From positions 1 to 64,000 of the forward strand of contig DATATI010000046.1 in the NCBI GenBank assembly GCA_036268875.1: DNA of 64,000 nucleotides, written 5' to 3'. This DNA is from Polyangia bacterium (GTDB taxonomy: Bacteria > Myxococcota_A > Polyangia > Fen-1088). Below the pieces are notes generated by a model. It ran no database searches. It was given only the letters and a program-made list of their open reading frames with translations, and was not told the origin of the DNA. Both the position numbers and the translations under genes were made by a program. Within the stretch, counting starts at the first letter, position 1. Every line of letters starts with the position of its first letter. Below are positions 1 to 64,000 of the stretch, piece by piece.

Positions 1-2
1 TC

Positions 3-425
3 TTCTCTGAACGCCTGGCGCGGTCGGCGTGCGAGCTGGACCTGCACGCCGATCAGACCATCGTCGGTCACTGGGACAAGCTGCGCCTGGAGCAGGTGGT
101 GACCAACTTGATGTCGAACGCCTGCCGCCACGGCCGCGGCCATCCGATCGAGGTGGCGGTGGGCGCCACCGGCGACATGGCGTTCGTGCAGGTGCGCGAT
201 CACGGCGCCGGCATCGCCCCCGATCAACAGGCCCGCATCTTCGAACGGCTGGAGCGCGCGGTGTCGAGCCGCGATCAGCGTGGCCTGCGCCTGGGCCTGT
301 GGATCTGCCGCGAGTTGGTGGAAGCCCAAGGTGGCAAGATCTCCGTCGACAGCACACCCGGCGAAGGCAGCACCTTCACAGTGTATCTGCCGCGCATCGC
401 CACGCACCGCGCAGAGCCCGACTAG
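3..425 (+). CDS. Sensor histidine kinase, C-terminal part (HATPase domain), truncated by window start
   Basis: This is the C-terminal ATP-binding half of a two-component sensor kinase that runs in from before the window. The frame is open from base 3. The visible part has the N-box (NLMSNACRHG), the G1 region (DHGAGIAPDQQARIFE), a G2-like stretch (GLRLGLWICRELVE) and the usual HATPase ending (GGKISVDSTPGEGSTFTVYLP). The phospho-accepting His and the sensor domain lie outside, so the signal and the partner regulator cannot be named. The next gene starts 62 bases downstream on the same strand. Confidence 0.88.
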   Translation, partial: FSERLARSACELDLHADQTIVGHWDKLRLEQVVTNLMSNACRHGRGHPIEVAVGATGDMAFVQVRDHGAGIAPDQQARIFERLERAVSSRDQRGLRLGLWICRELVEAQGGKISVDSTPGEGSTFTVYLPRIATHRAEPD

Positions 426-487
426 TGTTCGCCTGACTTGGCGTCTTTCGTCTTCAGTGCCGGTGATCACCCGCCGAGATCTGTGGT

Positions 488-1174
488 GTGGCCCCCGACG
501 CGCCGTCTCGCCCCCGCCGATCCTGGCAAGAGGCGCTGATCTGCGCGGTCCTGGGGTTGCTTCTGCTGGTCCCTCCGGCGGTGGTGGCGGCGAATCTGCA
601 CGTCTTCCGCGGCGCCGCGCCCTTCATCTATGACAGCGTCGACAAAGTTCCAGCGCGCGCCGTCGCCATCGTCCCCGGCAACACCGCCAAGAATGGCATC
701 CCGGGCCGCACCCTGGCCGAGCGGCTGACCGCCGCATTGATGCTGTACCGAGCCGGCAAGACGCCGATCATCCTGGTATCCGGCAGCCACTTCGACAACT
801 ACGACGAGACCGCGGCGATGCACCGCTGGCTGCTGCAACACGGCGTCAGCGAAGGCGCCATCGTCGACGATGCCGAAGGCTTTCGCACCCTGGACACCAT
901 GGAGCGGGCGGCGCGGATCTTCAAAGTGAAAGGGGCGATCATCTGCAGCCAGGGGGTGCACCTGCCGCGCGCGGTATTCCTGGCCCGCCACGCTGGCATC
1001 GACGCCGTGGGGCTGGTCTCGAATCCGCGCGGCTTGGCGCACGTGCTTTATTCGCCGCACGAGACCATGGCCTCGGCGCTGGCCTTGGTTGAGACCACGC
1101 TGGGCCGCGGCCCCGCCGTTCTGGGTCCCGCCCAGCCGATCGCCGGCGATACGCGCACCACAGCGCTCCGCTAG
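488..1174 (+). CDS. DUF218 (YdcF/SanA-like) membrane-anchored protein
   Basis: This 228-residue protein belongs to the DUF218 family (YdcF, ElyC, SanA), inner-membrane-anchored proteins linked to envelope integrity whose chemistry is mostly unknown. One N-terminal membrane segment (about residues 15-36, LICAVLGLLLLVPPAVVAA) precedes a single DUF218 domain. The family signatures are AVAIVPGNT near residue 60, the turn IILVSGSHFDN, DDAEGFRTLDTMERA and CSQGVHLPRAVFLARHAGI. The start is a GTG, chosen because no ATG precedes the membrane segment. It faces the next gene tail to tail across a short inverted repeat. The layout is closest to SanA (short N-terminal anchor and one domain); that assignment is inference. 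Confidence 0.83.
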   Translation: MAPDAPSRPRRSWQEALICAVLGLLLLVPPAVVAANLHVFRGAAPFIYDSVDKVPARAVAIVPGNTAKNGIPGRTLAERLTAALMLYRAGKTPIILVSGSHFDNYDETAAMHRWLLQHGVSEGAIVDDAEGFRTLDTMERAARIFKVKGAIICSQGVHLPRAVFLARHAGIDAVGLVSNPRGLAHVLYSPHETMASALALVETTLGRGPAVLGPAQPIAGDTRTTALR

Positions 1175-1206
1175 CGCATCCCCTAGCACCACTAGCGCGC
1201 GCTAGC
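1170..1206. repeat. Inverted repeat between convergent genes
   Basis: Perfect 8-bp arms GCTAGCGC (1170-1177) and GCGCTAGC (1199-1206) flank a 21-base spacer. They overlap the stop codons of the two convergent genes. The position suits a bidirectional transcription stop, but there is no T-run on either side, so this is only a possibility. Confidence 0.3.
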
Positions 1207-1489
1207 TCTTGCTCATCTCGCCGATGTTGTCGTCGAGAAATTTTTGCAGCGCGGCCTTGTACGGGCTGTTGGGCGGAAGCGCGTCGACCACCTGGTTGTA
1301 CGCCATCCTGATCCAGGCGGTCCGCTGACCTTCGTCCAGGTCAGTCTCTGACGACGCCTTGAAGGCGAACCGCATGGCGCTATACGTGCCCCAGGCGGTG
1401 GCGCGCAGCGCCGCGAAGATGGCCGCTGCGTTGTCTTCGGCAGAGACGTCCTTCACTGCCACGGTCCAGGTTTTTTTCATATTGTCCAT
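1202..1489 (-). CDS. Small hypothetical protein downstream of minE
   Basis: This 95-residue protein matches no family I recognise. It is predicted to be mostly helical and soluble, with no signal peptide or membrane segment. It starts MDNMKKTWTVAVKDVS and holds an aromatic-rich helix (AWGTYSAMRFAF) and a C-terminal amphipathic helix. It lies 30 bases downstream of minE on the same strand, so it may be the last gene of the min transcript, although nothing in its sequence points to cell division. The composition and clean ATG support a real gene. Confidence 0.6.
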   Translation of the reverse strand: MDNMKKTWTVAVKDVSAEDNAAAIFAALRATAWGTYSAMRFAFKASSETDLDEGQRTAWIRMAYNQVVDALPPNSPYKAALQKFLDDNIGEMSKS

Positions 1490-1519
1490 GATGGTCCTGT
1501 CATTTGAGTACGCCTATTT

Positions 1520-1837
1520 TCAGCTGGCGGCGATGGCGCCCCGCCCGCTGGCTTTCCCTTTCAAGGAACCGCCCACCGATTGTCCGTCCGGCAGCACGAT
1601 GTTCAGTTCCAGCACCTCGCAGCCGCCGGAACGGTCCAGGTTGACCGACACATGTTCAAGGTCGATCTTTTCATAGCGGGCAATCACCGCCAACAGCTCT
1701 TGTTGCAGCTGCGGCAAGTAGTCGGGCGCTGAACCGGAGCGCGGGCCGGTTCGTTCGCGAGCCACGATGATCGACAGTCGATCCTTGGCCAACGAAGCGG
1801 TGGTCGGCGAACGACGGAAGTAATCGAGAAACTTCAT
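1520..1837 (-). CDS. minE: Cell division topological specificity factor MinE
   Basis: MinE stimulates the ATPase of membrane-bound MinD and drives the Min pattern that keeps the Z-ring at mid-cell. At 105 residues it is slightly longer than the usual 80-90. The N-terminal membrane-targeting and contact helix is present (MKFLDYFRR, then ASLAKDRLSIIVARERTG). It is followed by the topological specificity domain (YLPQLQQELLAVIARYEKID, VSVNLDRSGGCEVLELNIVLP). The ATG at 1837 was chosen over a longer reading frame because MKFLDYF is the family start and AGGTG lies just upstream. It is third in minC-minD-minE, 35 bases after minD. Confidence 0.93.
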   Translation of the reverse strand: MKFLDYFRRSPTTASLAKDRLSIIVARERTGPRSGSAPDYLPQLQQELLAVIARYEKIDLEHVSVNLDRSGGCEVLELNIVLPDGQSVGGSLKGKASGRGAIAAS

Positions 1838-1872
1838 GGGCACCTCGCAAAAGAAAGTCGGCGTTGCCGGCG

Positions 1873-2682
1873 CTAGCCGAAGATGCGGCCGAAGAACCCG
1901 CGCTTCTCGTCGTTGATGAATCGGTGCTGGCGCTCCTCGCCCAAGAACCGATAGACGACGTCCAGGTAGGCCTGCGCAACGTCGGTGGTCTCGTCCAGAA
2001 TGGCCGGGGTGCCCTTGTTCGACGACTGCAGCACCGCCTTCGATTCGGGGATCACGCCCAGCAGCGGAATGCCCAGAAGCTCCAGCACGTCGCCCACGCT
2101 CAACATCTCGCCGCGCTTCACCTGGGCCGGCGCGTAACGGGTCAGCAAAAGGTGCGAGCGAATCGGCGAACCGCCGACCTCGGCGCGGTTGGTCTTGGCC
2201 GCCAGCAATCCCAGCACGCGATCCGAATCGCGCACCGACGACACCTCGGGGTTGGTCACCACGATCGCCTCGTCGGCGAAGTACATGGCCATCTGGGCGC
2301 CCTTCTCGATGCCGGCCGGCGAATCGCAGATGATGTACTCGAAGCCCATCTGCTTGAGCTCCTCGATCACCCGGCCGACGCCCTCCGGATCCAGCGCGTC
2401 CTTGTCGCGCGTCTGCGACGCCGGCAGGACGTACAGGCCGTCCACGCGCTTGTCGCGAATCAGGGCCTGTTGCAGCTTCGCCTCGCCTTTGATGACGTTG
2501 ACGAAGTCGTAGACCACGCGGCGTTCGCACCCCATGACCAGATCGAGGTTGCGCAACCCGACGTCGAAATCGATGGCGCAGGCCTTGTGACCGAGCGATG
2601 CGATCCCGGTGGCGATATTGGCGCTGGTGGTCGTTTTGCCGACCCCTCCCTTACCGGACGTGATGACGACGACTTTAGACAC
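1873..2682 (-). CDS. minD: Septum site-determining ATPase MinD
   Basis: MinD is the membrane-cycling ParA/MinD-type ATPase that recruits MinC and is released by MinE. The 269 residues are full length. The deviant Walker A motif GKGGVGKTT lies at residues 10-18, switch I around DFDVGLRNLDL, and Walker B in YIICDSPAGIE. The C-terminal membrane-targeting amphipathic helix (KRGFFGRIFG) is intact. Translation starts at a GTG with a strong GGGAGG site just upstream. It lies 108 bases after minC and 35 before minE. The classical MinD tail and neighbours argue against a ParA or FlhG identity. Confidence 0.96.
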   Translation of the reverse strand: MSKVVVITSGKGGVGKTTTSANIATGIASLGHKACAIDFDVGLRNLDLVMGCERRVVYDFVNVIKGEAKLQQALIRDKRVDGLYVLPASQTRDKDALDPEGVGRVIEELKQMGFEYIICDSPAGIEKGAQMAMYFADEAIVVTNPEVSSVRDSDRVLGLLAAKTNRAEVGGSPIRSHLLLTRYAPAQVKRGEMLSVGDVLELLGIPLLGVIPESKAVLQSSNKGTPAILDETTDVAQAYLDVVYRFLGEERQHRFINDEKRGFFGRIFG

Positions 2683-2790
2683 GTGAGCCTCCCTTTGTAG
2701 AACAGCGGCCTTCCCTCTCTATGAAAGAGCCAACTGCGTGGCCTGCCAAATTTTTTGACCAAATATTTCCGGCGACTTTTCCCGGAATTT

Positions 2791-3663
2791 TCAAAGTGGA
2801 ATGATCCGGCACTCGCCGTCGTCGAAATAAACCTGCGCGGCGTGCCCGCGCACGTCGGCGGGAATGTCGTCGGCGGTCAGATAGGCGCCCGAGATCGCCA
2901 CCAGTTCGGCCTCCAGGCGCTGGCAGAAAATGCGCGCGCCCAAAAGCCCCTGCACGCCGGCGATGGCGCGCCCGCGCAGCGGCGCATAGACGTGGATGTG
3001 GCCATCGGCGATCACCTGCGCGCCGGGATTGACCGGCGCCAGCACCACCAGGTCGGCGTTCTGCGCATAAATCACCTGGCCGCTGCGCACCGGTTGCTTC
3101 ACCACCAGCGGACCGGGGTGCGGTGCCGGGGCCCGCGTGAGAGCGGGAGCGGCTGTCGTGCCAGCACCGGCGGCCGTCGGGCGCGGCGCCTGGGCGCTCG
3201 GGGCCGTGGTTTCGTCCGACGGAGCGATGACGTCGACCCCGCTGGTCGATCCAGAACCGTCGATCGCGCGTCCGTCGCCACGCCCGCGCGCTGGCGTCGG
3301 TTGCAGCACGCCCAATCCCACGGCCGCCGCGCGATCACGCAGCCCATCGCCAATGTTGGCGACGGCGACCGGCACCAGCTTGCACGAGCGAAGCGCGGCG
3401 ACCAGTTCGGGAAACGCCAGGCCAACGCCCCCGCCGTCCAGCGCGCCGAGATCCAGCAGCACCGGTGCGTCGAGGAAAAGTTGCGGCAGCTGAGCGATCT
3501 TGATGCGCAGCTGCCGTTCGATCAGCATCAAGTCCAGCGTGCGCAGGCGCAGCACTGTCAACGGCGCCATCGTTCCTTTGAGGTCGAACGCCAGCGTGCG
3601 GCGCGCGGCGCTGCCGTTCGAAGAGGGACCGGGTCCCGGCTTGTGGGTCTCTGCTGCGATCAT
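2791..3663 (-). CDS. minC: Septum site-determining protein MinC (FtsZ inhibitor)
   Basis: MinC is the FtsZ-antagonising effector of the Min system, brought to the membrane by MinD. The 290 residues hold an N-terminal MinC_N domain (about 20-115, with LTVLRLRTLDLMLIERQL and PVLLDLGALD). A long Pro/Ala/Thr-rich linker (about 125-190) follows. The C-terminal beta-helix is MinC_C (about 190-285, with PVRSGQVIYAQNADLVVL, GAQVIADGHIHVYAPLRGRA and ARIFCQRLEAELVAISG). The start ATG has GGAGG just upstream. It heads the minCDE operon. The linker is longer than in enteric MinC. Confidence 0.95.
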   Translation of the reverse strand: MIAAETHKPGPGPSSNGSAARRTLAFDLKGTMAPLTVLRLRTLDLMLIERQLRIKIAQLPQLFLDAPVLLDLGALDGGGVGLAFPELVAALRSCKLVPVAVANIGDGLRDRAAAVGLGVLQPTPARGRGDGRAIDGSGSTSGVDVIAPSDETTAPSAQAPRPTAAGAGTTAAPALTRAPAPHPGPLVVKQPVRSGQVIYAQNADLVVLAPVNPGAQVIADGHIHVYAPLRGRAIAGVQGLLGARIFCQRLEAELVAISGAYLTADDIPADVRGHAAQVYFDDGECRIIPL

Positions 3664-3858
3664 GCTGCCTCCATTCGACGCGTCTCATTCTCGGCCAAGC
3701 CGCGGCGCGGTCAAAAATTCTGCATGTCGCGCCGGGACAATGGCTTTTTCTCGAGGATTTCGCGGTCTGTTGAGGCATGTCGACGGCGGTTGTCCTTGAA
3801 GTGTGTAGCGAAGGCCAGTAGGGTTGACTTCATTCCCCCACCCGCAAGGAGCTGGCGA

Positions 3859-4227
3859 ATGAAATCGACGGTCCTCATTGTCGACGACGATCCGATCACT
3901 CGAACGCGCCTCTCGGCCCGGCTGGAGAGCGAAGGGTTCCGCACGCTGCTGGCCGCCAACGGCCGCGAAGCGCTGAGCGTGCTGGAAGATCAGACCCCGA
4001 CTTTGATTCTGATCGACCTGCAGATGCCGGTGATGGACGGCTGGAGGCTGGTGCAAGCAATACGCTGCTACGACGAACTGGCCGCGATTCCCGTGGTGCT
4101 GATGACCGAGAGCGAGGATGACACCGCCCTGCTCCCGGCGATACCGCAGGTCCGAAAGCCTGTGGATCGCGGCAACGCCTTCGAGACGCTGCGGTTCACG
4201 CTGCAGCGGTTGACGGCAGCGGCCTAG
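3859..4227 (+). CDS. Single-domain (CheY-like) response regulator
   Basis: This is a stand-alone receiver domain of 122 residues with no output domain. Key residues are all present: the acidic pair D9/D10 (VLIVDDDP), the phospho-acceptor D53 (LIDLQMPVMDGW), the switch Thr in VVLMTESED and the Lys in QVRKPVD. The loop between the Thr and Lys strands is shorter than usual. The ATG at 3859 is set by an AAGGAG site seven bases upstream; the longer open frame before it is chance. It is divergent from minC and has no kinase next to it, so its partner is unknown. Confidence 0.9.
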   Translation: MKSTVLIVDDDPITRTRLSARLESEGFRTLLAANGREALSVLEDQTPTLILIDLQMPVMDGWRLVQAIRCYDELAAIPVVLMTESEDDTALLPAIPQVRKPVDRGNAFETLRFTLQRLTAAA

Positions 4228-4392
4228 ACGCAGAGCAGATCGCGCGCGCCTCCTCTTGCTCTTGTTGCCAGCCGGCGCAGCGTGGGCGGGTGGCGCGACT
4301 GAGTGGAGGGGCCCCGGAGGGAAGGCGCCCACGCCGTGACGTGCAGCGACAGCTAGCGGGCGCCACAAAATTCCCCGCCTCGATCAACCGAG

Positions 4393-5526
4393 CTAACGCG
4401 GTGGCGATTCTTCCAACCAGCGCTGCGCTTCGCCACGCGCGAACCCGGAGGGGAATCGGCGCAGATAATCGGCGGCCGCCCGCGCGCCGGCGGTGGCGTC
4501 GATTGACGACAGGACTTTCATTCGTTGCGCCGCCGCGCTCTCTGCCAGCGGACTGGCCGGATATTCGTCAATCAGGCGTTCGAACAAAGTCGCCGCTTCG
4601 CGGCCCAGGCCATGATTGCGGGCGCGAACCGCGGCGGCGAACAAGTTGTTTTGATCGGCCAGCAGCGACGCCGAGGAAACTGCGGCGGTTGACGTCCGGC
4701 GCGGCCCGGCCGTCGGGCGCACGGGCGTGCGAGTTTGCGTTGACGCGGGCGCCGGCACCGGCGTCGGAACGCCTTCGCATACCGATACCCAGGCGCCGCC
4801 CGAGGCCAGGCGCACTTCGTCGCCGCGCGAGCGCACCGTCACCACGCCTTCGGTGACGGAGACGCGGGTCCGGCCCGGATCGGCACACGTCGCATCGGGC
4901 GGCATCACCGCCACGCGGAAGGTGGTGCCGTGCACTTCGATCTCGGCGTCGCCCGTGTCGATAACGAACCGCTCGCCCGACGCCAGCGGAGCCACGTGCA
5001 CCCGCACGGCGCCGGTGTGCAAAGCGAATCGCTGGGTGGCGCTGGCTTCGGTCACCGTCAACGACGCCGCCTTCTCCATGGTCATCACCGTCCCCGCCGC
5101 CGAGCCCAGCTGGACCTCGGCCTCACCGGGTGATGTCAGCCGGATCCCCGCCGGCAACGTCATGCCGCGCTTGAGACGCATGGGCGGCGACCCCGCCAGA
5201 AAAGCGTCCGCGCCGCTTCCCTCCCGGTTCACCTCATCCAATACGGTCAGGTCGCGATCGTTGATCGGACTCGACGCGGGCGAAGTCCGCGGCGGCGCCG
5301 CCTGGCGCAGCGCCAGACCGCCGACCAGCAAGACCACCGCCGCGGCCGCAAAACCGGTGGCCCGTCGTCGCGCGGTTCGGCGCCGCGCGCGGGCGCCGAG
5401 CGCGTGCGCAACAGCGTCGGTCAAGCGCCCGCGATCCGCCGGCTCGCTGGGCGGTGACTCCTGGCGCATTCGCCTGAGCAGGCGCGCCGCCGCCTGCGCG
5501 TGACGGGTGGGATCATCGCGCGTCAT
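4393..5526 (-). CDS. FecR-domain membrane protein with C-terminal TPR-like region
   Basis: This 377-residue protein is probably an anti-sigma or sigma-linked envelope protein. It has a short cytoplasmic N-terminal helix region, one membrane segment (about residues 58-75, GFAAAAVVLLVGGLAL), and a periplasmic FecR domain (about 115-250) with MRLKRGMTLPAGIRLTSPGEAEVQLGS and IEVHGTTFRVAV. A Pro/Thr-rich linker follows, and then a helical-repeat end resembling TPRs (AATLFERLIDEYPASPLAESAA). Its ATG overlaps the stop of the upstream sigma-factor gene by four bases (ATGA), so the two are translationally coupled. No TonB-dependent receptor is adjacent, so iron transport is not implied. Confidence 0.85.
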   Translation of the reverse strand: MTRDDPTRHAQAAARLLRRMRQESPPSEPADRGRLTDAVAHALGARARRRTARRRATGFAAAAVVLLVGGLALRQAAPPRTSPASSPINDRDLTVLDEVNREGSGADAFLAGSPPMRLKRGMTLPAGIRLTSPGEAEVQLGSAAGTVMTMEKAASLTVTEASATQRFALHTGAVRVHVAPLASGERFVIDTGDAEIEVHGTTFRVAVMPPDATCADPGRTRVSVTEGVVTVRSRGDEVRLASGGAWVSVCEGVPTPVPAPASTQTRTPVRPTAGPRRTSTAAVSSASLLADQNNLFAAAVRARNHGLGREAATLFERLIDEYPASPLAESAAAQRMKVLSSIDATAGARAAADYLRRFPSGFARGEAQRWLEESPPR

Positions 5527-6203
5527 CGCGGCTCCTCCATCCGATGAATCGCTTCCGCCAGGGCGGGATCCGCGGCCACCTTCGCGTGCAGCTCGCGCCG
5601 ACCGCGAACCAGCCGGCTTTGCGTGGCGGCCACGCTGGTCTTGGTCATGTCGGCGATCTCGCGCAGGTCATAGCCCAAAACGTCGTGCAGGATAAACGGC
5701 CAGGCGCGTTGGTGGTTCATCTCGTCCAGCAATCCCGCCACCCGCATCAGCAGATCGCGCGACAATGATCGCCGCTCAACGGCCGCGCTGGGCCCCGGGA
5801 ACAGACTGTCGTCGACCAGCAAGTCGGTGAAGATCGTCCGCTCGATGCGCCGGCGGCGAATGTGCTTGAACACCACGTGCGACGTCACCGTTTGCGCCCA
5901 GGTGTCCAGCGAACAGTCGCCGCGGTAGCGGCCGATGGTGTTGACCAGCTCGATTAGCGACAGTTGTTCGACGTCGTCCCGATCAGGATCACTTTTCCCC
6001 AGCAGGCGCCGCGCCGTCCGCTCCACCTGAGGCCACACCCGATCGCACAAGGCCGTCGCCACTTCGGGATCGCCCGCGCGAACAGCCGCCAACAAGTCAT
6101 CGTCGCTGACCCGCGCTTTCGGTGGCGGCGATGGCGATCGCTCTGACGCCCGCGGCACCAGCCGGAGCGCCGCAGCTTGATCGGGGTGGGAACGAGACGG
6201 CAC
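5523..6203 (-). CDS. RNA polymerase sigma factor, ECF-like
   Basis: This is a sigma-70 family factor of the extracytoplasmic-function type, about 226 residues from the chosen start. Region 2 is visible around LIELVNTIGRYRGDCSLDTWAQTVTSHVVFKHIRRRR (the segment that contacts core and the -10 element). Region 4 is at GYDLREIADMTKTSVAATQSRLVRGRRELH (helix-turn-helix). The reading frame is open much further upstream, but that part is composition-driven and overlaps the divergent lipoprotein leader. I chose the GTG at 6203, with a G-rich stretch upstream. It is coupled to the FecR-like gene, which may regulate it. Confidence 0.8.
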   Translation of the reverse strand: MPSRSHPDQAAALRLVPRASERSPSPPPKARVSDDDLLAAVRAGDPEVATALCDRVWPQVERTARRLLGKSDPDRDDVEQLSLIELVNTIGRYRGDCSLDTWAQTVTSHVVFKHIRRRRIERTIFTDLLVDDSLFPGPSAAVERRSLSRDLLMRVAGLLDEMNHQRAWPFILHDVLGYDLREIADMTKTSVAATQSRLVRGRRELHAKVAADPALAEAIHRMEEPR

Positions 6204-6390
6204 GCGATTAATGGTACCCCCTGCCTGCCGCCAGCAGGCTGCCGGCGAGCGAATAATTTCGATTCGGACGCGCCAGGTTGAAAGCGTCCTGCCTGCATGC
6301 CACTCGCTGAAGGTACAGCCAATTGCCCGCCATTCGAGAAGAACGCTCCATCCGCGTCCCACCTGTTTTTTTTTCAAGGAGAGACCGCTC

Positions 6391-7440
6391 ATGAAGAAGG
6401 CGCTGCTGCTGGCTTGCGCATCGTTGTCGTTGTCGCTCTTTGTCGCTTGCACGGGAACATTGGGAGACGCGCCCGGCGCTGACAGTGGGACGTTCGGTCC
6501 AGGGCCGATCGGCACCGGCGGCGCGACCATCAACGGAGGCAGCGGCGGGTCGGGGGTTGCGCAAATGACTGGCGCGGGCGGCGCGAACACCAGCGGCAGC
6601 GGCGGGACCAGCGGTGGCGGCAGCGGCGGCGCGACCATGGATTGCGCCAACGCGCTGCCGGCGACGGTGCAGGCCATGCTCAGCAATACCTGCATCGCCT
6701 GCCACGGCAAGACGCCTTTGCAGGGCGTGCCGACGTCTTTGACCGGTTACGCCGATCTGGTCGCTCGTTCCGCCAGCGATCCAACCATGACGAACGCCGA
6801 GCTGGCCCTTCAACGTCTGCAAGACAACGCCAACCCGATGCCGCCGGCGCCTCTTTCCCGCGCCAGTGCCGCCGACATCGCGGCGCTGAAGACCTGGGTG
6901 ACGGCGGGAATGCCGATGGGCAACTGTGGCCGCACCGTCGACGGTGGCGTGGCGGACGCTGGAAACAACGGCAGCGACGGCGGCACCGTGATCGATCCTT
7001 TCAGCGTACCGGCCGTGTGTACCAGCAAGAAGAACTGGACCGGCGGCAACCGCGGAAACCAGCAAATGAACCCGGGCCTGGCCTGCATCGCCTGTCATTC
7101 GACGAACGACGGGCCCAAGTTCACCATCGCCGGCACTTTGTACCCCACCGCGCACGAGCCGGATCTCTGCAACGGCGTCAGTGGCTCGACGGGAGGCGCT
7201 CAGGTGGTCATTGTCGGCGCCAACGGCCAGCAGGTCACCTTGACCCCGAACGCGGCCGGAAACTTCGACTCCCAGGGAAATATCTCCAAGCCGTACAAAG
7301 CCAAGGTGGTCTACATGGGACGCGAGCGCGCCATGATCGAAGCGCAGACCTCCGGTGACTGCAACAACTGCCACACCCAGGACGGCGACATGCCGGCCGG
7401 CAGCAGCATGAAAGCCCCCGGCCGCATTTTGTTGCCCTAG
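6391..7440 (+). CDS. Secreted lipoprotein with three c-type heme motifs
   Basis: This 349-residue protein is predicted to be exported and lipidated: MKKALLLACASLSLSL is followed by a lipobox-like FVAC. A Gly/Ser/Thr-rich linker (about residues 30-88) leads to a domain with heme-binding CXXCH at Cys101 (CIACH), again at Cys232 (CIACH), and a third at Cys324 (CNNCH). The first part resembles the short cytochrome-like domains of myxobacterial c-type lipoproteins, where a conserved Met follows the motif (NPMPP). A role in periplasmic or outer-membrane electron transfer is inferred. AAGGAGA at 6376 fixes the start. It converges on nrdB, and the two stop regions overlap by four bases. Confidence 0.82.
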   Translation: MKKALLLACASLSLSLFVACTGTLGDAPGADSGTFGPGPIGTGGATINGGSGGSGVAQMTGAGGANTSGSGGTSGGGSGGATMDCANALPATVQAMLSNTCIACHGKTPLQGVPTSLTGYADLVARSASDPTMTNAELALQRLQDNANPMPPAPLSRASAADIAALKTWVTAGMPMGNCGRTVDGGVADAGNNGSDGGTVIDPFSVPAVCTSKKNWTGGNRGNQQMNPGLACIACHSTNDGPKFTIAGTLYPTAHEPDLCNGVSGSTGGAQVVIVGANGQQVTLTPNAAGNFDSQGNISKPYKAKVVYMGRERAMIEAQTSGDCNNCHTQDGDMPAGSSMKAPGRILLP

Positions 7441-8367
7441 AACGCGCCGTCGAGCACCACTTCGCCGGTGACGCCGACCTGATAGGCGGAGACCCGGCGT
7501 TCGAAGAAGTTCGCCACCTCCAGCACGTCCTGCAGGTCCATGAACGCCAGCGGATTGCGCGTGCCGTACAGCTTGGGCAGCCCCAGGGTCACCAGGCGGC
7601 GGTCGGCGCAATATTCGAGGTAGCGGCGCACCTCGCCGACGGACAGACCGGCCACGCCGCCGCCCAGCAGATCGTCGGCGAACTGGGTTTCGCACACCAC
7701 CGCTTCGTCGATCATGCGGCAGACCGCGCGGGTGAGGTCGGCGTCGAAGAGATCGGGCTCCTCGCGCCGGATGGTGTTCACCACGTCAAAGGCGAACGCC
7801 ATGTGCCCGAAGAAGAACAAGCCTTCCACGCAGGCGGCGAAACAGATCAGGTTCAGCAAGAACTGCTGCCGCTCCGCGCGGCTGTCCACACACTGCAGCC
7901 GCTGCAGTGAATCCATCCAGCGCAGGCAAAAAGCCGCCTTTTTAGCGATGGACGGGATGCTCTCCACGGCGGCGAAGGCCCGATGGCTCGTCGGGATCGG
8001 GCACGTACGTGTCCAGCAACGTCAGATAGAACTGCACGTGCAGCGCTTCTTCGTATAGCTGCCGCGACAAGTACATGCGCGCCTCGGGCGCATTGAGGTG
8101 GCGATACAGATTCAACACCAGGTTGTTCGCCACGATGGAATCACCGGTGGCAAAGAAGGCCACCAACCGCTGCACCAGGTGTCTTTCGGCGTCGGTCATC
8201 TTGTTTTGCAGATCGCCGACGTCGGTGGAAAAGTCGACCTCCTCCACGGTCCAGGTGTTCTTGATGGCCGCCCGGTAACGCTCGAAGAACGACGGATTGG
8301 CCATCGGCCGCAGAGTCAGGCACAGACCCGGATCCAGCAGACGGGCTGGACGATTGACCGCGCTCAT
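7437..8367 (-). pseudogene. nrdB: Broken class I ribonucleotide reductase beta subunit (nrdB)
   Basis: The intact gene would make the diiron/tyrosyl-radical subunit of class I ribonucleotide reductase. The N-terminal part (8367 down to about 7987) is convincing: RPARLLDPG, ERHLVQRLVAFFATGDSIVANNLVLN and YEEALHVQFYLTLLDTYVPDPDE, with Glu, His and the radical Tyr. The frame then shifts by one base near 7985 (a second G) and resumes as FAAVESIPSIAKKA, ending with NFFERRVSAYQVGV. A second lesion is likely: EGLFFFG runs straight into HMAFAFDVV. As I recall the family, some 30 residues including the RDE metal-ligand motif are missing there. The start ATG overlaps the nrdA stop (ATGA). Confidence 0.85.
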
Positions 8368-8834
8368 TGGCAGGCCTCGCAGCTTTCCGGGTTCTCCAGC
8401 GAGCACGCCACGGCGCTGGCATCAGCAGCGGCCGGCGCTGGCGCCGGGGATTCGGCGACGGTGGCCTTGGCGATCTGCGTGGCCGGGCGCGACCGCAGGT
8501 AGTACGTCGTCTTCAAGCCTTTTTTCCAGGCGTGAAAGTACATCGACGACAGCTGCCCGATGTTCGGACTCTCGACGAACAGATTCAAAGACTGACTTTG
8601 GTCGATGAAGGCGCCGCGGTCAGCGGCCATGTCGATCAGCGACCGCATCGGCACCTCCCAGACAGTGCGATAAATCTCCCGCAGCTCGGCCGGCAGCTCT
8701 GGCAACGCCTGCACCGAGCCCTCGGCCAGCTTCAGTCGGCCGCGGATGGTCTCCGTCCACAGCCCCAGTTGCTTGAGCTCGGCGACCAGGTAACGGTTGA
8801 CCTGCAAGAAGTCGGTTTGCGAACAGAGAACCAC
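8364..8834 (-). pseudogene. nrdA: C-terminal fragment of ribonucleotide reductase alpha subunit (nrdA)
   Basis: Only about the last 150 of roughly 800 residues of a class I alpha subunit remain. The similarity starts near FLQVNRYLVAELKQLGLW and continues through RGAFIDQSQSLNLFVESPN and MYFHAWKKGLKTTYYLRSRP. It ends with the redox-active Cys tail CSLENPESCEACQ, like the eukaryotic/RRM1-type C-terminus. The catalytic barrel is absent: upstream sequence (8835-8897) shows no further similarity, and another small gene follows. The GTG at 8834 is incidental. It lies directly before nrdB with a four-base overlap, so this was once a normal nrdAB operon. Confidence 0.85.
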
Positions 8835-8897
8835 AACGGGCGGTGGCTTTGGGGCGTCCCCACCGACATTGCACCGGCTGGCAATGGATCCCCGGCT

Positions 8898-9128
8898 TCA
8901 GTGCAATGCGATCGGAAGAACCTCGGCTTCGTCCAAGCCCAGAGCGTCCATTTGCATCGTCAGCGGCCCGGTGTCGGGCACGCCGGCATCAAGTGCGGCC
9001 GTCGCGCCGATCGACGCCGCCGCCTGCGCGCGCGGTTGATCCGGCTGGCAACGACTGATCGAAATTCCCAGACCCAGACCTGCCGCCACCAGCAGCGCCC
9101 CGATTGTCATCCCCTGTCGCTTGTCCAT
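8898..9128 (-). CDS. Small membrane-anchored hypothetical protein
   Basis: This 76-residue protein has one N-terminal hydrophobic helix (MTIGALLVAAGLGLGISIS) after a basic start, MDKRQG. A short Ala/Asp-rich tail ending DEAEVLPIALH lies outside the membrane. The Cys after the helix is in SRC, which is not a good lipobox. The ATG at 9128 has GGGGGAG upstream. No family is recognised. It lies just upstream of the nrdA fragment on the same strand, where the missing front of nrdA would be. Confidence 0.5.
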   Translation of the reverse strand: MDKRQGMTIGALLVAAGLGLGISISRCQPDQPRAQAAASIGATAALDAGVPDTGPLTMQMDALGLDEAEVLPIALH

Positions 9129-9179
9129 GATTCGCTCCCCCAACAACCACCGACGGCGGGTCGATGTGAATGAATCTGC

Positions 9180-9389
9180 CTACTTTTTTTTCGCCGGGAC
9201 CTTGCCGCCCGCGCGACGCGCCTCCGACAGGCCGATGGCGACGGCCTGTTTGCGACTGGTCACCTTCTTGCCGCTGCGGCCCGAGCGCAACGTCCCGGCC
9301 TTCGCTTCGTGCATCACCTTCTTGACCTTGCGACCGGCCAGCGGGCTATAGCGTCGCTTCTTGCTCGTGGATCTCGTCTTCTTCGGCAT
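9180..9389 (-). CDS. DUF6496 small basic protein
   Basis: This 69-residue, Lys/Arg-rich protein matches the DUF6496 family. The core reads RKVKKVMHEAKAGTLRSG, then KKVTSRKQAVAIGLSEARRAGGKVP, and ends in a basic KKK tail. The family has no settled function; the charge suggests nucleic-acid binding, which is inference. The start ATG at 9389 has CGGAGG upstream. It is separated from the debranching-enzyme gene by about 95 bases with no other gene. Confidence 0.8.
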   Translation of the reverse strand: MPKKTRSTSKKRRYSPLAGRKVKKVMHEAKAGTLRSGRSGKKVTSRKQAVAIGLSEARRAGGKVPAKKK

Positions 9390-9483
9390 GTCGTAACCTC
9401 CGCCCGAAACAAGTTCACGTGACGTGCCAAGCGCGACGCCCGATAGTTGACGACCGACGCGCCCGCGACGACGACGCGTGGTT

Positions 9484-11522
9484 TCAGGAAGGTAACGAAT
9501 TGTTACCGCGTCTCGGCGCGCGCGGTTGATCGCGCACCTGATCCAGCGCGCGCAACAGCTCGGCCACGCCCCATGCCTGGGCCACGCACCCACGTGGCTG
9601 GAACGGTTCCTCGGCGTCGAAGACCTCCGCTACTTGCCCGGCGCAGCTCCGTCGCAGATGTTCCGCCAGGGCGCCCAACCGTTCGCGCACTTTCGGCCGG
9701 GCGCTGCGATCCACGCGCAAGAGCGCGTCCACATATGGCCCGATAAGCCAGCTCCACACTGTTCCTTGATGGTAGGCCGAGTCGCGCGTCTTCAGATCGC
9801 CGTGATAGTTGGCCTGATAGCCCGGGCTGCCTGGCGCCAGCGAGCGCAACCCAAACGGCGTCAGCAGTTTATCCTCGACCACCGACAGCACCGCCTGCCA
9901 GCGATCGTCGCGCAACACCGCGTGCGGCAATGAGATGGCCAGCAATTGATTGGGGCGCAGCAGCCGGTCGGCCTTGGTCTCGGGCCCGTCGATGACGTCG
10001 TAGAGGTAACCTCCGTCGCCGAACCAGAAGCGCTGGTTGAAAGACGCCGCCACCTGGTCGGCGCGGGTTTGAAAGGCGGGCACGTCGTCCGGCCGATTGA
10101 GATCCTTCATCCAGCCCGCCATGAGCGACAGCGCGTTGAACCAAAGGGCGTTGATCTCGACCGCTTTCCCTCGTCGCGGCGTCACCACCCAATCCCCGCA
10201 CTTGGCGTCCATCCAGGTCAGCGCATAGCCGTCCTCACCTTGCGACAGCAGCCCGTCCGTGGCGTCGACACGAATGCCAAAACGCGTGCCGGTGATGTGC
10301 AGCGCGACGATGGTCTCCAGCAGCGGCAAAAGCTCGCGCAGGAAGGCCTGATCGCCGGTGTAGGCCAGATAGCGATCCAGCGCATGGAAGAACCACAGCG
10401 TGGCATCAGCGGTGTGGTAAAGGCCGTCCGATGATCCCTCCGGAAACAGATTGGGGACGAGGCCATTGCGCACGTAGCCGGCGAAGGTCCGCAAGATCCA
10501 GCGCGCCTCCCGGTGGCGCTCGGTCAAAAGACACAGGCCCTCCAGCGAGATCATCGTGTCGCGGCCCCAGTCGGTGAACCAGTGATACCCGGCGATGATG
10601 CTGCGCAGGCTGTCGCCGCGCGCCTGCGCCCGCACGGCGTCGGCGTTGCGCCCCACCGGCGAGACGATGAACTGATCCGCCGCCAGGACCAGCTGCCCTT
10701 CCGTCTGCTCGCCTTCACCCAGTTTCGCCCGCGCGATCAGATTGCGCCGGCGTTCCAGCTCGCAGCCGTGCAGGTCGATCGGATCCAAGGACCGCAGCGT
10801 CTCCCAATCTTCGGCCGAGGCCACGAAGGTCGCCGCCGATCCTTTTTGCAGCGTCACGTCGAATCGGCCGCGTGACCACAGCGCCCCGCGCCAGTCGTAA
10901 CCGCGCGCCTCTTCGATCGGATAGTCCACCGGGCTTTGCGCCGTCGGCTCGAACATGAAGGCGGTGCGGCCGTCTTGTACGAACATCCGGAGCGGCGGGT
11001 ACGGGCCGATCGACGACAGCTCGAACCGATCTTCGGTCAGCGAGATGGTGTACGCCGGCAGGTGCGAGGCCACCGACGCCTCGTGCGGGCGAATCTGGAT
11101 GGCCGGCCGCAGACCCAGCGACAACGAATCGGGCCCGTCCAGCAGCCGATAGATGACCGCCACGGTGTTCTGGCGCGCCGGCAAGAACAGGCGCCTTTCC
11201 AGGCGCAGGTCGTCGATGGTGAAGGTCCACACCGGCAACCCCAGCTCCAATCGAAACTCGGCCAGGGCGCCGGTGTCGGCGCCCGACAGCAACACCTGCC
11301 GCCCGTCCGGCATCACCACCCAATCGCTCAGTTGGTTCAGCATCATCGTGCGCCCCAGCGGGTTGCGCAGCGACGCCACCAGCAGGCCGTGAAACCGCCG
11401 GGTGATCACGCCGCCCACGGTGCCCGACGCGTAACCGCCGATGCCGTTGGCGACGATCCACTCTCGCTGGGCCAGCACCGCCGCCGGCGTCGTTCCGCGG
11501 GTGTAAATCACCAGGGTGGGAA

Positions 11523-11526
<4 letters not shown>
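9484..11526 (-). CDS. Glycogen debranching enzyme (amylo-alpha-1,6-glucosidase type, GH133)
   Basis: This 680-residue enzyme trims branches from glycogen-type glucans. It has the bacterial/archaeal GDE layout: an N-terminal beta domain (REWIVANGIGGYASGTVGG and RRFHGLLVASLRNPLGR) and a C-terminal (alpha/alpha)6 catalytic barrel from about residue 290. Recognisable barrel segments are GYHWFTDWGRDTMISLEG, LVPNLFPEGSSDGLYHTADA and NQLLAISLPHAVL. Translation starts at a GTG that overlaps the treY stop (GTGA), so it is coupled to treY. Together with treY, treZ and treX-malQ it forms a glycogen-to-trehalose block. The last coding bases contain a small dyad, GGTAAC-N5-GTTACC, at 9491-9507. Confidence 0.93.
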
Positions 11527-14375
<2,849 letters not shown>

Positions 14376-14412
14376 CCCTCACCGTTGCCCGGCAAGGGGA
14401 TACCAGAAGCGT

Positions 14413-14446
14413 GCCAGCGGCGGGGGCGCCCGCAGGCGCCGCTGGC
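14413..14446. repeat. Stem-loop in the treY leader
   Basis: Perfect 10-bp arms GCCAGCGGCG (14413-14422) and CGCCGCTGGC (14437-14446) enclose a 14-base loop. The structure lies in the 5' region of treY, 38 bases before its ATG, in the 234-base gap shared with the divergent YihY gene. No T-run follows, so a terminator is unlikely. A leader-RNA or operator role is possible but untested. Confidence 0.4.
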
Positions 14447-14609
14447 CGACGCAATCCGCGTCGTTCGCCACCACGAAAGTCGACGCCGGCGTCACCGCCC
14501 GGTGGCTCGTCACTGATTCGTAACGATCGAGACCGACGGCGCCGCTGATTCTCCGTCGCGCCTTGCCCGCGGCTTCGGCTTTCTTAGTTTCTCGGCAGGA
14601 GGTCTGCTG

Positions 14610-15602
14610 ATGCGATTGCCCGGTGGCGGCCAGATGGCTTTCAAGACGCTGCTCAAACGCCTGTACGAGGAGTACGACAACGACGGACTGGCCGACAGCG
14701 CGGCGGCGCTGAGCTACTACTTCATCTTCGCCGTCTTCCCGCTGCTGTTTTGTATCGCCACCCTGGCGGCGTTCGCTCCGTTCGCCGCCAACTGGTTGTG
14801 GACCTTCCTTGATCGCGTGCGGCCGCTGGTTCCCGGCGACGCCATGAGTGTTGTCGATCAGCAGGCGCACGCGCTGGTCTCGCGCACGCATCCCAAGCTG
14901 CTGACGTTGGGTTTGCTGACCGCGCTTTACGGCGCCTCCCGCGGCGTGGACGCGGTTCGCAAGGCGTTGAACCTGGCCTACGACGTCAAAGAATCGCGGC
15001 CGGTCTGGAAGACCGAGATGATCGCCTTCGGAATGACCATCGGCGGCGCCGTTCTGGTGCTGATGGGGATCGCCGCGCTGGTGGCGGGCGGCGGCGCTGG
15101 CTTCTGGCTGGCCAAGCATGTCGGCATCGCCGACGTTTACGTGTTCGCCTGGAAATGGTTGCGCTGGCCGATCACCGCCGCACTGATCATGCTCGCGGCG
15201 GCGCTGGCTTATTTTTTACTTCCCGACGTCAAGCAGCAGTTCAAGTACATCACCCCGGGATCGGTGGTGGGCACGCTGCTGTGGTTGCTGGCCACCTGGG
15301 CCTTCGGCGAGTACGTCGCTCACTTTGCCAACTACAGCGTCACGTACGGATCGATCGGCGGCATGATCATCCTGCTGACCTGGTTTTACATCGCCGGCTT
15401 TCTGTTTCTGATCGGCGGCGAGCTGAACGCCATCCTTGAACACGCATCGGTGAGCGGCAAATCGCCGGGCGCGCGCGCCGAGGGCGACGCCGCGCCCCCG
15501 CCCGGGGAACGTCCCAGCGCCATGCCGGTGGGCGCCAGTGACAAGGCCAAAGTCGCGGAAAAATCCCACGTGCCCGCGCCGACGACGGGCGCGCCCACCT
15601 GA
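14610..15602 (+). CDS. YihY/BrkB family inner-membrane protein
   Basis: This 330-residue polytopic membrane protein belongs to the YihY (BrkB, formerly 'RNase BN') family, whose transport or envelope role is undefined. It has about six hydrophobic helices: YYFIFAVFPLLFCIATL, MTIGGAVLVLMGIAALV, WPITAALIMLAAALAYFLLP, GTLLWLLATWAF and MIILLTWFYIAGFLFLIGG among them. Family motifs include DGLADSAAALSYYFIFAVFPLL and KQQFKYITPGSVVGT, and the usual GGELNAILEH end. The C-terminal 50 residues are Pro/Ala-rich and disordered. CAGGAGG lies upstream of the ATG. It sits between the two halves of the trehalose block without evident link. Confidence 0.92.
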   Translation: MRLPGGGQMAFKTLLKRLYEEYDNDGLADSAAALSYYFIFAVFPLLFCIATLAAFAPFAANWLWTFLDRVRPLVPGDAMSVVDQQAHALVSRTHPKLLTLGLLTALYGASRGVDAVRKALNLAYDVKESRPVWKTEMIAFGMTIGGAVLVLMGIAALVAGGGAGFWLAKHVGIADVYVFAWKWLRWPITAALIMLAAALAYFLLPDVKQQFKYITPGSVVGTLLWLLATWAFGEYVAHFANYSVTYGSIGGMIILLTWFYIAGFLFLIGGELNAILEHASVSGKSPGARAEGDAAPPPGERPSAMPVGASDKAKVAEKSHVPAPTTGAPT

Positions 15603-15630
15603 TATCGGCTTCCAGCCCAGGCCGGAGGAT

Positions 15631-15675
15631 TTGACACGGCATGGCCTTGCCCAGCGTATATATCTGCCATATACA
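15631..15675 (+). promoter_or_regulatory. Putative brnTA promoter with operator dyad
   Basis: Two promoter readings are possible. A consensus -35 TTGACA (15631-15636) faces a TATATA at 15657, with a long 20-base spacer. TTGCCC (15647-15652) and TATACA (15670-15675) are spaced exactly 17. The dyad GTATAT-N7-ATATAC (15656-15674) overlaps both. BrnA antitoxins autoregulate their operons, so this dyad is a good operator candidate. With the second reading, transcription would begin at or next to the brnT GTG at 15682. Confidence 0.45.
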
Positions 15676-15681
15676 GAGTGA

Positions 15682-15999
15682 GTGGCTGGTTTTCCGGATG
15701 AGCTCGCGCTTAGTACCGGTTTTGAGTGGGACGACGGGAATGCGGATAAGAACTGGACCCTCCATGAGGTATCGCGGGGCGAGGCGGAGGAAGTGTTCTT
15801 CAATCGACCGATTCTGGTCGCGCCCGATGCCAAACACTCGCCAAAAGAGAAGCGCTATGCTGCCCTCGGGAAGACGAACAGCGGTCGCGGACTCACGATC
15901 GTGTTCACCATCCGCGGCAGTCTTGTGCGAGTGATTTCGGCGCGGGACATGAGCAGACGTGAAAGGAGGATCTATGAAGAAACGAGCATCAAAAAATGA
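15682..15999 (+). CDS. brnT: BrnT family toxin (ribonuclease)
   Basis: BrnT is the RelE-fold ribonuclease toxin of type II BrnTA modules. The 105-residue protein has the family pattern: FEWDDGNADKNWTLHEVSRGEAEEVFFN at the front, a KRYAALGKTNSGRGLTIVFTIRG core, and the C-terminal VRVISARDMSRRERRIYEE. The GTG at 15682 is the first start in frame after the promoter-like region; no clear ribosome site precedes it. Its last 26 bases overlap the antitoxin gene, the usual brnT-brnA order. The pair sits between the YihY gene and treX-malQ, next to a gene remnant, which suggests an acquired island. Confidence 0.85.
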   Translation: MAGFPDELALSTGFEWDDGNADKNWTLHEVSRGEAEEVFFNRPILVAPDAKHSPKEKRYAALGKTNSGRGLTIVFTIRGSLVRVISARDMSRRERRIYEETSIKK

Positions 16000-16270
16000 A
16001 GCCGGGACGGTTCCGGCATTCGCGAACGAAGATGAGGAACGGAAGTTTTGGGCGACTCACGACGCAGCCGACTTCTTCGACTGGGGGCAGGTAGCTCAGC
16101 CGGCCTTCCCAAGCCTGAAGCCGTCTACTGAATCTATCTCTCTTCGACTGCCGGTTTCGATGCTTGATGAACTGAAGGCTCTGGCTAACAAGCGCGACGT
16201 GCCCTACCAGTCGCTGATGAAAATGTACCTCTCGGAGCAGATCCGGAGAGATCGGAAGAAAGCGTCGTGA
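15974..16270 (+). CDS. brnA: BrnA-like/CopG-type antitoxin
   Basis: This 98-residue antitoxin partners BrnT. The N-terminal half holds FWATHDAADFFDW and the C-terminal half a ribbon-helix-helix fold (TESISLRLPVSMLDELKALA, then RDVPYQSLMKMYLSEQI). That order, a toxin-contact segment followed by a DNA-binding domain, is typical. A strong AAAGGAGGA at 15962-15969 sets the ATG at 15974 within the end of brnT. The strong site here against a weak one for brnT fits the need for antitoxin excess. It probably represses the promoter at 15631-15675. Confidence 0.85.
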   Translation: MKKRASKNEAGTVPAFANEDEERKFWATHDAADFFDWGQVAQPAFPSLKPSTESISLRLPVSMLDELKALANKRDVPYQSLMKMYLSEQIRRDRKKAS

Positions 16271-16401
16271 CGCCTAAGGCGTTGCAGTGGACGGGCGCTT
16301 CGCGCCGCTGCTGAACGCCTGGCGCGTTCGCCCGGTGATTCAGAAGGGCTTGCAAAGGTCTGCGTCGCGGCCGATGTTTTTCGCCAAGGAGGAGTCTCTC
16401 G

Positions 16402-16503
16402 ATGACGATCACCATCACGGCCTTTGAACGCTCATCCGATGGCGGCAAGGGACTGGCGCGTGATACGCGCGTTCGCTGGGGCGCTGGGCGGACCTGCCAG
16501 TAG
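16402..16503 (+). pseudogene. Remnant of a glutathione S-transferase family gene (N-terminal end)
   Basis: Within the 298-base gap between brnA and treX-malQ there is a good AAGGAGGAG site and an ATG. The following 26 codons read MTITITAFERSSDGGKGLAR and continue to RVRW. This matches, from memory, the start of a bacterial GST-family protein whose next residues would be ALEEVGQPY. The frame shifts right after RVRW and stops at 16501, and no thioredoxin-fold body follows. The rest of the gap shows nothing recognisable. Confidence 0.55.
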
Positions 16504-16568
16504 TGGCGTGAGCAACCGGGAACATCCGTTGCGGTGTCCGGGGACATCGTTAACACTGGTCCGAGCGG

Positions 16569-19500
16569 TCAGTCCTCCCCGTTCCCCGTCGCGCGCTTCG
16601 CCTCGGCCATGATGTGGGCCAGACGGTCCGCGGTGGCGCTGTCGGCTCGCAGCGCGTCGATGTCCGTGGGCATGCGGTAGCGCCAGTTGTTGGGATCGAC
16701 CTTGCCCGGCACGTTGATGCGCTCGCGTGCGCCCAGGGCGTTTTGAAACGAGACCAGCGACAGCGCCGAAGCGGCCGCCGCGATGGCGGACAGCAAGGCG
16801 TCGCGCACCTGATCGTCGAACGACCTTTTCGGATCCAGGCCGCGCAGCGCGGGCACGTTGGCGATCAGATCGGCGCGTTCTTCGGACGGCAGGTGATCCC
16901 ACCAGTCGGCGTTGCTGTCGGTGTCGTGGGTCGAGTTGGTGGCCACCGACAGGCCCGGCCAGCGGCCGGGATCGCGAAAGTGGCCGTCCTCTTTTTCCCA
17001 GCGCAGCACGCGGTATCCCGGGATGTCCAGGCGATCCAGCGACGGGCGCAGGAAGTCCGGCAGGCTGCCCAGGTCCTCGGCCACCACCTCGCCGAAGTGA
17101 CGGAACATCCGCATGATGGTCTCGCCAAGACGCAGCTGCCCATCCGGATCGGCCGGAAAAAAACCGCCTTCCTTGCTGTCCGGCGAGCGGACGTAGGTGC
17201 GGTAATAGCCGGCCACGTGATCGATGCGCAGCAAGCTGAACAGCGCGCCGGCCCGTTCGGCACGCGCGCGCAACCAGCGAAAGTCCGACCGCCACAAGGC
17301 ATCCCAGTCGTACGCCGGCAGGCCCCAGTCCTGCGCCTGGCCGCCCCGATCGACCGGCGGCGCGCCCACGCGAAGGTCGGTGCGAAAGTTCTGGCCGTTC
17401 GCCCAGACGTCGGAGGAATCCATCGCCACCGTGAACGGTAGATCGCCCATCAGCTCGACGCCGGCGCTGCTGGCGTCGCGGCGGGCCTGGCGCCATTGCC
17501 GATCAAGCTGCCACTGCACCCACGCGACCTGCAGCAACAGCCGTTCGTTCTTGCGTCGCAGCTCGGCCATCGCGTCGGGGGTGCGGCTGCGCAGACCGGA
17601 CGGCCAATCAGTCCAGGATTTCTTCTGCTGGTCATGCACGGTGGCGAACAAGGCAAAGTCATCCAGCCAGCTCCGCTGTTCGCGCACGAACATGGTCAGC
17701 TCATCGCGCCGGCTGGTGCGCTTGCGCCAGTGTTCGTCGACGAATCGATCGAAGGCCAGGCGGATGGCCGCCGCCTTCACCTCACGAACGCCGCCCCAGT
17801 CAACCGCCGGTTCCCGGCCAAGTTCAGTCAAGCGCCGCTGCACGTCGGACGGCAACGCTTGCCGCCCTCCCGCGGCCTTGAAATCCTCGCAGGCGTCCAG
17901 CGACAGGTACACCGGATCCAGCGCAAATGCCGAGGACGCCGCGTACGGGCTGGCGTCAACAGAAGTGGTGACGTTCACCGGCAACAGCTGCAACACTGAA
18001 AAGCCGGCGCTGCGCGCCCAGCCGGCGAACTCTGGCAGATCGGCGATCTCCCCGATGCCCCAGTTGTCCTTTCGGCGCAACGAAAACAGCGGCATCACCA
18101 CGCCCGCCCGACGGCGCGCCTCGCCCATGGCAAAGCCGCTGGTGCCAGCCCACGGCGACATCGGCGCGCGCATGGCCGCCACTCGATCGGGCGCCGGCAA
18201 AGCGTGCGCCGCCTCCGCCGACAGCGGTTGGCGCATGATCACCATCCCGTGTGCCGCCACCTGATAATCACCCGACACCGACGGCGCATCGCCGGCCGGC
18301 GCATCGTGCGTGGTGTCCAGCTCGACCAGCCACTCGGCGCCGGCCTGGCCTTCGGGCAGCTTGAAGCGCATCGGTTCATGATGGGCGTTCATCAGCACCA
18401 GCAGGCTGTCACCGGTCAGTCGGCTGCCCCGATCGTCGATCACCGAGATGGCGTCGCCGCCCAGCATGAAGCCCAGCGATCGCAGCCAGGGCCGCTGCCA
18501 GTCGCGCGGGCGCATCTCCGATCCGTCGGGCCGCAGCCAGGTCAGATCCTTTGAAAGCGACTCCCACACCCGATCGCCCTGAAAAAACCGCCAGGTCTGC
18601 AGCACCGGCAGCTTCTGGCGCAGCTCGATCAACTTGCGCGTGAAGCCCAGCAGCTTGCGGCGGCGATCGTCCAGCTTCCAGTCGACCCAGGAGATCTCGT
18701 TGTCCTGGCAATAGGCGTTGTTGTTGCCACGCTGGGTCCGGCCCATCTCGTCGCCGGCCAGCAGCATCGGCACGCCTTGGGCCATGAACAGGGTGGTCAG
18801 GAGATTGCGCTTTTGCCGCTCGCGCAGCTCGTTGATGGCCGCGTCGTCGGTCTCGCCTTCGGCGCCGTGGTTCCACGACTGGTTGTCGTCGTTGCCGTCG
18901 CGGTTCTCCTCGCCATTGGCTTCGTTGTGTTTTCCGCCGTAGGTCACCAGATCGTGCAGCGTGAAGCCGTCGTGGCAGGTGACGAAGTTGATCCCAGCCT
19001 GCGGTTGCCGCCGCTCGCCCTGGTACAGATCCGCCGATCCGGCCAGCCGATAGCCGACCTCCGACGCCAGGTTGTCGTCGCCTTTCCAGTACCGGCGCAG
19101 CGAATTGCGAAAGCGATCGTTCCACTCGCGCCACGGCGCCGGGAAATTTCCCACCTGGTAACCGCCCATGCCCAGATCCCACGGCTCGGCGATCAGCTTC
19201 ACCCGCGACAGCACCGGGTCCTGGTTGATGATCTGAAAGATGGGCGCGTGGCGATCGAACTCGCCCAGGCGGACGCGGCCGATGGTGCTGGCCAGATCGA
19301 AGCGGAAGCCGTCGACGTGCATCTCGCCCACCCAGTAGCGCAGCGAATCGACGATCAGGCGCGCCGCCTCCGGGTGGGAAGCGTTGACGCTGTTGCCGGC
19401 GCCGGTGAAATCCAGATAGTGCCGCGGTTCGGGCATCAGCCAGTAGTAGGTCTTGTTGTCGATCCCACGCAGGCTCAGCGTCGGGCCAAGGTGGTTGCCC

Positions 19501-20354
19501 TCGGCGGTGTGGTTGTAGACGACGTCCAGGATGACTTCGATGCCGGCGGCGTGCAGCGCCTTGACCATCGCCTTGAACTCGCTGACCTGGGCGCCGGGCG
19601 CGCGCCGGCTACCGTATTGCTGCGACGGCGCGAAATATCCCAGCGTGCTGTAGCCCCAGTAATTGCGCAGGCCTTTTTCCTCCAGAAAACCCTCGTCGAC
19701 GGCTTCGTGCACCGGCAGCAGCTCGACCGCGGTGACGCCCAGCCGCTGCAGGTGTCCGATCGCCAACGGGTGACCGAGGCCCGCGTAGGTGCCGCGCAAC
19801 TCATCGGGGATCTCCGGGTGCAGCTTGGTGAATCCTTTGACGTGCAGCTCGTAGATGACGGTGGAGCTCCACGGCACGTTCGGGGCGTGGTCTCGCCCCC
19901 AATCGAAGAAGTCGCTGACCACCACGCCCTTGGGCACGCCGGCGGCGCTGTCGCGCTTGTCGAAAGACAGATCGGCCGCCGGATCGTCGGTTGTATAGCC
20001 TTGCACCGCCGCTTTCCAGTCGACCTGGCCGTGGACGGCCTTGGCGTAAGGATCCACCAGCAGCTTGTGCGGATTGCAGCGGTGGCCCTGTTCCGGCTGA
20101 TACGGGCCGTGAACGCGCAGGCCGTACAGCGCACCCGGCTCTAGCCCCGGGACGTAGCCGTGCCAGACAAAATCATTGGCCTCCAGCAGATCGAAGCGGC
20201 CGGTCTCGTTGGCCGGATGGGCAGGATCGTACAGACACACCTCGACGCGGGTGGCGACGCGCGAGTAAACCGCAAAGTTGACGCCGGCGCCGTCGAAGGT
20301 GGCGCCCCTGGGGAATGCCCTGCCCGGCCAGATCTCGCGCGGTGCTGCTGCCAT
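16569..20354 (-). CDS. Fused glycogen debranching enzyme (TreX/GlgX) and 4-alpha-glucanotransferase (MalQ)
   Basis: This 1261-residue protein joins two enzymes. Residues about 1-710 are an isoamylase-type TreX/GlgX (GH13_11), with VVYNHTAEGN, DGFRFDLAS (nucleophile), LIAEPWD (acid/base) and NFVTCHDGFTLHDLV. Residues about 745-1255 are an amylomaltase MalQ (GH77), with DASPYAASSAFALDP, DLPFTVAMDSSDVW, LLRIDHVAGYYR (nucleophile), VVAEDLGSLPD (acid/base) and NSTHDTDSNADWW. The first cuts alpha-1,6 branches and the second disproportionates short glucans, so the fusion would feed linear maltodextrins to TreY/TreZ. The ATG at 20354 overlaps the treZ stop by one base (TGATG). A longer GTG start 45 bases upstream is less likely. 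Confidence 0.93.
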   Translation of the reverse strand: MAAAPREIWPGRAFPRGATFDGAGVNFAVYSRVATRVEVCLYDPAHPANETGRFDLLEANDFVWHGYVPGLEPGALYGLRVHGPYQPEQGHRCNPHKLLVDPYAKAVHGQVDWKAAVQGYTTDDPAADLSFDKRDSAAGVPKGVVVSDFFDWGRDHAPNVPWSSTVIYELHVKGFTKLHPEIPDELRGTYAGLGHPLAIGHLQRLGVTAVELLPVHEAVDEGFLEEKGLRNYWGYSTLGYFAPSQQYGSRRAPGAQVSEFKAMVKALHAAGIEVILDVVYNHTAEGNHLGPTLSLRGIDNKTYYWLMPEPRHYLDFTGAGNSVNASHPEAARLIVDSLRYWVGEMHVDGFRFDLASTIGRVRLGEFDRHAPIFQIINQDPVLSRVKLIAEPWDLGMGGYQVGNFPAPWREWNDRFRNSLRRYWKGDDNLASEVGYRLAGSADLYQGERRQPQAGINFVTCHDGFTLHDLVTYGGKHNEANGEENRDGNDDNQSWNHGAEGETDDAAINELRERQKRNLLTTLFMAQGVPMLLAGDEMGRTQRGNNNAYCQDNEISWVDWKLDDRRRKLLGFTRKLIELRQKLPVLQTWRFFQGDRVWESLSKDLTWLRPDGSEMRPRDWQRPWLRSLGFMLGGDAISVIDDRGSRLTGDSLLVLMNAHHEPMRFKLPEGQAGAEWLVELDTTHDAPAGDAPSVSGDYQVAAHGMVIMRQPLSAEAAHALPAPDRVAAMRAPMSPWAGTSGFAMGEARRRAGVVMPLFSLRRKDNWGIGEIADLPEFAGWARSAGFSVLQLLPVNVTTSVDASPYAASSAFALDPVYLSLDACEDFKAAGGRQALPSDVQRRLTELGREPAVDWGGVREVKAAAIRLAFDRFVDEHWRKRTSRRDELTMFVREQRSWLDDFALFATVHDQQKKSWTDWPSGLRSRTPDAMAELRRKNERLLLQVAWVQWQLDRQWRQARRDASSAGVELMGDLPFTVAMDSSDVWANGQNFRTDLRVGAPPVDRGGQAQDWGLPAYDWDALWRSDFRWLRARAERAGALFSLLRIDHVAGYYRTYVRSPDSKEGGFFPADPDGQLRLGETIMRMFRHFGEVVAEDLGSLPDFLRPSLDRLDIPGYRVLRWEKEDGHFRDPGRWPGLSVATNSTHDTDSNADWWDHLPSEERADLIANVPALRGLDPKRSFDDQVRDALLSAIAAAASALSLVSFQNALGARERINVPGKVDPNNWRYRMPTDIDALRADSATADRLAHIMAEAKRATGNGED

Positions 20355-22306
20355 CAAACGGCCTCCAAGAAAAATGCGGCGGCGCCTGGGATGCGCCACC
20401 CTTCGTCATCGGACTCCAGCGCCGGATTGCCGGCGCCGCCAAAGCGCGGATCTTCGCTGCCGACGACGATTTGCCAGCGACGGGCGGGCGGCGGCGCCAG
20501 CAACGGTTCGGGCGCCACGGCCATCTCGGCTTCGCCGCCGCCGTTGACCAGCAGCAAGCGATCACCGGCGCCGGCGTTATTGCTCGACGCCTCAACCGTA
20601 AGCCCCATGGGCATCTGGGCGAAATAGCGCAGGAGGAAACATCCCGGACCCAACACCGCGCCGTCAACCCGCCCCGCCCCGGCGTTCACCGCACGGATGA
20701 TCGGGTCAGCGGCGCGCAGGCGCAGCAGCGCGCCGTGCAGGGCCAGCGATTGCTGGCCGCGTTCACCATCGCGCTCGCTCCAGTCCAGCCACGACGATTC
20801 GAACGTGCTGCGCGCGGCGGGATCCGGCAGCAGCCTTTGCACCGCCGGCGACGCCGCGCTGGGAAACTGAGCCATGAAGGCCGCGCGCCCCTCGCGCACC
20901 AGCGTGGCCAGCTCGGGATGGTGATCGGCGAAGTAACGAAACCGCCTGGTGGAAGCCCATTCTTGGCCCTGGAACAGCATCGGCGTCCACGGCCCCAGCA
21001 AAAGCAGCGTGGTCAGCGCCCGCCGCACGCCGGGCGCGCTGACGTCGCCAAGCCGCTGCCCGCCGGCCGAGTTCGCCACCTGATCGTGGTTCTCCAAAAA
21101 CGCGATGAAGGCACGCGCCGGGATTCCCGCCGTCGACGTCCCCCGCCTTTTCTTCTGCCAGCGATAGCGCTGGCCCTGGTACAGATAGCCGTACTTCGCC
21201 GCCGAGATGAACTCCTGCGGCGACCCCAGATAGTCGGTGTAATACGCCTCGCGCCGGCCGGTCAGGGCCACCAAGGCCGTGTGGTGCAAGTCGTCGTTCC
21301 ACAATCCGTCGAGGCCCAAGCCGCCGTCTTCGGCTGCGCGCACGAAGCGCGTCTCCTGGGTTTCATTTTCGGCCACCACCGTCACCGTGCGTGCGCCGGC
21401 CGCGGTGCGCGCCCGCCGGGTCAGCGCCGCCACCACATGGTCGTCGGATTGATCGCAGATGGTCTGGGTGGCGTCCAGACGCAGGCCGTCCAGATGGTAC
21501 TCGTCGATCCAGTAGCCGGCGTTTTCGATCACCAGCTGGCGCACCGGGCCCGAACCGGGCCCGTCGAAGTTGACGGCGTTGCCCCACTCGGTCGCCGTCT
21601 TGGACAGATAGTGCGGCGAAAACGCCGGCAGGTGATTACCGTCGGGACCGAAGTGGTTGTAGACGACGTCCAGGAGCACCGCCAGGCCCAGCGCGTGCGC
21701 TTCGTCGACGAACTGACGAAAGTCGTCGGGGCGGCCGTAGTGATGATAAGGCGCGAAAAGCTGGACGCCGTCATAACCCCAGCCGAACGCGCCGGGAAAT
21801 TCGGCCACCGGCATCACCTCGACCGTGGTCACGCCCAGCTCTTTCAGCGGCGCCAACTTTTGCGCGGCAGCGGCCCAGGTGCCGGCGGGGGTCAGCGTGC
21901 CGACGTGCAGCTCGTAGATCACCTGTCCCGCCAGGGGCAGCCCGGCCCATCCGCGATCGCGCCAGGCGTAGCCTCCGGGATCGATCACCTCCGACGGGCC
22001 ATGCGGGCCGCGCGGCTGAAAGCGCGACGCCGGATCGGGCAGCGGCACCTCGTCGTCGTCCAGACGATAGCGATAAAGGACGCCGGCCTGCAGATTCGCG
22101 CCCAGGCCAGACCAGAAGCCGCCATTTTCACGCTGCAGATCGATGATCGGCCCGCTCTCCACCGCCACCGACACATGCCGGCGGTCTGGTGCCCAGACCC
22201 GGAAGTGAACACCGCCGGCGGCCACTTCGGCGCCGACAGACAGCCGGCGGGCCGCCGGCGGAGGCCAACGATTGTCGCCGCGATCTTTTTCGTGGGCTCC
22301 GCTCAT
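20354..22306 (-). CDS. treZ: Malto-oligosyltrehalose trehalohydrolase (TreZ, GH13_10)
   Basis: TreZ releases trehalose from the maltooligosyl-trehalose made by TreY. The 650 residues start with a CBM48-like domain (VHFRVWAPDRRHVSVAVE). The GH13 barrel follows: YELHVGTLTPAGTW, VVYNHFGPDGNHL (region I), DGLRLDATQTI (nucleophile Asp), VVAENE (acid/base Glu) and FLENHDQVAN (stabilising Asp). It is first of the sugar genes in its operon, 20 bases after a small acidic-protein gene, and coupled to treX-malQ. The partner treY lies 6 kb away on the same strand, beyond the YihY and brnTA genes. Confidence 0.95.
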   Translation of the reverse strand: MSGAHEKDRGDNRWPPPAARRLSVGAEVAAGGVHFRVWAPDRRHVSVAVESGPIIDLQRENGGFWSGLGANLQAGVLYRYRLDDDEVPLPDPASRFQPRGPHGPSEVIDPGGYAWRDRGWAGLPLAGQVIYELHVGTLTPAGTWAAAAQKLAPLKELGVTTVEVMPVAEFPGAFGWGYDGVQLFAPYHHYGRPDDFRQFVDEAHALGLAVLLDVVYNHFGPDGNHLPAFSPHYLSKTATEWGNAVNFDGPGSGPVRQLVIENAGYWIDEYHLDGLRLDATQTICDQSDDHVVAALTRRARTAAGARTVTVVAENETQETRFVRAAEDGGLGLDGLWNDDLHHTALVALTGRREAYYTDYLGSPQEFISAAKYGYLYQGQRYRWQKKRRGTSTAGIPARAFIAFLENHDQVANSAGGQRLGDVSAPGVRRALTTLLLLGPWTPMLFQGQEWASTRRFRYFADHHPELATLVREGRAAFMAQFPSAASPAVQRLLPDPAARSTFESSWLDWSERDGERGQQSLALHGALLRLRAADPIIRAVNAGAGRVDGAVLGPGCFLLRYFAQMPMGLTVEASSNNAGAGDRLLLVNGGGEAEMAVAPEPLLAPPPARRWQIVVGSEDPRFGGAGNPALESDDEGWRIPGAAAFFLEAV

Positions 22307-22326
22307 GCGCAGGTGCCGGGCGCTTC

Positions 22327-22818
22327 TTAACGCCGCCGGCCCGGCACGCGCCCCGCCGCCTGAATGTCGACGATCTGATCCGGCTCCAGCGTGTCGTCGT
22401 CGAGGAGGGTGTCCACCAACGTGTCGCCATCTTCACCGGCGTCGATCTGTTCGTCGTAAGTCGGACTGGCCAGCAGGCCGCCGACAGCGCGCGGCAGGGG
22501 TTCTGCCTCGGCGTCGACGGGATTGCTGCCGTCGGTGCCGGGCGCCAGCTCTTCCGAGGCGTGGGTCTCGACGAACGGCCCACCGATGTCCTCGGCCACG
22601 TCGGCGTTCAGGGCGTCTTCGGCCGGCGTGTCGCCGCCGGTCACCGATTGCACAAACTCTTCGCCCATTTCCTCGGCCAGATCGTCGGGCGCCCGCGCCG
22701 GGCCGTCTTCGGGATCGGGGAAGAATGCGTTGCCGTCGTCGCTGCGGCCTTTGGGACCGGCCGCTTCAGGTCGGCGGGGGCGATTGCTTGGCGTTCTGGT
22801 ACGAGCGGAAGCTTTCAT
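22327..22818 (-). CDS. Acidic hypothetical protein upstream of treZ
   Basis: This 163-residue, Asp/Glu-rich protein has no family I recognise. It has a basic N-terminus (MKASARTRTPSNRPRR), then a long acidic region with segments such as DDLAEEMGEEFVQSVTGGD and EDIGGPFVETHASEELAPG, and a basic VPGRRR end. There is no signal peptide or membrane segment; much of it should be disordered. The ATG at 22818 has GGAATGGG upstream. The 20-base gap to treZ suggests cotranscription. Confidence 0.6.
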   Translation of the reverse strand: MKASARTRTPSNRPRRPEAAGPKGRSDDGNAFFPDPEDGPARAPDDLAEEMGEEFVQSVTGGDTPAEDALNADVAEDIGGPFVETHASEELAPGTDGSNPVDAEAEPLPRAVGGLLASPTYDEQIDAGEDGDTLVDTLLDDDTLEPDQIVDIQAAGRVPGRRR

Positions 22819-22961
22819 GTCCCATTCCTTTCGGTTGCGCTGACTGGCATCTCCCACTGCGAACGTAGTCACGCCCGACCAGAAAACGACCGGCCGCCGT
22901 CAGGTCCCTTCCCGAAACGAACGTTTCTCGGTCTGCCGCCTGGGAAAATTGGAACTTGCTC

Positions 22962-22990
22962 TTGTTCGGCTGCCCAACACGCCCTAGATT
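22962..22990 (+). promoter_or_regulatory. Candidate sigma-70 promoter for the response-regulator operon
   Basis: TTGTTC (22962-22967) and TAGATT (22985-22990) are separated by exactly 17 bases. The GTG start of the response regulator is at 23000, only ten bases after the -10 box, and no Shine-Dalgarno sequence lies between. If the promoter is real, the transcript would begin within a few bases of the start codon. Confidence 0.4.
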
Positions 22991-22999
22991 TTCAGTTTC

Positions 23000-23392
23000 G
23001 TGTCTGCCCAAATCAGCGCGCCCCGACGGATTCTCATCGTGGAAGACAGCGAAGACGTCCGCGAGGTGCTGCAAGAGCTGCTGCAGATGGAAGGCCACCA
23101 GGTCGATACCGCGATGGACGGCACCGCCGCGCTGGAGATGGCGCCCCGCTTTGATCCTAACATCGTGCTGATCGACATCGGCCTGCCGGGAATCAGCGGA
23201 TACGACGTCGCCCGCGGCCTGCGCGCGCAGTTCGGCGAGACCGTCACGCTGATCGCCCTGACCGGTTTTGATTCGCCCGAAGATCGCCAGCGGATCGTCG
23301 AAGCGAGATTCAACGCCCACCTGGTCAAGCCGATCGAACCCGGCGCGCTGGAGCGACTGATCGCCGGCGACCTTGCCCCCGCGGCGGGTTAG
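23000..23392 (+). CDS. Single-domain (CheY-like) response regulator
   Basis: This is a 130-residue receiver domain without output domain. It has the acidic pair E15/D16 (ILIVEDSEDVRE), phospho-acceptor D59 (IVLIDIGLPGISGYD), switch Thr in LIALTGFD and Lys in AHLVKPIEPG. The GTG start is the only one possible before the domain and has no ribosome site. It lies 30 bases upstream of a hybrid kinase gene on the same strand. That kinase ends in a similar receiver (LPKPVDPAELV), so a shared relay is plausible. Confidence 0.92.
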   Translation: MSAQISAPRRILIVEDSEDVREVLQELLQMEGHQVDTAMDGTAALEMAPRFDPNIVLIDIGLPGISGYDVARGLRAQFGETVTLIALTGFDSPEDRQRIVEARFNAHLVKPIEPGALERLIAGDLAPAAG

Positions 23393-23422
23393 CGCGCAAC
23401 GTAATCCAAAAGGATCCGCGGG

Positions 23423-26400
23423 ATGAACAGCGGGGCGACGGCGGGCAGCGCCGACAAGCGATCCAATCTCCGCGCCTTCGGTCTGGGCGGCGCGATCGCG
23501 GTCATCATCACCCTGGTCAAGCTGGCCTTCGGTCCCCACCTGGGCCGGGAGGCGCCGCTTTCCCTGTTCGGCGTGGGGATCGTGCTGGCCGGATGGAGAG
23601 GCGGCGCGCGTGCCGCCGCCGTGACCACCGTCTTGGCGAGCCTTTCATGCCTGTTTTTTTTCCTGGGCTCGCCCGGCGTTTCGTTGTTGGCTGATCCGCC
23701 CATCCTGTTGCAGCTTGGCGCCCTGTTGATCGAAGGGACGGCGATCAGCGCCATCGCCGGCCTGGTCGCGCGCGGCCGGGCCCTGGCCGAAACGACGGCC
23801 GAGCGGGTCCAGCGGCTGCAAACCTTGACCGCCGCCCTGGCGGTGGCCCGGTCGGCCGAGGAAGTCGGCGACGTGATGATTCATCAGGCCGTCGCCGTGC
23901 TGGGTCCGTCCACCGGCGCCCTGGCGGTGCTGCGCGACGACGGCAAGCTGGAGCTCCTGGCGCACCACGGACAGACCGCCGAGACGCTGCGGGCGTTCTC
24001 GATTTTTTCGCCCGACGATCCGTTGCCGGCAGCGCGCGCCTTTCGCAGCGGAAACGTCGAGTGGATCGAAGACCCGCAGACCTTCGCCGCCGCCTATCCG
24101 TTGATGGTCCGCGACGAGGTGCACGGCAAGGCCGCCGCGGTCAGCTTTCCCCTGATCTCGTACGGGCGGGTGCTGGGCGCGACGACTTACCGTTTCGATC
24201 AACCGCGCCGCTTCGCGGAGCCCGAACGCGACCTGCTGCGGTCCTTCGCCTCCCTGGCCGCCCAGGCGCTGGATCGCGTGCTGACGGCCCAACGCGAGGC
24301 CGCCTTCCGGCAGCGGCTGGAGGCGCTGGACCAGCTTTCCACGGCGCTGGCTGCCGCCCAGACCCGCGAGGAGGTGGCGGCGGTGGTGGTCCAGCGCGGA
24401 ATGAAGGCGATGAGCGCCGACAGCTGCACGCTGTACGTGGTCGACGATGGCGACGGTTCGTTGGAATTAATCGGTGACAGCGGCGTGGCGCCGGAGATCG
24501 TCCGACGTATCAGCCGCATCCCCCGCGATTCCGCCAACCCGGTAGCCTCGACCCTGAGCAGCGCCAAGCCGTTGTGGGCGGAGAGCGAAGAGGAATACCA
24601 GGCGATGATCCCGGGGCTGGCGTCGTCGTCGGGCGCGCGGGCGAAAGCCTTCTGGAGTTTTCCGCTGATCGTCGAGGGCCAGCCCTTCGGCCTTCTGGGC
24701 ATGGGCTTTTACGAAGGCCGGAGATTTCCGGCCGAGGAGCGGGCCTTCATCCAGACCTTCACCGGACACTGCGCGCAGGCGTTGCGGCGATCGCAGCGCC
24801 TGGAAACCGAACGGACCTCGCGTCGGGCGGCGGAGCGGGCGCAGGTGTCGCTGGCCACCACCTTGCGCAGCATCGGCGACGCCGTGATCACCACCGACGC
24901 CGATGGCCTGGTCACCTTCATGAACCCGGTGGCCGAACAGCTGACCGGCTGGCGCCAGGAGGACGCCCACGGCAAACCCCTGCCCGCGGTGTTCCGCATC
25001 GTCGACGAGGGCTCGCGGCAGGAGGCGCAAAGCCCGGTCGATCGCGTGCTGCGCCAAGGCGGGGTCGTCGGCCTGGCGAATCACACCTTGCTTTTGGGTT
25101 TGAACACCGGACAAGAGACGCCCATCGACCACAGCGGCGCGCCCATCCGCGACGGCGCCGGCGAGATCCAGGGTGTGGTGCTGGTGTTCCGCGACGTGCG
25201 AGCGAAGAAGGACGACGAAGCGCGCCGGGCCTTCGCCGCCGACGTCGTGACCATGCTGGGCACGTCGCTGGATCGCGAGGCGACGCTGGGCAAGCTGGCG
25301 CAGGCGGTGGTGCCGCGGCTGGCCGACTGGTGTGCCGTGGACATCGTCGATGGCGCCGATGGTCGGCCACGGCGCCTGGCTGTCACTCACGTCGACCCGG
25401 CCAAGGTCGAGCTCGCCCACGAGCTGGCCCGGCGATTTCCCGAGCCGCCCCATTCACCGACCGGCGTCTTCAAGGTGCTGCGCACCGGCCAGTCCGAGTT
25501 TTATCCCACCATCACCGAAGAGATGATCCGGCGTGGCGCCCGCGGCGACCAGCACGCCCGGATCCTGCTGGATCTGCAGCTGCGGTCGCTGATGATCGTA
25601 CCGCTGCTGGCGCGCGGGCGGACGCTGGGCGCGCTGACCTTCGTCTCGGCTGAATCGGGCCGCACCTATGGCGCCGATGATCTGGCCTTCGCCGAGGATC
25701 TGGCCCGGCGGGCCGCCGTGGCCATCGACAACGCCCAGCTTTACAGCGCCGAACAGCACGCTCGCCGCGCTGCCGACGTGGCCAACCGCGCGAAGGACGA
25801 ATTTCTGGCCACCGTCAGCCACGAGCTGCGCACCCCACTGACCGCGATCCTGGGCTGGTCGCGCCTGATGGCCCGCGGCGGTCTGGACCAGATCCGACAG
25901 ACCAAAGCCGTCACCACCATCGAACGAAACGCTCTGGCCATGGTCCAGTTGATCGAGGACCTGCTGGACATCTCGCGCATCATCAGCGGACGGTTGCGCC
26001 TGGACGTGCAACCCGTCGAGCTGCCGCAGGTCATCGCCGCGGCGGTCGATTCGGTGAGGCCCGCCATCGACGCCAAAGGACTGTCGCTGCAGGTGCAGGA
26101 GAACTCTGACGTCACCATCACCGTCGGCGATCCGACCCGCCTGCAGCAGGTGATGTGGAACCTGTTGTCCAACGCCGTGAAGTTCACGCCCAAGGCCGGC
26201 CGCATCGGCGTGAATCTGCAACGCAAGGAATCCTGGCTGGTGGTCAGCGTCAGCGACACCGGCAAGGGCATCGAGCCGGCTTTCCTGCCGCACGTCTTCG
26301 ATCCTTTTCGCCAGGCTGACAGCACCATCCGGCGCGCCCACGGGGGTCTCGGCCTGGGCCTGGCCATCACCCGCCAACTGGTCGAGCTGCACGGCGGATC

Positions 26401-26956
26401 GATCGCCGTGAACAGCGCAGGCGAGGGGCACGGCACCACCTTTCAGGTCACCTTGCCGATCAGCGCCGTGCGGGCCGATCCCGAGGCGGTGCCGCAAAGC
26501 CTGCGCGGGCGCGAACTCTCGCAGGCGACGTTCGACGTGCCGCCACAGCTGGCCGGATTGAAGGTGCTGGTGGTCGATGACGAGACCGACACCCGGCAAT
26601 TGATCAGGGCCATCTTGGAAAGCTGCAGCGTGCAGGTGGGCGAGGCGGCCAGCGTGGCCGAGGCCATCGCCGCGCTGGAGCAAGAGATCCCCGACGTCGT
26701 GATCTCGGACCTGGGAATGCCGGTCGAAGACGGGTATGTGTTGATTCGCAAGATCCGCGCGTTGCCGGCGGCGCGCGGTGGCAGCGTGCCGGTGATGGCC
26801 CTGACCGCGTTCACCCGAGCCGAGGATCGCCTGGCCGCCTTGAACGCCGGCTTCACGTTGCACCTGCCCAAGCCCGTCGATCCCGCTGAACTGGTGGCGG
26901 TGATGGCTGGCCTGCCCCGTTTCGGTCAGCGCGAGCGGGACGGCCAGCCGGCGTAA
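23423..26956 (+). CDS. Multi-sensor hybrid histidine kinase (TM-GAF-GAF-PAS-GAF-HisKA-HATPase-REC)
   Basis: This 1177-residue membrane kinase has, in order: an N-terminal membrane region of three or four helices resembling DUF4118/KdpD sensors (about residues 20-115); two GAF domains (about 135-445); a PAS domain (about 470-590, ITTDADGLVTFMNPVAEQLTGW); a third GAF (about 610-770); HisKA with His800 (EFLATVSHELRTPLTAILGW); HATPase (about 900-1010, NLLSNAVKFTP, DTGKGIEPAFLPHVFDPF, GGLGLGLAI); and a receiver with phospho-acceptor D1096 (VVISDLGMPVEDGY). The signal is unknown; the repeated GAFs suggest small-molecule or redox sensing. AAAAGGA precedes the ATG. It follows the single-domain regulator and precedes a Ser/Thr kinase gene. 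Confidence 0.95.
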   Translation: MNSGATAGSADKRSNLRAFGLGGAIAVIITLVKLAFGPHLGREAPLSLFGVGIVLAGWRGGARAAAVTTVLASLSCLFFFLGSPGVSLLADPPILLQLGALLIEGTAISAIAGLVARGRALAETTAERVQRLQTLTAALAVARSAEEVGDVMIHQAVAVLGPSTGALAVLRDDGKLELLAHHGQTAETLRAFSIFSPDDPLPAARAFRSGNVEWIEDPQTFAAAYPLMVRDEVHGKAAAVSFPLISYGRVLGATTYRFDQPRRFAEPERDLLRSFASLAAQALDRVLTAQREAAFRQRLEALDQLSTALAAAQTREEVAAVVVQRGMKAMSADSCTLYVVDDGDGSLELIGDSGVAPEIVRRISRIPRDSANPVASTLSSAKPLWAESEEEYQAMIPGLASSSGARAKAFWSFPLIVEGQPFGLLGMGFYEGRRFPAEERAFIQTFTGHCAQALRRSQRLETERTSRRAAERAQVSLATTLRSIGDAVITTDADGLVTFMNPVAEQLTGWRQEDAHGKPLPAVFRIVDEGSRQEAQSPVDRVLRQGGVVGLANHTLLLGLNTGQETPIDHSGAPIRDGAGEIQGVVLVFRDVRAKKDDEARRAFAADVVTMLGTSLDREATLGKLAQAVVPRLADWCAVDIVDGADGRPRRLAVTHVDPAKVELAHELARRFPEPPHSPTGVFKVLRTGQSEFYPTITEEMIRRGARGDQHARILLDLQLRSLMIVPLLARGRTLGALTFVSAESGRTYGADDLAFAEDLARRAAVAIDNAQLYSAEQHARRAADVANRAKDEFLATVSHELRTPLTAILGWSRLMARGGLDQIRQTKAVTTIERNALAMVQLIEDLLDISRIISGRLRLDVQPVELPQVIAAAVDSVRPAIDAKGLSLQVQENSDVTITVGDPTRLQQVMWNLLSNAVKFTPKAGRIGVNLQRKESWLVVSVSDTGKGIEPAFLPHVFDPFRQADSTIRRAHGGLGLGLAITRQLVELHGGSIAVNSAGEGHGTTFQVTLPISAVRADPEAVPQSLRGRELSQATFDVPPQLAGLKVLVVDDETDTRQLIRAILESCSVQVGEAASVAEAIAALEQEIPDVVISDLGMPVEDGYVLIRKIRALPAARGGSVPVMALTAFTRAEDRLAALNAGFTLHLPKPVDPAELVAVMAGLPRFGQRERDGQPA

Positions 26957-27038
26957 GTTCGCTGCTCAGGTCGTTCCGTGATTTTCACCCGTTGTTTTCC
27001 GCCCAAGCATGCACAGCGTATCGGGAGACGGTCCCATA

Positions 27039-27959
27039 ATGGTTGGCAACACGATCGGCAATTATCGGGTAATGGCGCGGATCGCTCGTGGCGGGATGGG
27101 CGATGTCTTCCTGGCCGAGCACCAACGCATCGCTCGCCGGGCGGCCATCAAGGTGCTTCACCGCGACATCGTGCACGATCCGCAGATGCTGGCGCGCTTC
27201 TTCGACGAGGCCAAATCGACGTCGCTGATCAAGAACGACGGCATCGTGGAGATCTACGACGTCGACGTGGCCGCTGACGGCCGCGCGTACATCGTGATGG
27301 AGTACCTGCAGGGAGAGACCCTGGCGGCGCGGTTGCGGCGGCACGCTCGCCTGGCATGGACGGACGCCTGCAACATCGCCCGGCAGATCGCCGTGGCCGT
27401 CGGGGCGGCGCACGCCAAGGGCATCGTTCACCGCGATCTCAAGCCGGACAATATTTTTCTGGTCGCCGATCAGCTTGGCGGCAGCTCGATGACGGTGAAG
27501 GTGCTGGACTTCGGCATCGCCAAGCTGCTGGAGGGCAATCCGGCCCGGCCATATCACACCGCGCCTGGCGCCCTGGTCGGCACGCCCGAATACATGTCGC
27601 CCGAACAATGCTGCGGTCTTGGCTGGATCGATCAGCGCGCGGACATCTATGCCCTCGGCTGCGTGCTGTTCAAGATGATCCGCGGCCGCGCGCCGTTCGT
27701 CTCGCCGCGCACCCGCGAGGTGATCGCCGCGCAGATGTTCGAGGAGCCGCCGCCGCTGGACGACACCGGAAAGCTGGCGCCGCCCTGGTTGCACGATACC
27801 GTCGCCTGGATGCTGGCCAAGCAGCCGACCGATCGGCCGCAGTCGATGTCCGTGGTCGCCAAGGAGATGAGCCGCGGCCCCGGTTTTTGGCACCCGGCCT
27901 GGGCGTCGTTGTGGCGGCCCTGGCGGTCACCCAAACAGCAGCGTCCATCCCATTCTTGA
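27039..27959 (+). CDS. Soluble Hanks-type Ser/Thr protein kinase
   Basis: This protein of 306 residues is almost only a kinase domain. It shows the Gly-rich loop (IARGGMGDVF), the VAIK-like RRAAIKVL, the catalytic loop IVHRDLKPDNIF, the DFGIAK magnesium loop, and the activation-segment end GTPEYMSPEQ. No membrane segment follows, unlike the other two kinases in this window. I chose the ATG at 27039, next to GGGAG; an ATG at 27009 would add ten residues. Its stop overlaps the start region of an outer-membrane barrel gene, so the two are probably made together. Confidence 0.93.
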   Translation: MVGNTIGNYRVMARIARGGMGDVFLAEHQRIARRAAIKVLHRDIVHDPQMLARFFDEAKSTSLIKNDGIVEIYDVDVAADGRAYIVMEYLQGETLAARLRRHARLAWTDACNIARQIAVAVGAAHAKGIVHRDLKPDNIFLVADQLGGSSMTVKVLDFGIAKLLEGNPARPYHTAPGALVGTPEYMSPEQCCGLGWIDQRADIYALGCVLFKMIRGRAPFVSPRTREVIAAQMFEEPPPLDDTGKLAPPWLHDTVAWMLAKQPTDRPQSMSVVAKEMSRGPGFWHPAWASLWRPWRSPKQQRPSHS

Positions 27960-29206
27960 TCGCGCCCAAGGCGTTTCTGATCGCCGGGGTGATGACGTCG
28001 ATCGTGGCGGCCTCGATCTCGAGCCACGCCACGCCGGCCACGCCGCCACCCGGCGAAGCCCGCCGCGAGTTCAACCTGTTCCCGCTCGTGGGCGGCGACA
28101 GCGACGTGGGCATCGGCTTCGGACAGGTCAGCGACTGGGCAAAGCTTGGCGCCGAATGCCAGTCGTTCTGCTGGCGCCTCGAGACGGCGGCGTTCATCAG
28201 CTTCAAGCTGCGCGACGACAACAGCCGACTTATCGTTCCCTTCCAAGACTATTACCTGCTGTTCAGCCGGCCCAGCCTGGGCCCGGGCGGGCGCTTCCGC
28301 CTTGATCTGCGGGCTTCGTTCACCGACGAGACGACGCTGCTTTATTACGGCATCGGCAACGCCGCGCCCGAGCCGCCGCCCAGCACGCCGCTCGCCGCCG
28401 AGGAATACAAGCGCATCCACCCGACGGCGACGGCGCTGGGACGAGCGGCGCTGGGCAAGGATTGGTTCGTCGAAGGCGGACTGCAGTACACGCGCAACTG
28501 GCTGACGGTGGCGCCGGACAGCTTGCTGGCGCAAATGCAGGCCGGCTCGTCGCCGGCGGCGCCGTTCCTGAAAGGCAACTTCGCCGCGCCCCACGGCGTG
28601 GCGTTGATCGACATCGGTCTGCAGTACGACACGCGCGACAGCGAGATCGTCACCCGCGAGGGGATGTTCCACACCGCGCACCTGCGCATCAGCCCGCAGG
28701 TCGGCACCGCCCTGCCCTACGGCTATGAACAGCTGAACCTGACCGCGCGTTTCTTCTACACGCCGTGGCCACGCTGGCTGACCCTCTCGTGGCGGGTGGT
28801 CAATGATGTGATGGTCGGCTCCCCGCCGTTCTACGAGCTGGCCCGGTTCGAAGAGACGGCCGCCATCGGTGGCGTCAAAGGCGTGCGCGGCGTGCCGGCC
28901 CAGCGGTACTACGGCAAGGTCAAGCTGTTCCAGAATCTGGAGGCGCGCAGCGAGATCTTCCCGTTCACCATCGGGAACAAGCCGATGGTGCTGGGCGTGG
29001 CGTTGTTCGCCGACGCCGGCCGACTGTGGTCCGAGCTGGAAAAACGCCAAGACGATCTGGACGGCACCGGCTGGGGCATCAAATATGGCCTGGGCGGCGG
29101 CCTGCGTTTGCAACAAGGCCAGACGTTCGTGGTGCGCGCCGATCTGGCCTGGTCACCGGACGCCCATCCGATCGGCGCGTACTTCGCGGCCGGCGAGATT
29201 TTCTGA
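27956..29206 (+). CDS. BamA/TamA-like outer-membrane beta-barrel protein
   Basis: This is an outer-membrane protein of about 416 residues resembling the surface-antigen (D15/Omp85) barrel. It shows the opening FNLFPLVGGDSDVGIGFG, many amphipathic strands rich in aromatic residues, and a C-terminal part typical of Omp85 barrels (GGVKGVRGVPAQRYYGKVK, VLGVALFADAGRLW, then a short final strand ending FAAGEIF). POTRA domains are absent. A signal peptide is best given by a TTG start at 27956 (MIAPKAFLIAGVMTSIVAAS), which overlaps the kinase stop as TTGA. An internal ATG 36 bases later is the alternative. Start uncertain, family fairly sure. Confidence 0.78.
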   Translation: MIAPKAFLIAGVMTSIVAASISSHATPATPPPGEARREFNLFPLVGGDSDVGIGFGQVSDWAKLGAECQSFCWRLETAAFISFKLRDDNSRLIVPFQDYYLLFSRPSLGPGGRFRLDLRASFTDETTLLYYGIGNAAPEPPPSTPLAAEEYKRIHPTATALGRAALGKDWFVEGGLQYTRNWLTVAPDSLLAQMQAGSSPAAPFLKGNFAAPHGVALIDIGLQYDTRDSEIVTREGMFHTAHLRISPQVGTALPYGYEQLNLTARFFYTPWPRWLTLSWRVVNDVMVGSPPFYELARFEETAAIGGVKGVRGVPAQRYYGKVKLFQNLEARSEIFPFTIGNKPMVLGVALFADAGRLWSELEKRQDDLDGTGWGIKYGLGGGLRLQQGQTFVVRADLAWSPDAHPIGAYFAAGEIF

Positions 29207-29428
29207 CGCTGTCACAATGGCGATTGTCGCGCGCGGCGCGCGGCGGTCCGAGATCCTCTTCACACGCGCGACACCTGACCGCGACCGGGCGCTCGCCAAA
29301 ACGGTTCTGAAACGTCGCCGAGGCGCATCGCGCGCTCACTTACAGTGGCCGGCATTTCCTGGGCGACGTCCGCTTCTTCCGCGGCCGTCGTCGCCGTCAC
29401 TGAAGTCTCTGCGAAAAGGACACAGCCA

Positions 29429-31855
29429 ATGAAGAAGGTCACCATCGTGAGTGCCATCGTGTTCAGCGGATTGGCGGCAGGCGCCTGGATAGGCGGCTGC
29501 ACCAGCGATCCGACCGGCTCTGTGCCGACTCAGAATTTGGGCGACGCCCAGTTCGACCTGCAGGTCGGCGGCGGTCTGACGCTGAAGACCCTCAGCTACA
29601 CCATCACCGGTCCAGCGGGATTTTCCCGCCTGGGCACCATCGACGTCAGCAACAGCGCGACGGTCAGCGCGGTCATTACCGGGATTCCATTTGGCGTCGG
29701 GTACCAGATCAGCCTGCACGGCACCACCGTCGATGGTGCGGCGATGTGCATGGGCATGGCGACGTTCGACATCAGCAGCGCCACGACCCAGTCGGTGCCG
29801 GTGCACCTGACCTGCCAGATTCAACCCGGCACCGGCAGCATTTCGGTGAACGGCTCGATCAACGCCTGCCCGCGCGTCGACGGCATCGGCGCCAGCCCGG
29901 CAGAGGCGGCGGTGAACGGCACCATCGCGCTGTCTGCGGTGGCCGCCGACGTCGACCACGGCCCGGCGCCGCTGACCTTCAACTGGACCAGCACCGGTGG
30001 CACGTTGACCGACGCCAGCAGCGCCAACGCCACCTTGACCTGCACCAAGGTCGGGATGGTGACGGTGACCCTGGCCGCCTCCGACGGCGATCCGGCCTGT
30101 TCGTCAACGGGCTCGGTCGACGTGGTCTGCTCCGAGCCGACGCCGCAGACGCCGATCAAGCACGTCATCGTCCTCATCGGCGAGAACCGCTCGTTCGATC
30201 ATGCCTTCGGCACGTACGTCCCGAGCGAAGGCCAGGCGGTTTCAAATCTGTTATCGAAAGGGATCGTGAACGCCGACGGCACGCCGGGCCCGAACTTCGC
30301 GCAGTCGGCGCAAGCGATGGCCGCTGCCCAGGACGGCTTTTGGATCGCCCCCGCCAGCAAGACGCCGTACACCACGCTGCCACCGCCCAGCACGTCGGGC
30401 GCCCCCAGCGCGCAGCGGCCCACCGCCCCGCCCTTCGTCACCGTCGACCAGGCGGCGGCGGAGACGGACATGGATCCGGCGCAGCTGCTCTTGCTGACCA
30501 CCGGCGCCACCGGCCTGCCGGCGCGCGTGGTCGACACGCGCGTGACCAACGCCGCCAACCTGCCGAACGGCGCCTTCCAGTTGACCGGCCCGAACATGCC
30601 GTACGACGCGTACACCGGCGACACCATCCACCGCTTTTATCAAATGTGGCAGCAGGCCGACTGCTCGGTCATGAACGCCACCGTGTCGAACCCCAGCGGT
30701 TGCATCAACGACCTGTTCCCGTTCGTGGCCATCTCGTTCTCCACGGCGGACAACGGCGTCGGCAGCTCGATGGCGTTCACCAACGTGGGCAACGGCGACA
30801 TGCCGCTGCTGAAGATGCTGGCTGACAACTATTCGATGAGCGACAACATGCACCAGTCGGTGATGGGCGGCACCGGCGCCAACCACTCGCTGGCCGTGTT
30901 CGGCGACGCCGTGGCCTGGACCGACGGCATGGGTAACCCGGTTCCGCCGCCGCCGAGCCAGATCGCCAACCCCAACCCGCGCGCCAGCACCAACAACCGC
31001 TACTCCGTCGACGGCGCGTTCAGCAACTGCTCGGATACCAGTGCGCCCGGCGTGGCCCCGATCGTCGACTACCTCGGCTCGCTGCCGCACCACCCGAACC
31101 CGAACTGCGCCGCCAACACTTACTACTACCTGAACAATACCAACCCGGCCTATGACCCGCACGGTGTGTTGCAGTCGGGCACCGTGGTGCCGCCGACCAG
31201 CCAGCGCTCGATCGGCGATTCGCTGACCGAGAAGGGGATCTCGTGGCGCTTCTACGGCGGCGGCTTCAACCGCGGCAGCGGCTACTGCCAGATCTGCAAC
31301 CCGTTCGAGTACCAGACCCAGGTCATGGCCGATCCGGCCGCCCGCGCCGAGCACATCAAGGACACCGTCGACATGTACACCGACATCACCAACGGCACGC
31401 TGCCGGCGGTTTCCTACGCCCACCCCGACGGCGCGCTGGACGGCCACCCGTCGTCGTCAAAGCTGGATCTTTTCGAAGCCTACGTGGCGAACATCCTGGC
31501 CAAGCTGGAAGGCAACCCCACCCTGAAGGCCAGCACGGTCGTGATGATCACCTTCGACGAGGGCGGCGGTTACTACGACAGCGGCTTCATCCAGCCGGTC
31601 GACTTTTTCGGCGACGGCACCCGCATCCCGCTGATCGCGGTCTCGCCGTTCAGCAAGGGCGGCAAGGTCAACCATGGTTATGCCGACCACGTTTCGATCC
31701 TGAAGTTCATAGAGCGCAACTGGTCGCTGCAGCCGATCACCGGCCGCAGCCGCGACAACCTGCCAAACCCGACGGTCAGCAGCGACGATGCGTATGTTCC
31801 CACCAACATGCCGGCGCTGACCGATTTGTTCGATATGTTCGACTTTAACCAATAG
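29429..31855 (+). CDS. Lipoprotein phosphoesterase (phospholipase C / AcpA-type acid phosphatase family)
   Basis: This secreted 808-residue enzyme starts with a lipoprotein signal (MKKVTIVSAIVFSGLAAG, lipobox IGGC). An Ig/PKD-like region follows (about 30-240, with PLTFNWTSTGGTLTDASSAN). Then comes the phosphoesterase domain of the PF04185 family: HVIVLIGENRSFDHAFGTYVP at its front and MITFDEGGGYYD plus IPLIAVSPFSKGG near the end. Members cleave phosphate esters in phospholipids or small molecules; which one here is unknown. AAAAGGA precedes the ATG. A strong terminator follows the gene directly. Confidence 0.88.
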   Translation: MKKVTIVSAIVFSGLAAGAWIGGCTSDPTGSVPTQNLGDAQFDLQVGGGLTLKTLSYTITGPAGFSRLGTIDVSNSATVSAVITGIPFGVGYQISLHGTTVDGAAMCMGMATFDISSATTQSVPVHLTCQIQPGTGSISVNGSINACPRVDGIGASPAEAAVNGTIALSAVAADVDHGPAPLTFNWTSTGGTLTDASSANATLTCTKVGMVTVTLAASDGDPACSSTGSVDVVCSEPTPQTPIKHVIVLIGENRSFDHAFGTYVPSEGQAVSNLLSKGIVNADGTPGPNFAQSAQAMAAAQDGFWIAPASKTPYTTLPPPSTSGAPSAQRPTAPPFVTVDQAAAETDMDPAQLLLLTTGATGLPARVVDTRVTNAANLPNGAFQLTGPNMPYDAYTGDTIHRFYQMWQQADCSVMNATVSNPSGCINDLFPFVAISFSTADNGVGSSMAFTNVGNGDMPLLKMLADNYSMSDNMHQSVMGGTGANHSLAVFGDAVAWTDGMGNPVPPPPSQIANPNPRASTNNRYSVDGAFSNCSDTSAPGVAPIVDYLGSLPHHPNPNCAANTYYYLNNTNPAYDPHGVLQSGTVVPPTSQRSIGDSLTEKGISWRFYGGGFNRGSGYCQICNPFEYQTQVMADPAARAEHIKDTVDMYTDITNGTLPAVSYAHPDGALDGHPSSSKLDLFEAYVANILAKLEGNPTLKASTVVMITFDEGGGYYDSGFIQPVDFFGDGTRIPLIAVSPFSKGGKVNHGYADHVSILKFIERNWSLQPITGRSRDNLPNPTVSSDDAYVPTNMPALTDLFDMFDFNQ

Positions 31856-31864
31856 TGACCGTGA

Positions 31865-31909
31865 GTCGGCGCCGGTCGTGCTGGAAATGGCCGGCGCCGA
31901 CTGCTTTTT
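31865..31909 (+). terminator. Rho-independent terminator after the phosphoesterase gene
   Basis: Perfect 11-bp arms GTCGGCGCCGG (31865-31875) and CCGGCGCCGAC (31891-31901) with a 15-base loop are followed by TGCTTTTT. It begins ten bases after the stop codon. The next gene's ATG is at 31919, only ten bases past the T-run, so that gene must be read through, or have its promoter in or before the hairpin. Confidence 0.8.
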
Positions 31910-31918
31910 GGGGATGGC

Positions 31919-33286
31919 ATGATCGAGACTGGAAACGGAACCCGCCAGACGGTGTGTCTGATCGCGGCGATTTCGTTGGCGGCTTGTTCGAAGGTCGAGC
32001 CGGCGGCCGGCGCGCACGTTTCTGTTTCGCCGGCGATCGCGACCGCGCCGGGACCGGCGGCGGCGCCTTCGCGCGCGCTCGGCCCAGCCGCAGCCGTGGG
32101 CAAACTTTTGTTCTTCGACAGGACGCTGTCGGCGTCCGGCGAGCTGGCCTGCGCCACGTGTCACGATCCCGACCACGCCTATGCGCCGCCGAATCATCTG
32201 GCGGTGCAACTGGGCGGCCCCCAGCGGAACTCCCCTGGTCGGCGGGCGACGCCCTCGCTCCGTTACAAAGAATTTACACCGGGCTATGCCGACCTCCTGG
32301 ACAACCCCGACGGTTTCAGCGCGCCGGGACCGGGCGGCGGCTTCGCCTGGGACGGCCGCGCCGATTCATTGGCCGAACAAGCGAAGGCGCCGCTGCTGTC
32401 GCCGTTCGAGATGTCCAACACCGACGCCGCCGACGTGATCAAGAAACTGCGGGCCTCCTCCTCGGCGGCGGCGTTCATTCAAACGTTTGGCGCCGCCGCG
32501 CTGGCCAACGTCGACCTTGCCTTCAGCAAGGTGCAGCTGGCCCTGCAATCCTTCCAGCTAGAAGACGTCAGCTTTCATCCTTACAACAGCAAGTACGATC
32601 TCTTCCTGTACAAGAAGCCGGGCGGCGAGCTGACCGCCGCCGAGCAGCGCGGCCTGACCGTCTTTCGCGATCAGAAAAGCGGCAACTGCATCGGCTGCCA
32701 CCTGCCCGATGCCAGCATGGACGACGGCGCCCCGGCGCAGTTCACTGACTATTCGTTCGCGGCCATCGGCGTCCCTCGCAACCCGCAGATTCCCGCCAAC
32801 CGCGATCGCCGCTACGGCGACCTGGGCATCTGCGGCCCGCTGCGCGCCGACCACGGGCGCTTCCCCGAATACTGCGGCCTGTTCAAGACGCCGACCTTGC
32901 GCAACGTCGCCACCCGCGGCGTCTTCTTCCATAACGGCGTCATTCATTCGCTGGAACAGGCTTTGCGCTTCTACAACACCCGCGACACCCGACCGGAACT
33001 CTGGTACCCCACCGTCGGCGGCCGCGCCAAAGCCAAGCCTGATCCCGATTTCCCGCGCTATGGCCTCATCACCACCCAGTACGTCGGCGGCCGCGTGCAA
33101 AAGTACGACGATCTGCCGCCCGCGCACCGTCCGAACGTCGACAAGCAACTGCCCCTCGACGGACGAGCAGCGGGCAGCAAACCGCCACTGAGCGAACGAG
33201 ACGTCAACGACCTGGTCTGCTTCCTTCGAACGCTTGACGACGACTATCACCCCGGGACGCCGCCGGCGACTGGCTGCACCGACTAG
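31919..33286 (+). CDS. Di-heme cytochrome c peroxidase / MauG family lipoprotein
   Basis: This 455-residue protein belongs to the bacterial di-heme cytochrome c peroxidase/MauG superfamily. A signal peptide with lipobox LAAC (SLAACSK) is followed by the peroxidase fold. The first heme site is at Cys78 (CATCHDPDHAY) and the second at Cys257 (CIGCHLPD). Other family segments are GKLLFFDRTLSASGELACA, AFAWDGRADSLAEQA-like FAWDGRADSL, and FKTPTLRNVATRGVFFHNG. It would reduce peroxide or oxidise a substrate in the periplasm. The predicted terminator ends ten bases before its start codon, which makes its transcription start a puzzle. Confidence 0.92.
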   Translation: MIETGNGTRQTVCLIAAISLAACSKVEPAAGAHVSVSPAIATAPGPAAAPSRALGPAAAVGKLLFFDRTLSASGELACATCHDPDHAYAPPNHLAVQLGGPQRNSPGRRATPSLRYKEFTPGYADLLDNPDGFSAPGPGGGFAWDGRADSLAEQAKAPLLSPFEMSNTDAADVIKKLRASSSAAAFIQTFGAAALANVDLAFSKVQLALQSFQLEDVSFHPYNSKYDLFLYKKPGGELTAAEQRGLTVFRDQKSGNCIGCHLPDASMDDGAPAQFTDYSFAAIGVPRNPQIPANRDRRYGDLGICGPLRADHGRFPEYCGLFKTPTLRNVATRGVFFHNGVIHSLEQALRFYNTRDTRPELWYPTVGGRAKAKPDPDFPRYGLITTQYVGGRVQKYDDLPPAHRPNVDKQLPLDGRAAGSKPPLSERDVNDLVCFLRTLDDDYHPGTPPATGCTD

Positions 33287-33345
33287 TTCACCGCCTCGAC
33301 CAATCGCCGCCTGCCGGTGCGGACGGCGGGCTATGACAAACGTCC

Positions 33346-33567
33346 TCAGCGCGGCGCCGGTGCCCGCGCTGCTGGCTCTACCGCCGGCGGCGGTGAATTA
33401 TGCCGCGGTTCCGTCAAGGCCGCGGCGTTGCGCGAGACGTGGCGGCCTCGAAATCCCGAGGCCACCACCCCGATCAAGATCGCCACCAGCGCCACCGCCA
33501 GCAAAGCCACCACGATCCACGTTCCTCGACCCTTCTCGAAGCTCCGCATGAGGGCGCGATCGTTCAT
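33346..33567 (-). CDS. Small single-pass membrane protein
   Basis: This 73-residue hypothetical protein begins MNDRALMRSFEKGRG. It has one membrane helix (TWIVVALLAVALVAILIGVVA) and a short Arg/Pro-rich tail (FRGRHVSRNAA..EPRHNSPPPAVEP). No family is recognised. It lies 54 bases downstream of the GH16 gene on the same strand. A TTG 36 bases further upstream would lengthen it by 12 residues. The hydrophobic helix and codon use support it, but ribosome-site evidence is weak. Confidence 0.5.
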   Translation of the reverse strand: MNDRALMRSFEKGRGTWIVVALLAVALVAILIGVVASGFRGRHVSRNAAALTEPRHNSPPPAVEPAARAPAPR

Positions 33568-33621
33568 GAGATCCAATGGTGGATCCGATCGACGCCGGCG
33601 CAATGGCCGCAGGCGCGGCCC

Positions 33622-34947
33622 CTACGGGTACGGCACCTCGCTGGCGTTGTTCTGCGAGAACTTGGTGTCGGCGGCGGGCAGGCAGCCGGGCGTCGGGGAG
33701 CAGGGATACGTCGTCTCGCTGGCGAGCTTGTAAAAGCGAAACGAATCGTACTCGCTCTTCAGTGGATAGTTGTTGCCCGCCGGATCGCCAAAGTGCGGGC
33801 CGCCGAACACCCACAGGTTCATCATGATCTTCGCCGACAGGTTGGGGATCTTCGGCGTGCTGCCGCCGTTGCCGTTTCCGCCCCCGTACGAATGAATCAC
33901 CTTGCCGTCCAGGTACCAGGTCACGCTGGTGGGCGTCCATTCGAACGCGTACGTGTGAACGTCGGTCTGGATATACGTCGCGCTCATCGGATCGGCGACG
34001 AAGGCCGCGCCGCCCGGATATCCGGGGACGCCGGCGCCGGTGTTGACGAAGTCGACGACGTTGCCGGCCACCTTGTGCACGATCGATCCGCCGTTGCCGT
34101 CGTCCCACGGCTCCAATTCCAGATCGACCTCGTTCCAGGCGGTCCACTTCGGCGTGCGGAACAGGAACATGGTGGCCAGGTATCCGCCCTTGGTCGGGTC
34201 GGCGTTGGCGGTCGGCGACTTGTATGTCACCTCGTAACGGCCATAGCGATAGTTGTTGTACTTGGTGCGGAACTCGCCGCTGACCACGGTGCGTCCGGTC
34301 GGCTTGCCGGTGGCGCTGTTGTAGTCGGATTCGGAGTACGAGGTGTAATTGCCGGGCTGGTTCTGCGGCATCGCGCTGATGACCATCTTCCCGTTGGCGA
34401 AAGTGATCTGCGATTTATTGAACCAGGTGGCACCATCAGCCGGGGCGCCGTCGGACCAGGTCCACACCGGATCGTGGTCGAGGTCCAGGGTGCCGCAAAA
34501 ATCTTCCACCATCGACAGCGCATAGCCATTGTAGGTCGGATAATTCGCGCTGGCGTCGCAGTGGCCGATCACGCCGTTCGGGCAGACGCCGCAACCGGTG
34601 CCGCTGGCGCCCGCGCCGCCGTCGCTGCCGCCGGTGCCGGTGCCGGTATCGGACTTGGTGTCCGCGCTGGCGTCGACGCCGCTTGAACCGCCGCTGCTGC
34701 TGCCGCCGCTGCCGACCACGCCGCCCGTGCCGGTGGTCGATGATCCGCCGGCGCCGCCGCTGGCGCCGCTGCTCCCACCGCTACTGCCGCTGCTGCCGCC
34801 GCTGGCGCCGCTGCTCCCACCGCTGGCGCTGTTGCCGCTGCCGCCGCTGCCGGGACCTGAACCGGAACCACCGTTTGAACACGCGGCCACGGCGACAGTC
34901 ATCGACGTTGCCACAATCGCCATCGCGAAATTGAATCGGACCTGCAT
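33622..34947 (-). CDS. GH16 beta-glucanase lipoprotein (laminarinase/lichenase type)
   Basis: This secreted 441-residue enzyme probably cuts beta-1,3 or beta-1,3-1,4 glucans. It has a lipoprotein signal (lipobox VAAC) and a long Gly/Ser/Ala linker (about residues 24-120). The GH16 jelly roll follows, with catalytic Glu273, Asp275 and Glu277 in NEVDLELEP, preceded by GRYEVTYKSP and followed by YAFEWTPTSVTWYLDGKVIHS. A short Cys-containing tail closes the protein. AGGGAGCG lies upstream of the ATG. The linker is coded by highly repetitive GC-rich DNA (about 34600-34870), prone to slippage. Confidence 0.92.
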   Translation of the reverse strand: MQVRFNFAMAIVATSMTVAVAACSNGGSGSGPGSGGSGNSASGGSSGASGGSSGSSGGSSGASGGAGGSSTTGTGGVVGSGGSSSGGSSGVDASADTKSDTGTGTGGSDGGAGASGTGCGVCPNGVIGHCDASANYPTYNGYALSMVEDFCGTLDLDHDPVWTWSDGAPADGATWFNKSQITFANGKMVISAMPQNQPGNYTSYSESDYNSATGKPTGRTVVSGEFRTKYNNYRYGRYEVTYKSPTANADPTKGGYLATMFLFRTPKWTAWNEVDLELEPWDDGNGGSIVHKVAGNVVDFVNTGAGVPGYPGGAAFVADPMSATYIQTDVHTYAFEWTPTSVTWYLDGKVIHSYGGGNGNGGSTPKIPNLSAKIMMNLWVFGGPHFGDPAGNNYPLKSEYDSFRFYKLASETTYPCSPTPGCLPAADTKFSQNNASEVPYP

Positions 34948-35073
34948 CTTTGGCGCTCCCTTTCATCCGCAAGGACGGAGACGTTACGAATAATCTGCCC
35001 CAAAAGTGAGTGGGCCGGGGTGCGAGAAACAGTTGCCGCCCCGAAATCGTTCGCCTTGACCGTAAGATCGCTG

Positions 35074-35439
35074 TCAGTTCTGAGGCCCGTCGCAATACAG
35101 CCAGCCGAGCAACGTCGTCAACTCAGTCGGCAACAAGGGCGGCGCCCCGGCCGGAGGCATTTTGCACGCACGGGTCTGGATAAGAATATCGATCTGAAAC
35201 TGCTTCACCTCTTTATACGTTTGGTAAGGCCGAATCGACTCGACGCCGGTCGGTGAATGGCAGGCGCCGCAGCGTTCTTGGATGATCGGCGCCACGTCGT
35301 TCGCATAACTCGGAGGCGGCGACGGGCAGCCGGCGTCGACGACCGGACAGGCGGCCGAATCGGGCCCGCCGGAGCCGCAGCCGATCAAGAACGCGACGAC
35401 AAAGAACCCCGGCCATCGTCGGGCGACATCCTTGACCAC
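35074..35439 (-). CDS. Small c-type cytochrome-like lipoprotein
   Basis: This protein of about 121 residues has a signal peptide (ARRWPGFFVVAFLIGC, lipobox LIGC). A short linker with Cys (SAACPVVDAGCPSPPPSYA) leads to one heme motif, CGACHSPTGVES, inside NDVAPIIQERCGACHS. A Met that could be the second heme ligand is in CKMPPAGAPPL. The end TELTTLLGWLYCDGP is typical of such lipoproteins. The GTG at 35439 was chosen so that the signal peptide starts with KDVARR; no clear ribosome site. It lies upstream of the GH16 gene on the same strand. Confidence 0.7.
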   Translation of the reverse strand: MVKDVARRWPGFFVVAFLIGCGSGGPDSAACPVVDAGCPSPPPSYANDVAPIIQERCGACHSPTGVESIRPYQTYKEVKQFQIDILIQTRACKMPPAGAPPLLPTELTTLLGWLYCDGPQN

Positions 35440-35551
35440 CGCAGCAGTCTGCCACAGGGCGGCCGGCCCGGTCGTGGCGCCGGCACGGTTCGGCCCGGGT
35501 GCGAAAATTTGATGCAGCGCCAACGGCGGCCGACCGCATTACTGTTTGCGC

Positions 35552-36337
35552 ATGCTACAGCGGAAAAGCTTTGTTTCTTGCGGCACCACCCTTTCCATCG
35601 GCGCGCTGGCGGCGCTGGCGTTTCTGGTGGGTTGCAGCAGCAGTTCTGGACCGGCAATGACCACCGCGGCAGCGGTGAGCGGCCCGGCCGACATGCATTG
35701 CACGATGAACGGAATGGACATCAAGCAATCGATCGGGATGTGCGTGACCACCGCGGCCGCCAAATCGGCGCTGTCTGCGGACGGCGGCGATGATGGGACC
35801 GATGATGGGACCGATGATGCCAGCGTCGACGCGGCCGCCGACGCTGGCGCGAGCGACGACACGGCCGTCACCACTGACGCCGACGCCAGCGACGACGCCG
35901 GCGCGGGCGACGATGGCGCGGGCGCAGACGCCGGTTCAGGCGACGATGCGGGTGACAATGGCGGCGGCGACTACGGACCGACGCTCTACAACTTCGAGGG
36001 CGACGACGATGACTGCAAGTACCACGTCAAATGGACGTCGACGGCGGTAAAGGAAAACGTCGGCGTGACCTTCCAGGTGAACGTCATCAGAAAGATTGAC
36101 GACAAACCCGCCACCGGCGCCGACATCGTGATCGAAGCATTTTCGAACCCGATGCACCCCACGCCGACCGTCGACATTCCCAGCGTCGAATCAGCCGGCG
36201 GCAACTACAAGGTCGGGCCCTTCGTCTTCGACCAATCGGGAATGTGGACCGTGCGCTTCCATTTCTACGAGACGTGCTCCGACGAGCCAGAGGATTCGCC
36301 TCATGGCCACGCGGCCTTCTTCATCAAGGTGCCCTGA
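35552..36337 (+). CDS. Lipoprotein with acidic linker and FixH/YtkA-like domain
   Basis: This 261-residue lipoprotein (lipobox LVGC in AFLVGCSSSS) carries an Asp/Ala/Gly linker (about residues 75-145). The linker DNA has a tandem repeat of GATGATGGGACC near 35790-35820. The C-terminal 110 residues form an Ig-like beta domain: KYHVKWTSTAVKENVGVTFQ, TGADIVIEAFSNPMHPT, GGNYKVGPFVFDQSGMWTVRF and HGHAAFFIKV. This resembles YtkA/FixH-type domains; the Met/His content could bind copper, which is inference. Right after its stop comes the broken redoxin. Confidence 0.7.
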   Translation: MLQRKSFVSCGTTLSIGALAALAFLVGCSSSSGPAMTTAAAVSGPADMHCTMNGMDIKQSIGMCVTTAAAKSALSADGGDDGTDDGTDDASVDAAADAGASDDTAVTTDADASDDAGAGDDGAGADAGSGDDAGDNGGGDYGPTLYNFEGDDDDCKYHVKWTSTAVKENVGVTFQVNVIRKIDDKPATGADIVIEAFSNPMHPTPTVDIPSVESAGGNYKVGPFVFDQSGMWTVRFHFYETCSDEPEDSPHGHAAFFIKVP

Positions 36338-37008
36338 CACCAGCGTCGCGGATCAGCCGTCCTGGCCGTTGCGCTGGCGGCGGCGCTCCTGGGCGGTGGA
36401 TGCGGAGCAGCCGGCGGCGGCCAGGAACCTGCGGCGCGGTCCTTCGCGACCGCGCCGCTCCAGACCGTGACCTCGTCGTCCGGCCGGCCGCGCGTCGAGC
36501 TGCGCTGGTCGCCCGCGGTCCCGACATCACCCTTGGCCCAGACGGTCCCGGCGAGCCGTTGAATCTCGCGGTGGCCATTCGCGCCCACCGGCTGACCGCG
36601 GTGGTGTTCGTGTCGTCTAACTGCCGGTGCTTCACGGTCCACCGCGCCCGGCTCGCCGCCTTGGTCGGGTAGTTGCAGCCGCGCGACGTGCGTTTCGTGT
36701 TCGTCGACTCCGAGCGGCATCCACCGGGCGAAGCACCTCTGGATTTTCTGGCCGAAGCGTCGCAGCCGATCTTTCGCGACCCGGACGGCCGATTGGCGCG
36801 CCGACTGGACGCCCCGTCCGCCACCGAGACGTTCGTCTTCGATGCTGCCGGCACGCTTCGCTATCGCGGCGGCCTCGACGACGACCGAACCTACCTGCGG
36901 CCGGCGCCTCGAAATTTCCTGCGCGACGAATTGCTCAGTTTGCTTGACGGGACCGCGCCGCTTTTCGTCGCGGCCAAGACCCTGGGTTGCGCCTTGCGCT
37001 TGCGCTGA
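36338..37008 (+). pseudogene. Decayed redoxin-like (thioredoxin-fold) lipoprotein
   Basis: Pieces of one exported redoxin are readable but in two frames and across a stop. A lipoprotein signal (AVLAVALAAALLGGGC) lies in the frame of the preceding gene, with no start codon. About 60 codons later the other frame takes over (ITLGPDGPGEPLNLAVAI, then TAVVFVSSNCRCFTVHRARLAALVG). It is cut by TAG at 36670-36672 and continues as LQPRDVRFVFVDSERHPPG and GRLARRLDAPSATETFVFD to 37008. The active-site-like Cys pair is in NCRC. The absent start, frameshift and stop make decay more likely than three sequencing errors. Confidence 0.68.
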
Positions 37009-37032
37009 GGCGCAGCCGGAGCGGGCCGCGCT

Positions 37033-37776
37033 TCAACCGACGGCGCGCGCCAGAGCCAGCGACATACCGCGCGCCGCACTGTCTATCGCCTGCCGGCCAC
37101 GCTGAAGCTGGAACGGATTGACCCGCGGCAGCTCGTCGATCGACACCACCTGCATGCGCGGGCGGGACGGCGCCCGCAGCGCCCCGCTGCCGGGCCGCCG
37201 CCACGGCGAGCGCGAGGCCAGATTGTGAAAAAGGATGCGCTCGTCCGCATCGGCGCCCCGCAGACCCGGGCGATCCAGAATGCCGCCGTCGAGATAAAAG
37301 CGGCGGCCGATGCGCACCGGCTGGAACATCAGCGGCAGCGCGCAAGACGCGTGCACCGCCGGCGCCAGGGCGCCGTCGCGCAGCACCGCGGTGCGCATCG
37401 CCGCCACGTCGAACACCGAGATCGCCAGGGGCACGCGGCAGGCGGCGAAGGTCTTCGCGGGCGCCAGCCCTTCGATGCGGGCGCGGAACAGCGATCCGCG
37501 CAGCAGGCCCGCGCCCGGATGCACGTCCCAAAAATCCTCGCGGCGTAGCCGCGCCAGCTCGTCGCAGATCTGCGCGGCGGACAGGCCGGAGGCCCACAGC
37601 CCACCCGCCAGCGCGCCCGCGCTGGAGCCGCACACCCGCGCCGGGGCCAGCCCCTCCGCCTCAAGCACCGAGAGCAGGCCCGCGTGGGCAAAGAACCCGA
37701 AAAATCCCGACGACATCGCCAGCGTGTAGGGCTCCGCGGCCAACCAGTCACGCAGCGTGGTCATTCGCTCGAGCAT
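37033..37776 (-). CDS. Patatin-like phospholipase
   Basis: This is a protein of about 247 residues of the patatin family, whose members hydrolyse acyl esters of membrane lipids with a Ser-Asp dyad. The nucleophile elbow is GSSAGALAGG (about residue 50), preceded by an oxyanion stretch FFGFFAHAGLL instead of the usual GGGxRG. The catalytic Asp is in YLDGGILDRPG. The unusual oxyanion sequence may alter activity. Start codons at 37830, 37776 and 37764 are all in frame; 37776 was chosen with modest confidence. It has no signal peptide. Its start lies 69 bases past the stop of the Ser/Thr kinase gene upstream on the same strand. Confidence 0.82.
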   Translation of the reverse strand: MLERMTTLRDWLAAEPYTLAMSSGFFGFFAHAGLLSVLEAEGLAPARVCGSSAGALAGGLWASGLSAAQICDELARLRREDFWDVHPGAGLLRGSLFRARIEGLAPAKTFAACRVPLAISVFDVAAMRTAVLRDGALAPAVHASCALPLMFQPVRIGRRFYLDGGILDRPGLRGADADERILFHNLASRSPWRRPGSGALRAPSRPRMQVVSIDELPRVNPFQLQRGRQAIDSAARGMSLALARAVG

Positions 37777-37845
37777 GCGCCAGGCCCCGCCCGGTCGCAC
37801 GTTCGATCGACGCGCTGACCGGGCGACCATCGGCTGACGACCGCC

Positions 37846-39417
37846 TTAAGGGCACATCCCGAGATGGCCGACGGCGTGCTGACAATGAACCTCGGGCTCG
37901 GACTTCAAGGCGAGAAAGCAATGGAACGTGCGACAGCGGATCTGTTGCGGCTTGAGCGCGGCGCACGTCGTTCTGCAGGACACCGCGTCCAGCGTGGTCG
38001 CGCACGTCCTCGCCATGCAGTCGCAATACCCCTCGCAGCTCGCGTCGCCGATCGCGCTGCGGCTGCAGCTGTCAACGCATTTTCCGGACACCACCGTCGG
38101 GCCGCCGACGCGGGCGAACACGCACCCGGACAATCGGCGGGTGGCCAGATCACGCGCCGTGCCCAACCTCTCGGTGCACGCCGCGGCCAGCGGATCGGTG
38201 GCGCGATCGACGCACCCGTTGTAAGCGGCCAGCGCTTGTCGACAGGCGCGGCTGCTCTGGCATGCTTGGTATTCGCTGGAGCAGTTCCTGGCGACGCACG
38301 ATCCGCAGGTCGGCGCCGCCACCGTCGGGGCGGCCGAGACCGCTCCGGCGTCGTGCGTTTCCGCCACCACCGGCCGGCTGACCTCGCGCGTGGTGTGGCG
38401 GATGCGCGCCGCGAGGGCGAACAACATGAAGGCCAGCAGCAGTCCGCCGGCCATGGCGGCGACGGCCGGCCAGCGGATCGAACGGTGGGGCGCCGCCGGC
38501 TGGACGTCCCTGGTCAGCTCAACCGTCGACTGCGGCGCAAACTTGGCCAGGTCGCCCATCAACGCGCGCACGCTGGAATAGCGGTCGGCGGGGTCCCGCT
38601 GCAGGCAGCGATCGATGATCGCCGCCAACCCCGCGGGCAGCTCTGGTCGGAACGTCCGCACCGACTCTGGCTTGCCGTGCAGGATGAGCGTGCCCAGCTG
38701 GGGCATGGTGCTGGCTTCGAAGGCGCGCCGACCGGTGAGCAGCTCGAACAGGATCATGCCCAGGGACCAGATGTCCGCCCGCACGTCGACAGATCGCGGA
38801 TCGGTCAGCTGCTCCGGCGACATGTACACCGGCGATCCGAGCATCGAGTTGGTGCCGGTGAGCCCGCCGGCCGTCGAGCCTACGTCGGACGGGGCGTTGA
38901 TCAATTTGGAGACACCGAAGTCCAGCACCTTGATCCGCGGCGCGCCGGAGACCTCCTTGGCCAAAAACAGATTCGACGGCTTGAGATCGCGATGGATGAT
39001 CCCCAGCGCGTGCGCGGCGCGAACGCCCTCGCACGCCTGCATGAGATAGCCAACCGCTTCGCCCACCGCCAGGCGCGGCTGGGTTCGAATGAAGGCCTCG
39101 AGATCCATCCCGTCGAGGTGCTCCATGACGATGAACAGGCCGCCCCACTCGACCATCCCGATGTCCAGAACCCGGGCCACGTAGTCGCTTTTGATCTTGG
39201 CGGTGGCGCGAGCCTCGCGCAGCAACCGGGCCGACGCGGTCTGGCTGGATTTGGTCAGCTCGGCGCGCAGCAACTTGATGGCCACCCGGGTCTCAAGCTG
39301 AAGGTGGGTGGCCGCGAAAACGATGCCCATCCCGCCGTTGCCGAGAAGGCCGTCAACCCGATATTTGTCGGCGAACACCCGTCCGGTTGTTATCGGCGTT
39401 TCTCGGCTGTCTGCCAT
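37846..39417 (-). CDS. Transmembrane Ser/Thr protein kinase with Cys-rich ectodomain
   Basis: This 523-residue Hanks-type kinase has an N-terminal catalytic domain (about 15-285): LLGNGGMGIVF, RVAIKLLRAE, IIHRDLKPSNLF, DFGVSK and GSPVYMSPEQ. A single membrane helix follows (about 325-350, AAMAGGLLLAFMLFALAARI). The outside part, about 160 residues, has roughly 23 cysteines (CGSCVARNCSSEYQACQSS, KCVDSCSRS, CEGYCDCMARTC, CRTTCAAL and others). That domain probably folds by disulfides and could sense a ligand or redox state. It ends GHLGMCP. The promoter region is the 259-base gap to 39677. Confidence 0.93.
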   Translation of the reverse strand: MADSRETPITTGRVFADKYRVDGLLGNGGMGIVFAATHLQLETRVAIKLLRAELTKSSQTASARLLREARATAKIKSDYVARVLDIGMVEWGGLFIVMEHLDGMDLEAFIRTQPRLAVGEAVGYLMQACEGVRAAHALGIIHRDLKPSNLFLAKEVSGAPRIKVLDFGVSKLINAPSDVGSTAGGLTGTNSMLGSPVYMSPEQLTDPRSVDVRADIWSLGMILFELLTGRRAFEASTMPQLGTLILHGKPESVRTFRPELPAGLAAIIDRCLQRDPADRYSSVRALMGDLAKFAPQSTVELTRDVQPAAPHRSIRWPAVAAMAGGLLLAFMLFALAARIRHTTREVSRPVVAETHDAGAVSAAPTVAAPTCGSCVARNCSSEYQACQSSRACRQALAAYNGCVDRATDPLAAACTERLGTARDLATRRLSGCVFARVGGPTVVSGKCVDSCSRSAIGDASCEGYCDCMARTCATTLDAVSCRTTCAALKPQQIRCRTFHCFLALKSEPEVHCQHAVGHLGMCP

Positions 39418-39676
39418 CCAGCGTCCATTTTACCTGGAAGGATCAAGAAACGTGATCTTCCCCTTCGCCGCGCCGTCGATCCTCGACGGTCCAGAGCAAT
39501 CCGCCGGTCGACCGCCACTGGCGGTGACGGGTGACTTTGGTGTCAACCATTCGTCAATCGACACTGTCACACTGAAGCCGTGCAAAGTTATTACCCTGTT
39601 TCCAAATACGGTTTAACTCCATTGTTGACTAACACTGATGGCGTCCTGTCTCTGATTTGGTTAATCTCCTTTTCCG

Positions 39677-40021
39677 ATGCGACTCACCGCCAGACAAATT
39701 CGCCCGACGCCCAGGGTTTTCAATATTGCTTTGGGCGGATGGTTGACGATGTCGTCGTTGCTCTGGCCACACTCACCGCTCCAGCGCTTCTCGACGCTGC
39801 TGGCGGGGCTGCTGGTGCTGTTGCTTGAGCTTCGCGGTCGGTCGGAGAAGGCGCACCGATTGACCGGGTTGGCGGGAACCTGGGCGGTGATTTCCATGTT
39901 CTGGATCTGGCCCCGGCCGCTGACCGCCTGGAACAATCTTCTGGTCGGGTTGATCATCGCGGTGTTGTCGGCGATGGATGCAGACCGTCCGCTGCGAGGA
40001 CGGCGGGTTCCGCGATCCTGA
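39677..40021 (+). CDS. SPW-repeat membrane protein
   Basis: This small integral membrane protein (114 residues) has four hydrophobic stretches and two copies of an SPW-like unit. The first is RVFNIALGGWLTMSSLLWPHSP and the second LTGLAGTWAVISMFWIWPRPLTAWNNLLVG. That matches the SPW repeat family, which has no established role. The ATG follows CTCCTTTTCCG with no strong ribosome site. Its last 68 bases overlap the 3' end of the convergent sensor-kinase gene. Confidence 0.75.
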   Translation: MRLTARQIRPTPRVFNIALGGWLTMSSLLWPHSPLQRFSTLLAGLLVLLLELRGRSEKAHRLTGLAGTWAVISMFWIWPRPLTAWNNLLVGLIIAVLSAMDADRPLRGRRVPRS

Positions 40022-41390
40022 TTTCTTTGGCCGACGCGACCGGCAACGTGAACCAGAAACGGCAGCCGCGCGGCGACGACTGCACGCCCACCTGTCCACC
40101 GTGTGCGTTGACGATTCTCTTCACCGTCGCCAACCCCAACCCAAGGCCCCGACCGCGGGCGTCCTTGCCCCGCACGTAAGGTTCGAACAATGACGCGGGA
40201 TCGGCTCCCGGCGAAAGCCCGGGACCGGTGTCGGAGACGGTGGTCGTGACCTCGCCTCGCTGCTCGACGATCTCGATGACCACCTCGCGGGTGGCGGCGC
40301 CTTCGACGTAGGTCAGGGCGTTTCCGACCAGGTTTCCGATGGCGCTGGCCAGCGCGCCCTCCGAGCACGCCACGGTCGGCCGACCGCCCGCCCGAACCGT
40401 CACGGTGGCTTTTATCTGTTCGGCCCTGGCGTTCACCACGTCGGCGACATCGTCGCTGACGTCGGCCACCGACGCGCTGGCCCCGAGCTGCGCGCGCGCG
40501 CCGGCGCGGGCGAACTCCAGCAGCGCCTCGACAATCTTGACGGTCTGGTCCAGCGCGCGTTCGCCGCGCCCAAGCAGCCGCCGGGCACGCTCGTCCAGGA
40601 CGAAACCCTGGCGATTGAAAGTGTCCAAGGCCAGATGCGCCGTGGTCAGCGGCGACCGGATGTCGTGCGCCAGCCGCATGGCAAACGCGTCGAGCTCTTC
40701 GGCCTTGCGCTCGGCCAGCTCGCGATGGGCCTGCACGGCCCGGCGGTGAGCGCGCGACACCGTCAACGCCAGGGCCGCCGCCAGCGACGCCAGCACCACG
40801 CCGACGCCGTCCAGACCCACCGCCCAGGCGACGCCGCGGCGCCGATTTTCGCTGATCCGCTGGGCCAGCTCGGCCGCCTCCGTGGCATTCACCGCGATCC
40901 CGTTGGATAGAATCCGGGCCAGCGTCTCGCTGGAGCCGTCCAGACGATCCTGCCAGGCCAGCGCCCGGGTCAGATCCCCCGCCTCCAGCGCCGTCAGGAT
41001 GTTGTTGACGTTCTCGTTCAGGTGACCGATCGCCGCCTGCACGCTTTGCAAGCGCGCCGCTTCGTCCGGGTACATGGGCAGCAGTTTGTATTGGACTAGC
41101 TCCTCGTCCAGCAGCTCGCGCCCGGCCTCGATCTCCAGCTGGCGCTGAAACGGAACGCCGTGGTCCACCGCGCGATGGATCAGCAACTGCAACCGCCGCA
41201 GCTCGGCCCGGGCGTTCGCCAGCCGCCTGATGCGGGGGGCGGCGCTGCCCTGAATGCTGATCGCCGCCGCCTCGATGGCCGCGGTTCGGTGCTCGCTGTA
41301 AAACGTCGCGCTCACGAAGGACAGAACGACCGCCGCAAACGCCAGGAGCAAGGCCCGATCGACGTGGTGAAGGTGAACGACGGTGGTCAC
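39954..41390 (-). CDS. Membrane sensor histidine kinase
   Basis: This is a sensor kinase of about 478 residues. One membrane helix near the N-terminus (ALLLAFAAVVLSFVSATFY) and a second near residue 185 (LDGVGVVLASLAAALALTV) enclose a helical periplasmic sensor of about 140 residues. The kinase core has H-box RLAHDIRSPLTTAHL, N-box GNLVGNALTYVEG, G1 DTGPGLSPGADPASLFEPY and G2 GRGLGLGLATVKRIV. It has no receiver and no regulator gene beside it. I chose the GTG at 41390 (AAGG nearby) because the open frame upstream of it is Pro/Arg-rich and overlaps the divergent promoter region. Confidence 0.85.
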   Translation of the reverse strand: MTTVVHLHHVDRALLLAFAAVVLSFVSATFYSEHRTAAIEAAAISIQGSAAPRIRRLANARAELRRLQLLIHRAVDHGVPFQRQLEIEAGRELLDEELVQYKLLPMYPDEAARLQSVQAAIGHLNENVNNILTALEAGDLTRALAWQDRLDGSSETLARILSNGIAVNATEAAELAQRISENRRRGVAWAVGLDGVGVVLASLAAALALTVSRAHRRAVQAHRELAERKAEELDAFAMRLAHDIRSPLTTAHLALDTFNRQGFVLDERARRLLGRGERALDQTVKIVEALLEFARAGARAQLGASASVADVSDDVADVVNARAEQIKATVTVRAGGRPTVACSEGALASAIGNLVGNALTYVEGAATREVVIEIVEQRGEVTTTVSDTGPGLSPGADPASLFEPYVRGKDARGRGLGLGLATVKRIVNAHGGQVGVQSSPRGCRFWFTLPVASAKEIRIAEPAVLAADGLHPSPTTPR

Positions 41391-41534
41391 AGGTGGTGAA
41401 CCTTGCAGCCCGCGTGCCCTTCGCAGCCCGCACCAGCGGCACCTGTCACCGGCGGCGATCGTTCCCGGCGGAAGATTTCCTAACGGCGACCACCGGAGCG
41501 TTCGATTTGCTGCCGGCGTCCCCCGGGGGAACAT

Positions 41535-43133
41535 TTGCCCGATGTGGCGTTCATCCAGAGGGTTTCCACAAACCAGGTGATTGGCTACCAGCTCAATAAT
41601 TATGAAATAAAAGCCCGCCTGGGCGAGGGGGGCATGGGCACCGTCTACCTGGCCGAACACCCCTTCATGCGGCGGAAGGCGGCGGTCAAGGTCCTCCGGC
41701 GATCATTGACCGAGGACCCGGGGGTGGTCAGCCGCTTCATGAACGAAGCACGCGCCGCCAACGCCGTTCATCATCCCAACATCATCGACATCATCGACGT
41801 GGGCACGCTGGCCGACGGCGTTCCCTATCTGATGATGGAGTTTCTCGACGGGGAAAGCCTGGCCACGCGTCTCGGGCGCCTGGGACGGCTGTCGCTGGCC
41901 AAGGCGGTGGACTTCGCCACGCAGACGGCGTCGGCGCTGGCCGCCGCGCACGCCGCCGGGATCATCCATCGCGATCTCAAGCCCGACAATCTGTTCGTGG
42001 TGCGCGACGGAACCATCCCCGGGGCCGAGCGCATCAAGGTCCTGGATTTTGGCATCGCCAAGCTGCGCGCCGACGTGTCGGGTTCGAACAGCGAGACGTC
42101 GAACGGCGTCCTGCTCGGCACACCGTATTACATGTCGCCCGAACAGTGCCGTGGCCTGGCGACGGAGATCGACGTGCGCACCGACGTCTATGCCCTGGGC
42201 GTGATCTTGTACGAGATGCTGTGCGGCCGCCCGCCTTTCGAAAGTCAGGGCGCGGGCGAATTGCTGATCAAGCACATCTCCGTCGTCCCCGAAGCGCCGC
42301 GCGTGCGCAATCCCGAGATCCCGGAGGCGATCGAGGCCGCCATCATGAAGGCGCTGGAGAAGCGCCCGGCCGATCGATTCGAAAGCATGGACGCCTTCGC
42401 CGCCGCCTTGTTCGCCGCCGGGATCGGCGATCGGCGTTCGACGCAGCTTCTTCCGGCCGCACGGGCCACGCCGCCGGGGGCTGCCTGGGGCTCGCCTGCC
42501 GGAAGGGAGGCCGAATCGCTCCAGGCGCCCGGCCGCCGCCGCGAGGAGGTCACCACCTTTCGCACCGGCGCCGGCGAGGCCAGCCCTCGCGCTTCTCACC
42601 TGCCCGGGCGAGCGCGCGCTGTGACGGGGCTGGCGATCGGCTGCGCGATCGTCGTCGCTGGCGTTTTGGGGGCGCGGCTCCTTTGGATTGGATCAAGGAC
42701 GCCCCCATCGGTGGCGAGCACGCCGGCGGTGCCGTCCACCGCGGCGGCGCAACCTGCCGAACCTGCACGGACGATCGCGCCGCCGGCCACCGACGATTCG
42801 CCAGCGCCGCCGGCCGCGACACAGCCCGCGGCGCCAGCGACGGCGATTGAGCCGTCAGACGATCATCCATCCGCCCATCACCACGTTGTTCTGTCACCTT
42901 CTGAAAAACACCGCCGCTCGACGGCGCAGACGCGCGCGACGAAAGCCGGGGCCGCGACGGATCAGCCAGCGGCGTCAACCACGGTGGCTGGCCACCGCGC
43001 CGACGATCGGTCCTTCGCCACCGAGCAACGATCCCCGGCAGCGGCCACCGCCGCGCTCTCCAAGCCGCCCGAGGCCGCCCCGGCGGCCGCTGTGGTCGCG
43101 CCTCCTTCCCGCAGAAAGGCCAAACGATGGTAA
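41535..43133 (+). CDS. Transmembrane Ser/Thr protein kinase
   Basis: This 532-residue kinase has a catalytic domain at about 22-290: LGEGGMGTVY, KAAVKVLRRS, IIHRDLKPDNLF, DFGIAK and GTPYYMSPEQ. A juxtamembrane stretch and one membrane helix (VTGLAIGCAIVVAGVLGARLLWI, about 355-378) follow. The periplasmic tail of about 150 residues is Pro/Ala/Ser/Thr-rich, ends in a basic RRKAKRW and probably spans cell wall. The start is a TTG; a GTG four codons in is the alternative. The next gene begins within its last codons (ATGGTAA), so the kinase is translationally tied to the periplasmic TPR protein. Confidence 0.92.
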   Translation: MPDVAFIQRVSTNQVIGYQLNNYEIKARLGEGGMGTVYLAEHPFMRRKAAVKVLRRSLTEDPGVVSRFMNEARAANAVHHPNIIDIIDVGTLADGVPYLMMEFLDGESLATRLGRLGRLSLAKAVDFATQTASALAAAHAAGIIHRDLKPDNLFVVRDGTIPGAERIKVLDFGIAKLRADVSGSNSETSNGVLLGTPYYMSPEQCRGLATEIDVRTDVYALGVILYEMLCGRPPFESQGAGELLIKHISVVPEAPRVRNPEIPEAIEAAIMKALEKRPADRFESMDAFAAALFAAGIGDRRSTQLLPAARATPPGAAWGSPAGREAESLQAPGRRREEVTTFRTGAGEASPRASHLPGRARAVTGLAIGCAIVVAGVLGARLLWIGSRTPPSVASTPAVPSTAAAQPAEPARTIAPPATDDSPAPPAATQPAAPATAIEPSDDHPSAHHHVVLSPSEKHRRSTAQTRATKAGAATDQPAASTTVAGHRADDRSFATEQRSPAAATAALSKPPEAAPAAAVVAPPSRRKAKRW

Positions 43134-43864
43134 TCGCCGTGCGCGTTTTCTTCGGACTGCTGTTCCTGCTGGCGGTGGGCGGAAAAGCGACGGCCCAGAC
43201 TCCCGCTGGCACGACGGAAGCGCGCGAACAACAAGCGCGAACAGCCTGCGCGGCCGGCCGGGTCGACGAGGGCGTCAAGATCTTGGCCGAGCTGTTCGCC
43301 CAGACCGAGGACATGACCTACGTCTTCAATCAAGGGCGCTGCTTTCAACAGAACGGTCAGGCGAAAGAAGCGCTGACGCGTTTCCGCGAGTTCTTGCGCC
43401 GGGCCAGCCCGGGCGAGGCCGATGCCAAAAAAGAAGCGGAGACCTTCATCGCCGAGCTGGAAGCGGACATCGCTGCCAGCGAGGACCGCGCGGCCAAGGC
43501 CGCCGCCGACGCCGGCGATGGTGGGCGAACCTTGCGCCTGACCGGCGCGGCGTTGAGCGCCGGCGGCGCGGTCGCCGTGCTGGTTGGTCTGGCGCTGAGC
43601 TGGAAAGTCAGAACCCAGAAACAAGACGTCGAGACCTACTCTCGCCAGCAAAATCTCGACTTCGGCGTACTGGACCAGAAGATCGCCGACGGAAACCGCT
43701 ATGAGGCGTTGCAATGGCCGGCCTACTTGCTGGGCGCCGCTGCCCTGATCGGGGGCGGAACTTGTTACTGGATTGGCCACAACCGCCAGCACACCGAACA
43801 GGTCACCATCACCGCGCTGGTCACCGCTTCTCAGTTGCGCGGCGCCATCGAGGTTCGATTTTGA
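43127..43864 (+). CDS. Periplasmic TPR-like membrane protein coupled to the kinase
   Basis: This 245-residue protein has an N-terminal signal or anchor helix (VFFGLLFLLAVGG, then KATAQTP). A helical repeat region (about 30-130) includes ARTACAAGRVDEGVKILAEL and DMTYVFNQGRCFQQNGQAKE, typical of TPR-type proteins that accompany myxobacterial kinases. Two membrane helices come later (SAGGAVAVLVGLALSW and PAYLLGAAALIGGGTCYWIG). Its ATG overlaps the kinase stop, and its stop overlaps the next TTG start (TTGA), so the three genes form a tight set. A scaffolding role is inferred. Confidence 0.78.
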   Translation: MVIAVRVFFGLLFLLAVGGKATAQTPAGTTEAREQQARTACAAGRVDEGVKILAELFAQTEDMTYVFNQGRCFQQNGQAKEALTRFREFLRRASPGEADAKKEAETFIAELEADIAASEDRAAKAAADAGDGGRTLRLTGAALSAGGAVAVLVGLALSWKVRTQKQDVETYSRQQNLDFGVLDQKIADGNRYEALQWPAYLLGAAALIGGGTCYWIGHNRQHTEQVTITALVTASQLRGAIEVRF

Positions 43865-45891
43865 AGCCGGCCAGTCGCGTCCGCTGGTTGAACCTGCTGG
43901 GATTGGGCGCGGCGTTGACAATCGTCGGGTGCGCCTTCGATCCGCAATTGCCGAACGCCCGTTATCAGTGCACCCCGAACAGCACGCAATGCCCGGACGG
44001 ATTTCTGTGCGTGCAGGTGCCCGGCCTTCGCTTGGAAGACGGCAATCCGCTGTCCGTTTGCTGCCAGGCGGGAAACTGCCAGAGCGGCCTCGATCAAAAC
44101 GGCAAGCCCAAAGAGCCGGTGATCGGGCGCGACATGATCGCTCCCTTTGATTTTGACGCCAATCCCACCACGCCGGCGGACGGCGGCAGCGGCGGCAACG
44201 CCCCCAATGACGCCGCGATCAACTCGCCGGAGGCTTCGGCGTCGGGCGGCAGCGACGGTGCGGGCGGCAGCGGCGGCAATGGGGCCGGCACGGGCGGCGC
44301 CCCCGGCGGATCGCCGGACGCCAACATGATCGGCAACGACGCGTCCGTCGCCGACCATCCGATCGACACCATCACTGACACCGCCGCCCCCGATCTGCCC
44401 GAGCCTCCCCGCTGCGGCAATGGCGTGGTTGATCCAGGCGAGACGTGCGATCCCGCCGCCAGTTGCCCGACGACCTGTCCGTGGACGGTCTGCCAGCGCC
44501 GCCGGCTGTCGGGCAGCCCCGGCCTGTGTACGGCCGTCTGTGTGGACGACGGGGTTCAAGGTCAGTGCGCGAACAACGACGGTTGCTGTCCGTCTGGCTG
44601 CAACGCCAACAACGACAGTGACTGCAAGCCCACCTGTGGCAATGGCGTGATCGAACAAGGCGAGGTTTGCGACGGTAACTGCCCGACCAGCTGCGCGCCC
44701 CTCGGCTGCACGAAACAACGCCTGCAAGGCTCCGGCTGCGCCGCAAAATGCGTGAGTGACGGATTGCAGACCGTCTGCCAGGACAACGACGACTGCTGTC
44801 CGGGAACGGCCAACAACTGCAACGCCACCAACGACAAGGAATGCGCGGCGGTCTGCGGTAACGGCGTTATCGAATCAGGCGAGCACTGCGATCCGGTGAC
44901 CAGCTGCCAGACCCAGCTGGCCGCCTGCGTGTCCGACAAGATGACGGTCAAGACCCGCCAGGGCAGCGCCAGCGACTGCACGTTCCAGTGCACCAGCACC
45001 GCCCGCACCTGCGTCAGCGGCGACGGTTATTGCCCCGACGGCTGCCGCCGCCCGCAGGACGACGACTGCCCGAAGGAACCCGGCGAGATGTGTTCAGCGG
45101 GCAGCGATTGCCGGCTGGGGTTCTGTCACGACGCGGTTTGCTGCGACAGCGCCTGCACCGGCAGCTGCCAATCTTGCGATCTGCCCGGCCACGTCGGCAC
45201 CTGCTCGCCTTTCGATTTTTCTGCCGACAACAGCAACTGCGGATCGTGCGGCACGGTGTGCTCGAACAATCACGTGACGCCCAGCTGCGCCGGCGGCGTT
45301 TGCGGCGGCGCCTGCCAGACGGGATGGACCGACTGTAACAAGAACAAGCAGACCGACGGCTGCGAGATCAACACCGCGGCCAGCGCCACCGACTGTGGCA
45401 CCTGCGGCACCGTCTGTCCGTACGGCGTCTGTCAGAACGGCAATTGCGCCGCCACCAAGTGGGGCTTCCCCAATCCCAACACCACCTCGGAGAACCGGGG
45501 CGCGAACGCGGTGATGGGAATGAAGGTGACCATCGGAACCGCCGGCCGAATCGCGGCCCTGGGCCTTCGCACGGTCACCGGAGCGGTGCACGTCAGGCTG
45601 GCCGTTTACACCGACAACCTCGGCGCGCCGAACGCGCTGGTGATTCAGACCGGCGAGCTTTTGTCCGTGGCCAACGGCGCCACCGAGGGGACGGTTCCGT
45701 TGACCAGCGTCGCCGCCGGCGACTATTGGTTCTTCTTCGTGTCGGACGCCGTCCTGCGCGTGAACACCGAAGCCCCCACCACGGCCTGGTGGTTCGCCAC
45801 TCAAACTTATGGAACTCTGCCTGCCACGGCACCGCCTTTGATGACTGTCACGCAAGCGTTCGCCGATCTCTACGTCGTCACCGTTCCCTGA
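43861..45891 (+). CDS. Large Cys-rich lipoprotein with Myxococcus-type disulfide repeats
   Basis: This 676-residue surface or periplasmic lipoprotein has lipobox IVGC. After a Gly/Asn/Asp linker (about 95-175) come three copies of the CGNG(V/I)..(P/Q/S)GE.CD repeat, near residues 184, 258 and 332, each followed by a Cys-dense segment such as NDGCCPSGCNANND. A further run of Cys motifs (CRLGFCHDAVCCDSACTG and similar) leads to a Cys-free beta-sandwich C-terminus of about 140 residues (GAVHVRLAVYTDNLGAPNAL, YWFFFVSDAVLRV). That tail resembles adhesive or carbohydrate-binding domains. The start is a TTG overlapping the previous stop. Confidence 0.83.
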   Translation: MKPASRVRWLNLLGLGAALTIVGCAFDPQLPNARYQCTPNSTQCPDGFLCVQVPGLRLEDGNPLSVCCQAGNCQSGLDQNGKPKEPVIGRDMIAPFDFDANPTTPADGGSGGNAPNDAAINSPEASASGGSDGAGGSGGNGAGTGGAPGGSPDANMIGNDASVADHPIDTITDTAAPDLPEPPRCGNGVVDPGETCDPAASCPTTCPWTVCQRRRLSGSPGLCTAVCVDDGVQGQCANNDGCCPSGCNANNDSDCKPTCGNGVIEQGEVCDGNCPTSCAPLGCTKQRLQGSGCAAKCVSDGLQTVCQDNDDCCPGTANNCNATNDKECAAVCGNGVIESGEHCDPVTSCQTQLAACVSDKMTVKTRQGSASDCTFQCTSTARTCVSGDGYCPDGCRRPQDDDCPKEPGEMCSAGSDCRLGFCHDAVCCDSACTGSCQSCDLPGHVGTCSPFDFSADNSNCGSCGTVCSNNHVTPSCAGGVCGGACQTGWTDCNKNKQTDGCEINTAASATDCGTCGTVCPYGVCQNGNCAATKWGFPNPNTTSENRGANAVMGMKVTIGTAGRIAALGLRTVTGAVHVRLAVYTDNLGAPNALVIQTGELLSVANGATEGTVPLTSVAAGDYWFFFVSDAVLRVNTEAPTTAWWFATQTYGTLPATAPPLMTVTQAFADLYVVTVP

Positions 45892-45942
45892 GCCGTCTCA
45901 TCCCGCCGCCCATCCCTGTCACCGTCACCCAAGGAGCGTTCC

Positions 45943-46995
45943 ATGACTTGCCCTGATATTTACCTTGGACCCAGCCGCCTGCAGGCTCCCCCGACGCCGT
46001 TCTGGACCAACCCGGCCATCGCGCCGCCCAGCGATTCGCTGACCCAGGGATCGGCGGTGACGATCCAGGTGACGGCCAGGAACCACGGCACCGACGACGC
46101 GCCGTCGACGCAGGCCGAACTGTATTGGTCGGATCCGACGACCGGATTCATGGCGGTGGCGGCGAACCTGATCGGCAGTTACAACTTTCCGTCGATCCTG
46201 GGCGCCACCACCATCCCGGCCATGGACGGCGAGGTGGCCGTCAACTTTCCCTGGACGCCGCCCGCCGCGGCCGTCACCACCAACGGCGGCCACGTCTGTT
46301 TGCTGGCCCGCCTGCACAACCTGACCCCGCCTTCCGGGGCGACCTGCGCGGAGCAGATTTATTCGGCGGATCCACCGACCGATCCGCTGTCCGCCATTCA
46401 CAACATTCACGTCTACGCGCCGCCTGGACCTCCGCCTCCTCCGCCCGCCGGTGGTGGTGGTGGCGGCGGCAACCGAAGAATGTTTTTTGCCTTCGCCGCC
46501 ACCAATACCTTGCGCGATCGCGAAGACACCAAGCTGCTGGTCCGTGTACTGGATCCCGCCAAGGACCGCGCGCACCTGGAAGCGCTGATCGCCTCGGGCG
46601 CGCTGGGCCGGACGTCGTCGCGCTGCTGTGTGAAGTTCGGTCTGCCGAAAGCGGTCCTGGTCGCCGAAGGACGCGAGCGCGTGGTCGTCGCCCCCGAACA
46701 CCTGGCCGCCGCCCGCAGCGACGCCCACGTCTGCGTCCCGCGCCTCGGCCGCCTGGGCCCGCTGAACGCGGAGCGAGCGAAGGTGCTGGTCGCGCCGGGG
46801 ACCAGTTTTATGGAACCGCGTGGCGCCCACGACTTGAAATTGATCCCCGGCGAGCTGCGCCAGATCATCATCCAGGTCGAGCCCTGCGATCGCGACAACG
46901 TCATCTACGCCGTCGAGGTGGATCATCGCTCCAGCGATGGACACCCCATCGGCGGGCTGGTGGTGGTCTTCGTGCCGCCGCAGAATTTCTTCTAG
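45943..46995 (+). CDS. Hypothetical protein with CARDB/Ig-like N-terminal domain
   Basis: This 350-residue protein has no obvious signal peptide. The first 150 residues are an Ig-like fold resembling CARDB (GSAVTIQVTARNHGTDDAPS, AELYWSDPTTGF). A Pro-then-Gly run (PPGPPPPPPAGGGGGGG, about 163-180) is a hinge. The last 170 residues hold a second unrecognised domain, ending LRQIIIQVEPCDRDN and VEVDHRSSDGHPIGGLVVVF. AAGGAG precedes the ATG. It lies 51 bases after the Cys-rich lipoprotein gene and ends before a likely terminator. Function unknown; export by a non-Sec route is possible but not shown. Confidence 0.7.
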   Translation: MTCPDIYLGPSRLQAPPTPFWTNPAIAPPSDSLTQGSAVTIQVTARNHGTDDAPSTQAELYWSDPTTGFMAVAANLIGSYNFPSILGATTIPAMDGEVAVNFPWTPPAAAVTTNGGHVCLLARLHNLTPPSGATCAEQIYSADPPTDPLSAIHNIHVYAPPGPPPPPPAGGGGGGGNRRMFFAFAATNTLRDREDTKLLVRVLDPAKDRAHLEALIASGALGRTSSRCCVKFGLPKAVLVAEGRERVVVAPEHLAAARSDAHVCVPRLGRLGPLNAERAKVLVAPGTSFMEPRGAHDLKLIPGELRQIIIQVEPCDRDNVIYAVEVDHRSSDGHPIGGLVVVFVPPQNFF

Positions 46996-47015
46996 GCCGG
47001 CGACCCACAGAATCG

Positions 47016-47045
47016 GGGCGGGCGAGAAAACCCGCCCGTTATTTC
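47016..47045 (+). terminator. Probable terminator after the 45.9-47.0 kb gene
   Basis: Arms GGGCGGG (47016-47022) and CCCGCCC (47031-47037) with an eight-base A-rich loop are followed by GTTATTT. It begins 20 bases after the stop codon. The T-run is short, so efficiency may be moderate. Confidence 0.55.
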
Positions 47046-47081
47046 CTGGCGTGTTATGAGCGGACACGCCTTTTCAGAATC

Positions 47082-49655
47082 ATGCTACCGCTGCTCTTCA
47101 TGCTTCGGGTTCGCCGCCGGCCCGTCGGAATCGCCGCTGGTCTCGTCCTGGGCGTTGTTCTCAGCGGCGCGGCGGCGCGCGCCCAGACGGACGGCGGCGC
47201 ACCGTTGGCGGCGGCACCGCCGGCCGAGACGCTGACCGCACCGACGCTGACCGCTCACCCGGAGGCGCCCTATCCCGCCGACGCGCTGGCAACAAAAGTC
47301 GAAGGCAACGTCGGCCTGGAGTTGGATCTCGACGCCGCCGGCCATGTCACGGGCGTTCGGGTGACGGCGCCGGCCGGCCACGGCTTCGACGAAGCGGCGG
47401 TGGAAGCCGCGCGACACTTCATCTTCCAGCCGGCCATGCGGCAAGGCGTCCCGGTGGCTTCGACAGTGCGGTTCACCTACGAATTCCATCTGCCGCGTCC
47501 CTCGCCCACGCCGCCGCCACCGGCCGCGCCTCCGCCGGCACCGGCGCCCGGCGAAGGAGCTCACGGCGGCCCTACCCAATCGACGCAGGTGCTGGCCTCA
47601 AAGCCGATCAGCGCTGCCTCTTCGTTCTCGGTGCAGGATCGCGATTTTCAACTGCGGCCCATCGCCAGCGTGCAGGACATCCTGCGCGTGACACCCGGGC
47701 TGGTGATGGTCCAGCACTCGGGCGGCGGCAAGGCGAACCAGTATTTTCTGCGCGGCTTCGACGCCGACCACGGCACCGACCTGGCACTGTCGATCGACGG
47801 CGTGCCGATCAACCTGGTGTCGCACGCGCACGGCCAGGGATTCGCCGACACCAACTTCATCATTCCCGAGGTGGTGGAACGCGTGGAGATCACCAAGGGC
47901 CCTTACTTCGCCAACCAGGGTGACTTTGCCACCGCCGGCGCGGTCAATATGGTTTCGCGCGACGCCTTCGAACACAGCGCAGCGGCCCTGGGTCTGGTGG
48001 ATTCGCCCGGCCATGGTTCGGCCGGGTATCGTGGCTTGCTCATCGCCAGCCCCCGATTCGACGACCTCCCCCTGCAGGCCACTTTCGCCGCAGAGATCGG
48101 CCGGTCGAACGGCCCCTTCGACAACCCGGAAGGCTGGGACAAGTACAAGCTATTCAACAAGCTGACGGTCCACCCGACGCCGGTCTCCAGCGTTTCGCTG
48201 ACCGAGGTGAGTTACGCCAGCAACTGGCACGGCTCGGGCCAGATCCCGGCGCGCGCCGTCAACCAGGGGCTCATCACCCGCTTTGGCTCGCTGGATCCCG
48301 ACGAAGGCGGCAACACCGCCCGCCATCAGCTGGCCTTGAGTTACCGCCTGCGGCCCTCCGACACCAGCGACCTGCGGGTGATGGCCTATGTCGGCACGTA
48401 TCGATTCAATCTGTTCTCGAATTTCACGCTCTATCTCCGCGATCCGATCGACGGCGACGAGATCGAACAGATCGATCGCCGCACGTTCTACGGCGGCAAG
48501 TTGAGTTACCGGATCGTGCACCGCCTGCGCGCCGTCACGTTCGATTCAACCATCGGCGCCGACACCCGCAGCGACGATATCCAAGAAGAACTGTGGGACA
48601 CCGTGCACCGCCAGCAGACCACCGCGGTGCGCAGCAACGACGTCCACGAGACGTTCATCGGCGCCTACCTCAACGAAGAGATCACGCCCTCCCGCTGGCT
48701 GCGTGCCGACGTCGGCGGCCGCGCTGATCTGCTGTCGTTCGCCGTCGACAACCGACTGGCGACAAGCGATCCCACCGCGCCGGCCAGCGGCGTCGACAGC
48801 GCGCACCAGTTCAGCCCGAAGGCGAGCTTGATCGTCACCCCGCTGGATCGCCCCCATGTGCAGCTGGATGTCTACGCCAACTACGGCCACGGTTTTCATT
48901 CCAACGACGTGCGCGGCGTGTTTGCCCAGCCGGCGGTGACTCCCCTGGCGCGCGCCAAAGGCGAAGAGGTCGGCAGCCGCGCCCGGTTTTTTGGCCGTTG
49001 GGATCTGGCGGCCGCCGTTTGGCAGCTGGATCTGGCCAGCGAGACGGTGTGGAACGGCGACGACGGCACCACCGCTGTCAGTGACCCCACCAACCGCAAA
49101 GGGATCGAGATCGAAAGCCGATACGAAGTGACGCCCTGGCTGGCCGCCGATATGGAACTGACCTTCACCCGGTCGCACTTCACCACCGACCGGGAAAACG
49201 GCGGCGGCTTGGCCCTGGCCCCGAAGAAGACCTGGGCCGGCGGGCTGGCCGGACGTCACGCCATCGGGCCCGGCGTGGCCAGGGCGGGCCTGCGTTTCTA
49301 CGGCATCGGCGATCGCCCCGCCACCGACGACGGCGCACTGATCGCGCCGGGTTTCACCCAGTTCGATCTGCACGTTGGCTATCGACACCGCTGGTTTGAT
49401 ATCGCCTTCGACATCGAGAATCTGCTGAACGGCGACTTCCGTTCGGCGCAATTCGCCACTGTCAGCCGGCTGCGCAACGAGCCCGCGGTGGGCGCGCCGG
49501 TGCCGCCGCAATTTTCGTGCGGCAGCAACGCCAGGCCGGCCGCAGCGCCCGGCGGTGGTCCGGCAGGCGGGCGGTTCTTCGGGTGCGAAGACGTCAACTA
49601 CACGCCGGCGTACCCGCTGACGGTGCGGCTGATGGCGACGATCTTTCTCGACTGA
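47082..49655 (+). CDS. TonB-dependent receptor with built-in TonB C-terminal domain
   Basis: This 857-residue outer-membrane receptor has a signal peptide (GIAAGLVLGVVLSGAAARAQ). A TonB_C-like domain follows (about 45-130): AKVEGNVGLELDLDAAGHV-like KVEGNVGLELDLDAAG, then AVEAARHFIFQPAMRQGVPV. A Pro-rich linker leads to the plug (about 165-290, SVQDILRVTPGLVMVQH, FLRGFDADHGTDLALSIDGVPIN, VVERVEITKGPYFANQGDF). The rest is a 22-strand type barrel to the C-terminus. The substrate is unknown. I chose the ATG at 47082; another at 47100 is possible. Such TonB-receptor fusions place an energy-transducer fold in the periplasm next to the plug. Confidence 0.9.
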   Translation: MLPLLFMLRVRRRPVGIAAGLVLGVVLSGAAARAQTDGGAPLAAAPPAETLTAPTLTAHPEAPYPADALATKVEGNVGLELDLDAAGHVTGVRVTAPAGHGFDEAAVEAARHFIFQPAMRQGVPVASTVRFTYEFHLPRPSPTPPPPAAPPPAPAPGEGAHGGPTQSTQVLASKPISAASSFSVQDRDFQLRPIASVQDILRVTPGLVMVQHSGGGKANQYFLRGFDADHGTDLALSIDGVPINLVSHAHGQGFADTNFIIPEVVERVEITKGPYFANQGDFATAGAVNMVSRDAFEHSAAALGLVDSPGHGSAGYRGLLIASPRFDDLPLQATFAAEIGRSNGPFDNPEGWDKYKLFNKLTVHPTPVSSVSLTEVSYASNWHGSGQIPARAVNQGLITRFGSLDPDEGGNTARHQLALSYRLRPSDTSDLRVMAYVGTYRFNLFSNFTLYLRDPIDGDEIEQIDRRTFYGGKLSYRIVHRLRAVTFDSTIGADTRSDDIQEELWDTVHRQQTTAVRSNDVHETFIGAYLNEEITPSRWLRADVGGRADLLSFAVDNRLATSDPTAPASGVDSAHQFSPKASLIVTPLDRPHVQLDVYANYGHGFHSNDVRGVFAQPAVTPLARAKGEEVGSRARFFGRWDLAAAVWQLDLASETVWNGDDGTTAVSDPTNRKGIEIESRYEVTPWLAADMELTFTRSHFTTDRENGGGLALAPKKTWAGGLAGRHAIGPGVARAGLRFYGIGDRPATDDGALIAPGFTQFDLHVGYRHRWFDIAFDIENLLNGDFRSAQFATVSRLRNEPAVGAPVPPQFSCGSNARPAAAPGGGPAGGRFFGCEDVNYTPAYPLTVRLMATIFLD

Positions 49656-49723
49656 CGCGGGCGGGGTGGGCCCACCCGACGGGATTGCCGGCACTGTCGA
49701 AAGTCAGCCGACGATGCGGACTT

Positions 49724-49918
49724 TTATTGACCGGACTTGGCGGAGCCGGGTGTCGGACCGCTGCCGGGCGGACGAGGCTGACCCGGGCGGGCAAATCCCG
49801 GCGAGCTCCAACCGGTTCGCCGCTTGCGAAAGGAACTCTTGGTGGTGGGCGGCGCGGCCTGCTCACGCGCCGCTTGTTGCGCGATGATGGCGGCCCGTTT
49901 GTCTTCGCCTTTACCCAC
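49724..49918 (-). CDS. Possible small basic protein overlapping the 49.9 kb gene
   Basis: A possible 64-residue protein begins with a GTG at 49918 (VGKGEDKRAAIIAQQAAREQAA) and runs into a Pro/Gly/Ser/Arg tail (SPGFARPGQPRPPGSG). Its start overlaps the stop of the gene upstream by eight bases. No family is recognised. The amphipathic helix at the front looks like real protein, while the tail may be composition only. Confidence 0.35.
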   Translation of the reverse strand: MGKGEDKRAAIIAQQAAREQAAPPTTKSSFRKRRTGWSSPGFARPGQPRPPGSGPTPGSAKSGQ

Positions 49919-50186
49919 GATCGATCTCGTGATCTTTGAAGGAGACAACCGGAAGACGCGCCGAGGCCGGCGTCAGCGCGAGAACCTCTAGCCCTTTGAG
50001 GTGCTTCTTCGCTTTCACCGCACGAACCAAAAGCGCCACCAGAACCGGCGAGGCCATCGCTTCGTCGCCGTCGATGTCAGGGAGAGCCGCCACCGCAGCG
50101 TCAAGATCGTTCCGCGCGTCGTCCAGATTCTTGCGCGCAGCGGCGACCTCCGCGGCCCCGCCGCGCTCCCGTCCTTTGGTCTCCAT
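49911..50186 (-). CDS. Small helical hypothetical protein with duplicated leader
   Basis: This 91-residue, charged, mostly helical protein starts METKGRERGGAAEVAAARKNL and contains DDARNDLDAAVAALPDIDGD, then VLVALLVRAVKAKKHLKGL. It ends in VSFKDHEIDRG. A coiled-coil-like first half is likely; no family is recognised. CGGAGG precedes the ATG at 50186. The 48 bases around its start are almost identical, in inverted orientation, to those of the divergent HPF/RaiA-like gene, which suggests shared regulation. Confidence 0.7.
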   Translation of the reverse strand: METKGRERGGAAEVAAARKNLDDARNDLDAAVAALPDIDGDEAMASPVLVALLVRAVKAKKHLKGLEVLALTPASARLPVVSFKDHEIDRG

Positions 50187-50229
50187 GGTGTCCTCCGTTG
50201 GCGGGGTCCACCAGGTCGCTACGCTGGCC
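50182..50229 (-). repeat. Leader repeat, copy 1 (start region of the 91-residue gene)
   Basis: Read on the minus strand, this 48-base stretch is GGCCAGCG, then TAGCGACCTGGTGGACCC, then CGCCAA, then CGGAGGACACCATGGA, with the ATG of the gene. It matches copy 2 (50443-50488) at about 41 positions, including identical 18- and 16-base blocks. It covers the ribosome site and start codon. Confidence 0.85.
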
Positions 50230-50442
50230 GCACATTCAATCGTCACTCCGCGACGGCGATTGTAGCTAATACCTACACGGCAGGTGTTGGTTGCGCAAGG
50301 AAGGTTGGCAGAATCTTGGCTGCTAGCGGCGTCGATCGCCTGCAAAACCCTTACCGCCCACGGAAACGTTCCTTGCCAACGGTGGTCGCGTGGAGTAGCA
50401 ATTCACGGCTGCAGTCCGGTGTGGATTGGCCTGCAGATGATT

Positions 50443-50488
50443 GGCCAGCCTAGCGACCTGGTGGACCCGCCTCGGAGGACACCATGGA
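50443..50488 (+). repeat. Leader repeat, copy 2 (start region of the HPF/RaiA-like gene)
   Basis: On the plus strand this reads GGCCAGCC, TAGCGACCTGGTGGACCC, GCCT, CGGAGGACACCATGGA, ending inside the gene. Together with copy 1 it flanks a 213-base spacer shared by the two divergent genes. The spacer itself shows no other clear repeat or gene. Confidence 0.85.
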
Positions 50489-50870
50489 AAACGTTGTTGG
50501 CTGCCAGATAACTTTTGCTGGCATGGACGGCACAGAGCCGGTCCGGACCGAGATCCACGCCTGGCTCTTGCGTCTCGGCCTGCAAATGGCCCAGGTGAAA
50601 AACGCCCATGTCTTTGTCGAGGGTGTTGACGAAAATCGCAAGCTTCGCGCGCACCGGGTGCGAATGGATCTGTCCATGCTGGACGGCGCGGCGGTGACTG
50701 TGGCGCACGATCATCCGGCCAATGGCTCTCACGAAGACGTCTTTGTGGCCGTTCGCAATGCATTTCGGGCGGCGCGCCGTGAATTGGAAGAGTGGGGAAA
50801 AAAGCGCTCGTCGGTCGAGCCGATCGACACCACCGTCGGCGGCCCGGCCATCGTTCTGACGCCGTCTTAA
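50484..50870 (+). CDS. HPF/RaiA-like ribosome-associated protein
   Basis: This 128-residue protein resembles the S30AE fold of hibernation factors (HPF/RaiA), which bind the 30S decoding centre and silence ribosomes in stress. The pattern includes GTEPVRTEIHAWLLRLGLQMAQ, a beta strand NAHVFVEGV, the turn RKLRAHRVRMDLSML, and a C-terminal helix DVFVAVRNAFRAARRELEEW. The short tail (after about residue 105) lacks the long dimerisation domain. CGGAGG sits inside the duplicated leader. It heads a short operon with a retropepsin-type gene 16 bases downstream. The family call is by pattern only. Confidence 0.75.
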   Translation: MENVVGCQITFAGMDGTEPVRTEIHAWLLRLGLQMAQVKNAHVFVEGVDENRKLRAHRVRMDLSMLDGAAVTVAHDHPANGSHEDVFVAVRNAFRAARRELEEWGKKRSSVEPIDTTVGGPAIVLTPS

Positions 50871-50886
50871 CCGGGTCCCACCAAGG

Positions 50887-51744
50887 ATGCCCATCGTCGA
50901 TGCTCGCTATGACCGAGGGCAGTTCTTCATACCGCTCAGTCTCAACGGCTCGATGCCCCATCATTTCATCCTCGACACCGGGGCCGGAATCAGCGCCATC
51001 GACGCCGCGCTGGCCGTCAACCTGGAGCTTCCCATCATCGGGCGCACAGAGCTGGCTGGTACGGGTGGCGTGTTCGACGTCGACAAGGTCCGCATCGGCC
51101 GCATGCAGCCGCTGCGACGCGGGCGCGGTGTCGATGAACTGGCCTGGTACGGCCTGACGCCGACGGTGCAGGACCTCAGCGCCTTCGTCATTCCGGGCAT
51201 CGACGTGGGCGAAGCGGGACTGCTAGGAAATGACTATCTGCAAAGCTTCATCCTGCAGATGCAGTTCAACCCGCCGCTGCTGGAGATCACCCGTCCCACC
51301 GGTTTTTTTCCGCCGGGCACCGACCCGCAACGATTCATTCCGTTTTCTCTCGACCGAAACACCATCGTTCGCGTCAAGGCGACTCTCGACGGCTGGATGG
51401 AAACGGAGCTTCGGTTCGACACCGGCAGCGCCACCATGACCATCGAAGGACCGTACCTGAACATCACCCGCACCATGTGGCAGGCGCTGTGCGCCCGCCA
51501 TCCCGAATACCGGGTTCATCATCAGCTGGTGGCCAACGGCATCGGTGGCCCGGTCGAGCTGGACGTCGGACGCGTCAGCCGATTTGATCTGGGCCCGCTG
51601 CACTTTGGCGAGACCAGCGTGGTGATCCAGCCGCCCTCAGGAATCTTCGCCAGCCCCGATGCCATCGGTTTCGTCGCGTTGAATCTGTTCGAGGGGGATC
51701 AATGGCTGACTTTCGATTACCCTAACGGACGGCTTTATCTGTGA
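50887..51744 (+). CDS. Tandem retropepsin-like aspartic protease
   Basis: This 285-residue soluble protein carries two retropepsin-like halves. The first catalytic-type motif is ILDTGAGISAIDA with Asp30; the second is RFDTGSATMTIEG with Asp178. Hydrophobic family segments such as GLLGNDYLQSF and FVALNLFEGDQWLTF follow each half. Most bacterial retropepsin-like proteins have one DTG; two in one chain recall pepsin's two-lobed form. There is no signal peptide. It sits between the HPF/RaiA-like gene and a 63-residue gene, with 16- and 17-base gaps. Protease activity is unproven. Confidence 0.8.
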   Translation: MPIVDARYDRGQFFIPLSLNGSMPHHFILDTGAGISAIDAALAVNLELPIIGRTELAGTGGVFDVDKVRIGRMQPLRRGRGVDELAWYGLTPTVQDLSAFVIPGIDVGEAGLLGNDYLQSFILQMQFNPPLLEITRPTGFFPPGTDPQRFIPFSLDRNTIVRVKATLDGWMETELRFDTGSATMTIEGPYLNITRTMWQALCARHPEYRVHHQLVANGIGGPVELDVGRVSRFDLGPLHFGETSVVIQPPSGIFASPDAIGFVALNLFEGDQWLTFDYPNGRLYL

Positions 51745-51761
51745 CACCAGGAGAATGCGGA

Positions 51762-51953
51762 ATGTCTTCCAAGGATCGTGTGACCGTGGCCAGCGAAAAG
51801 GCTGATTTCATCGCCGACCGGATCGGCCTCGGCATCCCCGCGCCCGAGGGCGAAGTGCGCGAGCTGGCCCGGCTCCTGCGCCAGATCGCCGCCGAGATCG
51901 GCGCCGGTCCCAAACGGCCCGGCGTGGTCCGCCCCTTCAGCCTGCGGCGATAG
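51762..51953 (+). CDS. Small hypothetical protein after the retropepsin gene
   Basis: This 63-residue protein starts MSSKDRVTVASEKADFIAD and contains EVRELARLLRQIAAEIGAG. It is helical, with a basic Pro-containing tail (PKRPGVVRPFSLRR). No family is recognised. CCAGGAGAA precedes the ATG at 51762; a GTG seven codons earlier overlaps the protease stop but is less likely. It ends the three-gene run before rpoZ. Confidence 0.55.
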   Translation: MSSKDRVTVASEKADFIADRIGLGIPAPEGEVRELARLLRQIAAEIGAGPKRPGVVRPFSLRR

Positions 51954-51984
51954 GCGCGGCAGAGGCCACTGCCAGAAACGCTTC

Positions 51985-52013
51985 TTGCATATACCGGGCC
52001 CCCGGCATAGGGT
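51985..52013 (+). promoter_or_regulatory. Candidate promoter upstream of rpoZ
   Basis: TTGCAT (51985-51990) and TAGGGT (52008-52013) are separated by 17 bases, 85 bases before the rpoZ start. A CCGGG/CCCGG dyad lies in the spacer. The boxes are only moderate matches. Confidence 0.35.
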
Positions 52014-52097
52014 GTGGCGGTCAACAGGCGCTTTGGCCTGTGCTCCCAGAAGACAACACCGGCATGACGAACTGGTGATTCCACGCGGAGGATCCCA

Positions 52098-52412
52098 GTG
52101 GCTCGAATAACGGTTGAAGATTGTCTGTTGAACGTTCCCAATCGGTTCGCGCTGATCGTGCTCGCCACCGAACGGGCGCGCCAACTTGCTCGCAATGTGC
52201 GGCCGCTGGTCGCTAGCCACAACAAGGCGTGCGTGACCGCGCTGCGCGAGATCGCCGCCAACCGGGTCAAGTTCAACGAGAACGTTCCCGACGTGATCGC
52301 CGCCTTCATCGCCGAGGGCAAGGCCGCGCAAGGCACCCGCGGATCGCGCCGGAGCCAAGTCAACGCGGACCGCAAAGTCGGCAACCGCGCGCAGAGCCAC
52401 AACAAGGGCTAG
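52098..52412 (+). CDS. rpoZ: RNA polymerase omega subunit
   Basis: Omega is the small RNA polymerase subunit that wraps the beta-prime C-terminus and helps assembly. The 104-residue protein has the family front ARITVEDCLLNVPNRFALIVLATERARQLA and a conserved second helix (KACVTALREIAANRV). The C-terminal tail is basic and unstructured. The start is a GTG with GGAGG nearby. It usually sits with gmk/relA genes, but here its neighbours are a stress-type run and a decayed gene. Confidence 0.93.
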   Translation: MARITVEDCLLNVPNRFALIVLATERARQLARNVRPLVASHNKACVTALREIAANRVKFNENVPDVIAAFIAEGKAAQGTRGSRRSQVNADRKVGNRAQSHNKG

Positions 52413-52690
52413 CGCCACAGACCGAACAGCGCCGGCGCCACCAGAAAAAGCTGCCGCAGGGAAGGCTGCCGCGGCGGAGGGCGTGTCCGTCCAGCTGATC
52501 GTCGTCGCTCCAGTAGAACGCTTTCTGGCCGCCGACGCATTCCGCTTCCGGCGTGAAGGTGATGCCTTCGCAGTTCGAATTCGGCAGCGTGGCCGGGTGA
52601 TCGAAAACGGGGCCCACCTGAAAACGGCCGGCGGTGGCGACGACGCGCCGCTGTCCCGGATCTCGGATAGATCGCGCTGCTGGTTCACTT
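52409..52690 (-). pseudogene. Fragment of a phytase-like/secreted protein gene (3' end)
   Basis: The 383-base gap after rpoZ has a stretch that reads, on the minus strand, VVATAGRFQVGPVFDHPATL, then NCEGITFTPEAECVGGQKAF and YWSDDDQLDGHALRRGSLPC. It recalls the C-terminal part of esterase-like-phytase or similar secreted proteins. A frame change then gives a normal-looking end (RQLFLVAPALFGLWR, stop at 52409-52411), overlapping the rpoZ stop on the other strand. No start or N-terminal part exists upstream. A hairpin TGGTTCA-N9-TGAACCA is at 52681-52703. Confidence 0.5.
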
Positions 52691-52795
52691 TGTTTTTGAA
52701 CCAAGGCGGCGCTTGTCAACTTTGGTTGGCGAGCCTTAAAGTAACCGCGCAGTCACCAGCAATTCTTGCGATTCATTGTCAATCAATTGTTTCGA

Positions 52796-53743
52796 ATGAA
52801 AGCGTTCCTCATCATTGCAGGCGCGGCCCTGGCTATCTTCACCTGCGGGGCTGGCTGCCAGATCAACGAAGGAACCGACTTTGGCGGCGGCACCGGGGGC
52901 GTCACCACTGCACCGGGCGACACCATTGACGGCGGCACCAGCGACCCGAACAGTGGCGACGCAAGCAACACCGACGGCGCGGGCGACACCCCGTCGACCG
53001 CCGGCATGGGCGGCGCCATTGGCACCGGCGGCGCCGCTGCGACCACCGACGGCGGCACCGGCGGGACCACTGCAATTTCCGACGGCGGCAACACGGGCCC
53101 CAGCGTCTGCGACGGCACCGCGACGCGCATTCTGACTGCCGACAAGGCCAAGGTCGACAACTTCGAGGGCGCGACGCTGGATCCGGGCTGGTCGACGTTC
53201 AGCGACGTCGTGACCACGCCGGACATGGCAAAAATGATGGTTCAGAATGGAGGCGCCGTCGGCACCGCGCACGCTGGCCACTACGCCGGCATGGGCGCCC
53301 GCACACCGGCCATGGGCGGGTATGGCGTGGGCGCCGTTTACAACATGGCCATCGACAAGACCCGCGGCATTTATTGCGTGGATATCTCGCTGTTCGATGG
53401 CGTGACGTTCTGGGCAAAGGCCAATACCACCAGCACCGCGAGTAACACCCACAAGCTCAGCGTCAACTTCGTGCTGCCCGAGACCAATGCGGTCAGCGTC
53501 GGCGGCGACTGCCCGGACGCGTCGACGAAATGCTACGACCACCCGCGAACGACGGTGACACTGACCACCGATTGGGCGCAATACACCGTGGCCTTCGCCG
53601 AAGCCAGCGGCGGCTCGGCCACAGTGGGAAATCGCATCCAGGAGTTGGCCTTCCTGGGGCTCGATGCAAATTGGGATTATTCGATCGACGAAATCCAGCT
53701 GTACAAAGGCGCTCCGCCGACAGGGCCGGTGGTCACCAACTGA
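52796..53743 (+). CDS. Lipoprotein with CBM-like beta domain
   Basis: This 315-residue lipoprotein (GAALAIFTCGAGC, lipobox GAGC) has a Gly/Thr/Asp/Ala linker (about 25-105). A C-terminal jelly-roll domain resembles carbohydrate-binding or CIA30-type modules: VDNFEGATLDPGWSTF, FDGVTFWAKANTTSTAS, TTDWAQYTVAFAEASGG and LGLDANWDYSIDEIQLYKG. That order (FEG..., GVTFWA, W.QYTV, Y.IDEIQL) is typical. No catalytic motif is seen; it may bind polysaccharide at the surface. The ATG at 52796 lacks a clear ribosome site. Confidence 0.78.
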   Translation: MKAFLIIAGAALAIFTCGAGCQINEGTDFGGGTGGVTTAPGDTIDGGTSDPNSGDASNTDGAGDTPSTAGMGGAIGTGGAAATTDGGTGGTTAISDGGNTGPSVCDGTATRILTADKAKVDNFEGATLDPGWSTFSDVVTTPDMAKMMVQNGGAVGTAHAGHYAGMGARTPAMGGYGVGAVYNMAIDKTRGIYCVDISLFDGVTFWAKANTTSTASNTHKLSVNFVLPETNAVSVGGDCPDASTKCYDHPRTTVTLTTDWAQYTVAFAEASGGSATVGNRIQELAFLGLDANWDYSIDEIQLYKGAPPTGPVVTN

Positions 53744-53783
53744 CGCCCCTCTGCCCGAGGCTCTCCAGCGGAGCGCGCTTGAA

Positions 53784-54269
53784 TTAGGGGCGCTTGCCTT
53801 GTGCGGCCGCCGACTTGAAGAACTCCTCTTGGCGCTGCCCAATCTCGGCGGCCGTCAGGTCTTCCTTGCGCGTGGCGAACGACCAGCGATAACCGAATGG
53901 GTCAGTGATGGCGCCGAAGCGATCGCCCCAAAACTGATCACCGACCGACATCGTGGACTTCGCCCCCGCGGCGACCGCCCGGTTGTAAAGCGCATCGCAG
54001 TCTGCCACATAGATCCAGATGCCGGCCGGCGAGCCGCCGTAGGCCTGCGGGCCTTTGCCGTCCATGATCGGGTCGCTCATCATGATTCGCGAATCGCCGA
54101 TCTTGATCTCGGCGTGCATGATCTTGCCGTCGGGACCGGCGTTACGGGAAAGCTCCTCGGCGCCGAATGCCTTCTTGTACCAGTCGATCGCCTTCGCAGT
54201 GTCGTCAAGAGTCAAGACCGGCGTGATCGTGTGATAGCCCTCGGGAACCGCATGTTTCGCTTTGGCCAT
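53784..54269 (-). CDS. VOC family protein (glyoxalase/bleomycin-resistance fold, PhnB-like)
   Basis: This 161-residue protein has a VOC fold: YHTITPVLTLDDTAKAIDWYKKAFGAEEL at the front, IMHAEIKIGDSRIMMSD, then WIYVADCDALYNRAVAAGA and FWGDRFGAITDPFGYRWSFAT. That pattern matches PhnB/YfdX-type VOC proteins rather than a specific resistance enzyme. His and Glu metal-ligand candidates lie in MHAE. AAAGGAGGAG precedes the ATG at 54269. It converges on the preceding lipoprotein gene. Confidence 0.88.
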   Translation of the reverse strand: MAKAKHAVPEGYHTITPVLTLDDTAKAIDWYKKAFGAEELSRNAGPDGKIMHAEIKIGDSRIMMSDPIMDGKGPQAYGGSPAGIWIYVADCDALYNRAVAAGAKSTMSVGDQFWGDRFGAITDPFGYRWSFATRKEDLTAAEIGQRQEEFFKSAAAQGKRP

Positions 54270-54588
54270 GGCACTCCTCCTTTTCGCCATCCATTCCTAA
54301 CTCTTCTTGCCGTCAAAGGAAGCCCCGAATCTGCAACTGGGCCGGAAAGCGGGCGTCGTCTGAACTCACTGACGGGACGCTTGTCGGTACACGATCATCT
54401 GTCGTGCCAGCGACCCTGGGCATGGTCGGGCCATTCTGCTCTCCGGCCTCGAGCGGCGAGCCCTCAGGACAACCACGCAACGACGAAGGGCATGATTGCG
54501 TCGCACGACAGGCGACCTATCTTGCCCGCACATCAACGGGGCACCTTGCTTAGCCCCGACACTTTCTTTTTGAACAGAGGGCGTGGTC
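54270..54588. other. Intergenic region, nothing identified
   Basis: This 319-base gap lies between the divergent VOC and TIGR03118 genes and must hold both promoters. I see no clear promoter boxes, terminator, RNA gene or further coding sequence in it. AGAGGGCG before the plus-strand gene is its likely ribosome site. Confidence 0.5.
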
Positions 54589-55908
54589 ATGAAGATTCGT
54601 GAAGTCACAGGTCTGCTTTCGATATTGGTCCTGGGCCTCAGCGTGGGCGCCGGCTGCAGCAGCAGCAGCACGCCGGCGAACGATGGAGCCACGGACGGCA
54701 CCAAGAGTGATACCGCCGCCGACACCGCGAAGGACGTGGCCAACGACACGGCCACTGACATGGCCAACGACGTGGCGACGGACGCGCCTACCGATCAGGT
54801 CACGACCGTCGACGCGGCCAACGGCGGCGCGGACGCGCCCGGCACGACGACGCAGGCGCTTGCGCTCACGGTCATCGTGACCGACCAGATCGGGGGCGAT
54901 GGCGGGCTCGAGGTCGGCCCATCGGACGCGGGCGCGACCGAGGCTGGCACCGACGGCGGTGACGACGGCGCGAGCGACGGGCCCGCGGGGATCACCATCG
55001 ATCCGAACCTGGTGAACCCGTGGGGACTGGCGTTCAACCCCAGCGGCCCCCTTTGGGTCGCCGACAACCACTCGGGGCTCTCGACCGTCTACAGCGCGAC
55101 GGGAGAGATCCTGCCGGTCGTCGTGACTGTGCCTGTCCCTGCCGACGGCGGCATGCCTCCCTCGGCGCCGACCGGGCTGGTCTTCAACGGATCGGCGACG
55201 ACGTTCATGGGCGACAAGTTCATCTTCTCGAGCGAGGATGGCACGATCTCGGGCTGGCAGACCGGCACGGCCGCTGCCCTGCGCGCCGACAATTCGCCCG
55301 CGGATGCGATCTACAAGGGCCTGGCGCTCGCGACGTCCGGCGGCGCCTCGCACCTCTTCGCGACGGACTTCCATAACGGCAAGATTGACGTCTTCGATGA
55401 AAGTTATGCCAAGGTCGTTCCAGCGGGCGGGTTCACCGACGCGACCATTCCCGCGGGCTTCGCGCCCTTCGGCGTCCAAGCGATCGCCGACGCCATCTGG
55501 GTGACCTACGCCCAGCAAGACGACATGAAGGAGGACGACATGCCGGGTCCGGGGAACGGCTACGTCGATGTCTTCGACTTCGACGGCCACTTCGTGCGGC
55601 GCGCGATCTCGCAGGGCGCGCTGAACTCGCCGTGGGCGCTCGTCGTCGCCCCGGCCGACTTTGGGGCCTTCTCGGGCGCCCTGCTGGTCGGCAACTTCGG
55701 CGACGGCCACATCAACGCCTACAATCAGGCGACCGGGGCCCTCCTCGGCGGCGCTTTGGACACGGCGGGCGCGCCGCTCAAGATTGACGGCCTGTGGGCG
55801 CTCGTCTTCGGCAATGACTCGACCGGCGCGCCGCACACCCGCCTCTACTTCACGGCGGGACCGAAGATGGAATCCCACGGCCTGCTCGGCTACCTCGACG
55901 TGCGCTGA
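54589..55908 (+). CDS. TIGR03118 family beta-propeller lipoprotein
   Basis: This 439-residue lipoprotein (lipobox GAGC in LSVGAGCSSSS) has an acidic Asp/Thr/Ala linker (about 25-130). The C-terminal 310 residues match TIGR03118, proteins of unknown function with NHL-like beta-propeller repeats: LVNPWGLAFNPSGPLWVADNHSGLSTVY, MGDKFIFSSEDGTISGW, SHLFATDFHNGKIDVFD, then NSPWALVVAPADFG and LLVGNFGDGHINAYN. The ATG at 54589 is preferred to a GTG two codons earlier. Probably surface-exposed or periplasmic. Confidence 0.88.
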   Translation: MKIREVTGLLSILVLGLSVGAGCSSSSTPANDGATDGTKSDTAADTAKDVANDTATDMANDVATDAPTDQVTTVDAANGGADAPGTTTQALALTVIVTDQIGGDGGLEVGPSDAGATEAGTDGGDDGASDGPAGITIDPNLVNPWGLAFNPSGPLWVADNHSGLSTVYSATGEILPVVVTVPVPADGGMPPSAPTGLVFNGSATTFMGDKFIFSSEDGTISGWQTGTAAALRADNSPADAIYKGLALATSGGASHLFATDFHNGKIDVFDESYAKVVPAGGFTDATIPAGFAPFGVQAIADAIWVTYAQQDDMKEDDMPGPGNGYVDVFDFDGHFVRRAISQGALNSPWALVVAPADFGAFSGALLVGNFGDGHINAYNQATGALLGGALDTAGAPLKIDGLWALVFGNDSTGAPHTRLYFTAGPKMESHGLLGYLDVR

Positions 55909-56044
55909 GCAAGGCGTTCAGGGCCAAACGAGTGTCGTGCTGAAGGCGCGATCTGCCGCCACCCTCGATGATTGTCGGCGCTGGCTGCCCGATGCGACGG
56001 CGGTCGGGGAATTACATCGGTCGACTTTGTGGCAGGATGCGCTC

Positions 56045-56503
56045 ATGAACTTCGACGATCTCAAACTCATCTTGGTCCCCACGGATTTCTCAGGGTCCTC
56101 CGAGATCGCCTTGCGGGCCGCCATTCGGCTGGCCCAAATATTTCACGCCGCCATCGAAATATTCCACGTGGAGATCGACCCGACGCTGATGTTACCGCCG
56201 CCTGCAGACACGATCTCGTTTCCGATCCGGTTCGAGACCGTCCTCGCCAACACAGCCGAGCGATTGGAAGGCGTCGTCGCCGAGGTGCGAAAGACCGGCG
56301 TGAACTGCACCAGCGCCACTGAGTTCGGACGCTCGCACGCTGCCATCGTCGAGCGGGCGCGCCTGGCCAACGCGGGTCTGATCGTCTTGGGCAGCCACGG
56401 GCGACACGGGCTCGCCCGCGCCTTGCTGGGAAGCGTCGCCGAGAAAGTCGTGCAACACGCGCCGTGTGCGGTGCTGGTGGTTCCGGTCTCCTCTCCCGCT
56501 TGA
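56045..56503 (+). CDS. Universal stress protein (UspA family)
   Basis: This 152-residue protein has a single Usp domain: ILVPTDFSGSSEIALRAAIRLAQIF at the front. The ATP-binding motif is GSHGRHGLARALLGS (G-2x-G-9x-GS), and the final strand is APCAVLVVPV. The motif means it belongs to the ATP-binding group. It has no membrane segment or partner domain. The ATG at 56045 is the only one before the conserved start. It stands alone with 136 bases before and a 428-base gap after. Confidence 0.9.
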   Translation: MNFDDLKLILVPTDFSGSSEIALRAAIRLAQIFHAAIEIFHVEIDPTLMLPPPADTISFPIRFETVLANTAERLEGVVAEVRKTGVNCTSATEFGRSHAAIVERARLANAGLIVLGSHGRHGLARALLGSVAEKVVQHAPCAVLVVPVSSPA

Positions 56504-56931
56504 TAGCAACCAGCAAGGGTGACGTTCGCCTGACTGAAGCGCCAGCGCCGGGACGCCCTTCGGTAGATTTTGTAAATCTTGACCGATCGCTTCGTTGACA
56601 GCGGGTCCGCCTGGCTGCATGGAATCGCCCCACGAAAAAGTCTCGCTTCCCTTTTCCTGTCCTCCTCGCCCTTCCCACGATGGCCTGCGCCGTCCCGAGC
56701 ACCATCGACGGTATTGGGACCGTCTTGGCCGAGGTTCGCCTGGCGCCGGCCGATGCCCGCTGCGAGCGGATCGCCTCGGTCCGCATTTGCTGCCGTGGGT
56801 TGGTCCGCATTTTCAGACCTGCGCTTTCGGTCTTGTGAGATTCGCTATGTGCCGAGGGGCCAACCCTGCTATGCCTTGTGGCTCTGGCCACTAATTATCG
56901 TTGCGACCGTTCCGCCCGGAGGAAATAGCCG
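56504..56931. other. Intergenic region with small repeats
   Basis: This gap of 428 bases has no gene I can support. It holds a dyad, AGATTT-TGT-AAATCT (near 56572-56586), and a direct repeat of GGTCCGCATTT at 56778-56788 and 56802-56812, spaced 24 bases apart. Reading frames here have unremarkable composition. A strong GGAGGAAA at its end serves the next gene. Confidence 0.45.
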
Positions 56932-57828
56932 ATGATGCGCACGCATGGCTCTGGTCCTCGATTGCTCTTGGGATTGACCTTTTGGGCGCTGGCCGTCTCG
57001 GGCGCCGGCGGCGGGGGGCTGACTGGCTGTCAAAAGAACGAAGGCGCCATCGTCGTCATCGGAATGGACGCTGGGCCGGGCGCCAGCGGCGGAGGCAGCG
57101 ACACGGGCGGCGTCACGGGCTCAGGCGGTGACCAGATCGGCAGCGGCGGCAACCCAGAAGACAGCAGCGATGCGCAGCCGGCCGAGGTGGCGGCGGACAG
57201 TCCAGAGATGCCTGTCGTTATCGAACCTCCGTTTGATGCCGCCGTCGACACGCCGATCATTCCACCTTCATACCAAGGCCGGCCCTGGAATGACCTTGCT
57301 CAGGTCATCCCCGGAACGATCCAGGCGGCGTCTTATGATCAGGGAGGCGAAGGCGTCGCCTACCACGACAGCGACCCCAACAACACCGGGGCTGATCAAG
57401 CGCTCGCCGGCAATGAAGCGGTACCTGAAGCGACGTTTCGTCCCACCGAAGGTGTCGACCTGGGATCAACGCGTGCCCTGACGGACAAATACGTCGACAG
57501 TTCGCCCCTGCAAGCGGGTCAGTTATATGTCGGCTGGACTGTCGCCGGCGAATGGATCAATTACACGGTGAACGTTACCGCACCCGGCAATTATACGATT
57601 TCGGCGCTCATCGCCACTCTCAGCGACGACGCGCGCATCACCTTCACTATGGAAGACGGCACCACCACCGGTCCGCAGCCGTTGCCGGCGACGCACGCTG
57701 TGAATGCCTGGCGTTTTGCCGACAACATTGCGGCCCTCACTCTCACCGCCGGCACGCACGTCCTGACCATGAAGTTCGAGACCTCCGACATCAACGTCGA
57801 GTACCTGACCTTCGTGGCCAAATCGTGA
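56932..57828 (+). CDS. Lipoprotein with CBM6-type carbohydrate-binding domain
   Basis: This 298-residue lipoprotein (lipobox LTGC in GGLTGCQKN) has a Gly/Ser/Asp linker (about 40-115). Its C-terminal domain matches CBM6: GTIQAASYDQGGEGVAYHD, GEWINYTVNVTAPGNYTISA, then LTAGTHVLTMKFETSDINVEYLTF. CBM6 modules bind beta-glucans or xylans. No enzyme domain is attached, so it may anchor polysaccharide to the surface. CCCGGAGGAAA fixes the start. An ATG one codon later (56935) is an alternative. Confidence 0.88.
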   Translation: MMRTHGSGPRLLLGLTFWALAVSGAGGGGLTGCQKNEGAIVVIGMDAGPGASGGGSDTGGVTGSGGDQIGSGGNPEDSSDAQPAEVAADSPEMPVVIEPPFDAAVDTPIIPPSYQGRPWNDLAQVIPGTIQAASYDQGGEGVAYHDSDPNNTGADQALAGNEAVPEATFRPTEGVDLGSTRALTDKYVDSSPLQAGQLYVGWTVAGEWINYTVNVTAPGNYTISALIATLSDDARITFTMEDGTTTGPQPLPATHAVNAWRFADNIAALTLTAGTHVLTMKFETSDINVEYLTFVAKS

Positions 57829-57865
57829 CTGCGCCCCGCCCTCCGCGGTGACGCCGGAGCGGTCG

Positions 57866-59572
57866 TCAGGGCGTGCGGGTTCGGAAGTGTTCCGACTTCG
57901 CCATCCACGCGTAGTAATCGAGGATGTTGATCCGCCCGGACAGGAGTTCCGTGGTGGCATTGTGAACCATGCAGCTGGACGTCTGATCGTCGACGCCGAA
58001 TGAATAGCTGGCGATGAACGACGCCATACACGATGCCGCCTCCGGGAGGCGCGCCACGATCTGGCTCAGCTGGTCGGCGCCGTCGAAGGTCAGATCGCCG
58101 ACGGTGGTCGCCAGCATGGTGCCTGTGGCGTCGATGGGGAAGTTGTTTTCCGTCGTGCGGTAGCGGCCGGCGGCGTCCAGGTGCTCGAGACCGAAGCCGA
58201 TGGGGTCCATCATCTGGTGGCAGCCCTTGCACAACGGATCCACGGCGTGCAGTTTTTCATAGCGCTCTCGGGTGGTGTTCGCTGCCGTCGGATCGGGAAG
58301 CTGCGGCACCACCGCCGGCGGAGACGGCACGGGATAGCACAGAAGCTGCGTGCGAATCAGGTGGCCGCGCTTGGTGGGCGACGTGCTCAAGCTGCCGGCC
58401 TTCACCGCCAGCAAGGAGCCCTGACCCAAAAGACCGAGGCCCCAGCCCGCCGGTCGCGGCGCCTGCACGAACCCGGTGCCCGGTGCCGCGCTGCCAAAGC
58501 CATAGTACTTGGCCAGCGTCGAATCGACATACGTGAACGGCGCCAGATACAGGTCGGCGGGCTTGCCGTGATAACCGAAGATGACCGCGGCAATGAACTG
58601 TCGCGTCTCCTCCGCCATCGAAGTCTGTACGTCCGGTCCAAAGTCGGGGAACGCCGTCTTGTCTTTGACCTTGTTGTCCAAAGACGTCAGGCCCAGCCAT
58701 TCTTCGGCGAAGGTCAGCACCAGCTTGACGAACTCCGGGCGGGGCGTGTTGTCGGGGTTGAACATCAACCCGCGCGCCGCTGCTTCCAATTGGGCGGGCG
58801 TCGACAGTTGGTTGGTCGCTGCCAGCTGCATCAGCTGATCGCTCGGCGGCGCGCCGGTGAATGTGAACGCCAGCCCGCTGGCCACCTCGTACGGCGTCAG
58901 CTGATAAAGCCCGCCGTTGCCCAGCTCGCCCAGTTCGCTCCGATAAAGAACGTTCGGCGACTGCAGCATCGCCACAGTGGTCCAGTAGACCCAGGTCTTG
59001 AAGTCGTTCTGTTGCTTTATCTTGGTGTAAAGGCCGGTGTACTGCGCGCGCTCGTCGGTGGTCAGGGGGCGCCGGTACAGCTTGAGGCCGTAGGTGTCCA
59101 GGAAGGTGTTCGCGCAAGCCAGATCGCCCGTGCTGGCGCACGGGAGCAACGACGCCAGCTTGGCGTCGGCGGCGACCAGATCCCCGACCAGTTTGGCGGT
59201 GTCCAGGGCGGCGCTGGCGTACTCGGTGCCGATCGTCAGCCGGTCAGAATTGTTCGAGAAGCCGTTGGTGGCGGCCGGATCGGGCGGCAGCAAGCCCACC
59301 CAGGAACCGCTGCCGGTCAGGTTGAAAGTGGTGCGCACCGTGGCTTCGAATTCCGGGCCGGTCAGGCGGCGCAGCAACCGGCGTCCAGCGACCTCGCCAC
59401 CGGAGCAGCTCTCCACCTGGGTAGAGCCGGGGTTACCCGTGGGGTTACTGGTTCCGCCGAGCGGCGGCTTTTGGACGCCGCCCGGGCCGGCGCCGTCGGG
59501 GCCGATGCTGCCGGTGCAGCCGGCTACCGCCAGCGCCAGAACCACCGCGAAAAGTCGCCGCCAGGGCTTCAT
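57866..59572 (-). CDS. DUF1592 family (DUF1592/1588/1585-type) heme lipoprotein
   Basis: This 568-residue lipoprotein (lipobox VAGC in VLALAVAGCTG) has the domain set of the planctomycete/myxobacterial 'DUF1592' proteins: an N-terminal RRLTGPEFEATVRTTFNL, then CANTFLDTYGLKLYRRPLTTDE, the DUF1592 core (PNVLYRSELGELGNG, ASGLAFTFTGAPPSD), DUF1588 (PFTYVDSTLAKYYGF), and a DUF1585-like end. One heme motif, CKGCHQMMDPIGFGLEHLD, sits in the DUF1588 part. Its ATG overlaps the stop of the DUF1552 gene (ATGA). Members are usually paired in this way; the substrate is unknown. Confidence 0.9.
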   Translation of the reverse strand: MKPWRRLFAVVLALAVAGCTGSIGPDGAGPGGVQKPPLGGTSNPTGNPGSTQVESCSGGEVAGRRLLRRLTGPEFEATVRTTFNLTGSGSWVGLLPPDPAATNGFSNNSDRLTIGTEYASAALDTAKLVGDLVAADAKLASLLPCASTGDLACANTFLDTYGLKLYRRPLTTDERAQYTGLYTKIKQQNDFKTWVYWTTVAMLQSPNVLYRSELGELGNGGLYQLTPYEVASGLAFTFTGAPPSDQLMQLAATNQLSTPAQLEAAARGLMFNPDNTPRPEFVKLVLTFAEEWLGLTSLDNKVKDKTAFPDFGPDVQTSMAEETRQFIAAVIFGYHGKPADLYLAPFTYVDSTLAKYYGFGSAAPGTGFVQAPRPAGWGLGLLGQGSLLAVKAGSLSTSPTKRGHLIRTQLLCYPVPSPPAVVPQLPDPTAANTTRERYEKLHAVDPLCKGCHQMMDPIGFGLEHLDAAGRYRTTENNFPIDATGTMLATTVGDLTFDGADQLSQIVARLPEAASCMASFIASYSFGVDDQTSSCMVHNATTELLSGRINILDYYAWMAKSEHFRTRTP

Positions 59573-60927
59573 CCCTTCAACTCCGCCATGGTCTGGGTGC
59601 CGAACTGCGGAGCATCGCTGGCCGCCACGCCGGCCATTCCCAGCACCGTCTGCAAGATGGCTTTGTTGGTGACGCCGTTGCCGGAGATCATGCTTCCGGC
59701 TTTCAGCAGGCCGGCGCCGTTGCCCATCAGCATGGTGGGGACACTGTTGCTGGAGTGCGTGACCGGCAAGCATTCCGACATCACCACGATGACGCTGTTG
59801 TAAAGGACGGTCTTGCCAGTGGGGTCCAGCGGATCGGGAACGTCCAGCGCCGCCAGCAGCCGCGCCAGCTTGGTCATGTACCAGCGCTGGCACTGCGCGA
59901 AGATGGTCTGATCGCCGTGCGACGTTCCGTGGTGCGGATAGCCGGGGCCGACCGGATCGACCTGATCGCCGTCGGCGCTGCCCGCCTGCAACGTCCCCAC
60001 CCGGGTCAGCCCCGTCACCAGCGCCCGCGCCAGGATGTCCACCTGGGCGTCGAACATGTCGGAGTAATAGTCGTTGCGGTAGGCGGCCTGGGGATTGCCC
60101 TGCAGGTTGGTGCGCAGCTTTTCCACCGACGGCAAAGGCGCGGTCATCCCCACCATGTTCGGAGGCGTCACTGTCGCGGTGGGTTTGCTGCGCAGGCCGA
60201 CCAGGGCGTCCTGGTGCTGCTTGAGCTTGGCCAGCTCCGCCGTCGAAGCCTGCAGGCGCGTGCTCAGCGTGCCCATTTCCTTATCCAGCAGCGCGTTCAC
60301 GTCGGCCGAGAAGTCCGGGCGGACGATGGTCGGCACAGACGGCGCGCCGAACGTGCGGTCGTACGCGGTCACCGGGTTGGCCTCGTAGTCGACCGGCTTG
60401 GGAGCGAAGAACAGCGTCGACCGGCCCTTGAGCTGGTACAAGTTGTAGGCGTCCGCCGGGATGACCCCCAGGTGCAGCGAGTGCATCGCCGTCGGGGCAG
60501 TGGCCATCCATTTGTCGGCGATCAGCTGATCGATCGACTTGGCCGTCGGATCGGGCGAGGTGTAATCGGGGATCGTCGCGCCGCTGAACATGCTGCGGAC
60601 GGCGAAGTGGTTCTCCGAGCCTGACATGTTGACGCCGGTGACGAAGGTGATCTGTTTTTGCCAATTCTTGAGCGGCTCGGTCACCGTGCTCATGGCGGCC
60701 AGGTTGCCGGCGCTGGGAAGGAAGAAAGGATCCTCGGCGCCGTTGAACATCGGCCAGGCGATGAAGCGCAGGGGCGGAGCACCGGCAGCGTGCGCCTGGC
60801 GCAGCGACCACGGCAAACTCGCGGCGGCCAATCCAGCGCCCGCGCCGGCCATCAAGCGACGGCGCGAGATCCGGCCCTGGTCAGCGACCCTCGAACCGGT
60901 CCGGGGCGGCGGTAAGCGGTACCTCAT
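59569..60927 (-). CDS. DUF1552 family Tat-exported protein
   Basis: This 452-residue protein belongs to DUF1552, always found with DUF1592 partners. It has a twin-arginine signal near residue 30 (ISRRRLMAGAGAGLAAASLP). The mature domain includes PLRFIAWPMFNGAEDPFFLP, TFVTGVNMSGSENHFAV and a C-terminal stretch like a sulfatase/phosphatase fold in this family (VGPGYPHHGTSHGDQ). The ATG at 60927 has GGGAGGG upstream. The Tat signal means it folds in the cytoplasm before export; that plus the heme partner suggests a cofactor enzyme. Confidence 0.9.
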   Translation of the reverse strand: MRYRLPPPRTGSRVADQGRISRRRLMAGAGAGLAAASLPWSLRQAHAAGAPPLRFIAWPMFNGAEDPFFLPSAGNLAAMSTVTEPLKNWQKQITFVTGVNMSGSENHFAVRSMFSGATIPDYTSPDPTAKSIDQLIADKWMATAPTAMHSLHLGVIPADAYNLYQLKGRSTLFFAPKPVDYEANPVTAYDRTFGAPSVPTIVRPDFSADVNALLDKEMGTLSTRLQASTAELAKLKQHQDALVGLRSKPTATVTPPNMVGMTAPLPSVEKLRTNLQGNPQAAYRNDYYSDMFDAQVDILARALVTGLTRVGTLQAGSADGDQVDPVGPGYPHHGTSHGDQTIFAQCQRWYMTKLARLLAALDVPDPLDPTGKTVLYNSVIVVMSECLPVTHSSNSVPTMLMGNGAGLLKAGSMISGNGVTNKAILQTVLGMAGVAASDAPQFGTQTMAELKG

Positions 60928-61085
60928 CGGAAGACCCTCCCTGGGTATAGGCCCCACGCGTCTAAATCGATCAACTATGCTGGGCGAGTGGTTCCCACCG
61001 AACTGGGCCGGATTGTCGGCGATCTCTCCGGGGACAGCCAGAACAAAAATCGGCTAGCATGGCGCCGGATCGCAAGCTGAGGGTG

Positions 61086-61721
61086 ATGATGACCAATCTC
61101 CGTTCGGTCGTGGTTTTCCTGCTTCTGACAGCCGCGACGTCCTGCGCGCCGCCGGACAACTCGCCGGGGGGAGGCAGCGGCAGCACCGCAGGCAACGGAT
61201 CCGGCAGCGGCGGCACCTCGGGCGGCAACGGCGGCAGCAGCACGCTGGGCGGCGGCGGGGGAACGTCGGGCTTCGACACGTTCTTTGGCACCGGTTATGG
61301 CAACGGCGAAAACCTGGGAACCGGCGGCGGAACCAGCGACGGGACCGGCGGGGCGTCCGTCGACGCGAGCGCCAGCGACGCCACCGAAGCACCAGGGCGC
61401 ATGTGTCTGGCGGCCTTGGGCAACGCTCCCGGTAGTTACGACTGGAACGCCTGCTGCCCGAACGAGGCCGCCACCGCGCAGGACTGGTGCACCCACTACA
61501 TGGCCTTCTGCAAATTCAACTATCCGCTCAGCAGCAACTTGTCCCCGGGCGCCGTCCCCCTCAAGAACATGGCCGACTGTTTGGCCCGATTTCCGCCGCT
61601 GACTCTGAAGTCACGGGCCTGCCGCTCGAACTTCCTGTGCTCGGACAGCAGCCTCGGCCAAGCCACCGACAAGGCCTGCGACTTCGCGGACCTGAACCGC
61701 CGAAAGTGCGACGGCCTTTAA
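61086..61721 (+). CDS. Cys-containing lipoprotein of unknown function
   Basis: This 211-residue lipoprotein (lipobox ATSC in LLTAATSCAPP) has a Gly/Ser/Thr linker (about 20-110). The C-terminal part of about 95 residues has eight Cys (MCLAALGNAPGSYDWNACCPNE, DWCTHYMAFCKFN, RACRSNFLCSDS and others) and probably forms disulfides. I do not recognise this fold. The ATG at 61086 follows GAGGGTG. It is divergent from the DUF1552 gene across 158 bases. Confidence 0.65.
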   Translation: MMTNLRSVVVFLLLTAATSCAPPDNSPGGGSGSTAGNGSGSGGTSGGNGGSSTLGGGGGTSGFDTFFGTGYGNGENLGTGGGTSDGTGGASVDASASDATEAPGRMCLAALGNAPGSYDWNACCPNEAATAQDWCTHYMAFCKFNYPLSSNLSPGAVPLKNMADCLARFPPLTLKSRACRSNFLCSDSSLGQATDKACDFADLNRRKCDGL

Positions 61722-61789
61722 GTAACTGTGTGCTCTTTCGGAGGCGCGCCTTCGCGGGCACCACTCTGGTTCCTTCCCGTGTGCGCCTG

Positions 61790-62584
61790 CTACCAGACCA
61801 TCGAGACAGAATTTCCGTCGGCGTCGAAGCTCACAATGGGACCGCGACCGAACTGACTGCCGGTCGTCTCGACATCGTAGGTCGCGGCCGCCGCGAAAGG
61901 AGATGTCGACGACGAGTTCGTGTGGTGGAGGTTCACGACACCGTCGCCCTGGGCATTCGCCGGCAAGTTCACCTTGTACGCCGCGAGCTGAATCGGGTCG
62001 GCAAGCCGCGCGTGAAAGGCTCGGGCATTCGTGACGACATCCGCCGGGATGAGGGGCCAGTAGAACCCTTCGCTCGTCGACTGATCTTGGTTGTCGAGTC
62101 GAGCATAGGCGAGCGACTCGGCGACGATGATCCCGTCGACCCTTCGCAAGAGAGAGATTGACCGACCGCCGGAACCGCCGAGAACCGACGCCTCCCCTAT
62201 CTGGCAAGCGCTGACGCCGAACGAAGCGAAGTACGCGGTGACGTGCGCGTCGAGCGCCGTCGGGTCGCTGCTCCAGTCGGGGAGGCTCGCCTCGGGGGCT
62301 CCGCCGTTCATGCTGCCGAGCTCACCGCCGGTCGGCCAGATCGCGACGGCGCCATCCGCGCCGACCCAGCGACTGAGGCCGTCGCTGTCGTCGCGGACCG
62401 GCGTGGACCCGAACGCGAATCGGGACTTGGTGACGTCGTAGGAGGCGCTCTTCAGCGCCGCTCCGATCTCGCAACCGGTCACCGCTCCGGACGCGGTCGC
62501 CGCGGGCGGCGAGGAGGACAAACCGCCGCTGCAACCGATGCAGCCGAGGGGCACCAACGCAATGACCGACCATCCACGCTGCAT
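61790..62584 (-). CDS. Lipoprotein of unknown function
   Basis: This 264-residue lipoprotein starts MQRGWSVIALVPLGCIGCSGG, with C(IG)C as lipobox. Unlike its neighbours it lacks a long low-complexity linker. The body has two similar beta-rich regions, with SYDVTKSRFAFGSTPVRDD and RRVDGIIVAESLAYARLDN. No family is recognised; the second region is loosely like a PepSY/FTP-type fold. It converges with the preceding gene and is divergent from the CE1 gene. Confidence 0.65.
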   Translation of the reverse strand: MQRGWSVIALVPLGCIGCSGGLSSSPPAATASGAVTGCEIGAALKSASYDVTKSRFAFGSTPVRDDSDGLSRWVGADGAVAIWPTGGELGSMNGGAPEASLPDWSSDPTALDAHVTAYFASFGVSACQIGEASVLGGSGGRSISLLRRVDGIIVAESLAYARLDNQDQSTSEGFYWPLIPADVVTNARAFHARLADPIQLAAYKVNLPANAQGDGVVNLHHTNSSSTSPFAAAATYDVETTGSQFGRGPIVSFDADGNSVSMVW

Positions 62585-62769
62585 AGAAAAAGCGTCCCAC
62601 GTCGCGGGTGTCCGGACAAGACCGTGCCCAAAGACAGGCCTGGCGCGCTGATCAACAAATGTCGCCTGACGGCATGAAGCTCGCGCCACGGCATTTCGCC
62701 ACCCTCGATGCTCTGGCGGCCCTCTCTGGCGCGTGCGCGCACCGCCACCACAAGATCGGACGGCGCGCC

Positions 62770-64000
62770 ATGTTCCTCCCTATACTCCCTTTTTCGCTGC
62801 CTGCCCGCCGGCGTTCCTGCGTCTCGATATCCGTGGCAACATTTTCTTTGAGGTTTGGTGTTCTTGCTTCCCTGGTCGCGCTTTCGTGCAGCGGCGGGGC
62901 CGGATCATTGGGCGGGAGCGGGGGCGCCGTGGGCGATCCCCGCGTTGGTGGTAGCGGTGGCTCACCGGGCAGCGGCACCGGAGGGGCCGTGATCGACGCG
63001 GCAGCCACCGATACACCCAGCAGCGTGGCGGGAAGCGGCGGAGCCGGGGGCACGGGCGGCGCAGGCGGCGCTTTGGATGCCAGCATAGCTGACAGTGGTG
63101 GCGGCGCGGACGGATCCGGCAAAGGGCGCACCGGGATGAAGAGCGCCGGCTGCAGCAAGATGCCGATGGGCGCCAATTCGACCGGGTTCACCAACCACCG
63201 GCTCGCCATCCCGCCCTGCGCGGCCTGCACGGTGCCGAACTGCCCGAAGGACTGCATCGCCCCGCCGTTCGCGCCGGGCGGTCGGAACGCCATGAGGTCC
63301 TCGAACGGCGAGACCTTCGTCGATCGAGACTTCGACATCGAGCTGCCGGCCAACTACGATCCGACCCACGCCTACCCGGTCTTCTACGGTGGCGCAGGTT
63401 GCGGACCCCAGAACATTCCACCGATCAAGGGCGCAGGATTCGAAGTGCCCGGCGAGGCAGTCGCGATCCGGGTGGGCCTGCAGCAGGTCGCCACGGACCC
63501 CTTCAGCTGCTTCGCGGACGGCGCCATCCGCTGCTCGCCCAATCTGGCGAACGTCGGCGACTGCTTGAATGGGCCGGAGATCCCCTACTTTCGAGCCGTC
63601 CAGGCCTGGGTCGAGGCGAACACCTGCGTCGACATGGGGATGGAGTTCGTCGGCGGCAGCAGCAGCGGCGCGTGGGAGGCGCTGCTGGCCGGCTGCGCGT
63701 CCGCGGAGACCGTGCGTGGCACTTTCACGGTGGCCGGCGGCCTGCGTGAACATCGCTGGGCCTGTGACGGCCCCGTCGCCACCTTCATGATCGTCTCGGC
63801 CCCCGACACCTCGAACCCGGTGGGGCCGCTGCCCATGATCTTCACCGCCGAAGACACGTATGGCTCCGCGCCGGCACGAGACGAGATCTTGAAACGCAAC
63901 GGCTGCGTCGGAAACGCCACCGCCCCTTACGATCCCAAGTATCCCGATTGCGTGAAGTACACCGGTTGCCCCGCAGCCTATCCGGTCGTCTGGTGCGACA
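62770..64000 (+). CDS. Lipoprotein CE1-type esterase (LpqC/PHB depolymerase-like), truncated by window end
   Basis: This gene runs off the window at base 64000; 410 codons are visible. A signal peptide with a loose lipobox (LVALSC) precedes a Gly/Ser/Asp linker (about 45-120). A Cys-rich segment (CAACTVPNCPKDCIAPP) leads to an alpha/beta-hydrolase domain. That domain has DFDIELPANYDPTHAYPV at its front and the nucleophile elbow GGSSSGAWEALLAG (GxSxG). The family covers feruloyl/acetyl-xylan esterases and PHB depolymerases. The ATG at 62770 is open to doubt: a GTG at 62833 would give a shorter signal. Confidence 0.82.
   Translation, partial: MFLPILPFSLPARRRSCVSISVATFSLRFGVLASLVALSCSGGAGSLGGSGGAVGDPRVGGSGGSPGSGTGGAVIDAAATDTPSSVAGSGGAGGTGGAGGALDASIADSGGGADGSGKGRTGMKSAGCSKMPMGANSTGFTNHRLAIPPCAACTVPNCPKDCIAPPFAPGGRNAMRSSNGETFVDRDFDIELPANYDPTHAYPVFYGGAGCGPQNIPPIKGAGFEVPGEAVAIRVGLQQVATDPFSCFADGAIRCSPNLANVGDCLNGPEIPYFRAVQAWVEANTCVDMGMEFVGGSSSGAWEALLAGCASAETVRGTFTVAGGLREHRWACDGPVATFMIVSAPDTSNPVGPLPMIFTAEDTYGSAPARDEILKRNGCVGNATAPYDPKYPDCVKYTGCPAAYPVVWCD

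Follow-up and report, generated by a model that had tools for sequence, protein, structure and literature searches.

Why should two divergent genes that encode unrelated proteins begin with almost the same sequence? In the window, the 64,000-nucleotide stretch of Polyangia bacterium DNA analysed here, the start region of an HPF/RaiA-like gene (hpf; 50443-50488, plus strand) matches that of a gene for a 91-residue protein (50229-50182, minus strand) in inverted orientation, with 92% identity over 46/48 bp and E = 2.9e-10 in a search of the whole 6.15 Mb genome (G000). The two leaders are 213 bp apart, share an identical 18-base block (TAGCGACCTGGTGGACCC) and have the block GGAGGACACCATGGA at the ribosome site in common. 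The near-identical inverted pair described in the first-pass annotation was thus borne out, and the likeness proved to be longer than first noted: beyond the 46/48 bp, both leaders also share a promoter (TTGC-N19-TA) and an upstream hairpin, which we call P1. As read from the sequence, this is a start-of-gene control module of about 125 bases, in which a promoter is followed by a small RNA hairpin and then by a nearly invariant stretch that reaches the start codon. The features of the locus are the following.

50373-50378, plus strand: predicted -35 element of the hpf promoter, TTGCCA, within TCCTTGCC
50396-50401, plus strand: predicted -10 element of the hpf promoter, TAGCAA
50409-50436, plus strand: P1 hairpin of the hpf leader, CTGCAGTCC / loop GGTGTGGATT / GGCCTGCAG, with 8/9 pairs, at the predicted 5' end of the mRNA
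50443-50488, plus strand: conserved core leader of hpf (GGCCAGCCTAGCGACCTGGTGGACCC..GGAGGACACCATGGA), with the ribosome site at 50474-50479 and the start codon at 50484
50484-50870, plus strand: HPF/RaiA-like gene, 128 aa, S30AE domain (PF02482), with homologues in G001, G003 and G007
50293-50298, minus strand: predicted -35 element of the 91-aa gene, TTGCGC
50270-50275, minus strand: predicted -10 element of the 91-aa gene, TAGGTA
50237-50262, minus strand: P1 hairpin of the 91-aa gene leader, CAATCGCC / loop GTCGCGGAGT / GACGATTG
50182-50229, minus strand: conserved core leader of the 91-aa gene, with the ribosome site at 50196-50191 and the start codon at 50186
49911-50186, minus strand: gene for the 91-aa helical protein, with homologues in genus g6 and G011

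The proteins encoded downstream are dissimilar, as the annotation had stated. The HPF-like protein scores marginally above the Pfam cutoff for the S30AE domain (PF02482; 23.8 bits, cutoff 23.7) and, at 128 aa, has no room for a C-terminal dimerisation domain. A Pfam scan of the 91-aa protein gave no family above cutoff; its AlphaFold model consists of two long helices (pLDDT 71), for which a fold search of the PDB returned no significant structural match. This supports a shared regulatory leader and not a gene duplication, and the leader links a helical 91-aa protein to the HPF-like gene, as had been proposed. A further small protein (..DRVTVASEKADFIADRI..) is encoded near hpf both in the window (51741-51953, plus strand) and in G007 (L116:8062-8310, minus strand), and its antisense frame is also visible in G001; it is likely a further partner of the hpf locus.

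The search of the whole genome and of relatives that the first-pass annotation had called for returned these two copies in G000 and further copies in five relatives from its family; the carriers are uncultured myxobacteria from soil. Pattern and profile searches of the 6.15 Mb found no third copy in G000, and the weaker model and profile matches in this genome were read and discarded, as they had no promoter. The leader search set comprised 18 genomes of the family, including that of the window; all genomes compared are draft MAGs, and the 11 leader copies, from six MAGs, are few for testing. Copies were complete in four of the five relatives and truncated in one (G013). Each genome holds about two, each at a gene start. 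Four genomes have the leader upstream of hpf (G000, G001, G007 and, weakened, G003). It also stands before a glycosyltransferase (GT4)-GH130 operon, in G001 and G007, and before a small membrane protein gene, in G003 and in G011. In G011 it also precedes a small zinc-ribbon protein gene directly upstream of GT4-GH130. Two related zinc-ribbon small proteins (..PCPFCGNRVVRGATLCGACWRK..) adjoin leader-bearing genes in this genome (L120:9744-10037 and L121, downstream of 4754); the one that was scanned gave no family above cutoff. The truncated copy in G013 (L122, G013:C279, about 1315-1367) ends at GGACCCC, before the ribosome site, and ORFs that by eye resemble transposases or recombinases lie close by, which suggests that the downstream gene was lost by insertion.

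The expectation that relatives with the same genes should carry the same leader held for one of the two genes. All three other family genomes with a closely related hpf (about 50% identical) carry it, weakened in G003, and family members without the leader mostly also have no such hpf gene. For the 91-aa gene it failed: five genus g6 genomes have this gene behind a different leader, so that the leader goes with the regulon and not with the 91-aa gene. In these genomes the homologues (L065-L069; L070:1180-1480) lie behind a small membrane ORF and another conserved leader (GGCGCGTCTCCA..CAGGCGCGG), which is again located downstream of a promoter-like site (CCTTGCG); possibly this is a second leader type of the same regulon. 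Outside the family, no convincing copy emerged when 317 genomes from the class and 377 from the phylum were scanned with a sequence profile (R1). Weak class-wide matches (G110, G045, G061, G188, G254 and G306) had no leader anatomy, and four weak matches that were checked in relatives had no promoter.

The promoter belongs to the conserved unit. The pattern TTGC-N19-TA is present within 100 bases upstream of the core in all 11 copies, always with a 17-bp spacer, while spacers of 14-16 or 18-19 bp were found in none of the 11. In dinucleotide shuffles the chance of the pattern was 0.3-3.5% per copy, although the copies are related and these chances cannot simply be multiplied. Elsewhere in G000 the strict pattern occurs at chance level (two matches, against three in the control), which indicates that it is not simply a housekeeping promoter; this assignment was rejected, as was a sigma54 promoter, for which the GG-GC spacing is unfit by eye. 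A specific sigma factor or activator therefore likely reads the leader promoter. The distance from the -10 element to the core ranges from 23 to 54 nt, a variation of 31 nt among copies.

Between promoter and core, P1 is found in 9/11 copies, as a stem of 9-10 bp with a loop of 9-12 nt that contains GGA. Loop sequences are conserved (GUCGCGGAGU, CUUGCGGAAU and the like), whereas the arms vary and yet pair: CAATCGCC/GACGATTG and CTGCAGTCC/GGCCTGCAG in the window, and CCGGTGGCCC/GGGCTGCCGG, CCAGCTGCC/GGCGGTTGG, CCGGAGATC/GGTCACCGG and CTGAAGTCC/GGGCTGCAG (CTGAAGCTC/GGGCTGCAG) in other copies, each arm complementary to its own partner, as also in the pair CAATCG/CGATTG. The weakest P1, in the leader of the membrane protein gene of G003, has about 6/9 positions paired. 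When the 3' arms were swapped between the nine copies, the total stem score fell from 170 to 129 +/- 11 (P = 8e-5; by folding energy P = 0.015), and with near-relatives removed P was 2e-4 for the score and 0.005 for the energy; P1 had been selected after inspecting folds. By this permutation the helix is backed by compensatory change between copies, as expected of a structured RNA leader. Taken as a whole, the leader has no unusual folding energy (z near 0 in most copies). A constant loop flanked by variable arms is what would be expected of an RNA hairpin and not of a protein site on DNA. The first paired base of P1 lies 7-8 nt after the -10 hexamer in 8/9 copies and 11 nt after it in the remaining one, which would place P1 at the very 5' end of the mRNA, at the predicted +1; the criteria that located the promoter and those that located the hairpin were separate, and the positions agree. 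In the hpf leaders of G001 and G007 the promoter has moved in and the predicted transcript starts without P1, suggesting that P1 is not indispensable.

The core (GGCCAGCNTNGCGACCTGGTGGACCC..GGAGGACACCATGGA) is fixed with respect to the gene: in each of the nine copies measured, its GGCCAGC starts 40-44 nt ahead of the start codon position. Between G000 and G007, which belong to different genera, the hpf core is identical at 36/38 positions (95%), compared to 189/310 (61%) in the hpf coding region and 32/63 in the region upstream of the core. On these comparisons, the hpf core is under strong selection. Also conserved are the second codon and the spacer that separates the ribosome site from the start codon. 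Two sub-types of the core occur, GACCCGCCT in the hpf leaders of G000 and G007 (CCCGCCT) and GACCCCG in most others (CCCCGCC), and since they are shared across genera, the two window leaders must be old and not recent copies of each other. At the position of the hpf ATG, G001 has GAG and G007 has TTG, with the flanking CACC/CGCC and GGA(A/G) kept. In G003 (L119, G003:C352, reverse strand 5160-5300), the hpf frame has no ATG, GTG or TTG before its conserved part, and the leader start site opens an ORF of eight codons (GTG..TGA) that ends beside an ATT lying in frame with hpf; this could reflect coupled translation, a rare start codon or a sequencing error.

Several other structures were considered and set aside. 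A hairpin CCUGGUG/CACC(AU)GG, which would hide the ribosome site and the start codon, is the lowest-energy fold in 6/7 copies computed, but the leader start regions were no less accessible than those of 71 background genes (0.44 vs 0.39), and it was rejected as the distinctive feature and is not claimed as the switch. A pseudoknot between loop and core (GUCGC/GCGAC) had one compensatory case and no excess of covariation over shuffles. The CCAG/CUGG hairpin is invariant save for one G-U to A-U change and is almost uninformative. A conserved upstream peptide in the leader was discarded as well, as neither frames nor amino acids are kept and start codons are not shared.

How could such a unit work? 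In the mechanism that we propose, a specific sigma70-like promoter (of the CCTTGCGG-N17-TAGGA type) would be followed by an untranslated leader of 80-90 nt. The transcript would open with P1, its 9-10 bp stem carrying the GGA loop, and continue into the near-invariant core that ends at the start codon. Within each genome, hpf and at least one other gene would thereby come under joint control. An RNA-binding factor acting in trans, or else a ligand, would recognise the P1 loop and the core, and this recognition would change mRNA stability or translation as the cell enters a resting state. The cassette with its promoter, its conservation, the complementarity of the P1 arms and the fixed distance from core to start codon are shown by comparing sequences, whereas the transcription start, the action on RNA, the direction of control and the resting-state signal are inferred, the last from the HPF-like gene alone. 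We consider it probable that a cis-acting RNA leader, read through the P1 loop and the core by a factor or ligand, controls the stability or translation of hibernation-related mRNAs.

The same observations can be read at the DNA level, as a promoter with a downstream operator for a repressor or activator, the likeness up to the start codon being due to shared ancestry. Such a cassette would fit the presence of the promoter in every copy, its rarity elsewhere in the genome, which makes a specific sigma factor or activator likely, and the short inverted repeat CCAG-N9-CTGG in the core. However, the core keeps its distance to the start codon and not to the promoter, the arms of P1 vary while pairing, and the spacer and second codon are also conserved; we therefore regard this account as rather unlikely. 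Stem-loops of the ompA type, with few or no unpaired 5' bases, are a known stabilising arrangement, and P1 resembles them in its predicted position at the 5' end, preceded by few if any unpaired bases. P1 could then merely shield long-lived transcripts from decay, with no dedicated sensor, but this would leave the conserved GGA of the loop and the near-invariant core unexplained and does not fit the two hpf copies whose predicted transcript has no P1, so that it seems improbable.

Control of the CsrA type is more doubtful still, and we give it very little credence. The GGA in the P1 loop, GGUGGACC and the ribosome site GGAGGA would be the CsrA/RsmA binding sites, and these three GGA motifs, one placed in the loop of a hairpin and another over the ribosome site, are arranged as such control would need; E. 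coli CsrA targets also include hpf, raiA and small membrane proteins (PMC10746276). However, PF02599 was not found in G000, G001, G003, G007, G011 or G013, whereas CsrA was detected in the control genomes that have it. Least credible of all is a mobile leader or a substrate for promoter inversion between the two genes, as raised in the first-pass annotation, or else the inverted-repeat end of a small element. Such a reading would account for two inverted leaders 213 bp apart in the window, but this arrangement is not kept in relatives, where copies are convergent and 4.2 kb apart (G001) or on separate contigs (G003, G007 and G011). Moreover, the copies lie always at gene starts, and the sharing of hpf-type and other-type cores across genera shows them to be old. 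No copy was found in viral contigs and phages, and plasmids gave a single 23-bp match at chance level. The two window leaders thus look like copies of one shared, probably RNA-level, control and not like a mobile or flipping element.

Taken as a cis-acting RNA leader, the module probably controls a small dormancy-type regulon, most likely at the RNA level. Whether it also amounts to a new class of 5' leader RNA is a more tentative proposal, which we find conceivable: a promoter-coupled 5'-terminal GGA-loop hairpin with an invariant core, read by an RNA-binding protein or a ligand, may switch a hibernation regulon (hpf, the GT4-GH130 glycan operon, and small membrane and helical proteins) in myxobacteria that have no CsrA. 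If this is true, a small regulon could be recognised by its leader alone, the 91-aa helical, small membrane and zinc-ribbon proteins would be likely dormancy partners of the hibernation factor, and bacteria without CsrA would have a post-transcriptional route to hibernation control.

Known systems resemble the leader in part. The raiA RNA motif of Rfam, from Bacillota and Actinomycetota, is likewise a conserved RNA that often lies upstream of a hibernation-factor gene, raiA; its distance to the ORF is often hundreds of bases, and a trans-acting role is reported (PMC11477304), whereas the leader described here abuts the start codons. Rfam models, that of raiA included, did not match the window at the gathering threshold, and a scan of 49500-51200 that admitted E values up to 5 was equally empty. 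In E. coli, CsrA controls the hibernation genes rmf, raiA, hpf, yqjD and elaB through their leaders, so that a hibernation factor and small membrane proteins are co-controlled via GGA-bearing leaders (PMC10746276). In contrast, it is here the whole leader that is near-identical between genes, and not the GGA motifs alone, and none of the six genomes has CsrA. Candidate cis-regulatory RNAs from comparative genomics (PMC2864571, PMC8632094) share with our leader a conserved 5' element, a covarying stem and an association with several gene families. Unlike those candidates, the present leader has its own conserved promoter at a fixed distance from the hairpin, and a single myxobacterial family, of those searched, yielded it.
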